From the NCBI GenBank assembly GCA_937951625.1, contig CALFBP010000026.1, positions 1 to 35,896 of the forward strand: a stretch of 35,896 nucleotides of DNA, given 5' to 3'. The notes below the pieces were generated by a model. It made no database searches and was not told where the DNA came from. It worked only from the letters and a program-made list of their open reading frames with translations. Each line of letters opens with the position of its first letter. Position 1 is the stretch's first letter. Origin of the DNA: an uncultured Thermoguttaceae bacterium. GTDB lineage: Bacteria > Planctomycetota > Planctomycetia > Pirellulales > Thermoguttaceae. Below are positions 1 to 35,896 of the stretch, piece by piece. Position numbers and translations under genes: made by a program.

Positions 1-4
1 CCGC

Positions 5-178
5 TCACCGCCAATCCGACGGCGGCTTGCAGTGTCCCTCCTCCGCGGCAAAAACCTTCTTTTTGACGACGTCGCGCAAAAACCGCAGGGCCTCCTCTTT
101 GTCCTCGTCAACGACGATCACTTCCAGCTCCATCAACTCTCGCTGCGTGAGCGTGATGGTTACCGTCTTTTCCACCAT
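5..178 (-). CDS. Small conserved-looking hypothetical protein (57 aa) in the arsenic cluster
   Basis: A 57-residue reading frame starts at ATG 178 and stops with TGA at 5-7. A good ribosome binding site (AGGAGAGG) lies about 8 bases upstream of the ATG, which is the main reason to call it. The N-terminal part looks like a beta strand followed by a helix (MVEKTVTITLTQREL), then an acidic/basic helix (DEDKEEALRFLRDVVKKKV) and a short tail with one Cys. There is no signal peptide or membrane segment. It follows arsC on the same strand after 77 bases, so it is probably co-transcribed with it. I do not recognise the family and assign no function. The next gene of the cluster lies beyond the left edge of the window. 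Confidence 0.6.
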   Translation of the reverse strand: MVEKTVTITLTQRELMELEVIVVDEDKEEALRFLRDVVKKKVFAAEEGHCKPPSDWR

Positions 179-255
179 GGCAGCGTTCCTCTCCTAGGGA
201 CGGTGTGCCGCCAAAAAAGAAGGCACAGGAAGCCCTGCTTGGGCGTTCCTGTCCG

Positions 256-687
256 TCAGGGTTGCTGCTCAAGCGCCTCCGGCAAGCTTCTGACGAATTC
301 CCGGATTTCATCACGGACGCGGCGGTAAGGGGCCAGCCGCTCAGCCTCGCTCTTGGCGCCAGCAGCCAAGCGGGGCGGGTCGTCAAAACCCTTGTGGATG
401 ACCTTAGCCTTTCCCGGAAACACCGGGCAGGATTCCCGGGCATTGTCGCAGACCGTGACGACGTAGTCAAACTCGGTCCCGGCGAGTTCACTGACCAATT
501 TCGAACGTTGGCCGGAAATATCGACGCCCGCCTCGGCCATCACGCGGACCGCATCCGGATTCAGTCCATGGGCTTCGATCCCAGCAGAGTACGGTTCGAT
601 CTGGTCGCCTTTCAAGCGACGCGTCCAGCCCTCGGCCATTTGGCTTCGGCAAGAGTTTCCCGTACATAAGAACAACACTTTTATCAT
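256..687 (-). CDS. arsC: Thioredoxin-type arsenate reductase, low-molecular-weight phosphatase fold
   Basis: This 143-aa cytoplasmic enzyme reduces arsenate to arsenite for export. It has the phosphate-binding loop CTGNSCRSQ at residues 8-16 and two redox cysteines, C80 and C87, in VCDNARESC. The spacing C8, C13, C80, C87 equals that of Staphylococcus aureus ArsC (C10, C15, C82, C89) shifted by two. This separates it from tyrosine phosphatases, which lack the second Cys pair, and from glutaredoxin-linked ArsC. Length is normal for the family. Start is ATG 687 with an AGGGA-like site upstream. An arsR remnant lies upstream and a 57-aa gene downstream on the same strand. The 135 bases between it and the arsR remnant (688-822) hold nothing else I can identify. 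Confidence 0.93.
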   Translation of the reverse strand: MIKVLFLCTGNSCRSQMAEGWTRRLKGDQIEPYSAGIEAHGLNPDAVRVMAEAGVDISGQRSKLVSELAGTEFDYVVTVCDNARESCPVFPGKAKVIHKGFDDPPRLAAGAKSEAERLAPYRRVRDEIREFVRSLPEALEQQP

Positions 688-822
688 TGGCGTCGTTCCC
701 TACATAACATCGGCGGATTTTATTTGGCCGATCTATTTCAATCGTTTGGCGTCGTCCGCAGCCACGGGAGTCTCGGTTATCAGAGGGCAAAGCAAAGAGG
801 CCGATTCCCGGATTCCCATCGG

Positions 823-1074
823 TCAATCATCACTGGCTACACGATAAAACAACCATCGCCTTTCCTTGCGGATGTCGAGCGCCCGCGCCTCATGAAGGGT
901 CAATACTTGCTTCGAGACCGTTGACGGAGTCAGCCCCAACAGTGCAACGATCGGACCGACGCACAATTCCCGGGCCTGAACCGCCAAAAAAAACCCGAAC
1001 GCGGTTTTCGTCCGCCAAGGCGTTTGATGACCATCATGAGTTCACGCAGCAGGGAATCTTCGTCAAATTGCCAT
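823..1074 (-). pseudogene. arsR: ArsR-family repressor, disrupted by frameshifts
   Basis: In one minus-strand frame the region encodes a typical ArsR winged-helix segment (ARELCVGPIVALLGLTPSTV, then a helix and RWLFYRVASDD before TGA at 823-825). The upstream part of the same protein (FDEDSLLRELMMVIKRLGG) lies in a different frame. An ATG at 1074 followed by GCA would join it if one A were removed from the next bases. As written, the ATG frame hits TGA after three codons. The second frame change falls either in an AAAA run (1005-1008) or in an eight-T tract (plus-strand A run 986-993). The tract reads T TTT TTT in frame, a classical minus-one slippery heptamer, so slippage could join the ATG 1037 frame to the rest. 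The metal motif CVC of many ArsR proteins is CVG here. Either a decaying gene or sequencing indels. Confidence 0.72.
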
Positions 1075-1084
1075 ATCGCGAAAT
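1073..1084. promoter_or_regulatory. Candidate ArsR operator palindrome
   Basis: ATATCGCGAAAT is a 12-base near-perfect palindrome (ATNTCGCGANAT) overlapping the proposed original arsR start. On the minus strand it lies downstream of a possible TTGACG (about 1112-1107) and TAGACT pair 16 bases apart. The position fits autorepression by ArsR; this is inference. Confidence 0.35.
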
Positions 1085-1177
1085 AGTCTACTAATGCTTG
1101 GCGCGGCGTCAACCATCGTTTGCGTTAGCACATCATAGCTATTTTTTGTGGGATCCGTCTCAACATGGCGACGAATT

Positions 1178-1765
1178 TCACCAGCGAGGACGCACCTGCA
1201 CAATCACTCGCAGATCGCCGCGCGTTGAACTCGCTGCTGAGTATCGCCCATGGGCCGGTACTCGAAGCACATCTCCGTCGGCAAGGCCAGGGGGCAGTTG
1301 CAACGTCAGATACTCTGACTGAAGCTGCGTACCTTTGCTGCCGCAGATGGGGCAATCGAGCTGGACATTCCCACCGCATTGAGGGCAAGTAATCGGATAG
1401 GTGAGTTTGAATTCGATCGTGGTTCCCCAGCGGGCCTCTTCTGGAGTCAGAGGCAGCCTGGCCTCCAGGTCGAGCAGCTCCGCCGATGGCATTTGGCGAG
1501 AGGTCGGCTCGCACAATCCGGTCGAGAAGAACGGCTTGGGTCGAGAGGCCCGGCGTTGCTGCTGAGCTCGATCGTAATGCCTGCGTTTCGCTGCGTTTGA
1601 GAGCACTTCATGCGCTTCGGCCACCAATTTGAAGAGTTCGAGCGATTGTCGGTCTTGAGGATGAAGGTCTGGATGATGTTTTTTGGCCAAGCTGCGAAAG
1701 GCCGCGTCGATCTCCGCGGCGCTGGCCGTACATGGCAAGCCCAAAATCGCGTAGTAGTCTTTCAC
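1178..1765 (-). CDS. Reduced DnaJ-type co-chaperone (J domain plus single zinc knuckle)
   Basis: A 195-aa protein. Residues 2-66 form a J domain with the HPD motif at 31-33, the element that stimulates DnaK ATPase. A linker of about 40 residues follows. Residues 105-193 resemble the substrate-binding part of DnaJ, but only one CxxC pair set is present (C127, C130, C138, C141) instead of the four CxxCxGxG repeats of full DnaJ. So it should bind one zinc at most and is much shorter than DnaJ (about 370 aa). Start is taken as GTG 1765, because GGGAG lies eight bases upstream; GTG 1774 is too close to that site. It is divergent to three Hsp20 genes, supporting a role in protein quality control. 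It is not the main DnaJ. Confidence 0.83.
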   Translation of the reverse strand: MKDYYAILGLPCTASAAEIDAAFRSLAKKHHPDLHPQDRQSLELFKLVAEAHEVLSNAAKRRHYDRAQQQRRASRPKPFFSTGLCEPTSRQMPSAELLDLEARLPLTPEEARWGTTIEFKLTYPITCPQCGGNVQLDCPICGSKGTQLQSEYLTLQLPPGLADGDVLRVPAHGRYSAASSTRGDLRVIVQVRPRW

Positions 1766-1774
1766 TCTGTTCAC

Positions 1775-1790
1775 TCCCGCTCACTCGGGA
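1775..1790 (-). promoter_or_regulatory. Hairpin enclosing the ribosome binding site of the J-protein gene
   Basis: On the minus strand TCCCG-AGTGAG-CGGGA forms a five-base-pair hairpin. Its 3' arm contains most of the GGGAG ribosome binding site used for GTG 1765. A site hidden in a short hairpin in front of a chaperone gene is the layout of a simple RNA thermometer. The stem is short, so this is only a candidate. Confidence 0.3.
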
Positions 1791-2070
1791 ACTAGGATGA
1801 TGGTCTTACCCAACCGGTCACAGCCCGAATTGAACGATTTCCAACCCATTCTACCTTGATTCTCGCCGGAGTTTCACCGCGGCCACTCTGCCAAACGTGT
1901 CAAAATGACGAGCGGTACCAGTCTTGCTTGTCAATTTGGCAGGATAGAGTGGAAAAAGCCGTCGTTCGAAGGGCTGGAAGAGAGCCGTCGCAAGTTCAGC
2001 TCGTTGTCATAAGCAGTTGATAACAAACACGTTGCGCATGCACAACAAACTTTGAGGAAAGGGCCTTTTT
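1791..2070. other. Intergenic region between divergent heat-shock genes
   Basis: No gene is supported here. There is no CIRCE (TTAGCACTC-N9-GAGTGCTAA) repeat. A TAGAAT on the minus strand (1853-1848) could be a -10 element for the J-protein gene, but only a poor -35 (TGAAAC) lies 17 bases upstream of it. The right part leads into the palindrome at 2031-2046 and the sigma-54 promoter at 2071-2087. Confidence 0.5.
2031..2046. promoter_or_regulatory. Palindromic activator-site candidate for the Hsp20 promoter
   Basis: GTTGCGCATGCACAAC matches its own reverse complement at 14 of 16 positions. It is centred about 60 bases upstream of the predicted sigma-54 transcription start, a plausible place for an enhancer-binding protein, although such sites usually lie further away. 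Confidence 0.4.
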
Positions 2071-2087
2071 TTGGCATGCAATTTGCT
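2071..2087 (+). promoter_or_regulatory. Sigma-54 (-24/-12) promoter for the Hsp20 operon
   Basis: TTGGCATGCAATTTGCT fits the sigma-54 consensus TGGCACG-N4-TTGC(A/T) with one mismatch (T for C). The invariant GG (2073-2074) and GC (2085-2086) have the required 12-base periodicity. Predicted start is near 2097-2098, giving a leader of about 92 bases to ATG 2190. It points at the three Hsp20 genes. Confidence 0.7.
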
Positions 2088-2189
2088 GTGGCGGATACGT
2101 GCCGCTCGCTGACACGGGGGCACGTTGGCGGGCGGGAGAGAGGGCGGGTTGCCCCCATGGCACGTGAGACAAGAAAGGAGGAGAAACGT

Positions 2190-2690
2190 ATGGTGATGAA
2201 CACTTTATGGCGACCCTTCGGTAGCAGCGTTCTCGAGCCATTCGGTTTCTCGACTTCCACTTGGCTCGCAGAATCGCTGGCCGAAATGAATCGGCTCAGC
2301 GCGGAAATGGATCGGATGTTCCGCCGGTTCGGCTTGAGCGATCGGTGGGAAACGCCCGTGGTGGCTTATCCAGCTTTGGACCTCTGGCAAGATGACAACT
2401 GCGTCTACGTCGAGGCGGAATTGCCCGGCATGGACATCAGCGAGCTGGAAATCTACGTCACCGGGGGTAACCAACTGACGATCCGCGGTGAACGCAAGCC
2501 TCCGGCGGTCGAGAAAGGCACGTGGCATCGCCAGGAACGTGGTTATGGCCAGTTCAGCCGCGTAATCACGCTTCCGTGTGCGGTGAAAACGGAGGAGGTC
2601 GAGGCCCAGCTCAAGGATGGCGTGTTGACGATCACGTTGCCTAAGTGCGACGCCGCGAAGCCGAGACGTCTGGCGATCAAGGCCGAGTAA
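2190..2690 (+). CDS. Small heat shock protein, Hsp20/alpha-crystallin family (first of three)
   Basis: A 166-aa ATP-independent holdase that binds unfolding proteins in the cytoplasm. The N-terminal arm (residues 1-55) is hydrophobic and aromatic with LAEMNRLSAEMDRMFRRFG, typical of bacterial Hsp20. The alpha-crystallin domain runs from about residue 57 to the C-terminus, with VEAELPGMD and the conserved GVLTITLPK. Start ATG 2190 has AAGGAGGAG seven bases upstream; an upstream in-frame ATG at 2158 lacks such a site. It is first in a run of three Hsp20 genes behind a sigma-54 type promoter. The three proteins differ clearly in sequence and length, so they are not a recent tandem duplication. 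Confidence 0.93.
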   Translation: MVMNTLWRPFGSSVLEPFGFSTSTWLAESLAEMNRLSAEMDRMFRRFGLSDRWETPVVAYPALDLWQDDNCVYVEAELPGMDISELEIYVTGGNQLTIRGERKPPAVEKGTWHRQERGYGQFSRVITLPCAVKTEEVEAQLKDGVLTITLPKCDAAKPRRLAIKAE

Positions 2691-2774
2691 TCTCGGTCCG
2701 AGGGCGCCGCGGTGCGTGGCGCTTTCTCGGGAGGTCGGCAACGTGAAGCAACAGAGAAAGGAGGAGGACAAGCC

Positions 2775-3170
2775 ATGGCACAAGACTTGGTAAAAAGGGA
2801 AACCAACGGCAACGTCGCGGTGGCCGAGCGGACCCGTAACGCCGTGACTTATACGCCTCGATTCGACATCGTGGAAACCGAACGCGAGTTGGTCCTTTAC
2901 GGCGATCTACCGGGCGTGAGCAAGGACAACCTCGACGTCCGTTTTGAAAATGGCCAATTGACCATTCAAGGCAAGGTGGAGCCGCGACACGCTGACCACG
3001 AGTTCCTCTATGGCGAATACGGCATCGGCGACTTCTATCGTAGCTTCGCGATCAGTGAGGACATCGATGCTGACAAGATTTCAGCGGAACTCCATAACGG
3101 CGTGTTGACGCTGCACTTGCCCAAAACTGAAGCCGTTTGCCCGCGGAAGATCGCGGTGAAAGCCGGCTAG
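2775..3170 (+). CDS. Small heat shock protein, Hsp20 family (second of three, short arm)
   Basis: 131 aa. The alpha-crystallin domain covers residues 29-131 (FDIVETERELVLYGDLPGVS, then YRSFAISEDIDADKI and GVLTLHLPK). The N-terminal arm is only about 27 residues and polar, much shorter than in its two neighbours, which suggests smaller assemblies or a helper role in mixed oligomers; this is inference. Start ATG 2775 is preceded by AAAGGAGGAGGAC. The gap to the preceding gene is 84 bases and to the next 58 bases, with no terminator between, so it is part of the same operon. Confidence 0.92.
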   Translation: MAQDLVKRETNGNVAVAERTRNAVTYTPRFDIVETERELVLYGDLPGVSKDNLDVRFENGQLTIQGKVEPRHADHEFLYGEYGIGDFYRSFAISEDIDADKISAELHNGVLTLHLPKTEAVCPRKIAVKAG

Positions 3171-3228
3171 GGACGATGGCAGGGAATTGGATCGGTTTGA
3201 GGGACAGAGCCTTTTGGGAGGTGAGACG

Positions 3229-3711
3229 ATGAAAAGCCTGATTCCCTGGAAGCGGCGCAGCGAGGAACGCAGCGCCCCGGCTTTGGCCGACCGGCCTCGC
3301 GACCTGCTCGCTCAAATGCGCCGCGAAATGGATGCGTTGTTTGACCGTTTTTTCCACGATTGGCCTGTGATGGCGGGCCATGATTCCTGGCCCACGCTCG
3401 GCTGGGGCTTCGACGTCGAAGACGGCGAGAACCAGATCGTCGTGCGAGCCGATGCCCCGGGATTCGAGCCGAAGGACTTCAATGTCGAGGTCGTAGGCGA
3501 CACGTTGGTCCTCAAAGCCGAGCACAAGGAGGAAGAAAAGCAGGGTGACGGATACCGCTATCGCCGCGGCCGCCTCTATCGCAGGGTTCCCTTACCCCAC
3601 GGCGTGGACACGGACAAGATCGAGGCCTCGTATCGCAACGGGGTTCTTGAGATCCGAGTGCCCAAGGGAGAGGAGGCCAAGGGGAGGCGAATCGAGATCA
3701 AGACCGCGTAA
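3229..3711 (+). CDS. Small heat shock protein, Hsp20 family (third of three)
   Basis: 160 aa. The basic N-terminal stretch (MKSLIPWKRRSEERS) is followed by a helix (LLAQMRREMDALFDRFFHDW) and the alpha-crystallin domain from about residue 59 (WGFDVEDGENQIVVRADAPG) to the end, with GVLEIRVPK. Start ATG 3229 has GGGAGGTGAG upstream; an earlier in-frame start at 3187 lacks a site. It is last in the Hsp20 operon and is followed after 21 bases by a strong intrinsic terminator. Confidence 0.93.
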   Translation: MKSLIPWKRRSEERSAPALADRPRDLLAQMRREMDALFDRFFHDWPVMAGHDSWPTLGWGFDVEDGENQIVVRADAPGFEPKDFNVEVVGDTLVLKAEHKEEEKQGDGYRYRRGRLYRRVPLPHGVDTDKIEASYRNGVLEIRVPKGEEAKGRRIEIKTA

Positions 3712-3732
3712 GGGTCACGCAGCACGTTCGCC

Positions 3733-3798
3733 CGGGCCGACCGAAGGATGGTTTGAAGGGGGCCAGCGCCCTCCTCCGGTCGGCCCGAATCTTTTTTT
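3733..3798 (+). terminator. Rho-independent terminator of the Hsp20 operon
   Basis: CGGGCCGACCG (3733-3743) pairs perfectly with CGGTCGGCCCG (3777-3787), an 11-base-pair GC-rich stem. A run of seven T (3792-3798) follows four bases later. This is the clearest terminator in the window. Confidence 0.88.
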
Positions 3799-3807
3799 CA
3801 CCCTCTC

Positions 3808-3836
3808 TTGATCCCCGGTGACTGCTGGGCTAGAAT
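3808..3836 (+). promoter_or_regulatory. Sigma-70 type promoter of feoA
   Basis: TTGATC (3808-3813), a 17-base spacer and TAGAAT (3831-3836). Predicted start is near 3843, right at the left edge of the Fur-like repeat. It rules out the upstream in-frame ATG start at 3808 for feoA. Confidence 0.68.
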
Positions 3837-3843
3837 GAGGATT

Positions 3844-3868
3844 GAGAATGATACTGCGTCTCATTTTC
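3844..3868. promoter_or_regulatory. Fur-box-like inverted repeat at the feoA promoter
   Basis: GAGAATGATAC-TGC-GTCTCATTTTC is an inverted repeat whose arms match at 9 of 11 positions. It resembles the AT-rich GATAATGAT/ATCATTATC core bound by Fur. It occupies roughly +1 to +25 of the predicted feoA transcript, so iron-loaded Fur could block it. The match and position are seen; binding is inference. Confidence 0.6.
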
Positions 3869-3879
3869 GGGTCATCGCC

Positions 3880-4188
3880 ATGCCCGCCGTGTGCTGTCCG
3901 CCGCTGATTCATCGTGCAGTCGCCCCCCCATGTCAGGTGGTTCCCTTGAACCGCTTGCATGCGGGTGAATCGGCCATTGTCCGTCAAATTCACGGCCGTC
4001 CGGAGGACGTTCAGCGGTTGGAGGAATTTGGTCTTCGATCGGGGGTTCCCGTCGAGATGTTTCGTCCCGGTCCAACTTGCATCCTCCGCTTGAACGGAGG
4101 CAAGGTTTGCCTCCGCGCCAACGACGCCCTAGAAATCCTGGTGGCTCCAACAGCAGGGGCGGGCCAAGCGAATCGCGCGTCGGAGTGA
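3880..4188 (+). CDS. feoA: FeoA, SH3-like ferrous iron transport accessory protein
   Basis: 102 aa. The FeoA domain covers residues about 18-93 (VVPLNRLHAGESAIV, then RLEEFGLRSGVPVEM and GGKVCLRANDALEILV), the compact SH3-like fold that regulates or stabilises FeoB at the membrane. About 17 extra residues with a CC pair precede it. ATG 3880 is chosen because the predicted promoter and Fur-like repeat lie just upstream, so an earlier start would sit outside the transcript. No strong ribosome binding site is visible. feoB follows after 288 bases on the same strand, and the pair forms the ferrous iron uptake system. Confidence 0.87.
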   Translation: MPAVCCPPLIHRAVAPPCQVVPLNRLHAGESAIVRQIHGRPEDVQRLEEFGLRSGVPVEMFRPGPTCILRLNGGKVCLRANDALEILVAPTAGAGQANRASE

Positions 4189-4476
4189 TGTCCCTCCGTA
4201 GAGATTATCTACGATGCCCTTTAAGAGGAGATGGGATGGAAGAACGCGCCCGCCCACCCCACCCTCTGTAACGTCAAGATCGATGGCTCGAATCCAAGCT
4301 TTGGGACGTTTTAGGCGTTTTAGGGCCTCCATACCCTTCGTAAAGGGTTCCGTCGGGCCATTTCATGCAAGATCAGTCCGCCGATGCACCTGAAGTGTTA
4401 GCACCGAGGGGTAGTCGCGCCGTGGAGGTTTCTTAAGGCGGGCTCAACTCAAGCATTCCAGGCTTCCAGCAAATCT
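4189..4476 (+). other. feoA-feoB intergenic spacer with small hairpins
   Basis: Unusually long for a feoAB pair. It contains CGTAGA-gatta-TCTACG (4197-4213) and ACCCTT-cgta-AAGGGT (4333-4348), each six base pairs, neither followed by a T-run. No convincing gene or -35/-10 pair is seen. It may be an attenuation or processing region; this is speculation. Confidence 0.35.
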
Positions 4477-6810
4477 ATGGCATCCGCCGCGGCCGATCAT
4501 GCCCTACATATCGCCTTAATCGGCAACCCCAACACGGGAAAGTCGACGCTGTTCAGCGCATTGGTGGGAATTCATCAAAGGGTTGGCAATTATCCGGGAG
4601 TAACCGTCGAGAAACGCACCGGCCTTTGTGAAATCGGCGGCCGTCTGTTCTCCTTTACTGATTTACCGGGGTTGTATAGCTTATCGCCTCGTTCGCTGGA
4701 CGAGTTGGTGGCAGTCGAAGTTCTTTTGGGCAGGATCCGCGGCACAGCGCCGGTGGACGCCATCCTATACATTGCGGACGCCAGCAATCTGGAGCGAAAC
4801 CTCTACCTCCTCAGCCAAATCCTGGAACTCCGCTTGCCGACGATCGTGGTACTCAACATGTTCGACGTGGCCCAACAACATGGGTACCACATCGATATCC
4901 AAGCGTTATCGCGGCAGTTGGGCGTTCCTGTATACCCCACTCAAGGGAATCGGGGGATTGGTCTGACAGAGCTTCGGGATGCGATTCACGGGATCGCCCA
5001 ACTCGCCCGACCCGACCCGCCTCATGTTTTGCCAGACATTTTTCATTCAGAGGCAGCCCTGTTGACCTCGACGCTATCGGCACAACAACTCGCGCCAGTC
5101 GGCCCGGAGCGATCGCCTTTTGGCTTTTGGTCGCACTTTCCAGGGCGGCGGAGGCATCGGTTCCGGGGAGGTGAGGATGGATGGAAGCGCCGCCGCGACC
5201 TGCCCCATTGGGTCATAGAGCGGATTTTGCTTGATACGTCAGGTATGTTGCGATCCGCCGTCCTGCCGGGGCCAAATCCTGCCTTCGACGAGGCATTGAC
5301 GGCGGCCCGCCAGCGGTTGGAAAAAGCAGGCTGTCCCATTCCCGGCATCGAGACGCAAGCTCGCTACGCATGGATCCGCAAGCAGCTCGACGGCGTGGTC
5401 ACGCAGCCCGAGAAACGAACACCAACGGTTTCCGACAGCGTGGACCGTATTCTTACGCACCCGGTTTGGGGCGCGATCGTCTTTGTTATCGTGGCAGTGA
5501 TCATTTTCCAGGCGGTGTTCGTTTGGGCCGAGCCGTTGATGCAGGCCATCGGCGGCAGCGTGGAGCTGTTAGTCAGTGTGGTCGAGGCGAGACTGGCCGA
5601 AGGAGCGCTGCGGAGCCTGTTGGTGGATGGCGTGCTTGGGGGGGTCGGGTCCGTCCTGGCGTTCTTGCCGCAAATTCTCGTTCTCTTCTTGTTTCTCGGC
5701 GTGCTGGAGGACTGTGGGTACCTGGCCCGGGCTGCCTACTTGATGGACGGGCTGATGGTGCGCGTCGGTTTGAGCGGCAAGTCGTTTCTACCCTTGCTCT
5801 CGTCGTTTGCGTGCGCGGTACCGGGGATCATGGCCACGCGGGTGATTGAGAATCCGCGCGACCGACTGACCACCATCCTCGTCGCGCCGTTGATGACCTG
5901 CTCGGCCCGCCTGCCGGTTTTCACTTTGATGATCGCCGCCTTCATTCCGCGTCGAACCTATTTGGGGGGGCTGGTGAATCTGCCGGGGATTACCTTGGCA
6001 TCCCTCTACTTTTTGGGCATCGCGGTAGCAGTCCTCGTTGCCCGACTGTTCAAAAAAACACTGCTTCGCGGCGACGCCCCGCCGTTTCTGATGGAGTTGC
6101 CGGCCTACAAGTGGCCGTCGCCGCGAACCGTGGCGTTGCGGGTCCTGGAACGGGGGGTTTCCTTCGTCCGGTTGGCGGGAACCGTCATTCTCGCTGTGTC
6201 GATCTTGGTTTGGGCGGCGCTCTATTATCCGCATGACCGCGAGAGCGTCGAAGGGCCGTTCCTCGAACGTCGCCAACAACTTGAAGCCCAACGAGAAAGC
6301 TTGGCGGCCGACGATCCGGGGCAGGCTCTGGTGGCGCGCGAACTCGCTGCCTTGGAGGCGGAGATTGCGGCCGCTTACCAACGGCAAAGTTACTTGGGCC
6401 GGTTTGGACGCTGGATTGAGCCGGTATTCCGCCCCTTGGGCTGGGATTGGCGGATCGGGTCGGCGGTCATCGCCTCCTTTCCCGCTCGCGAAGTCGTAGT
6501 CGCGACCCTGGGCGTGATCTTCAGCAGTGGGAAGGCGGACGCCGATTCGCTGGAGGCATCTTCGGAATTGGCTACTCGGCTCCGCGAGGCCCGCTGGGAA
6601 GACACGGGGCAACCGTTGTTCAACATTCCCGTGGCCCTATCCATCATGGTCTTCTTCGCTTTATGCGCCCAGTGCGCGGCGACGCTAGCGGTGATTCGTC
6701 AGGAGACCAATAGCTGGCGATGGCCGATTTTCACGCTCGTTTACATGACGTCGCTGGCTTACTTGGGAGCGTTCGCCACGTACCAGATTGGAATTCGCAT
6801 CGCTGGGTAA
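4477..6810 (+). CDS. feoB: FeoB, GTP-dependent ferrous iron transporter
   Basis: 777 aa, normal for the family. The cytosolic N-terminal G domain has G1 GNPNTGKST (residues 16-24), G3 DLPG (62-65) and G4 NMFD (127-130). The membrane part follows from about residue 327 with the two Gate-type segments (first around LEDCGYLARAAYLMDG, which holds the conserved Cys) and the C-terminal FeoB domain ending in CAQCAATLAVIRQETNSW. A basic insertion at about residues 205-250 separates the G domain from the membrane region, and a charged, probably helical segment (about 590-640) lies between membrane helices. It imports Fe2+ across the inner membrane. Start ATG 4477 has only a weak ribosome binding site. 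Expression is probably under the Fur-like site in front of feoA. Confidence 0.95.
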   Translation: MASAAADHALHIALIGNPNTGKSTLFSALVGIHQRVGNYPGVTVEKRTGLCEIGGRLFSFTDLPGLYSLSPRSLDELVAVEVLLGRIRGTAPVDAILYIADASNLERNLYLLSQILELRLPTIVVLNMFDVAQQHGYHIDIQALSRQLGVPVYPTQGNRGIGLTELRDAIHGIAQLARPDPPHVLPDIFHSEAALLTSTLSAQQLAPVGPERSPFGFWSHFPGRRRHRFRGGEDGWKRRRDLPHWVIERILLDTSGMLRSAVLPGPNPAFDEALTAARQRLEKAGCPIPGIETQARYAWIRKQLDGVVTQPEKRTPTVSDSVDRILTHPVWGAIVFVIVAVIIFQAVFVWAEPLMQAIGGSVELLVSVVEARLAEGALRSLLVDGVLGGVGSVLAFLPQILVLFLFLGVLEDCGYLARAAYLMDGLMVRVGLSGKSFLPLLSSFACAVPGIMATRVIENPRDRLTTILVAPLMTCSARLPVFTLMIAAFIPRRTYLGGLVNLPGITLASLYFLGIAVAVLVARLFKKTLLRGDAPPFLMELPAYKWPSPRTVALRVLERGVSFVRLAGTVILAVSILVWAALYYPHDRESVEGPFLERRQQLEAQRESLAADDPGQALVARELAALEAEIAAAYQRQSYLGRFGRWIEPVFRPLGWDWRIGSAVIASFPAREVVVATLGVIFSSGKADADSLEASSELATRLREARWEDTGQPLFNIPVALSIMVFFALCAQCAATLAVIRQETNSWRWPIFTLVYMTSLAYLGAFATYQIGIRIAG

Positions 6811-6813
6811 GGC

Positions 6814-6960
6814 ATGGAACCTCTCTGGCAAGAGTTAACGGCCGCGAGTATGGTGATTGCCGCCGCGGCCTATCTGGTGTGGCGTGTCGCGCGGAAGCGG
6901 GTTCGTCGGCGGCGTGCCACCTGCCCATCGTGTGGTGCATGCCCAAGACCCCGCCCTTAA
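6814..6960 (+). CDS. FeoB-associated Cys-rich membrane protein
   Basis: 48 aa, starting three bases after the feoB stop. One membrane helix (residues about 10-24, MVIAAAAYLVWRVA), then a strongly basic stretch (RKRVRRRRATC) and CPSCGAC near the end. This layout, a single helix plus a CxxCxxC motif directly behind feoB, matches the family of small FeoB-associated Cys-rich membrane proteins, which may bind iron or sense redox state. It is too short for most gene finders. Its stop overlaps the stop of the convergent GT9 gene by four bases (TTAA). Confidence 0.78.
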   Translation: MEPLWQELTAASMVIAAAAYLVWRVARKRVRRRRATCPSCGACPRPRP

Positions 6961-8033
6961 ATCCGCACTTCGCCGACCTGACTCCCGTTGCGTTCCACCG
7001 TGGTGCGGCTGAGGATCGTGTCGCAGGTCTCGCAGACCGAGGGGACATCGATGGCCTCCATAAGCTCCCGGGGAGCCCGGCGGCGCTGGGAGCTGGGACC
7101 GTAGATCGCCATTTTTTGGACGACCACGTGTCCAGGACCGTAAGGCCCATTTTCCTCCGCTGGCCACGGACCATACAGACCCACGCACGGCGTGCCTACG
7201 GCGACAGCGAGATGCAGCGGGCCGGTGTCGGAACTGACGAAAAGGGTTGCTTTCTCGCACAGCGCGGCCAATTCGCGGAGCGTGGTGGAAGGGGCCAGCC
7301 GGGCATGACCGTCCGCGCTGGCCACGATCGTTTCGGCCAAAGCCCGCTCCTCCGCTCCGGCCCAAACCACAAGCGAGGGCAATCGCCACAGGCGTCCGAG
7401 GTGCCGGGCCACGGCCCCGAACCGCTCCGGCGGCCAGAGTTTCGAGCGCCAGCCAGCGCCCGCGTTGATGATCGCAAATGGCGCGTCCATCGCCAAACCG
7501 GTAAGCATCCGATCCGCCGCCTGGCGGTCCGCCTCGTTCAAGGGCACGTGGAAGCGGACCGCCGGGCGGACAATGCCCAAGGGCTCGATCAATTCCAGCG
7601 TGCGGTCCACCGTGTGCTTGGTCTTGGTGTGGATCTGCTCGGTGTAAAACCAGCGGCTGATTTCGCGTCCCCATTGGTCGCCAAATCCGATCCGTACCGG
7701 CGCGCCCGAAAGCCAAGCTACCACCGCGCTTTTAGTCAACCCTTGAGCGTCGATGGCGATGTCCACTCGCAGGGCGCGGAGCCGACGCCGCAACGCGAGC
7801 ATTTCACGCGGCGACCGGAGGTAGCGTCGCCCCACGACGATCAACTCATCGAGGGCCTCGTGTCCTTGCAAAAGGGTCGCCGCCGGCGGCGAGCAAACCC
7901 AGGCCAGAAAGGCCTTGGGAAATCGTTCCCGCAACGCCACGACCAACGGCATGGCGTGGATCACATCGCCGACCGCGCTGAGACGGACGATGAGAATCCG
8001 CGGATTTTCAGGCAACATCAGGGGCTTCGACAT
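6957..8033 (-). CDS. Glycosyltransferase family 9 (heptosyltransferase-like)
   Basis: 358 aa. The N-terminal half starts with ILIVRLSAVGDVIHAMPLV, the typical GT9 acceptor-side motif, and the C-terminal half has the nucleotide-sugar site SSDTGPLHLAVAVGTPCVGL (about residues 267-286). These are the signatures of ADP-heptose:lipopolysaccharide heptosyltransferases, so it probably adds a sugar to an envelope glycolipid at the inner face of the membrane. Substrate cannot be told from sequence. No clear ribosome binding site precedes ATG 8033. It lies 44 bases behind the Tat-exported TIM-barrel gene on the same strand, so co-transcription is possible although the functions do not obviously fit. 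Confidence 0.88.
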   Translation of the reverse strand: MSKPLMLPENPRILIVRLSAVGDVIHAMPLVVALRERFPKAFLAWVCSPPAATLLQGHEALDELIVVGRRYLRSPREMLALRRRLRALRVDIAIDAQGLTKSAVVAWLSGAPVRIGFGDQWGREISRWFYTEQIHTKTKHTVDRTLELIEPLGIVRPAVRFHVPLNEADRQAADRMLTGLAMDAPFAIINAGAGWRSKLWPPERFGAVARHLGRLWRLPSLVVWAGAEERALAETIVASADGHARLAPSTTLRELAALCEKATLFVSSDTGPLHLAVAVGTPCVGLYGPWPAEENGPYGPGHVVVQKMAIYGPSSQRRRAPRELMEAIDVPSVCETCDTILSRTTVERNGSQVGEVRI

Positions 8034-8077
8034 CCGGTCGATCGCTGCCGTGTGCTATCCACACTCGGGATCGTGCT

Positions 8078-8962
8078 TTATCCACGCTCAGGATAGATCG
8101 TGCGGAGGAACTTGTAATAGTCGGCGTAGTCGCGTTTCACGCCATTCGGTGCGGCGGCTTCGAGCTGAATCCAACCGCTATAACCGATCTTGTCCAAGGC
8201 ATCGCGAACTTTCCTGAAGTCAATTCGCCCCTGACCCAAGCGGTGGCCAGCGTCCTTGAAGTGGAACTCGCAGATTTCTTTACCTAAGAGGGGGATTTCC
8301 TTGAGCACGTCCCGCCCCTTATCGGTCGAGTTGCCCACGTCGTAATACACCTTCAGCGCCGGTGAACCCACACGCTCGAGGATCCTCAAATTGTCTTCCG
8401 CGCTGAGGTAACTTTCCAACCCGATGATGATCGAAAGCTTCTCGGCCTTAGCGGCAGCCTCCTTGAGCACGCCGACAAGGTGGTCGATTTCGGCGGTCTT
8501 GGCCATATCGAGGTCGCCGTTGGCGAAGCAGGCGGGCATGATGATCTGCCGCCCCAGGGCCTTGCAAACGTCGATGCCATCCATCAACCATTGCGCCGCC
8601 CGGGGATCGCTCTTCAGCGGCACGACATTCGTCGCGGCCAAAGCCACCGAAGCGATCTCCACACCAGTTTTTTCGGCCATGGCTAGGTAGGCTTTCTGGA
8701 CTTCCGGCTTACGCAGGGGCAGGTCCGAGTCGGCCGAACCCATGTCCACCTGGACACCATCCAACCCGATCTCTTTAGCCACCTCCAAGCTCGATGGATC
8801 CCTCCTGCCCAAATTCCACTCGCAGGCGCCGATTTTGAACCACCGGGAGTTGGGCGAGGCCAATAACGGTTCGAAGCGGCTCACTAGCGCTCCCAACGCC
8901 GCCCAACGGACCCCGCGTGCCAAAACGTCGCGCCGTGTTACGTTTTGCCTCAAATCATTCAT
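8078..8962 (-). CDS. Tat-exported sugar phosphate isomerase/epimerase-like TIM barrel
   Basis: 294 aa. The N-terminus carries a twin-arginine signal (TRRDVLARG followed by a hydrophobic stretch to about residue 36), so the folded protein is exported. The remainder is a xylose-isomerase-like/AP-endonuclease-2 TIM barrel. Likely metal ligands are in GLES, YYDVGN, EFHFKD and QLEAAA, the usual Glu-Asp-His-Glu set. Such proteins are numerous in planctomycetes and are annotated as sugar phosphate isomerase/epimerase, but the substrate is unknown and an exported one is unlikely to act on phosphorylated sugars. Start ATG 8962 has GGAGCTC about 6-10 bases upstream. Confidence 0.85.
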   Translation of the reverse strand: MNDLRQNVTRRDVLARGVRWAALGALVSRFEPLLASPNSRWFKIGACEWNLGRRDPSSLEVAKEIGLDGVQVDMGSADSDLPLRKPEVQKAYLAMAEKTGVEIASVALAATNVVPLKSDPRAAQWLMDGIDVCKALGRQIIMPACFANGDLDMAKTAEIDHLVGVLKEAAAKAEKLSIIIGLESYLSAEDNLRILERVGSPALKVYYDVGNSTDKGRDVLKEIPLLGKEICEFHFKDAGHRLGQGRIDFRKVRDALDKIGYSGWIQLEAAAPNGVKRDYADYYKFLRTIYPERG

Positions 8963-9150
8963 GGAGAGCTCCTTGGCTTTTTTTGTCCAAACCGTGAGGG
9001 CGATCCGCGATCAGCCTATTGTATGTCAAACGCCAAGGCTACGCCACGCTGAAAACGGCGCGGTGATCAACAGGGGATCAACAGATCGACAGTTTAATAG
9101 ACCAACAGCAACAAGCGGATTGGAGTCAGGTAGGGTCGGGCTATTAACCT

Positions 9151-10470
9151 TCAAAGCACAGTGGTGGGGACGAGAAGCTGTCGTACCCGGTCTTCCAAGC
9201 GGCATAGAACCTGGTAATCGCTGGGCCGCGAGGAAGGGACGGCGGGACGCAGTGGCAAGGGCACTTCGTCCATGCGGTACACGGTGCCGGCCACGCTGAT
9301 CCCGTACAGCGCCGTGGCGAAGCTGACCGCGGCTGGCCACGGGAAGGACCATTTTTGAGAGCCTAGCGCGATGACGGGGATTTTGGCCAGATGTTCCTGT
9401 GCCGCTGGCCCCAAGGTAGCCGCATCGACGGAGATCAACATCGCGGCATCGGCTTCGCGCCGCGCGAGAAGCTCGTTGGCCGTATATTCGCCGGGGCTGA
9501 AACGTGGGTAGCCCCGCGACAAGTTGACCGCAAAAGGATAGCCGGTCCGCCAAGAGAGCACATTGTCGGCCCCCACCGCGTTCCCAATGCTGGCCATGGG
9601 TCGGCAAACGAAGCGGGTGAAATCGTTCAATTCCCGCACTAACGCCAAGAGGGCCTCGGCGTTGAGGTGTCCTCCCCCGGTCGTGATCAAACCCTCGCCG
9701 AAAAACATCGCGCCATATCGGGCCCTCTTCATACGCTCCGCGAGATCCAGCCAGGCAGTCAGCGGCACGCCAGTCTCCGATTGGACCTGATCCGCCTCCA
9801 CGCTCAACCCCTGGACCAACGCCCGAAGGATCCACAGGGCCTCGAAGTCCTTGCCCGGCCGTACTTGGAGGAAGATGTCGGCTTCCTGCGCACTAGCGGT
9901 GCGACGCCCGTCGACCACCACACAGGTGCGGTCCGGGCGTCCCCGGGGCACGAAAAGTCCCTCCGGCATCAGCGTGTACCTGGAGAAATGCCGAGGGTGG
10001 GTCTCGGCTGGATCAACCCCCCAGTAGATCACAAGATCGGCGCGGTGGCGAATCTCGCCCAGTGTCGCAGTCACCTGGCCCAACGACTGAAACGCCGTCA
10101 ACGCCGGACCATGACTCCCGCTAGTTGTGGTGTCGATCGTACCGCCGATCCAATCGGCAATGGCTACCGCTTTGCCCTGCGCCTCGCACGTGGTGTGGCT
10201 CAAGCCGTAAAGGAGCGGATATCGGGCCTGGACAAGGATTTGGGCGGCCTGATCGATCCCTTCCTCGAGCGACGCTGGTCGCCCGGCGATCGTGCAGACC
10301 GCACCCGGGGATTCATGCCGATCGAGGAACCAGGCCTGGCCCAATCGGCACGCTTGTTTGGCTTCGAGAATTCGGTTATCCGCGACGGTCAATTCGATAT
10401 CATCGCACATGCAACCACAACGAGTACATGTGGCGTCGGAGATCACCGTCTTGGTCGCCTCAGGGGCCAT
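9151..10470 (-). CDS. fhcB: Formylmethanofuran dehydrogenase subunit B-like protein (FhcB)
   Basis: 439 aa, molybdopterin-oxidoreductase fold. It corresponds to subunit B of formylmethanofuran dehydrogenase, which in methylotrophs and planctomycetes is part of the formyltransferase/hydrolase complex that turns formyl-methylofuran into formate. The N-terminal iron-sulfur pattern is kept (C15, C18, C22, C41). In the segment that holds the metal-binding Cys of archaeal enzymes (a CHGP motif) this protein has SGSHGP, with Ser119 in that place, which fits the non-redox FhcB type. ATG 10470 is preferred over GTG 10539 because homologues start just before the Cys motif and a TTGACA promoter lies at 10583-10555. 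Other fhc genes are not in the window. Confidence 0.86.
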   Translation of the reverse strand: MAPEATKTVISDATCTRCGCMCDDIELTVADNRILEAKQACRLGQAWFLDRHESPGAVCTIAGRPASLEEGIDQAAQILVQARYPLLYGLSHTTCEAQGKAVAIADWIGGTIDTTTSGSHGPALTAFQSLGQVTATLGEIRHRADLVIYWGVDPAETHPRHFSRYTLMPEGLFVPRGRPDRTCVVVDGRRTASAQEADIFLQVRPGKDFEALWILRALVQGLSVEADQVQSETGVPLTAWLDLAERMKRARYGAMFFGEGLITTGGGHLNAEALLALVRELNDFTRFVCRPMASIGNAVGADNVLSWRTGYPFAVNLSRGYPRFSPGEYTANELLARREADAAMLISVDAATLGPAAQEHLAKIPVIALGSQKWSFPWPAAVSFATALYGISVAGTVYRMDEVPLPLRPAVPSSRPSDYQVLCRLEDRVRQLLVPTTVL

Positions 10471-10554
10471 GAGAGGAACGCTAACAGAAAGCAGCCTTTT
10501 GGATTCTTGCCTTGAATAATCTGCGCGGTTGGCACGCACATTTTTACACGGAAA

Positions 10555-10583
10555 GATGTACTGTTGTGGCTACTGTTTGTCAA
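10555..10583 (-). promoter_or_regulatory. Candidate promoter of fhcB
   Basis: On the minus strand TTGACA (10583-10578), a perfect -35, is followed after 17 bases by TACATC (10560-10555), a weak -10. The leader to ATG 10470 would be about 80 bases. The rest of the 302-base gap 10471-10772 shows nothing else. Confidence 0.45.
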
Positions 10584-10772
10584 CATACACACGCTGAGTT
10601 CCAGACGTGGTCGCACCGAGTAAACCAGCCTGACTGCTTCGAGATGAAGCCGCGTACGGCCGTAAAGATCCGCCGATTTGGGTCGCTTGTTTCCCGGGGG
10701 CTTGTTCTCGCAATCCTTGAATGTCCAAGTTCGCTCACGTGCCGTGAAAACGAGCCGAACCAACCCCGCTCC

Positions 10773-11810
10773 TCACGGCAGATTTTGGTGGATCATGCCC
10801 ACGTAGAAGGAAAACAGACGGAAGATGGCCAGGATGATGATGATCGCGATCACGACCCAAACGGCGACTCCCCCGAGCGTGGTCAGCACCTTCAACGCGG
10901 CCTCGGCCTGTTCCTGATACTGTCGCGAGAGTCGGGCCATCGACTCGACGACCATGCCGCTTTGCTCGGCGGCGTTAAGGGAATCAAGGAAGTCGTTGGG
11001 AAAGGCCTGCGTACTGGAAAAGGCGTCGTAAAGCGAGGCCCCGGCCGCGACCTGTTGCTCGATGGGCTTGATCTGATCGGTGAAATGGGCGTTGCGTGCG
11101 GCTGCCAGGCTCAACCGGATCGCCCGACGCACGTCCATGCCCGCATTGCACGTCAGATTCAAAGCCCAGGCCAAGCGAGCCAAGGCGATCGTTTCCAAGG
11201 CCTTGCCGATTCCAGGCAAGCGCAGGGCGAGCCGTTGGATGGGCTTCGTCCAAACCAACCCGCGCTGAATGGCGTGGATTACCATCAGCAGCGCGACGGC
11301 AACCGCTCCGACTAGGGTCGAATAGATTGCCAGCCCGCGATTTCCCACCAACCCAAGCCCAAGCACGTCGACCGTGTGGCCGGTCGACTCGCCGATCACG
11401 CCCAGGATCCAAATCAAGAAACCGATCACAAACACGGCGATTGCCAGTTCGATCAACGGCCACGTGATCGCGCCGAGAAAGCGACGCCGCAGTCGCAGTT
11501 GGCCCTCGTAGTGGTCAGCCAAATCGCGGAGCGTTTCCGGCAGTCGCCCGGTCTCTTCGCCAACCTGAACCGTGGCGTGGAACAGATCGGGGAAGTAATC
11601 GTCGGTGAACTCCAGCGCCTCAGTGAAACTCGCTCCTCGCTTGATCGCCTGACTCAATTCGGCGACCCGGCGACGGTGCGCGGCCCCGGACGCCCGCTCA
11701 AGTTCCCGGGCCATCACCGAACGCAAGGGGATGCCCGCCTCCAGACACATGGCCAGGCGGCGGCAAAAGCCTTCGAGCTGCTTCGTGGAGATCCGCGACG
11801 CGCCGATCAT
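10773..11810 (-). CDS. Type II secretion system F-family inner membrane protein
   Basis: 345 aa with two T2SF (GspF/PilC) domains, residues about 14-137 and 216-338. Each has the characteristic amphipathic helical bundle; conserved pieces are FCRRLAMCLEAGIPL, VGEETGRLPETL, LARLAWALNLTCNAGMDVRRA and AAEQSGMVVESM. Membrane helices lie at about 126-145, 170-190 and 318-340. GspF/PilC proteins form the platform for assembly of type II secretion or type IV pilus fibres. No ATPase, pilin or secretin gene is nearby, so its machine is elsewhere. ATG 11810 is chosen because the family begins there; TATAAT ends just six bases before this ATG. Confidence 0.87.
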   Translation of the reverse strand: MIGASRISTKQLEGFCRRLAMCLEAGIPLRSVMARELERASGAAHRRRVAELSQAIKRGASFTEALEFTDDYFPDLFHATVQVGEETGRLPETLRDLADHYEGQLRLRRRFLGAITWPLIELAIAVFVIGFLIWILGVIGESTGHTVDVLGLGLVGNRGLAIYSTLVGAVAVALLMVIHAIQRGLVWTKPIQRLALRLPGIGKALETIALARLAWALNLTCNAGMDVRRAIRLSLAAARNAHFTDQIKPIEQQVAAGASLYDAFSSTQAFPNDFLDSLNAAEQSGMVVESMARLSRQYQEQAEAALKVLTTLGGVAVWVVIAIIIILAIFRLFSFYVGMIHQNLP

Positions 11811-11816
11811 GCCACC

Positions 11817-11822
11817 ATTATA
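11817..11822 (-). promoter_or_regulatory. Perfect -10 box directly before the T2SF start (leaderless candidate)
   Basis: On the minus strand TATAAT is followed by GGTGGC and then ATG 11810, so transcription would start on or very near the A of the start codon. The -35 at 17-base spacing is weak (TGTGGG). GGTGG could alternatively act as a weak ribosome binding site. Confidence 0.4.
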
Positions 11823-12127
11823 AACGCAACACCGCGATCCCCACAGCCATTCGCAGCAACAACGAAAAAATGAACAAACCGACTCGAAGCCAAGGAGCAG
11901 TGCCAGCGTGACACAGACCTGAACAAGCGGAAGTCTTTCCCGCAAGGCAATTCCGTCCGCGGGGCTTGCGCTGATGCGTGAACACTAAGGCACGTCAAGA
12001 TTTGCCCGGCTGGAAAATTCTCTAACACTGAGCGCCGCGGCGCATCGAGGGGCGAGAAAGCGGTGCTCGGCAGAAATTTCTTCCGCCGAGTGGCAACGCC
12101 ATGTCAGGCATAGCGCATAATGATGGT
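11823..12127. other. Divergent intergenic region, no gene seen
   Basis: About 300 bases between the T2SF gene and the lipoprotein gene. No open frame with a ribosome binding site and no strong terminator. A CATAAT lies six bases before the lipoprotein ATG (12128), mirroring the arrangement in front of the T2SF gene. Confidence 0.4.
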
Positions 12128-12418
12128 ATGAGACTGGATCTGCCCTTAATCATTCTGGTAGCCCTGTTGCTGCTCGACGGATGCGGGAGCCGGAGCGGGA
12201 ACACGGAGGCAAGCATTCCCCACGTCCAGGAACCGCTTGCCGAGCAGCGGGAGTTGCCGTCCGCGCCGCCATCGCCTGCGTACGAGATGCCGCTGGAGAT
12301 CCATATCGACGCACCCGCCCCACCCCAAGAGATCGTGGGGCCATCTCCGCCGCTGCCGCCCGAAACGCCGTTGCCGGGCGGCCTGATGAAAAATCTTTTC
12401 AAGCGGGGGGCGAAGTAG
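12128..12418 (+). CDS. Small proline-rich lipoprotein
   Basis: 96 aa. A lipoprotein signal peptide (MRLDLPLIILVALLLLDGCG) ends at Cys19; the lipobox LDGC has an unusual Asp before Gly. The mature part is rich in Pro, Glu and Ala with no recognisable fold, and ends with a short basic helix (GGLMKNLFKRGAK). Such proteins are usually envelope-attached; function unknown. GATGG precedes the ATG. The 3' end overlaps the end of the convergent protease gene by 20 bases. The biased composition makes this call less certain than its neighbours, but signal peptide and frame agree. Confidence 0.6.
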   Translation: MRLDLPLIILVALLLLDGCGSRSGNTEASIPHVQEPLAEQRELPSAPPSPAYEMPLEIHIDAPAPPQEIVGPSPPLPPETPLPGGLMKNLFKRGAK

Positions 12419-12875
12419 GAACGCCGAGCCAATCCAGCACTAGGGCGACTGCCGGCCCAATAGCAGCTTCTACGGCAGGCGTGCAGCGTTCGCCGAAGGT
12501 GAGAACGTCCTCGGCCTCGATGCCCAAGAGTTGGATCTGGTCGTCGCCGGGCAAGACGAGACCGGCGGCCCGCCCGAGCGCCAGCGCGGTGGGAAGATTC
12601 ACATCGTGACTGGAGGCGCTTCGCTGTGTGGCGATCGAGGCAGGGGTGAGGCAATGGAGCGTGCCGGGCGGGGCGCCGGTGCAGATGGCGTCGATGACGA
12701 TGACTCGATCAAAGCCCACCATCCGCTCCATCAGCCGTAGCCCGCCCCAATAGTCCTCCGAAACCTCGATCTCAGAGCGGTTCTCGAGGAGTGGCCGAAG
12801 TTGGGCCGCCACGCGCAATCCGACGCTGTCGTCGGTGACGAGGGGGTTTCCAAGGCCCAAGACTAGAGTCTTCAT
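12399..12875 (-). CDS. Hydrogenase maturation protease family (HyaD/HycI type)
   Basis: 158 aa counted from ATG 12875 (a second ATG lies one codon earlier). The fold begins with MKTLVLGLGNPLVTDDSVG. The nickel-sensing residues of the family line up exactly: D15/D16, D62 (VIVIDA) and H90 (SSHD), as in E. coli HycI (D16, D62, H90). Such enzymes cut the C-terminal tail of the large subunit of NiFe hydrogenases after nickel insertion. No hydrogenase or hyp gene is present in the window, so the partner lies elsewhere in the genome, or the protein has another substrate. Convergent with the lipoprotein gene (20-base overlap). Confidence 0.88.
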   Translation of the reverse strand: MKTLVLGLGNPLVTDDSVGLRVAAQLRPLLENRSEIEVSEDYWGGLRLMERMVGFDRVIVIDAICTGAPPGTLHCLTPASIATQRSASSHDVNLPTALALGRAAGLVLPGDDQIQLLGIEAEDVLTFGERCTPAVEAAIGPAVALVLDWLGVPTSPPA

Positions 12876-12996
12876 CATGCATCGTGAGGCCGAGTTCAAT
12901 CTGCCCTTACGAAGAGGGAAGACGACCCCCTCAAGGCGACGGATGGCACCCGCCCGAAGCCCCCGGCCAAATTGTGGCGAACCCGCCTTTGTGCCG

Positions 12997-13461
12997 TTAA
13001 GTTTGCGTGGAAAGATACACGGCCAGGCCCATCTGCTGGATCTGATCTCGCTGGGCCTCGAGCCAATCGACGTGGGCGTCTTCGTCCTTCAGGATATGTT
13101 CGAGAAGTTCTCGTGTCATGGCATCGCCCAACTCATCCGAGACATGGATCGCCTCGTTATACGCCTGGACGGCCGCCACCTCGGCGTTGAGGTCCGATTG
13201 GAGCTGCTGGGGCACGTCGCTGCCAATGTGGAGAGCGTTCAACCGGCTGACCATGGGAGTGCCTTCGAGGAACAGAATGCGGGCGATGAGTTTTTCGGCG
13301 TGTTTCATTTCCTCGATGGCGCGTTTCTCGATTTTTTCGTGAAGCCGGTTGTAACCCCAATTCGCGCACATCTCGGAATGAACCATATACTGGTTGATCG
13401 CCGTCAACTCCTCGGCCAAAAGATCGTTCAGGATATTCAGGATTTTTTCGTTGCCTTTCAC
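12997..13461 (-). CDS. bfr: Bacterioferritin
   Basis: 154 aa, full length. It oxidises Fe2+ and stores the ferric mineral in a 24-subunit shell in the cytoplasm. Every ferroxidase ligand is in the same position as in E. coli Bfr: E18, E51, H54, E94, E127 and H130. The haem-binding M52 (EEMKH) is present too, so it should be a haem-containing bacterioferritin rather than plain ferritin. Start is GTG 13461 with AGAGAGGAG upstream. It has its own promoter at 13555-13527. Together with feoAB at 4-7 kb it gives this region both iron uptake and storage, though they are separate transcription units. Confidence 0.96.
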   Translation of the reverse strand: MKGNEKILNILNDLLAEELTAINQYMVHSEMCANWGYNRLHEKIEKRAIEEMKHAEKLIARILFLEGTPMVSRLNALHIGSDVPQQLQSDLNAEVAAVQAYNEAIHVSDELGDAMTRELLEHILKDEDAHVDWLEAQRDQIQQMGLAVYLSTQT

Positions 13462-13526
13462 GGCCGCACTCCTCTCTCGACGTAGGTCTGTTTCGTGACG
13501 GGACGCAATTCGCCCTCCATTTGACC

Positions 13527-13555
13527 AAGATAGGGCCGAACCGGGGCCCGGTCAA
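13527..13555 (-). promoter_or_regulatory. Sigma-70 type promoter of bfr
   Basis: On the minus strand TTGACC (13555-13550), 17-base spacer, TATCTT (13532-13527). Predicted start is near 13520, giving a leader of about 59 bases to GTG 13461. No Fur-like repeat is visible here. Confidence 0.6.
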
Positions 13556-13891
13556 CCGGCAGCCGTCTGGCGGGGGGGAACTTCCGGTTTCCGTTCGCCG
13601 CAAAAAATGTGCGGATGGGGAACCGTGGGCAAGCATTTTCACCTGCACCCGTAGAGGCGGGCTTGGGGGGGAAAAGAAGGCGGATCGGCCAGACGCGCGA
13701 GTCTTCCGGGGAACAAGCGCTTTCGCTCGCTTCCTGAGGACCTCCGACTGGTCCCGACGCAGCAGATTCGGTAAATTGGGAGGGCCGTGCGTGCGAAGTC
13801 CTTGACGCGAGCTTTCGCGACGCGCCAGCCCGCTCCGTAAACGACGCGCCGCACTCGGCCCTTCGCTCACTGGAAAATGGAAGGAGAACCT
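13556..13891. other. Divergent intergenic region, no gene seen
   Basis: GC-rich sequence between the bfr promoter and the membrane-protein gene. Frames on both strands lack plausible starts or protein-like composition. A TTGACG at about 13802 has no matching -10 at 16-18 bases. Confidence 0.4.
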
Positions 13892-14641
13892 ATGTCGGAC
13901 GCAGCCGCGAATCAGACCGTCACGAACGCATCTCCCCGGGGAAAGAAAACCGCTGAGAAAACCCCCGAAAAGATTTTTCTGATCTCCTACCCGAAAATCC
14001 TTTTTCTTTACCCGGTGTTCCTTTTCTCGCTCGTGGCCGCGATCTGGATGAGTTTCTCGGACCAACCGCTCACGGAGGAAAACGTCTCGGCCGTCGTCGT
14101 GGCGACCCTCTTTTTGGGCATTCTGGCGGTGAATCTGGTGATCCTCTCCTTCGACTTCCCCCGCACTACCTCGCTGACACTGTTTTTCTTCCTAGCCGCC
14201 GTGGTGATGGCATTCGTGCTATGGGTGCGGCTCCAGCCCGGGGTCTTGCCGACATTGACAGCTTTGTTGGCAGGATTTCATCCCCTAGCCAACGCCACGT
14301 TTTACTGGACGATCGTCGCAATCCTTGGCGTTATTTTCGTGCTGGTATTCATTGTGGTGCGGTTCGACTACTGGGAGGTGCGGCCCAATGAGCTTTTGCA
14401 CCACCACGGGTTTTTGGCCAATATGGAGCGGGTCTATGCCCCGAGCTTGAGAATCGACAAGGAGATCGGAGACGTTTTCGAATACTTGCTCTTGCGATCC
14501 GGTCGCCTGATCCTGCACCCGAGTGACGACCGCCGCTCGATCATCCTGGACAACGTGCCGTTCATCAACAAGAAAGAAGAAGCGATCACACGGATGTTGG
14601 GGGCGCTCCAGGTGCAGCTCCGCGACGACTCCAGCCGCTGA
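13892..14641 (+). CDS. Uncharacterised membrane protein with a PH-like C-terminal domain
   Basis: 249 aa. A polar N-terminus (residues 1-33) is followed by four predicted membrane helices (about 38-53, 66-88, 94-111 and 135-155, the last ending VFIVVRFDYWEVRPNELL). The remaining part (about 158-249) is soluble and resembles bacterial PH-like domains (beta-rich NELLHHHGFLANMERVYAPS, then LLLRSGRLILHP and a closing helix KKEEAITRMLGAL). Start ATG 13892 has AAGGAG seven bases upstream, which excludes the ATG five codons earlier. I do not know a function. It stands alone, convergent with the mla operon. Confidence 0.75.
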   Translation: MSDAAANQTVTNASPRGKKTAEKTPEKIFLISYPKILFLYPVFLFSLVAAIWMSFSDQPLTEENVSAVVVATLFLGILAVNLVILSFDFPRTTSLTLFFFLAAVVMAFVLWVRLQPGVLPTLTALLAGFHPLANATFYWTIVAILGVIFVLVFIVVRFDYWEVRPNELLHHHGFLANMERVYAPSLRIDKEIGDVFEYLLLRSGRLILHPSDDRRSIILDNVPFINKKEEAITRMLGALQVQLRDDSSR

Positions 14642-14797
14642 TGGGCGTCGGGCCACCGCTTGTGGGAATCAGGGGGCCTTGCGAGCTTCACGATGGCTGT
14701 GCCGGTAAGCCAAGGTTGCCTGCCCGCTTTGCGCACCTGTTTTTCCAAGGTAATGAGGCACTCTGATTTTGGTTGCGGCTTCAGGGCGCGGCGAGAT

Positions 14798-15868
14798 TCA
14801 CCATTTCGTGCCTAAACTGGGTTGCAGCGCCCCGCGCACACCAAGCTTTTCCGGGTGCCTGGCGATCGCGTCGGTGAATACCCTTGCGTCGCGAAGGATC
14901 GGCCTCAATTCGCGGCTGAGCGATTCGATGTTCATTACCGTCCGGTTCAGGTTGTCGTACAGTTCGCGGTCGGTGGCCAAGCGTCCGAGGGTGCCGCGGC
15001 CCTGATTGATGTTCTCGGTAAGCACGAGCAATTGGTCCGCCAGCCGATCGAGTTTTTCGCTCGATTGGCTCAACCGCTGAATCAAGGCCTGGCCTTGGTC
15101 GCCGAGCGCTGAGGTAAAATGATCGAGGTTGCGGAGATTGCTGTCGATGCCGACCATGACTTTGCCGGCGTCGCCGACGGTCTGCTGCGTGGCGCGGATC
15201 AGGTCGGGAAGCCGCTCGGCAGCTTCCTTGAGCTTGGCTTTGGTCTCTGGACTTCCGAACACTTCATTGAGGGAGTGGATCGCGTCGCGGGCCTCACGTG
15301 AGGCGTCCTCGGTCTGGTCCACGATGCGGTTGATCTTCTCCTGATTGGTGGCCAGCAGTTGGCTGACCTGCCTGATCGTGGCGCTCAGGTCGGAACTCGT
15401 GGTGGTGATCGAGCCGATGGCCTCGGAGAGCCGCTGCTGAAGGTTGCCGATCACCTGGAGGGGATCGACATAGGCCCGCCCCTCGATCTCGCCGCCATCG
15501 GGGAGCGGTTCCTTGGGGCCTGGCTCGGGGCTGGGATCGATCTTGATGGCGGTGTCGCCCCCGAGCAGGGAGGAGGTGATGCGGGCCACGTCGGTCTTAT
15601 AGACGACGGTGTTCTCGTCGAGTTGGGCGGTCACACGGACCCTGTCTTGCAGCGGCTTGACCTCGGTTACCCGGCCCACGTCCACACCCAAGCGGCGCAC
15701 GGGCGTGTTGACCATCACGTTGGAGGCCTCAGGAAAGAGCATGTGAATGGTTTTTCGGCCGCGTAAGACCTGCGGACCCTCACCGAACAGGAAGACGAGG
15801 ATCACCGTGATCAAGATGGCGGCCAACACGGTGAGGCCGACACGGAAGTGTATGACTCGTTCGTCCAT
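14798..15868 (-). CDS. mlaD: MCE/MlaD family substrate-binding protein
   Basis: 356 aa, twice the length of E. coli MlaD (183 aa). One N-terminal membrane helix (about 10-28) anchors it in the inner membrane. The MCE domain follows (about 38-115, with VNTPVRRLGVDVGRVTEVK). Residues 135-330 are predicted as long helices rich in Gln, Ser and Glu (repeated patterns such as QRLSEAIGSITTTS and LIQRLSQSSEKLDRLADQLL), which could form a coiled tube extending into the periplasm. It is the last gene of the mlaE-mlaF-mlaD operon, three bases behind mlaF. It should carry phospholipids between the inner and outer membranes. Confidence 0.9.
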   Translation of the reverse strand: MDERVIHFRVGLTVLAAILITVILVFLFGEGPQVLRGRKTIHMLFPEASNVMVNTPVRRLGVDVGRVTEVKPLQDRVRVTAQLDENTVVYKTDVARITSSLLGGDTAIKIDPSPEPGPKEPLPDGGEIEGRAYVDPLQVIGNLQQRLSEAIGSITTTSSDLSATIRQVSQLLATNQEKINRIVDQTEDASREARDAIHSLNEVFGSPETKAKLKEAAERLPDLIRATQQTVGDAGKVMVGIDSNLRNLDHFTSALGDQGQALIQRLSQSSEKLDRLADQLLVLTENINQGRGTLGRLATDRELYDNLNRTVMNIESLSRELRPILRDARVFTDAIARHPEKLGVRGALQPSLGTKW

Positions 15869-15871
15869 GAT

Positions 15872-16717
15872 TTACCCTTCGTATTTGGTGGCCCCATTCA
15901 ACGCCCGCAATTCCATCAGACGCTCGCCCGCCTCGCCCCGCACGAATTGCCGCACGCGGCGATCCTGGGCCGATTCCAGCAGTTGTGGTGGTCCATTGTA
16001 TAGGATTTGGGATTCGTTCGGCCCGAGGCGATTCAGGGGATAGAGCATCACGACCCGGTCGGCGACCTTTTGCGCTGTATGCATATCGTGGGTCACGACG
16101 ATGCTGGTGACGGGGTGGCGTCGCCGGGTGTTGAGGATCAATTCGTTGATGACATCGCTCATGATCGGATCGAGGCCGGTCGTCGGCTCGTCGTAAAGCA
16201 TGAGCTCCGGTTCCAAGGCCAGCGCCCGAGCCAGTCCCACCCGTTTCCGCATCCCGCCCGATAGCTCTGCCGGCTTCTTGCTCAAGATGCTTTCGGGAAG
16301 TCCGACCTCGGCCAGCCGGGCGATGACAATGTCGCGGATTTCATGCTCGGGCCGCGTGGAGTGTTGCCGCAGCGGAAAGGCCACGTTTTGGGCAATCGTC
16401 ATGCTGTCGAAGAGGGCCGCCTGCTGAAACAAAAAGCCGAATCGCACCCGCGTCCGCGTCAGCTCTTTCCGGTTCATGCGGTAAATGTCTTGGCCGTCGA
16501 AATAGACCTTGCCTTGGATCGGGCGCAGGAGCCCGATGATGGACTTCAACAGTACGGTCTTGCCGCAGCCGCTCTCGCCGATGACGGCCACCGTCTCACC
16601 CCGGGCGACCTCCAGATGAAGGTCGCGCAACACTTGCTGCCTGCCGAAGCGGACGCTCAACTGCTCGATGCGAAGCAGCGGCTGGCGCGGTTCGTGGCTC
16701 GACGTCCGATCAACCAT
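15872..16717 (-). CDS. mlaF: MlaF family ABC transporter ATPase
   Basis: 281 aa. Walker A GESGCGKT (47-54), Q-loop region FLFQQAALFDSMT, signature LSGGMRKRVGLARAL (152-166) and Walker B with LMLYDEPTTGLDP (172-184). The LSGGMRKR form and the FQQAALFDS Q-loop are typical of MlaF/Ttg2A lipid-transport ATPases. It powers the MlaE permease from the cytoplasmic side. It starts four bases after mlaE stops and ends three bases before mlaD starts, so the three genes are one operon. Length is normal (E. coli MlaF 269 aa). Confidence 0.94.
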   Translation of the reverse strand: MVDRTSSHEPRQPLLRIEQLSVRFGRQQVLRDLHLEVARGETVAVIGESGCGKTVLLKSIIGLLRPIQGKVYFDGQDIYRMNRKELTRTRVRFGFLFQQAALFDSMTIAQNVAFPLRQHSTRPEHEIRDIVIARLAEVGLPESILSKKPAELSGGMRKRVGLARALALEPELMLYDEPTTGLDPIMSDVINELILNTRRRHPVTSIVVTHDMHTAQKVADRVVMLYPLNRLGPNESQILYNGPPQLLESAQDRRVRQFVRGEAGERLMELRALNGATKYEG

Positions 16718-16721
16718 GGCC

Positions 16722-17603
16722 TCAGATCAGCGGGGGACTCTTGGGCCAGAGCATGGTGTACGTCGACTCCAGCACGATGTTCAAGAGCATATCGAGAAAG
16801 AGGATAGTACAGAAGCACTGGACAAAGGCCATGGTGGCTGCCCGGCCTACTCCCTCCGCCCCGGGATCGCAGTGAAACCCCCGATGACAACCGATCAAGG
16901 CGATCGCCGCCCCGAAAAACAGGCTCTTGAACACACCGGAAAACAGATCGAAATTGCCCACGAATCGCGCGGAATTGTGAATGTAATGGAACCAGTCGAT
17001 GTTCAGCATGTACACGCTGTAGTAAGCCGCCCCCACCACGCCCATGAAGTCAGCCATGATCGTTAAGGCGGGAATCAAAATCAGACAGGCCAGGAAACGC
17101 GGCACGACGAGATAATGGATTGGATCGGCGCCCATGCTTTCCAGGGCGTCGATCTGTTCGGTCACCCGCATCGTGCCCAATTCGGCCGACATTGCGCTGC
17201 CCACACGCCCGGCGAGCATCGTGGCCGCCAGCACAGGCCCCAATTCCCGCACCAGCGACATGTTGATCACCGCTCCCAGCCGGGTTTCCAGGTTCATCAT
17301 CCGAAACTGCGAGTAGCTTTGCACCGCCAAAATGATCCCGATAAACGTCCCGGTGAGTGCCACCACAGGCAAGCTGAGCACACCGATCTGATAAAAGGCA
17401 GGAATCAACGTGCCCTTGCGAGGCATCCGCGTCAGCAGCCATTGCAAGGTCTGGAAAGAGAAGATCGATAGACTGCCCAAGTCGGCCGTCCACTGGCTGA
17501 CGACCGCGCCAAGGTCCGCGATCCAGTCGAAAAGCCAAACGAGCCAACCGATGCGACGTGGTTGTCGAACCTTCAGAGTTCCAGCGTTGGACACGTTGGA
17601 CAT
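16722..17603 (-). CDS. mlaE: MlaE family ABC transporter permease
   Basis: 293 aa, slightly longer than E. coli MlaE (260 aa) through an N-terminal extension of about 30 residues. The MlaE domain includes FYQIGVLSLPVVALTGTFIG, the conserved RELGPVLAATMLAGRVGSAM and ELGTMRVTEQIDALESMGAD. It forms the membrane channel of the lipid transporter. ATG 17603 lacks a visible ribosome binding site; several planctomycete genes in this window do. It is the first gene of mlaE-mlaF-mlaD. No mlaB, mlaC or mlaA gene is adjacent, so the periplasmic carrier and outer membrane parts must be elsewhere or absent. Confidence 0.93.
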   Translation of the reverse strand: MSNVSNAGTLKVRQPRRIGWLVWLFDWIADLGAVVSQWTADLGSLSIFSFQTLQWLLTRMPRKGTLIPAFYQIGVLSLPVVALTGTFIGIILAVQSYSQFRMMNLETRLGAVINMSLVRELGPVLAATMLAGRVGSAMSAELGTMRVTEQIDALESMGADPIHYLVVPRFLACLILIPALTIMADFMGVVGAAYYSVYMLNIDWFHYIHNSARFVGNFDLFSGVFKSLFFGAAIALIGCHRGFHCDPGAEGVGRAATMAFVQCFCTILFLDMLLNIVLESTYTMLWPKSPPLI

Positions 17604-17894
17604 GATGCGAATGCGCGTGAGTAGGAATGAATCGTCTGCGGGACAGGTACCGCCCCGGGTTTCCCGACGCGAGCCGTCGGTAACGCGGGCCGATATGCGA
17701 CCGCGTACTTTACTACCTCATTTCTTTTTCGTCTGCACCGAAAATCGGACTTGAGGGGACTTTCTCGAGGAAAGCACCTGTAGCATTTGCACAGCATATA
17801 AAGAAGTCATGAGATGCGAGACTTCAGAGACTTAGGAAACATAGCATGGTCGAGAATGGCCCGTACCTCCGGGATTCCTGGCATCCCAGTGGTA
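17604..17894. other. Region upstream of mlaE, no gene seen
   Basis: No convincing gene. No good -35/-10 pair for mlaE was found on the minus strand. The right end merges with the palindrome-rich element described next. Confidence 0.35.
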
Positions 17895-18077
17895 TAGCCA
17901 ACAATATGCAGAGGGGGTATAATTGGGAAACCAGCCAAAGAGTGGGGTCGAATTCCCCACCTAGAAAGGTACCATTCGCCCGGGCTAAGTGTTTTGGGGC
18001 ACCCCTTGAACCCTACGGGGGCTGGCAATGAATACCCTTGGGGACACGGCAAATCCACCATTCCGTGGGGTTTTGCC
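17895..18077 (+). ncRNA. Candidate structured RNA or dispersed palindromic element
   Basis: TAGCCA (17895-17900), 17 bases, TATAAT (17918-17923) form a good promoter on the plus strand with a start near 17930. From there CCAGCC (17931-17936) can pair with GGCTGG (18020-18025), closing a domain of about 95 bases. Inside are GTGGGG-N7-CCCCAC (17942-17960), GCCCGGGC (17978-17985) and a hairpin around GGGGCACCCC (17991-18011). A last hairpin, GGCAAA (18048-18053) with TTTGCC (18072-18077) and CCAC/GTGG inside, or CACGG/CCGTG followed by GGGTTTT, could end the transcript. No coding frame here looks protein-like. It could be a small RNA, or a copy of a dispersed intergenic repeat; one window cannot decide. 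Confidence 0.42.
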
Positions 18078-18141
18078 TAATCACGAATGACCGTTGCGCT
18101 TGAGAAACTGGGCTATCCTCAAGTGCAAAGGACCGAGTTGT

Positions 18142-18348
18142 TCAGCCTCGGGAGGCGTGTTTTGGGCGGGACTTCGAAACGGCCCGACGCCTCAACTCGT
18201 CAAGCTCAGCGCGGAGGCGATGACGCAACGGACTTTCGGGACGCAGTTCGTTCAGCAAGGCCTCGGCTTTGGATTCTACTTCCGGACAGAAGGCACGCCC
18301 CGAAAAAAGCGTACGCCAGCTTGCGGCTATCTGCTGTTCGGTTAGCAC
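18142..18348 (-). CDS. Small helical hypothetical protein (68 aa)
   Basis: A 68-residue frame starting at GTG 18348 with CGAGG about six bases upstream (a TTG two codons earlier is also possible). The sequence looks like a real protein: LTEQQIAASWRTLFSG, then an amphipathic helical pair (KAEALLNELRPESPLRHRL and AELDELRRR) and a basic tail. There is one Cys and no membrane segment. I do not recognise the family and give no function. It is isolated, between the non-coding element and the DUF1080 gene, so context does not help. Confidence 0.5.
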   Translation of the reverse strand: MLTEQQIAASWRTLFSGRAFCPEVESKAEALLNELRPESPLRHRLRAELDELRRRAVSKSRPKHASRG

Positions 18349-18550
18349 TCGCAACCTCGGTTATGCGACTCAACTTACCATCCTTCTTCTTTTTTTACTG
18401 TGAGAAGCCGGCGAGATCAAGCGGCCCAGAGTGGGAAAAGGCGACAGGTCCAATCTGTGCACGGCCGGGCGCTTCGCGGAGGATGGTCGCGTTGCCGTCT
18501 GGGAAATGCGACCTGCCGCCTCTCGCCCGCCTGTAACCCGCCAGAAGGGG

Positions 18551-19243
18551 CTACTTCGCCTCAAGCTCGCGGATCTTCACGTTGCGATAGCTCACTTTCG
18601 CCCCATGGTCCTGGAATCCGATGTGACCCTCGCGGGGAAAGTCCTTCAAGGCCTTGTGGTACTTGTTCTTGGTGCCGTCGGGATTCTGGCCCGGCGTGGT
18701 CCAGCGGTCGAGGTCCATGTCGATGATCTTCTCGTCGTTCATGACCACTTCCAGGCGGTTCTTGTTGGCGGTGATGACGACGTGGTTCCACGCGTCGGCC
18801 TTGACCATGTCCTTTGTGGGCGCCAGGGCGTCGTACACCGCCCCGCAGCTATGCTTGCTTGGCGTGCCCACGGGCTTAAAGACTTGAATCTCGATGCCAG
18901 TCTGCACGCAGTCGCGTGGATTGCCGGTGCGGATGAAGATGCCGCTGTTGCCCTCGGTCTTGAACTCCAGCTCCAGCACGAAGTTGGCGAAACGCTCCTT
19001 GGTCCAGATGTCGCCAGCCGGACCTTGGCGGACCATGGCGCCCTCGACGATGGCCCAACCCTTGCCGGGCGATTTGCCTGCCGCGTCGGTCCAGCCGCCG
19101 AAGTCTTTTCCATTGAAAAGCAGCCGCCAAGCTCCCTCTGTCGGCTCCGCCGCGACGGCGGAAATATTGAGCACGACGGCCAAGTACGCGACCAAAGCCG
19201 TGATCAGCGCACATCGGATGGTGGAACGAATCGGACGTGTCAT
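18551..19243 (-). CDS. Exported DUF1080 protein (3-keto-disaccharide hydrolase family)
   Basis: 230 aa. A signal peptide (about residues 1-31, ending AVAAEP) exports it. The rest is the concanavalin-like DUF1080 domain: WRLLFNGKDFGGWTDAAG at the start, then DIWTKERFANFVLELEFKTE, GNSGIFIRTG, WNHVVITANKNRLEV and GHIGFQDHGAKVSYRNVKIR at the end. Family members studied to date hydrolyse 3-keto-glucosides, and planctomycetes carry many copies. AAAGGAAC precedes ATG 19243. A perfect nine-base inverted repeat lies 36-71 bases upstream and may be an operator. It stands alone as a transcription unit. Confidence 0.92.
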   Translation of the reverse strand: MTRPIRSTIRCALITALVAYLAVVLNISAVAAEPTEGAWRLLFNGKDFGGWTDAAGKSPGKGWAIVEGAMVRQGPAGDIWTKERFANFVLELEFKTEGNSGIFIRTGNPRDCVQTGIEIQVFKPVGTPSKHSCGAVYDALAPTKDMVKADAWNHVVITANKNRLEVVMNDEKIIDMDLDRWTTPGQNPDGTKNKYHKALKDFPREGHIGFQDHGAKVSYRNVKIRELEAK

Positions 19244-19278
19244 GGATAGTTCCTTTCACTTCCTAGGCAATTTCGCCG

Positions 19279-19314
19279 CCACGTTGCCACACGAGTCTAT
19301 CTTCAGCAACGTGG
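19279..19314. promoter_or_regulatory. Inverted repeat upstream of the DUF1080 gene
   Basis: CCACGTTGC (19279-19287) and GCAACGTGG (19306-19314) are perfect inverted copies separated by 18 bases. On the minus strand the spacer contains TAGACT, a possible -10. A dimeric or tetrameric repressor could cover it; alternatively the transcript forms a hairpin with an 18-base loop. Confidence 0.4.
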
Positions 19315-19470
19315 ACACCGTAGTAGTCTTTTAAGCCTAATTGGATAGGCTGCTCTCCGCAACACGCATGTTTGCAGCCGCGTTTCCGTCTGGCTTGTTG
19401 GCGGTTGGACAATCGAACGGTTTGTTGCCGCGAAGACTTTTGCTGAGCAACAGCCCTCAGCCATTCAGTT

Positions 19471-20502
19471 TTATCGAGCTGGGGAATGCGAGTAGGCGTT
19501 GGAAGTACCGCTGAACATGGCCTCGGCGGCTTTGATGATCTCGATCAGAAATAGCCGGCGGATGGCGTCGTAGCCTCGGTCGCTCGGGTCCTCCAGGTTC
19601 TGGCCGTACCAGTAGGTGGGGTCTTCAGGACGATAGTGCTTGCGCCAGAATTGCACGCAGTGGATGCCGTGCCCGAGGAAAGCCGCATGAAGGGGCACCA
19701 CGTGGACGTTCCTTCGCCGTGAGGCCACCGCGCGGATCGCATCGTTGTAAGCTGCGAGGATCTTTAGCCCGTCCGGCCAAGGCGGCAAGCCGGCGCTGGA
19801 GGCATCGCCAACACCGTCGGTCGGGTCGTAGATGTCGCCGACAAAAATGTGGCACCCACCGGGAAACCGATCCTCGATCATCGTGATCATCCGCTCCAAT
19901 CGTTTCTCGAAGGCCTCGATCCAAGGCAGGGCCTTTTGGAGTGTAGCGCCGTACATGGCGCCTTCTTGGGGCGGAGTGCGGCCATAGTTGTGAATCAGAT
20001 CGTTTCCGCCTGTCGTCATGACCACGATGCCGAAAACCGCCGGGTCTTGCCGCTCCAGCCGCTTGCCGATCTGATCCAGGTGGTCCAGCGACGTCGATCC
20101 CGCCACCGCCAGGTTCACCGCGCGGAGATTGGGCAGTACCGCCGCCAGGCAGATGCCTTTCATGTCGGGCCATTCGTCCTCGGGGTTCTCCACGAGCCGG
20201 TTGAAGAAACTGTGAGAAGCGCTCACGCCAAATCCGGCGGTGATGCTGTCGCCCAGTCCGACCAGAAGGACCGGCCGGTTGGTCCACGGGCGTTCGAACA
20301 GGTCGCGCGGAATTTTCGGACCGGCCGGCCCCTTGCCTAAGGGACGCCAGAGCCAGAATTGGCAATAGGCCAGCCCTGCGGCCACCGCCACCATGGCTAG
20401 AAACGCAAGCACCCAAAGCCGTGTCTGCCGCGCGCGACGCTGCCGCACGGTCAACACGGCCGGTCTTGCTTCGGGGATTTCAAAGTCGGCGGGCTGGTTC
20501 AT
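19471..20502 (-). CDS. Membrane-anchored SGNH/GDSL hydrolase-like protein
   Basis: 343 aa from ATG 20502, which has AAAGGAAG upstream. A basic N-terminus and one membrane helix (about 29-47) anchor it, with the hydrolase domain probably outside the cytoplasm. SGNH blocks: GLGDSITAG with Ser86, then AVAGSTSLD (block II Gly), and TTGGNDL (block III Asn). The last block, normally DxxHP, reads NLEDPSDRGYDAI, so the catalytic His appears to be missing or replaced by Asp. It may still act with a Ser-Asp arrangement or have lost esterase activity. Likely substrates of the family are acyl or acetyl esters of lipids or polysaccharides. Confidence 0.83.
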   Translation of the reverse strand: MNQPADFEIPEARPAVLTVRQRRARQTRLWVLAFLAMVAVAAGLAYCQFWLWRPLGKGPAGPKIPRDLFERPWTNRPVLLVGLGDSITAGFGVSASHSFFNRLVENPEDEWPDMKGICLAAVLPNLRAVNLAVAGSTSLDHLDQIGKRLERQDPAVFGIVVMTTGGNDLIHNYGRTPPQEGAMYGATLQKALPWIEAFEKRLERMITMIEDRFPGGCHIFVGDIYDPTDGVGDASSAGLPPWPDGLKILAAYNDAIRAVASRRRNVHVVPLHAAFLGHGIHCVQFWRKHYRPEDPTYWYGQNLEDPSDRGYDAIRRLFLIEIIKAAEAMFSGTSNAYSHSPAR

Positions 20503-20636
20503 CGACTTCCTTTCGTCGGCTCGGTTCCGTTCCATCCCATCTTACCTTGGCTTATCACGCTTGACAGCCCGCGGTACCCGCAAGACGATGAAGCGTTTGA
20601 AGGACCGATTACCGACCCTGGGCAAGGGCCTGGAGT

Positions 20637-21467
20637 GTGTGCAAGGCAGAACAGGGCAGTCTTGTGGATCGATCGTGGTGGACCGATCTATTTGACGTGG
20701 CCAAACCGGTGATTGGCATGATTCATGTCTTGCCGTTACCCGGCTCGCCGCGATTCGGGGGCGACATGCATCGCGTGCGCGAAGCCATGCTTCGCGATGC
20801 GGAGGCCCTTGTCGAGGGCGGCATCCATGGGCTGCTACTGGAAAACTTCGGCGACGTTCCTTTTTGGCCCCGTCGGGTACCGGCTGCCGTGGTGGCACAC
20901 ATGACCGCGCTGGCGGTGGAGCTGCGCCGCCGCTACTCGGTCCCGCTGGGAATCAACGTGCTCCGCAACGACGGCCAAAGCGCCCTGGCAGTGGCGGATG
21001 CCGCTGGGGCCCAGTTCATTCGCGTGAATGTGTTGTGCGGCGCCCGCTTGACCGACCAAGGGATTTTGGAGGGGATTGCCCCGCAGTTGCTTCGCGACCG
21101 AGCCCGGCTCGGGACGGAGGTGAGAATTCTGGCGGACGTGGACGTGAAGCACTCGGCCCCGCTGGCCCCCCGGCCCATCGAAGCCGAGGCCGAGGAAATG
21201 CTTGTTCGCGGTCTCGCCGATGGGCTGATCGTTTCGGGGGCCACAACGGGCCGACCGGTCGATCCGGCGCATCTTCGCGCGGTCCATGCGGCTGCCCGTA
21301 ATTGTCCCGTGCTCGTCGGCAGCGGAGTCACGGCCGACAACCTTAGCCGCTTCCTCGACTCCGCCGACGGTTTCATCGTTGGCACCTGGCTGAAGTGGAA
21401 CGGGGACGTCCGCCAAGCGGTCGATCCCTCGCGCGTCAAGGCGCTTGTGGCGGCCGCGGGAGGTTAA
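20637..21467 (+). CDS. BtpA/SgcQ family TIM-barrel protein
   Basis: 276 aa. Family features: KPVIGMIHVLPLPGSPRFGG near the start, LLLENFGDVPFWPRRVPAA, GINVLRNDGQSALAVADAAG, FIRVNVLCGARLTDQGIL, ILADVDVKHSAPL and GLIVSGATTGRPVD. The fold is a phosphate-binding TIM barrel. BtpA was named for photosystem I assembly in cyanobacteria and SgcQ for a sugar operon in E. coli; neither role fits a planctomycete clearly, so the function is unknown. Start is GTG 20637; GTG 20664 is an alternative, with AGGGCAG in front, that still keeps the full domain. The stop overlaps the stop of the convergent ceramidase-like gene through TTAA. Confidence 0.9.
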   Translation: MCKAEQGSLVDRSWWTDLFDVAKPVIGMIHVLPLPGSPRFGGDMHRVREAMLRDAEALVEGGIHGLLLENFGDVPFWPRRVPAAVVAHMTALAVELRRRYSVPLGINVLRNDGQSALAVADAAGAQFIRVNVLCGARLTDQGILEGIAPQLLRDRARLGTEVRILADVDVKHSAPLAPRPIEAEAEEMLVRGLADGLIVSGATTGRPVDPAHLRAVHAAARNCPVLVGSGVTADNLSRFLDSADGFIVGTWLKWNGDVRQAVDPSRVKALVAAAGG

Positions 21468-22786
21468 AGCCCTGGCATCGTGGTCTGGAATTTGCCCATC
21501 ATGGTGTAGATGTTGATGAGGGCCTTGTCCATCATCTGCTCGCCAGCGCCGAGGGCGGCCCAACTCACGGTCGCATCGGCCCCGTAGCCCCCTTCGGCCG
21601 CCGCCTCGATCGTGGGGAAATACATGTGGTGGCCATTGCAGTATCCAAAAAAGAGGGTCTTTTTCGCCCGTGATCGGGCCTTGAGCCGAATGGCATGCTC
21701 GGCGAAAAACTCGCCCGACGCCCCGACCAACGCCAGCTCACCGTTGATCAGCACGGTGGTCAAATGCGGGTGGAGCTTGTTGTCCGCGAGGTCCTGGTTG
21801 ACGTAAGCCGCGGCAAGCTCGGGAAAGAACGCTTGGCCGAACACAGTCCGCAGCAACGGATTCCGAAAATCCAGCCGCGGCTCAAAGGTGAACGTTTCGT
21901 CCACACCCTGAATGCTTGGCTTGTCGGGCACGGTGGAGTGAATGCCCTTGGCAATCGCGATCACCTCGGCGGCCAAGGCCTTGCCGAAGGCCTCGATGCC
22001 CCGAGTGGCATCCGTGGTGCGTGGCGACAAATCGCCGGCCGCGCCTTGCATGAACACGCAGGGCGCGCCCAGGCTGCGTTCCACTTCGATCGCCATCTGG
22101 CCGGGATACTCAGCCGAAAAACGCAGATCGGCCGCGCTGAGCATGGTGGGATGGGCGGCGAAATTGACGATCAAGGCGATCGGCTTGCCTTCCAGATCGT
22201 CGAACCGCACCACGGCCAATTCCGAATCCACCGGCTTCGGTTCGATCTTGCTGTGCCGGTTGCGATTCATGGCCACCTGGGCCGATCCCCAACCGATGCG
22301 GGCGTGGCGGGCCTTGGCAGCCGCTTCGATGATGACGTCGACCAGCTTTTTTTCCAGCTCCGCCGCGTAGGTGACGGCGTCGTCGTAGACGCCTTTGCCC
22401 TCGCCCGGCCGATCGCGCAGCTCGATCACAGGGCCGCTATGGGTGTGCGAACCGGAAATCAACACGAAGCCCACGCCCCCCTCCGTTTTCACCGCCTTGC
22501 GGATGCGTTCCATCATGTCGGTCCGCGGCGCCCGTCCCAGGTCCATTCCCACAATCGCCAGCTTCTCCTCACCCGTCTCGATCACCACCGCCTTGGCAAA
22601 CAGCGGATCTCGCACGCCCTGCGAGAGGGCATTGTGCCGAGCGCCGTAACCCCACATGGGCACGGGCTTGGTTGGGGTAATCTCCCGTTGGGCATAGCCG
22701 ACTTTGAACGTCGCCGCCTCGACCGCGGCCGCCATGCTCCCCCAGGCGACCAAAACGCCAAACCAAGAACGCATGAACCTTCGCAT
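21464..22786 (-). CDS. Exported neutral/alkaline ceramidase N-domain protein
   Basis: 440 aa. A signal peptide (about 1-24, ending AVEAA) precedes a domain like the N-terminal catalytic domain of neutral ceramidase: FKVGYAQREITPTKPVPMWG, GMDLGRAPRTDMM, the metal-binding SGSHTHSGP, NFAAHPTMLSA and FMQGAAGDLSPRTT with the Ser region. The C-terminal immunoglobulin-like domain of true ceramidases is absent, since those proteins are about 650 aa. Planctomycetes carry many of these short versions, whose substrates are not known; amide or ester bonds in lipids are possible. ATG 22786 has GAGGAGACT upstream. Confidence 0.9.
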   Translation of the reverse strand: MRRFMRSWFGVLVAWGSMAAAVEAATFKVGYAQREITPTKPVPMWGYGARHNALSQGVRDPLFAKAVVIETGEEKLAIVGMDLGRAPRTDMMERIRKAVKTEGGVGFVLISGSHTHSGPVIELRDRPGEGKGVYDDAVTYAAELEKKLVDVIIEAAAKARHARIGWGSAQVAMNRNRHSKIEPKPVDSELAVVRFDDLEGKPIALIVNFAAHPTMLSAADLRFSAEYPGQMAIEVERSLGAPCVFMQGAAGDLSPRTTDATRGIEAFGKALAAEVIAIAKGIHSTVPDKPSIQGVDETFTFEPRLDFRNPLLRTVFGQAFFPELAAAYVNQDLADNKLHPHLTTVLINGELALVGASGEFFAEHAIRLKARSRAKKTLFFGYCNGHHMYFPTIEAAAEGGYGADATVSWAALGAGEQMMDKALINIYTMMGKFQTTMPGL

Positions 22787-23175
22787 TCAAAGTCTCCTCG
22801 ACTCTCACGCGGCAAGACGCTCCGGGCCCTAACGTTTCGCGTCCTTCAGTCTTTTGTACAATAATCGTAGCGAACGTTGGCCTTTCGTCCAACCGCGGCC
22901 AGGCTACGGCACGCGGAACAGCCGCAAATCGCCAATGGGAGCCAGTCTGATAAGTGCATCCCAACATGCGGGCCGCAACCATAGGTTGGCTGCATTCTTC
23001 GCCGTCTGGCCGGGGATGGGGCTGAGACCACCCAGCAAGGCCCGCGCTGCGCCGCGTTGACTATGCCGGAGCTGTCGCCCTGCCACGGACTCGCTTGCGC
23101 TCGGTGCTCGGTTGATGGCGGTTGGCGCAGGAATGGTTGCGTTCGACCCTCGATCGCGGCGGACTTCGTGTCGCG
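22787..23175. other. Divergent intergenic region, no gene seen
   Basis: About 390 bases between the ceramidase-like gene and the dapF promoter. Short frames on both strands lack ribosome binding sites and protein-like composition. No repeats or terminators stand out. Confidence 0.4.
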
Positions 23176-23204
23176 TTGTCGCCGACGCGGCCGGAATCTA
23201 GAAT
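23176..23204 (+). promoter_or_regulatory. Sigma-70 type promoter of the dapF operon
   Basis: TTGTCG (23176-23181), 17-base spacer, TAGAAT (23199-23204). The start near 23211 gives a 31-base leader to ATG 23242 and supports that start codon over the in-frame ATG at 23122. Confidence 0.6.
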
Positions 23205-23241
23205 GCAAGCTTTCCAGCCGCACACTTCTTGTGGAGCAGCC

Positions 23242-24129
23242 ATGCGATTTACCAAGATGCACGGGGCGGGAAACGACTACATTTATCTGGATTGCTTTGC
23301 CCAGCCGGCGCCGACCAATCCTAGCAGCTTGGCCAGGCAGATGTCGGATCGCCATTTCGGCGTCGGTGGCGATGGGCTCGTGTTGATCCTGCCTTCGGAC
23401 AAGGCCGATGCCCGGATGCGGATGTTCAACGCCGACGGCTCCGAGGCGGAGATGTGCGGCAATGCAATTCGCTGCGTGGCGAAGTATGTCTACGACCATG
23501 GGCTGGCGCGGAAGACGACCTTGAAGATCGAAACCGGCCGGGGCGTTCTCTCGCTCGATTTGGAACTGGCTGATGGCCGCGTCGACCGCGTGCGCGTGGA
23601 CATGGGCGAACCGATCCTTCCCGCCCGGCAGGTTCCTACGACGTTGCGGCCAACCGCGAACGCTGCCCGGCGACTGCGGGAAACGCCCGCCAAGGCCGCC
23701 GCACGTCACGCGGTCATCGACGCCGACCTGACGATTGGCGGCCGGAAACTGAAGGTCACTTGCGTGTCGATGGGCAACCCCCACTGCGTCACCTTCGTGC
23801 GGAAGTTGAGCGATCACTGGGTCCTGAGTCTGGGGCCGCGGATGGAAACCGATCCGCACTTCCCCCGCCGCGTCAACGCGGAATTCGTGGAGGTCATTTC
23901 ACCAAGCGAAGTGCGGATGCGGGTGTGGGAGCGGGGTTCGGGCGAAACGTTGGCCTGCGGCACCGGGGCCAGCGCCGTGTGCGTGGCCGGGGTGCTTACC
24001 GGTCGGACCGAACCGAAGGTCCTGGTCCACCTCCGCGGCGGCGACCTGGATCTGCACTGGGCCGAAGACAACCACGTGTACCTGACGGGTCCAGCCGTCG
24101 AGGTCTTCTCCGGAGAATATGCGGCGTGA
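23242..24129 (+). CDS. dapF: Diaminopimelate epimerase
   Basis: 295 aa. It converts LL- to meso-diaminopimelate for lysine and peptidoglycan in the cytoplasm. Both catalytic cysteines are present: C72 in EMCGNAIRC and C239 in [11 protein letters not shown]. The substrate-binding start [15 protein letters not shown] is intact. An insertion at about residues 132-158 (after [11 protein letters not shown]) is a variable loop seen in some homologues. GGAG is upstream of the ATG. Its stop overlaps the GTG start of the acyltransferase gene (GTGA), so the two are translationally coupled. Its presence fits the finding that planctomycetes do make peptidoglycan. Confidence 0.96.
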
Positions 24130-24914
24130 GGACCAACCATCGCTTCCTCGTCGGACTCGGGGGGCTGTTGGGAACACAAGCCATCCAGAGTTGGATGGGG
24201 ACGCTGGACTACCGGGTGCTGTACTCCGACCCGGCGCTGGATCCCGCGTCGCCCTTCTGCCAAGGCAAAAAAATCTATCTGTTTTGGCACGAATACCTGT
24301 TGTTTCCGCTATACATGCGGGGGCACTGCAACTTGACGATGCTATTGAGCCGTCATCAGGACGCGGAGATTCTTTCGTGGGTGGCGCGGCACATGGGCTT
24401 TGGTCTGGTGCGGGGTTCGACGAACCGCGGCGGTGTCGCAGCACTCCGCGAGTTGCTAAGGAAGAGCCAGACGATGCACCTGGCGATTACCCCCGATGGC
24501 CCACGCGGCCCACGCCGCCACATGGCCTCTGGGCCGATCTATCTCGCCTCGCGTCTCGGCTTGCCGTTGGTGCTTTTAGGCTTTGGCTATGACCGGCCAT
24601 GGCGTGTGGAGCGGGCGTGGGACCGATTCGCCATCCCTCGGCCTTACAGCCGGGCCCGGGCGATCGTGGCCCCTGAAATGCGTATCCCCGCCGACCTTTC
24701 GCGCGACGAGCTTGAACCATTTCGCCTCCGCGCCGAGGAGGTGCTAAACCAGACGACGGCAGAGGCCGAGGCCTGGGCCGAATCAGGCGAGAGGTGGGCC
24801 GGACAAGTGGGAGCCCTTCCTGGCCCGTTCCAGCCGGTGTTGGCCCGACTCCGCCCGCCAGTCGCCCCTCAACCCTTCGCAGTCCCCGCCAAACCGAGCA
24901 CGCCATGCCCGTAG
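24126..24914 (+). CDS. DUF374-type lysophospholipid acyltransferase
   Basis: 262 aa. The core has [14 protein letters not shown] (the H-x4-D like motif is altered to HEYLLF), [36 protein letters not shown] and [18 protein letters not shown], all typical of the DUF374 branch related to LpxL-type acyltransferases. It should transfer an acyl chain to a lipid A or phospholipid precursor at the inner membrane. The start GTG 24126 overlaps the dapF stop by four bases. The end overlaps the xseA start by ten bases. The last 40 residues are Pro/Ala-rich and look disordered. Confidence 0.84.
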
Positions 24915-26146
24915 ACGAATTTCCCTTCACTTCTGGTCCATTCGCGGAAACCATCCTTTCGGTCGGGGAGTTGACCGCAAAAATCAAGGACCTGCTAGAG
25001 GCCGAGTTCTACCAGGTTTGGGTGACGGGCGAGATCAGCGACCTGGCGCGGCCGCAGTCGGGCCATTGCTATCTGACGCTGAAGGACGCCCGCGCCCAGA
25101 TCCCGGCCGTCATCTGGCGGAGCACGGCCAGCCGCTTGCGATTCAATCTCGACGACGGCATGGCGGTGATTTGCCGCGGTCATTTGGAGGTATACGCCCC
25201 TCGCGGACGCTATCAGTTGATCATCGAGGCGATCGAGCCGCGAGGCATGGGGGCCTTGGAACTAGCGCTGCGGCAACTGCACGAGAAACTGGCCAAGGAA
25301 GGGCTTTTCGATCCTGCCCGGAAACGCCCCTTGCCCCGTTTGCCCCGACGGATCGCTGTGATCACGAGTCCCACAGGAGCCGCTTTGCACGACTTCTTGG
25401 AAATGCTCCGGCATCGCTGGCGTTTGAGTGACGTGCTGATCGTGCCGGTTCGCGTGCAGGGCGATGGAGCCGCTGCTGAAATCGCCGCTGCCATCGAACT
25501 CGTGAACCGCCTGCCCCTGGAGATTGATTGCCTCGTGGTGACCCGGGGAGGCGGTAGCCTGGAAGACCTTTGGGCGTTCAACGAAGAGGTGGTGGTTCGG
25601 GCGATTGCCGCCTCGCGGATTCCGGTTGTCTCTGGGGTGGGACACGAAATCGACGTAACGCTTGCCGATCTGGCCGCGGACGTTCGGGCCTTGACACCCA
25701 GCGACGCCGCCCAACGCGTCGTTCCCTCGGCGGAAGAGGTGTCCCGGGCTTTGGAACAGATGCGGTTGCGGTTGGTCAGCCTGCTTCGTGCCCGCGCTCG
25801 AGCGGCACGCGAGCGGCTTGTTTATCTAGCCAGTCGGCGGGTGCTGAGCCGTCCTATGGCCCTCGTTCAAGATCGGGCCCGCCGAATCGACGAACTCGAG
25901 TCCCGCCTGGCCCGCGCAGCCCGGCTCCGCCTCCGAGCAGCGAAGACCCGGGCCGAGTCGCTCCATGACCGACTGGAATCGCTCAATCCCCTTGCGGTGC
26001 TGGGCCGGGGATACAGCCTCACGCGGCGACTGGCGGATGGGCGCATTGTGCGCGACGCGGGAGAGCTGACACCGGGCGAGGCCCTCGCTACCCGCTTCGC
26101 CCGCGGCGAGGCCATCAGCCGCGTGGATCGCGTGGAAAGCCCTTGA
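24905..26146 (+). CDS. xseA: Exodeoxyribonuclease VII large subunit
   Basis: 413 aa, slightly shorter than E. coli XseA (456 aa). The N-terminal OB-fold is seen in LSVGELTAKIKDLLEAEF, VWVTGEISDLARPQSGHCYL and AVIWRSTASRLRF. The catalytic domain follows with RIAVITSPTGAALHDFL, VTRGGGSLEDLWAFNEE and ISGVGHEID-type sequence VVSGVGHEIDVTLADLAADV; the Arg-rich helical C-terminus ends with NPLAVLGRGYSLTRR. With XseB it degrades single-stranded DNA. xseB does not follow here, unlike in many bacteria; the next gene is on the other strand. ATG 24905 lies within the end of the acyltransferase gene. Confidence 0.95.
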   Translation: MPVDEFPFTSGPFAETILSVGELTAKIKDLLEAEFYQVWVTGEISDLARPQSGHCYLTLKDARAQIPAVIWRSTASRLRFNLDDGMAVICRGHLEVYAPRGRYQLIIEAIEPRGMGALELALRQLHEKLAKEGLFDPARKRPLPRLPRRIAVITSPTGAALHDFLEMLRHRWRLSDVLIVPVRVQGDGAAAEIAAAIELVNRLPLEIDCLVVTRGGGSLEDLWAFNEEVVVRAIAASRIPVVSGVGHEIDVTLADLAADVRALTPSDAAQRVVPSAEEVSRALEQMRLRLVSLLRARARAARERLVYLASRRVLSRPMALVQDRARRIDELESRLARAARLRLRAAKTRAESLHDRLESLNPLAVLGRGYSLTRRLADGRIVRDAGELTPGEALATRFARGEAISRVDRVESP

Positions 26147-26190
26147 GTCGGCTCCGACCGGCGAACGAGGAAGGCATCGGCCCCCTGCGC

Positions 26191-27840
26191 TCAATGCACC
26201 CCCGCCTGAGTATTTAGAAACGCTTGCCAAAGGTCGTCGCGAACGTAAGCCGATACGAAGATCCCAGGCCGCAGGCCGAACATCATCTGCTTGTTGTACG
26301 CGGCGCGGAGGCTTGCATCCGCAGTTTCATAAACGTCGGGCGAGAGCAACACAACATCTGGCGCGGGACCTTGGGCCAATGCCTTGGCCCAGGCCGCGGG
26401 ATCTTGCCAGTAACCGACGCGGTCCTGGTCGAATCGGCGCAAGTACCACGGCAAAGGCCAATAGTTCTCCGGCATCACCACGTGAATCACCAAGTGATAA
26501 CCGCGGGAACTCGCTCGAGCCAGACGTTCCATCTGGCCCGCCAGTTTGAGCACATCGCGCGACGTGTGGGCATAGACGTAAGGATTGCGCGGATCGGCAT
26601 CGAGGCGGAAGTTGAGCCAATACATTTGGCGGGCCAGATGTGCTGTTCCCACCAACAACACGCCAACGATAAGGACCTGTAACGGCTTGAACCTCACCCA
26701 ACGCACCAAGGCGAACACGCCCACGCCCGCCAACAGGATCATCCCGTGCAAAAAGCTCAGCAGACACCAAGGCGTCTTGTACGGAATGGCGGAGTAGAGA
26801 CCGAAGAGAACGAGCGTGTAGAGCGCGAGGAAACGGCAGAAGACTAACGAAGGTCCGGCACTGCCTTGAGAAAGGTCGGCTTGCGGTGCAAGCTTGCTTG
26901 AGTCGCCTGGGCCATCACCCAACGCCCGCTCACGGCTACCCAGCGCGAAGGCTCCACCGCAGACGGCCAGCGCGACGATCAGGCCCTCGCTCCAAAAGAA
27001 GCCGCGAGCGGGCCGGAAGGCCACGAGCCATCGGAGATATTCATACCACGGGGCGGCATGAATGCCTGCTTCCCGGCCCCGATCGACATACGTGCGAAAG
27101 GCCAGAATCGAATTCAGCGGCCCCTGCCAATCCCTGCCGAACGACGAATAGAAAAGGATGGCGGTAAAGCAAGCCGCAGCCACGGCCGCCAGGAGCAAGG
27201 CCGGCCGCGTCACGGAGCGAACAGGAATCCATTCGTGATCACGCCATCGCGTCCACAGGAGCGAGGCTGCCAGCCCAGCCGCCAGGGCCGCCGCGGCAAG
27301 GATCCACGTCTCCTTGGTGGCATGCATCAGCCCGAGCGAAGCCCCGGTCGCGGCCGCCCAACCAACTGATTGCGTTCGGAACCATCGCCATCCGCAGCCG
27401 ATCGCGGCCGCAGTGAAGAACACCAGCAGAGTTTCCTGGATGTAATATCGGGCATAGAAAACCATCGCAGGCGAGATAGCCGCGAGCAAGGCCGCCGCAA
27501 CGAGCGGTCCCGCGGAAAGGCCGTCGCGCAGCAAGAGCAGGATCAGGATCGAGCCTCCGCCGAATAACACCGGCACGATGCGGTAATCCGCTTCGTCAGT
27601 CTCGGCCAAGCAGGTGGCCCCGCGGAGCCACAAGGAAGGCAAAGTCAGCCAATAGAGCGTGGGGCCGTGGTGTTCCTCCGGGTCGTAGCGATAGGAGCCG
27701 GTCTCCAGGAGCAACGCGGCCTTGACCGCCTGATTCGCTTCATCGCCGTGCATGGGCCGCTGCCCCAAACGCGGCAAGCGGATGGCAAGGGCCGCCACGG
27801 TCAAGGCGAACACCGTTAGAAGCAGGAGTGGTCGCGGCAA
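26191..27840 (-). CDS. GT39-like polytopic membrane glycosyltransferase (Agl23/TIGR03663-like)
   Basis: 549 aa with about ten or more membrane helices. The first extracytoplasmic loop carries the acidic motif RPMHGDEANQA (residues 28-38), the catalytic-type DE pair of ArnT/PMT glycosyltransferases. The next loop has YDPEEHHGPTLYWLTLPSLW, and the C-terminal soluble part (about 440-549) has PENYWPLPWYLRRFD and VVLLSPDVYE. This layout matches the family called TIGR03663 or flippase-associated Agl23. It probably transfers sugars from polyprenyl-phosphate donors outside the membrane; a dolichyl-phosphate-sugar synthase-like GT2 lies about 1 kb away. Start is TTG 27840, placed right behind GGGAGGGAGGGGA. 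Confidence 0.85.
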   Translation of the reverse strand: MPRPLLLLTVFALTVAALAIRLPRLGQRPMHGDEANQAVKAALLLETGSYRYDPEEHHGPTLYWLTLPSLWLRGATCLAETDEADYRIVPVLFGGGSILILLLLRDGLSAGPLVAAALLAAISPAMVFYARYYIQETLLVFFTAAAIGCGWRWFRTQSVGWAAATGASLGLMHATKETWILAAAALAAGLAASLLWTRWRDHEWIPVRSVTRPALLLAAVAAACFTAILFYSSFGRDWQGPLNSILAFRTYVDRGREAGIHAAPWYEYLRWLVAFRPARGFFWSEGLIVALAVCGGAFALGSRERALGDGPGDSSKLAPQADLSQGSAGPSLVFCRFLALYTLVLFGLYSAIPYKTPWCLLSFLHGMILLAGVGVFALVRWVRFKPLQVLIVGVLLVGTAHLARQMYWLNFRLDADPRNPYVYAHTSRDVLKLAGQMERLARASSRGYHLVIHVVMPENYWPLPWYLRRFDQDRVGYWQDPAAWAKALAQGPAPDVVLLSPDVYETADASLRAAYNKQMMFGLRPGIFVSAYVRDDLWQAFLNTQAGVH

Positions 27841-27936
27841 TCCCCTCCCTCCCTGCCCCGCTCTCGTCCAAAGGGGGCGGGAAAAGGCCGAACGCCCCCA
27901 CCAAGGATCAGTCCTTACTCGTTACCGGTGCGCTGC

Positions 27937-28677
27937 CTATTTCACCGGCTTACCGTACACGTCAACCTCGACGTAATGGTTCATGTCGTTCGACGTGTTG
28001 CCTCGGGAATACAGACGGACATAGCGGCCCGTGGTCGGCTTGCCTTCGCTATCGCGAGCGTCGATGAGCTTGCCACGGTAGTCCTCGATGTACTCGAGGT
28101 TTTTGCCAAGGCCCAGGCCCGAGGAATTGTCGAAATCGTTGTTGAAGACCGTTTTGACGTTTTCGATGAAGTCGGGATCGTCGGACACCTGAACGATCAC
28201 GTCGTGGTAGACCCGGCCCTCGGCATGATAGTGCCACACGACGATCGCGTAGATCTCGGCCTTTTCGCCCAGATCGATTTGCACCCACTGCTTGTCGGGC
28301 CCGAGCTCCACGAAGCTCCCGTCGGAGCCTTCCTTGTCGCCGTCGGTGACGTAGCTCAGCTCGCCGACCACGGGCGCCATGTCGCTGGAGGTGACATTTT
28401 TGTTAAGGGCCAGATTAGTACATCCGGGCGGGGCGAGAAACGGCGGCCGAGGCTTCTCGCTGTATTTTTCCATGGTCGGGGTGGGCTTGATGTTCTTGGG
28501 AGTGCCTTGGAAAAGCGGTCGGGGCAACTTGATCTCCAGCGGTACCAGGTTGTTGCCGTCGTTCCCTGTCGTATCCGACTCGGCTCCCACCGCAACATAA
28601 GCCGAAAATCCCAAGACGCCACAAACGCAGACCGCCAAGGCCACCCGCAAAACTCGCATGTTCGTCTTCGTCTTCAT
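27937..28677 (-). CDS. Exported discoidin (F5/8 type C-like) domain protein
   Basis: 246 aa. A signal peptide (about 1-32, MRVLRVALAVCVCGVLGFSA within it) is followed by a Pro-rich linker (33-85) and a galactose-binding/discoidin-like domain (about 86-246). Domain signs are NLALNKNVTSSDM at its start, YVTDGDKEGSDGSFVELGP, WVQIDLGEKAEIYAIVVWHY, and GRYVRLYSRGNTSNDMNHYV at the end. Such domains bind sugars or cell surfaces. No enzyme domain is attached, so it may be a surface or matrix lectin. The first ATG (28677) has no clear ribosome binding site; the second at Met7 is possible. Confidence 0.83.
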   Translation of the reverse strand: MKTKTNMRVLRVALAVCVCGVLGFSAYVAVGAESDTTGNDGNNLVPLEIKLPRPLFQGTPKNIKPTPTMEKYSEKPRPPFLAPPGCTNLALNKNVTSSDMAPVVGELSYVTDGDKEGSDGSFVELGPDKQWVQIDLGEKAEIYAIVVWHYHAEGRVYHDVIVQVSDDPDFIENVKTVFNNDFDNSSGLGLGKNLEYIEDYRGKLIDARDSEGKPTTGRYVRLYSRGNTSNDMNHYVEVDVYGKPVK

Positions 28678-28728
28678 TGTTTTGAACTTCGCTCCCGAGA
28701 ATGTGTCGTGAAAGGGCCTTCACCTCTC

Positions 28729-28766
28729 ACTATACCTTTTGGCTCGCGGTCAAGGCAAGCCGCGAG
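28729..28766 (-). promoter_or_regulatory. Promoter with flanking inverted repeat, discoidin-protein gene
   Basis: On the minus strand TTGCCT (28758-28753), 18 bases, TATAGT (28734-28729). CTCGCGG (28743-28749) and CCGCGAG (28760-28766) form a perfect seven-base inverted repeat that brackets the -35 box, a typical repressor or activator position. Confidence 0.42.
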
Positions 28767-28815
28767 GTAGACTTTGTCTTGCCAAGACGATAATCTGCTT
28801 GGCGGAGGACGTCGA

Positions 28816-29574
28816 GTGTCAGATAATCCCGTTGACATTTCTGTGGTGGTCCCGGCCTACAACGAAGCTCAGCGCTTGCCGCCCTTCTTAACCACGGCTC
28901 GCGACTACCTCGACGCGAAATACCCGAACAGCTACGAAGTCATCGTGGTCGACGACGGCAGTCGCGACGGACTCGGCAACATCCTCGCGGAGATGACCGA
29001 GGCGTGGCCGCAGCTCGCCGTGGCCACCCATTTTGAAAACCGCGGCAAGGGCGCGGCGGTGCGAACCGGCATCCTTGCGGCGGGCGGTGGGAAAATCCTG
29101 TTCGCCGATGCTGACGGGGCCACGCCGATCGAAGAGGAGGCGAAGCTTGCCGAAGCGATTGCTGCCGGGGCGGACATAGCCGTGGGATCGCGGCTGTTGG
29201 CCGCAGCGGGCGTCGAGCGATCGCGAAACTGGGCCCGCGGCCTTGCCGGACGCCTCTTCGCCGCGGTGGCGCGGCGGCTCCTCAATCTCTCTGTGCGCGA
29301 CACCCAGTGCGGTTTCAAGATGTTCCGCGCGGAACCGGCGCGACGACTCTTCTCCACGGCCCGTGAAAACCGTTACCTCTTCGATCTGGAAATTCTCGCC
29401 CTCGCGGCGAGATTCCAATATCGGGTCGCCGAAGTGCCCATCCGCTGGCATGAGGTCCCTGGCGGTCACCTGCGATTGTCGCGCGAAGCCCCCCGCGTGC
29501 TGCGCGACCTTTGGCGACTCCACCGCCGACTCCGCTCCGAGGCGTTCGAGGTTCCCGATCACCGGAAATCCTAA
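28816..29574 (+). CDS. Glycosyltransferase family 2, dolichyl-phosphate-glucose synthase type
   Basis: 252 aa. It begins ISVVVPAYNEAQRLPPFL, followed by VIVVDDGSRDGLGNIL, HFENRGKGAAVRTGIL, the metal-binding FADADGATPIEE and later VRDTQCGFKMFRAEPAR and YLFDLEILALAARFQYRVAE. These are the marks of ALG5/dolichyl-phosphate beta-glucosyltransferase-like GT2 enzymes, which load a sugar onto a polyprenyl phosphate. The product may serve the GT39-like protein encoded nearby. Start is GTG 28816 with GGAGG eight bases upstream; earlier in-frame starts lack a site. No membrane helix is seen. Confidence 0.9.
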   Translation: MSDNPVDISVVVPAYNEAQRLPPFLTTARDYLDAKYPNSYEVIVVDDGSRDGLGNILAEMTEAWPQLAVATHFENRGKGAAVRTGILAAGGGKILFADADGATPIEEEAKLAEAIAAGADIAVGSRLLAAAGVERSRNWARGLAGRLFAAVARRLLNLSVRDTQCGFKMFRAEPARRLFSTARENRYLFDLEILALAARFQYRVAEVPIRWHEVPGGHLRLSREAPRVLRDLWRLHRRLRSEAFEVPDHRKS

Positions 29575-29623
29575 ACCCAACCGCCGTCGAAAGACTCGCC
29601 GTTGGAGTCGACCGAAGGTGTGC

Positions 29624-29809
29624 CTAGCGAGATTGGAGTCCCCACGCCTGGAGGATCACATCGCAGCCGGGCGTCAATCGGCGGATTTTCTCCGCAATGA
29701 CCGCCTTTTCAGAGACGGTCGCCTTCTTCAATCGCTTTGCCAGTTGAGCCAGTTTCTTTCTTCGATGACGCCGGCGACGTAATTCTTTTTTTCGTTCGCA
29801 AATCGACAC
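29624..29809 (-). CDS. Small very basic protein, DUF6800-like
   Basis: 61 aa from GTG 29809, which has GGGAG nine bases upstream. The sequence is dominated by Arg and Lys (ERKKELRRRRHRRKKLAQLA, then KRLKKATVSEKAVIAEKIRR), followed by LTPGCDVILQAWGL. It resembles the small basic planctomycete family DUF6800; this name rests on memory of the pattern. A nucleic-acid or ribosome-binding role is possible but not shown. It is convergent with the GT2 gene. Confidence 0.68.
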   Translation of the reverse strand: MSICERKKELRRRRHRRKKLAQLAKRLKKATVSEKAVIAEKIRRLTPGCDVILQAWGLQSR

Positions 29810-29872
29810 AACAACCAACTCCCTAACCGATTGCCTCGATCCAAAAGAACGATTCCAAAAGATCTGATTCTA

Positions 29873-31276
29873 TCATCTCGGATGTGGGTGCTCAACCGGC
29901 TTCCCCTCGCTGATGTGGATGTCGAACGTTTGGCTCTCGTCCAGACCGACCGGCACTTCCTGTCCGAGCAACTCCAGGATGAGTTGGCCCTGGACTGAAA
30001 AGTCCTCCTTGGCTTGGACAACGCGGCCTTTGTCTCGGTCGTAAACAATCGTTCCACCAGCCTGACGATGCTGGAATTCGGCCCGCACAATCCGAAAAGG
30101 CAGCGCATCGTCCGAGGGCTTGGGCGGGTGGTGTTTCAACTGGAGCGTGTAGGAGAACGGCATGAGATTGTCGCGTTGTTGCATTGGTCGGAATACGACC
30201 TTGCCGCTCCAATTTCCCAAGGGCCCCCAACGATGAGTCGTGGGACGATCCCAGGTTCGCCCACTCCCCGCAGGGCTCGGCGGCTGGAAGAATGTCAGCT
30301 CGGCGATCTCGCGCCAACCGTCAGGATCGATAATCGAGACCATTTGAATGCCTTGCCCCCCGAGCAAACTTCCGACGGTGGTATGACCCCGGGGGGCAGC
30401 CCCTTCAAAAGCCCTCACGCTGCCATCCGGACCCACCGAGATCCGAAAGCTGGCGCCGACCAGCTTGGCTAGCAAATCGCGAAGCACCCCCTGCGTGAGT
30501 GGATCAGCCTTCATCGTTTCGGCCTGCTCGACTCGCTGGAGGACCGACAGGCTGCCGTCGGCCTCGCACTTCTCCACGTTCAAAACCGATAGCACGCGAT
30601 ACTGAAGTTCGCTCGTGAAATCCATCCCCTGGATATTCAGCCGGGATCGGTGCGTTACGAGCACCTCCTGCTGGAGTCTTTCTCCAGGTGCCGACGGGGG
30701 ACTTGTTGCGCGCTCGGGAGGAAGCTGCTGCGATGGAAGTCGCCCGGCAACGGCTGGCTGTTTGGACTCCGCAGCGGGTTTGGACTCGGTAGGGGGTTGG
30801 GTTTCACCCGGCGACCACGATTTGTCTGGCGGCCGCGATTTGTGTGGCGTTCGATCCTCTCGCTCCAGTTCGACGTTCTGCCGAACTGGCAGGCCTGGAA
30901 TCAATGGCTCGCGGTGGCGGGCCCCCGCCAGGTACAACCCCTCCAAACGCGACCAATTCCCCTCGAAGACTAAGGTCGCGCGTTTGGCGTGAAACCCGTA
31001 TAGCTCGGCGACCACTTGGCCGCGTGCGTCCACGATCTTGAACTGGTGCAGATCCGGAGAGTCGGTCCCAGGGGGCACCGCCAACTCGACGTGCAGATAC
31101 TTTGAGGTCGGTATGTCCTCGGTGGCGTTGCTGTCGCGAGGCCGCGCCTCGTCGCTCCGCACCCATCGCTTGATCGACCAAGGCGGCTGGACCGGGGAAA
31201 CGACCTCTACGGCAAGAATCGTGCTGGTAACGAGCGCCCCAATGATCCCCGAGAAGAGCCGAGCCCTGCACCGCAT
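29873..31276 (-). CDS. Exported protein of unknown function with Pro-rich linker
   Basis: 467 aa from ATG 31276. The N-terminus is a signal peptide (MRCRARLFSGIIGALVTST and on to about residue 26). Residues about 27-125 form a first beta-rich domain (TSKYLHVELAVPPGTDSP, VAELYGFHAKRATLVFEGNW). A Pro/Ser/Lys-rich linker (about 140-195) with repeated PPTESKP-like and AAESKQPA-like pieces follows. Residues about 205-467 form a second domain (VLVTHRSRLNIQGMDFTSEL, VSIIDPDGWREIAELTFFQP, GGTIVYDRDKGRVVQAKEDF), whose style recalls planctomycete proteins that compute a residual signal in the cell envelope. I know no function. The gene stands alone on the minus strand. Confidence 0.72.
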   Translation of the reverse strand: MRCRARLFSGIIGALVTSTILAVEVVSPVQPPWSIKRWVRSDEARPRDSNATEDIPTSKYLHVELAVPPGTDSPDLHQFKIVDARGQVVAELYGFHAKRATLVFEGNWSRLEGLYLAGARHREPLIPGLPVRQNVELEREDRTPHKSRPPDKSWSPGETQPPTESKPAAESKQPAVAGRLPSQQLPPERATSPPSAPGERLQQEVLVTHRSRLNIQGMDFTSELQYRVLSVLNVEKCEADGSLSVLQRVEQAETMKADPLTQGVLRDLLAKLVGASFRISVGPDGSVRAFEGAAPRGHTTVGSLLGGQGIQMVSIIDPDGWREIAELTFFQPPSPAGSGRTWDRPTTHRWGPLGNWSGKVVFRPMQQRDNLMPFSYTLQLKHHPPKPSDDALPFRIVRAEFQHRQAGGTIVYDRDKGRVVQAKEDFSVQGQLILELLGQEVPVGLDESQTFDIHISEGKPVEHPHPR

Positions 31277-31612
31277 GACGACGCCCTTTAAGCAAACGAT
31301 AGGGCGGGCGTCCACGCTTTTAGAACCTTAGGTGTCGAGTGGGGTGGTTGCCTAAACGTGGAGGGCTTGCCACCCTACCCACAAAGTCGCCTGCCTGGTC
31401 CCTTCAGACCCTCGCCCTTTCGCCGCTCTTCAAGCTACCACGATCGGGCCAAAAACGCAAAGTTAAGCGTGGTGGCCGTCGCAAACAAGGCACGCTTTTT
31501 GCGCCCAAAGGACAGAAACAGTAACTAAAACCTGCGTGTAGACGCGGTGCAGATCAACGAGTCGTTCATGCCCTCGGCCTATCGAGCCGGCCCGGGAAGG
31601 ACCAGCGCGTAC
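31277..31612. other. Intergenic region, no gene seen
   Basis: About 336 bases. A plus-strand frame at 31339-31524 encodes a low-complexity basic tail but has no proper start context. No promoter pair or repeat is convincing. Confidence 0.4.
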
Positions 31613-31864
31613 TTAGGCCGCTTTTTCGTTGGCCGCGTGGATCTCTTGAAGAGTCCGCCCCAATTTTTTACGTGTGGAACCGTCAGTTAGTCGGGGGGCG
31701 GGAACCCCGCTGCCTTGATCCTGGAGGAATGCCGTGAGGCGCTGCTGCACATCATCCCCCTCTCGGGGAGTTCCAAGCGCGTGTACCGCGTCGGAAACCC
31801 CCATTAAAACCGACTGTTTAACCCCCTCACGGATCCAAGTAAAGAAGTTGAAACTGGCTGCCAT
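31613..31864 (-). CDS. Small conserved-looking hypothetical protein (83 aa)
   Basis: 83 aa from ATG 31864, preceded by GGAGAGGAGC, a strong site that excludes the ATG four codons earlier. The N-terminus has MAASFNFFTWIREGVKQSVL and continues MGVSDAVHALGTPREGDD, an amphipathic segment that may associate with membranes or form a helical bundle. The C-terminus (STRKKLGRTLQEIHAANEKAA) is basic and helical. The composition and start site indicate a real gene. I do not know its function. It is divergent to the Sua5-YwlE fusion gene, about 300 bases away. Confidence 0.65.
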   Translation of the reverse strand: MAASFNFFTWIREGVKQSVLMGVSDAVHALGTPREGDDVQQRLTAFLQDQGSGVPAPRLTDGSTRKKLGRTLQEIHAANEKAA

Positions 31865-32169
31865 GCTCCTCTCCATGAACTCGGACGCCGCGAAAGTTTC
31901 GCCCCTCAGCGAGCTCTCGCAGCGAGGTCAGGAGGTTACCTATTCCGCGGATTGGTGTCCAGACGGAAATAGAGCCGTTTTAACGTTTCGATGTTCCAGA
32001 GTCTGCACGTTTTCGCACGATGCTGCCGTAACGAAGTTGCCAAACCGACATGTCCCAGATTACTCCTCCTGTGGAGGGGTAGAAATCCCAAAGACCGGTT
32101 TTCCAAACAAACTTGTTCGAGTAGTATTAGTGACGGTTGGTCTATCGGCGTCTCGTGCGGGGAGGATGC
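31865..32169. other. Divergent intergenic region upstream of the Sua5-YwlE fusion gene
   Basis: About 305 bases with no gene. Weak AT-rich -10-like sequence (TAGTAT, about 32124-32129) lies before the fusion gene but has no good -35. Nothing else stands out. Confidence 0.35.
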
Positions 32170-33291
32170 ATGCGGCCGTTCGTAATTGATGTTAGATCTG
32201 CGGACGACGTCCGCGATGTGGTGCATCGCGCGGTCCAAGCCCTGGCCGAGGGCCGTTTAGTGGCCTTCCCGACCGAAACCGTGTACGGTTTAGCCGCCCA
32301 TGCCTTGGCCCCGCAGGCGGTGGAGCGGTTGCTCGCCGTCAAACGTCGTAAACAGGGTCACCCCATCACTCTAGCGATTCGGAGCCTTGAGGATGCTTTG
32401 GATTATGTGCCTAACATGAATCGTTTGGCTCACCGCTTGGCCCGACGGGTTTGGCCCGGCCCCATCACCTTGGTTCTCGATGCCACCCATCCCGAGGGTT
32501 TGCTCCGTCGGCTGCCGTTGGAGGTTCAGCGCGCCGTCGCGCCCGAAGGAACGGTCGGGCTTCGCGTGCCCGGCCACAGGATGGTGCTCGATGTGTTGCA
32601 GTTTATTCCTGGGCCCATCGCTCTCACGAGCGCCAATCGTGGCGGCGAGCCCGACCCACTCACCGCTCAGGATGTTGTAGGTGCTCTCCAAGACGACGTG
32701 GATTTGGTATTGGACGACGGGCCATCGCGATACGGGCAGCCGTCCACAGTGATTCAGGTGGAAAACGGTGAATTAACCGTATTGCGGGAAGGGGCGGTAC
32801 CAGAACGAACTATCCGTCGTCTGAGTTCTTTTATGGTCTTGTTTGTCTGTACAGGCAACACCTGCCGCAGTCCCATGGCTGAGGCGATTTGCCGAAAAAT
32901 CCTTGCCGACCGGCTTAATTGCGATGTGAACCAACTGGAAGATCGAGGGGTGATCGTCATGTCGGCAGGGGTTAGTGCTATAGAGGGTGGTCGAGCTAGC
33001 CCCGAGGCGGTAGAAATCTTGGCTAAGATGGGCGTAAATCTCGAGGCACACGAAACCCAACCTGTGAGTGATTCGATTGTCCGCCAAGCGGATGCGATTT
33101 ACACCATGACACAATCGCATCTTCGGGCAATCCTCGCCCAATGGCCAGACGTGGCTGGTCGCTTGCAGACGCTTAACCCTTCTGGAGAGGATATTTTAGA
33201 TCCTATAGGTGGGTCGGTGGAAAGATACCAACGGTGCGCCAAGGAAATTGAAACGCACCTCAGGGCCCGGATCAAGGAATTCGAGCTGTAG
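32170..33291 (+). CDS. Fusion of Sua5/YrdC threonylcarbamoyl-AMP synthase and YwlE-type arginine phosphatase
   Basis: 373 aa in one unbroken frame. Residues about 8-215 are a YrdC/Sua5 domain (VAFPTETVYGLAAHA, KRRKQGHPITLAI, RRVWPGPITLVLD, GTVGLRVPGH, PIALTSANRGGE, STVIQVENGELTVLREGAV), which makes threonylcarbamoyl-AMP for the t6A tRNA modification. The C-terminal extension of archaeal Sua5 is absent. Residues 222-373 are a low-molecular-weight phosphatase: FVCTGNTCRSPMAEA with nucleophile C227 and DILDPIGGSVERY with general acid D344. Thr231 in the loop (Ile in tyrosine phosphatases) marks the YwlE protein-arginine phosphatase class. GGGGAGG precedes ATG 32170. rpiB follows, as in the Bacillus ywlC-ywlE-ywlF order. 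Confidence 0.9.
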   Translation: MRPFVIDVRSADDVRDVVHRAVQALAEGRLVAFPTETVYGLAAHALAPQAVERLLAVKRRKQGHPITLAIRSLEDALDYVPNMNRLAHRLARRVWPGPITLVLDATHPEGLLRRLPLEVQRAVAPEGTVGLRVPGHRMVLDVLQFIPGPIALTSANRGGEPDPLTAQDVVGALQDDVDLVLDDGPSRYGQPSTVIQVENGELTVLREGAVPERTIRRLSSFMVLFVCTGNTCRSPMAEAICRKILADRLNCDVNQLEDRGVIVMSAGVSAIEGGRASPEAVEILAKMGVNLEAHETQPVSDSIVRQADAIYTMTQSHLRAILAQWPDVAGRLQTLNPSGEDILDPIGGSVERYQRCAKEIETHLRARIKEFEL

Positions 33292-33400
33292 CCGCGTCCA
33301 TCGGGTGGCGGCAGTTTTGTGGCCTTGCGGCCGCAGGTCAAGTTGGGGAAGCGGGGAAGGGATTTTTTAGGGCGGAAATCAAGTAGAACGGTAACACACC

Positions 33401-33883
33401 ATGCGGATTGCAGTGGGCGCTGATCATCGCGGTTTTTCGATCCGCAATAAGGTCGTGGAATTGCTGAAACGCCTGGGGCACGAGGTTTTGGACATGGGCG
33501 TTTTCGGCGAGGATCCCGTGGACTACCCCGACATCGCAGCCGCTGTGGCACGATTGGTCAGTGATGGACAGGTGGAGCGGGGGATTCTGATCTGCGGAAC
33601 CGGTCTGGGGATGTGCATCGCCGCGAACAAATTTCCGAACGTTCGGGCCGCGCCGTGTCACGACGACTTGACCGCTGAAATGAGCCGACGGCACAACGAT
33701 CTCAACGTCCTTTGCCTTTCCGCAGACATGCTCGGCGAGCGACTGATCGACCGAATGATTGAAATCTGGCTGAACACGCCTTTCGAGGGCGGGCGGCACG
33801 CCCGGCGGGTCGACAAGATCGCACGCCTCGAGCGTGAGTATCTCGCCCAAATCCCGAAAGACAACGAACCCTCGCAGTCGTAG
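33401..33883 (+). CDS. rpiB: Ribose-5-phosphate isomerase B
   Basis: 160 aa. It interconverts ribose 5-phosphate and ribulose 5-phosphate in the pentose phosphate pathway. Conserved features: AVGADHRGF (D8, H9), the catalytic C65 in LICGTGLGMCIAANK with T67, and H98 in SRRHNDLN, plus VLCLSADMLG. Length is typical. ATG 33401 is chosen as the only start that begins the fold (MRIAVGADHRG). It lies 109 bases behind the Sua5-YwlE fusion on the same strand. The neighbourhood matches ywlF (rpiB) of Bacillus. Confidence 0.95.
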   Translation: MRIAVGADHRGFSIRNKVVELLKRLGHEVLDMGVFGEDPVDYPDIAAAVARLVSDGQVERGILICGTGLGMCIAANKFPNVRAAPCHDDLTAEMSRRHNDLNVLCLSADMLGERLIDRMIEIWLNTPFEGGRHARRVDKIARLEREYLAQIPKDNEPSQS

Positions 33884-33947
33884 GGGTTTTATCGCTTTCA
33901 AGCCGCCTCTTTTTGGAAAACCCTCGTCGGACGGTTGCGGCGGAATC

Positions 33948-33975
33948 TTGAAGATTTCTTGGCGGTGGTTAGAGT
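33948..33975 (+). promoter_or_regulatory. Candidate promoter for the 34 kb hypothetical gene
   Basis: TTGAAG (33948-33953), 16-base spacer, TAGAGT (33970-33975). Predicted start is near 33982, upstream of all three candidate ATG codons of the next gene. Confidence 0.4.
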
Positions 33976-34026
33976 CGAAAGCGTGGGCCGTAAAAAATGC
34001 TTTGGACGCCGCGAGGCGTCCCGGCA

Positions 34027-34620
34027 ATGACCAAGGCAGGCGAGACACCAATGGCCGAATCAAGATACTCCGCTTCCAGCGAACTCGACGAACTCCTACG
34101 TAACGCTGAACTCCGCGACGAATTGGAACCCTACTACGACGAGTCGATCAGCCGCGTGAGTGTGCAGCGGCTCCCGCTGGCGGTCGAGAACGAATACCTG
34201 GCCAGCATGTTGGCCTGGGAGACGGCGCCGATTGTGCCGATTTTTCGCTGGTTCGAGCCCGAGCTTCGGCCCCCCCGGCCCTCGGCCCTGAACGACGCCG
34301 ATTTGCACGAGATCCTTTGGGATTTGATCTACAAGCTGTACGAGAAGAGGATCGTACTTGATTTCACGGATCACCTCTCGGATCGGGAACTCTACACGCT
34401 GATCTACCGCCATATCCTGCCCGCAAGGGAAAAGAAAATTGACGCTCGGACCGGTTTCCTGCACTGGGACTGTGCTTCGGTGGGCGGCGATCCGGAGGTT
34501 TGGCTCCGCTACTACGCCAGCGAAGAGGAGCGTCAAGCCTGGGCGGAGACGTATCGACAACCGCTCCCGCCCGCGGAGATTCCCGCCTATCCGCGGGCCA
34601 TGCCGGGGGAACCGGCCTGA
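34027..34620 (+). CDS. Uncharacterised soluble protein (197 aa)
   Basis: 197 aa from ATG 34027; ATG 34051 (with GGCGAGAC upstream) and ATG 33997 are alternatives, and only the first few residues change. No signal peptide or membrane helix. The middle has conserved-looking aromatic patches (ENEYLASMLAWETAPIVPIF, RWFEPELRPPRPSALNDADL, LHEILWDLIYKLYEKRIVLD, FTDHLSDRELYTLIYRHILP), then HWDCASVGGDPEVWLRYYAS and a Pro-rich tail. This reads as a real cytoplasmic protein, and I recall similar sequences only from planctomycetes. Function unknown. It is on the same strand as rpiB, 143 bases behind it. Confidence 0.7.
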   Translation: MTKAGETPMAESRYSASSELDELLRNAELRDELEPYYDESISRVSVQRLPLAVENEYLASMLAWETAPIVPIFRWFEPELRPPRPSALNDADLHEILWDLIYKLYEKRIVLDFTDHLSDRELYTLIYRHILPAREKKIDARTGFLHWDCASVGGDPEVWLRYYASEEERQAWAETYRQPLPPAEIPAYPRAMPGEPA

Positions 34621-34666
34621 CCCATTTGGAGGCAGCATTTGCGGTTTTGGCTGGCTTCGGCAAGCC

Positions 34667-35896
34667 TTAATCCTGCGCCTTGACGTCGTAACACATCAGC
34701 GCGTCGTTGGCGCGAAGGTAGAGTTTACCCTCGTGAATGACCGGATATGCCCAGGCGGGGCCATCGACCACGGCGGGCTTGAAGGAGCCTTTCAAGCGGA
34801 ACTCATCGGGCGTGGCCTCGATCAGTGCCACGAGGCCATCCTCATAGCGGAAGATCAGATGGCCATCGGCAAACAGGACCGCGGCCGAGCGTCGGCCCAC
34901 GGGCGGATTTTTCCAATGGATTTTGCCGGTCATGAAATCCAAGCAGACGGGCGTGCCGTTGTTCTGGCCCGAGCCTCCATAAACGCTGTCGCCCACCAAG
35001 ACCACGCCGCCGTGGTGGTTCTCGAAGTCCTGCGGGCCAAGGAAGTAAACCTCCTCGGCCTTGAATCCGCTGCCGTCCTTGACGATCTTCAATAGCGCGC
35101 TGCCCGTCTTGTAGCTCGTCGTAACGAACACATAGTTGTCGCGGACCAAAGGCGTGGGAATGTTGGCCACGCGGTTGGCGATGCGGCCATAGCCCCAAAG
35201 AAACTTCCCGGTCTTGGCCTCGACGCCCACCGCCCCTTGTCCGACGAGTTGAATGTATTGCCGGGTCCCCAAGATGTCGGCCGCTACCATGGACGTGTAG
35301 GCCGCGCCTTGGGGCGTGCGATCGTTCAACCGCGGCACCGCACACTTCCAGATCGTTTGGCCCGAACGCTTGTCCAAGGCGACCAGCGTGGCCTCGCTTC
35401 CACCGGGAGTGCAAACCACTTGATCGCCGTCGACCAACGGCGACTCGCTATACCGCCAGCGGGACATCATCCTGCCGCCGAAGTCGTTGGGGAACGATTT
35501 GCGCCAACGAATTTTCCCCGTGGCCGTCTCCAAACAGGCGAAATCGCCATCCGTGCCGAGGGCAAAAAGCAAGGGTCCGTCCACCGTGGGCGTGCAGCGC
35601 GGACCATCGGTGTGGGGCGGACCGATGGGCGTCGCCCAAAGTTTTTTCCGCTTGGCCAGGTCGAACGCCAGAACGTACTGCGAGGCCCCCTCGCCCTCAT
35701 CTCGGTCGCCCATCGTGTACAATTTGCCCTGGACAATCGCTACGCTTGAATAACCACGGCCAAGGCCGCTCATTTTCCAAAGCAGCTTGGGACCGCCCTC
35801 CGGCCATTGCTTGAGCAAACCGGTTTCTTCGCACTTGCCGTCGCGGTTGGGTCCGCGGAATTGGGGCCAGTCGCCGGCCAGTGCTGAACCTGAAAC
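34667..35896 (-). CDS. PQQ-type beta-propeller protein, 5' end beyond the window
   Basis: At least 410 codons; the frame is open to the right edge, so the N-terminus (probably a signal peptide, ending ALAGDWPQFRGPNRDGK) is cut off. The start WPQFRGPNRDG followed by KQWPEGGPKLLWKMSGLGRG is typical of the many exported PQQ-repeat propellers of planctomycetes. Repeats include LAFDLAKRKKLWATPIG, CLETATGKIRWRKSFPNDFG, LVALDKRSGQTIWKCAV, GVEAKTGKFLWGYGRIANR and LDFMTGKIHWKNPPVGR. These are not enough to show a bound quinone cofactor. The role is likely structural or binding in the envelope. Confidence 0.88.
   Translation of the reverse strand, partial: VSGSALAGDWPQFRGPNRDGKCEETGLLKQWPEGGPKLLWKMSGLGRGYSSVAIVQGKLYTMGDRDEGEGASQYVLAFDLAKRKKLWATPIGPPHTDGPRCTPTVDGPLLFALGTDGDFACLETATGKIRWRKSFPNDFGGRMMSRWRYSESPLVDGDQVVCTPGGSEATLVALDKRSGQTIWKCAVPRLNDRTPQGAAYTSMVAADILGTRQYIQLVGQGAVGVEAKTGKFLWGYGRIANRVANIPTPLVRDNYVFVTTSYKTGSALLKIVKDGSGFKAEEVYFLGPQDFENHHGGVVLVGDSVYGGSGQNNGTPVCLDFMTGKIHWKNPPVGRRSAAVLFADGHLIFRYEDGLVALIEATPDEFRLKGSFKPAVVDGPAWAYPVIHEGKLYLRANDALMCYDVKAQD

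Follow-up and report, generated by a model that had tools for sequence, protein, structure and literature searches.

We found that a single reading frame in an uncultured Thermoguttaceae bacterium (GCA_937951625.1, contig CALFBP010000026.1) joins a TsaC/Sua5 (YrdC) domain to a YwlE-type phosphatase domain. The whole stretch of DNA that was analysed, referred to here as the window, is 35,896 nt long. From sequence comparisons, we put the chance at roughly four in five that the product is a two-headed protein, a threonylcarbamoyl-AMP (TC-AMP) synthase and a protein-arginine phosphatase, paired with McsA-McsB and derived from a sua5-ywlE-rpiB gene cluster. The N-terminal half would make TC-AMP for the t6A modification of tRNA. 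The C-terminal half would reverse the arginine phosphorylation laid down by the McsA-McsB kinase of the same genome, an action that would spare proteins from ClpC-ClpP. This reading builds on the architecture of the gene, its intact active-site residues, the McsA-like, McsB and ClpC genes of the genome, the conservation of the fusion in the phylum and the separate decay of its two halves. Protein arginine phosphorylation has been described mainly in Gram-positive bacteria; since the fusion and a matching arginine kinase are both present here, this mark of protein quality seems to be tied into the machinery of translation in a further phylum.

A two-domain gene and its spread across planctomycetes

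The initial annotation had read the frame as a tRNA t6A enzyme continued by a low-molecular-weight (LMW) phosphatase, with rpiB as the following gene, and profile searches confirmed both statements (Table 1). Pfam placed PF01300 at residues 24-208 (163 bits) and PF01451 (LMWPc) at residues 223-365 (94 bits) of the fusion protein, and the L-threonylcarbamoyladenylate synthase model TIGR00057 gave 156.6 bits against a cut-off of 123.2. The rpiB gene lies on the same strand and starts 109 nt past the fusion stop.

Table 1. Features of the fused gene and its downstream neighbour (window coordinates)
Feature	Position	Strand	Evidence
Fused TsaC/Sua5 (YrdC) - YwlE-type phosphatase, single open frame of 373 aa (ATG at 32170, last stop base 33291)	32170..33291	+	Pfam, NCBIfam, AF2 model
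YrdC/TsaC half, residues 1-214, predicted L-threonylcarbamoyladenylate synthase	32170..32811	+	TIGR00057, PF01300, fold match
KxR of the KxR/SxN tetrad (K58-R-R60)	32341..32349	+	
SxN of the KxR/SxN tetrad (S154-A-N156)	32629..32637	+	
YwlE-type phosphatase half, residues 220-373	32827..33288	+	PF01451; top-scoring solved chains are YwlE
Catalytic loop CTGNTCRSP (C227-P235), Thr at position 5	32848..32874	+	
General-acid motif Asp344-Pro345 (DPIGG)	33199..33204	+	
rpiB, ribose-5-phosphate isomerase B	33401..33883	+	NF004051, 184.7 bits

Both halves keep their active-site residues. In the YrdC half, K58, R60, S154 and N156 are all intact; together they form the KxR/SxN tetrad, which serves as a catalytic mark of the Sua5/TsaC family in the available parts of PMC9654439 and PMC10321239. 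The phosphatase half retains Cys227, Thr231, Arg233 and Asp344. No Sua5_C domain (PF03481) was detected by Pfam in the fusion protein, and none was found in the genome. Therefore, the first half corresponds to a TsaC-type catalytic domain and not to a two-domain Sua5, and the phosphatase occupies the place where canonical Sua5 has its Sua5_C domain. The fusion is also the sole Sua5/TsaC found in the genome, the other PF01300 match being HypF.

With the fusion protein (P0001) as query, we obtained matches in 192 of 195 sampled planctomycete genomes, each at least 90% complete. We examined 143 loci, 30 of them given by the search and 113 taken from hand-chosen rows mostly spanning both halves. 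The sample holds at least 140 fusions: 140 of the 143 loci were fused, two carried a solo phosphatase and one carried YrdC alone. As the same two-domain frame recurs in 140 of 143 loci, chance is excluded. The phylum-wide spread, together with single-contig genomes such as G114, G036 and G164, ruled out both an assembly chimera and a fusion confined to one genome. Two more fusions, in G121 and, strongly diverged, in G088, stand outside the count of 140.

Among the best 80 of at least 588 relatives, P0001 aligned over both halves in one piece in 74, and the closest of these 80 was a Pirellulales MAG with 60% identity; going by their names, all 80 are presumably planctomycetes. The rpiB gene followed within 400 nt on the same strand at 88 of the 140 fusion loci and was not found within that distance at the remaining 52. 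Thirteen planctomycete genomes were found to have a Thr-type YwlE that lacks a YrdC partner, and canonical Sua5 is present in all 13; among the other unfused genomes, it was detected in 2 of 42. Outside Planctomycetota, where fusions were sampled through plasmid-labelled records, one was found, in Monoglobus. A search of the open-access literature (subscription papers and preprints lay outside its scope) returned no paper that dealt, as far as titles and the openings of abstracts show, with a Sua5-YwlE fusion or with planctomycete arginine phosphorylation; in the available part of PMC4395418, words on arginine phosphorylation and Planctomycet- occur only in the taxon key and reference list.

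Identity of the phosphatase half and its partner genes

It had been noted from the letters that the loop CTGNTCRSP has Thr where tyrosine phosphatases have Ile. This was borne out, and according to the available part of PMC8001253, position 5 of the loop steers the choice of LMW phosphatases, Thr towards phosphoarginine and Ile towards phosphotyrosine. Aligning the loop across planctomycetes, a check proposed along with that claim, we found this Thr conserved in 122 of 140 fusions. Over 142 phosphatase domains, the residue was Thr in 124, Ser in 6, Ile in 4, Leu in 4, Arg in 3 and Met in 1. The acid motif reads D344-P-I-G-G here, compared with DPFGG in YwlE.

Among solved chains, YwlE was the best match of a single-sequence search, at about 85 bits. 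A profile built from 24 phosphatase domains and run against the PDB reached up to 126 bits with YwlE and 122 bits with 4egs; below these came the best tyrosine phosphatase, 2cwd, at 93 bits and ArsC at 70 bits. The entry 4egs is titled a tyrosine phosphatase, yet it bears the same Thr loop. We also compared folds, using an AF2 model of the fusion made from an alignment of 48 fusions (mean pLDDT 96.9, pTM 0.91). The first half matched Pyrococcus abyssi Sua5 (6f89) best, with Z 30.0 and rmsd 1.8 over 208 residues. For the second half, YwlE entries and 4egs gave Z 23.2-25.5, 2cwd gave 24.6 and other listed tyrosine phosphatases gave at most 23.9, so that the fold hardly separates YwlE from tyrosine phosphatases.

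These comparisons bear on whether the C-terminal half could instead be an ordinary tyrosine phosphatase or a thioredoxin-linked arsenate reductase. The Pfam family is common to all of these enzymes, the fold scores are close, and Ile or Leu stands at position 5 in 8 of the 142 loops. NCBIfam offers Wzb and ArsC models for this half, every one far under its cut-off (for ArsC, NF010053 gave 45.3 bits against 215 and TIGR02691 gave 39.3 against 174.3), and no YwlE model matched; the Listeria gene annotated as an arginine phosphatase passes no cut-off either. Against such an identity stand the Thr in the great majority of fusions, the residue described as setting the phosphoarginine choice (available part of PMC8001253), the profile scores of 126 bits for YwlE compared with 93 and 70, and a separate ArsC-like gene in the window (256-687, loop CTGNSCRSQ). 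Besides that gene, one other LMWPc match was found in the genome, reading CTANYYRSR. We regard a tyrosine phosphatase or arsenate reductase as highly improbable and rejected both on the loop residue and the profile scores, the fold comparison being indecisive. Judged by its sequence, the fused phosphatase very probably removes phosphate from protein arginines.

A genome search for an McsB-like kinase, mcsA and clpC, set beforehand as a refutation test, found all three, McsA below its cut-off. PF00217 matched one gene, McsB (L002:6260-7345), which scored 480 bits with NF002194 (cut-off 385) and 412 bits with NF053707, under the cut-off of 500 of that model. Against 6fh1, a protein-arginine kinase of solved structure, it reached 320 bits, and its catalytic motifs are there. 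Directly before it lies an McsA-like gene with 128.8 bits, below its own cut-off of 210. The best Clp_N protein of the genome, a ClpC-like frame (L333), has both GTEH motifs, whose Glu we take to be the residue that binds phosphoarginine in Bacillus ClpC. The proposal in the initial annotation that a planctomycete uses protein arginine phosphorylation is thus supported by the McsA-like, McsB and ClpC genes and by a phosphatase sequence nearest to YwlE. A whole predicted writer-eraser-reader set (McsA-like, McsB, YwlE domain and ClpC) is present in a planctomycete genome, and the McsB-type kinase domain (PF00217) is near phylum-wide in the sample, matching 190 of 195 genomes.

Separate decay of the two halves

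Because PF00217 is present in 190 of 195 genomes, the presence or absence of kinase and phosphatase is uninformative, and we used the decay of catalytic residues instead. We inspected 54 planctomycete McsB loci for the motifs NEEDH, CPTN and YGEG. The Glu and Cys residues of the motifs were kept in 51; one locus (G028) was cut by a contig end, and two had lost all. These two, in G179 and G191 of one genus (g137), carry an McsB without NEEDH, CPTN or YGEG. In the same two genomes the phosphatase has the loop sequence CEANTLSSP and a Glu in place of the acid Asp, so that both Arg and Asp are lost; they are the only 2 of 140 fusions in which the catalytic Cys, Arg or Asp of the phosphatase is missing. 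The three remaining genomes of that family, from two other genera, keep the motifs in both proteins. This co-decay of kinase and phosphatase is one evolutionary event in one genus. A triple decay that would include ClpC was sought in g137 and not found: G179 and G191 each still have the two GTEH motifs. The dead McsB (dN/dS 0.049) and the dead fused phosphatase (0.065) are full length and under purifying selection; their retention is accounted for by none of the explanations considered here.

Several lineages speak against the two-headed reading. Family f32 (18 genomes) has McsB, and a search with the phosphatase profile gave no hit at E 1e-5 in 15 of its genomes; in the remaining three it matched only proteins with loops unlike YwlE. 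Thr is absent from position 5 in 18 of 140 fusions, including those of f14 (Leu/Ile), f22 (Arg) and f38 (Ile), and the catalytic motifs of McsB look intact in all three families; the McsB of f38 is divergent (E-41 to E-46). In three fused genomes that are 90-93% complete (G104, G105 and G186), no McsB match over the cut-off was found, and two of them show scraps at E 0.07.

The YrdC half was compared between fused genomes with and without a second Sua5. Canonical Sua5 was scored by PF03481 (Sua5_C), to which a second short TsaC is invisible; it was present in 55 of 195 genomes and in 40 of the 140 fused genomes. In the presence of canonical Sua5, the YrdC half kept K, S and N in 3 of 40 genomes and the full tetrad in 1 of 40, while the phosphatase residues were intact in 40 of 40. 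In its absence, K, S and N were kept in 96 of 100 genomes and the full KxR/SxN in 85, with the phosphatase residues intact in 98. Alignment gaps were scored as loss, and one of the four exceptions to K, S and N retention (G098) is such a gap. Overall, K, S or N is absent from the Sua5 half in 41 of 140 fusions, which means that a tie between the phosphatase and tRNA modification is not always catalytic.

Fisher's test on the tetrad gave 4e-21, a value that ignores relatedness. Within mixed families, the contrast was seen in f2, f22, f24, f33 and f47 and in part in f54 and f48; in f4 and f17, the lone genome without a detected canonical Sua5 had decayed like its sisters. Scoring the full tetrad on a full-length tree built without the four tetrad columns, we obtained 10 independent pairs with branch support, of which 6.4 went the predicted way and 0.1 the opposite way (median p 0.031, range 0.016-0.125). 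The laxer K/S/N criterion gave 5.5 versus 0.0 (median p 0.0625). A tree of the phosphatase half yielded 5 pairs on supported branches, 3.8 predicted and 0 opposite (median p 0.125), and 3.0 versus 0 by the laxer criterion (p 0.25). As this tree had too few supported branches, the full-length tree was used.

YrdC halves lacking K, S or N are under purifying selection, with dN/dS of 0.03-0.14 in six pairs chosen by hand; two of these pairs have a locus in common, and dS is above 1 in three. For one more pair, whose tetrad is KGSN, the value was 0.26. Taken together, the comparison suggests that each half tends to remain catalytic for as long as it is itself needed, the YrdC half as sole TC-AMP source and the phosphatase half alongside a catalytic McsB. 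Such separate decay would be expected of a t6A enzyme fused to a phosphoarginine phosphatase. Lineages with one decayed half are natural mutants for asking the role of each half.

Origin of the fusion and the possible meaning of the join

The initial annotation had suggested that the fusion may derive from the operon with the Bacillus order Sua5, phosphatase, rpiB. This held in part. In Priestia (Bacillaceae), the feature list, which is all that was consulted there, places an MntP gene between the Sua5 and arginine phosphatase genes, whereas the adjacent order was found in the clostridium Acetoanaerobium, where frames and Pfam show sua5, ywlE, rpiB and upp side by side. In Listeria, sua5 and the annotated arginine phosphatase gene overlap by 4 bases. 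Monoglobus pectinilyticus carries a 508-residue fusion of YrdC, Sua5_C and a Thr-type YwlE (L364:3435-4961), followed by rimI and tsaD; given its differing make-up, it probably represents a separate fusion event. An operon origin of the planctomycete gene is thus supported by the clostridial gene order and by this independent clostridial fusion. Other joins of the cluster exist. A planctomycete genome (G163, L217) encodes a YwlE-RpiB fusion, and 4egs of T. tengcongensis has the molecule name RpiB and the sequence of a YwlE-like phosphatase domain; judging from that name, the full protein would be an RpiB fusion.

Adjacent genes in Acetoanaerobium and Listeria, together with these other joins, fit a neutral operon fusion, in which both halves would have their predicted activities, the join would serve only co-expression and the phosphatase would act on the whole proteome as in Bacillus. 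The 13 genomes with an unpartnered Thr-type YwlE, all having canonical Sua5, point the same way. This account sits less easily with the YrdC halves that stay fused under purifying selection after losing K, S or N, with the convergent Monoglobus gene placed before rimI and tsaD, and with the AF2 model, which sets both halves with high overall confidence (pTM 0.91). We consider it plausible, if somewhat short of an even chance.

TsaD uses the product of Sua5, and a phosphatase that travels with the Sua5 half would be in a good position to protect it. We speculated that the YrdC half may bring the phosphatase to the enzymes of t6A synthesis, chiefly TsaD, and shield them from McsB-ClpC degradation; t6A supply would then be tuned by stress, and pseudo-Sua5 halves would be kept as docking modules. 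According to the available part of PMC7546277, YwlE counteracts McsB in B. subtilis, and TsaD is phosphorylated there on Arg282, a target of McsB and YwlE, and is degraded by ClpCP. The selection on non-catalytic YrdC halves and the position of rimI and tsaD behind the Monoglobus fusion are also consistent with docking. However, a solo YwlE suffices in 13 genomes, and a structural need for the fold alone could equally explain the selection on the YrdC half, so we hold docking to be doubtful. The Bacillus Arg282 was not placeable in planctomycete TsaD, as no B. subtilis TsaD chain matched among the solved structures.

Extending docking to the whole phylum gives a stress circuit in which an arginine phosphatase borne by a t6A enzyme would free TsaD and other t6A proteins of the McsB degron, tuning tRNA modification together with ClpC proteolysis; once a second Sua5 is present, the fused YrdC would act as a non-catalytic docking pseudo-Sua5. 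We think this circuit unlikely. The fusion and the Bacillus work on TsaD suggest a possible functional tie of the phosphatase to tRNA modification. With the two-headed enzyme as our preferred reading, the predicted eraser forms one polypeptide with an enzyme on which an essential tRNA modification depends, and the Bacillus hint of TsaD as an McsB/YwlE target becomes testable in another phylum.

Multi-domain enzymes of t6A synthesis or carbamoylation that contain a YrdC/TsaC domain include TsaN (TsaD-TsaC-SUA5-TcdA, PDB 8ide), HypF and TobZ. In these, the domain is joined to Kae1/TsaD-type and other domains, and no LMW-PTP-type phosphatase appears among them in the title of the TsaN entry, in the available part of PMC9654439 or in the Pfam domains of the HypF of this genome. 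With Sua5/TsaC, the planctomycete protein shares a TIGR00057 score over the cut-off, the KxR/SxN tetrad and the Sua5 fold (Z 30); it differs from Sua5 in having the phosphatase in place of Sua5_C. The Monoglobus protein likewise combines Sua5 and a Thr-type YwlE domain in a single reading frame; it differs in retaining Sua5_C between the halves, in preceding rimI and tsaD, and in belonging to Clostridia. 4egs and the L217 YwlE-RpiB protein also have a YwlE-type domain joined to a cluster neighbour, which is RpiB, not Sua5. With B. subtilis YwlE and S. aureus PtpB, the fused phosphatase shares the CX5R loop with Thr at position 5. B. subtilis YwlE, its best sequence match, further has the DP general acid followed by x-G-G, and McsA, McsB and ClpC accompany the phosphatase in the genome as in the Bacillus system. 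Unlike YwlE, a free enzyme of about 150 aa, the predicted phosphatase here makes up the second half of a planctomycete t6A enzyme.

McsB-type kinases and their counterparts

In two species of one planctomycete genus (G179, locus L196; G191, locus L197), we found a pseudo-McsB, a full-length frame of 361 aa that has lost the catalytic motifs of the protein-arginine kinase and is still adjoined by a frame resembling its partner McsA. Between the two species, the dN/dS of the pseudo-McsB was 0.049.

A separate observation concerns family f32, represented by 18 genomes of the phylum sample. McsB was strongly matched there (E-67 to E-70), and no YwlE-type phosphatase was found in these 18 genomes, leaving a McsB-type kinase without its usual eraser.

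Phosphatase loop of family f41

The phosphatase loop in family f41 reads C[TA]GNTDRSP (loci L070, L072, L087, L110 and L123). Asp replaces the second Cys in all five sampled genomes, while Thr and Arg are retained. Loss of this Cys may remove redox control of the phosphatase.

Further fusions and other genes of the window

Other YwlE fusions and further genes of the window are listed below; the consecutive Mla genes constitute an Mla-type lipid transport cluster.

Coordinates of other YwlE fusions and of further genes in the window
Feature	Location	Strand	Remarks
Sua5-Sua5_C-YwlE fusion, Monoglobus pectinilyticus (Clostridia)	L364:3435-4961		followed by rimI, tsaD
YwlE-RpiB fusion, planctomycete G163	L217		317-aa frame
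Second LMWPc-family gene, besides the fusion	window 256-687	-	143 aa; ArsC-like loop CTGNSCRSQ
MlaD, ABC ATPase, MlaE permease genes	window 14798-17603	-	
Frame with a match to neutral/alkaline ceramidase (N-terminal region)	window 21464-22786	-	PF04734, 45 bits
Frame near fusion	window 29873-31315	-	no Pfam/NCBIfam match
Frame near fusion	window 31613-31876	-	no Pfam/NCBIfam match
Frame near fusion, directly 3' of rpiB	window 33997-34620	+	no Pfam/NCBIfam match
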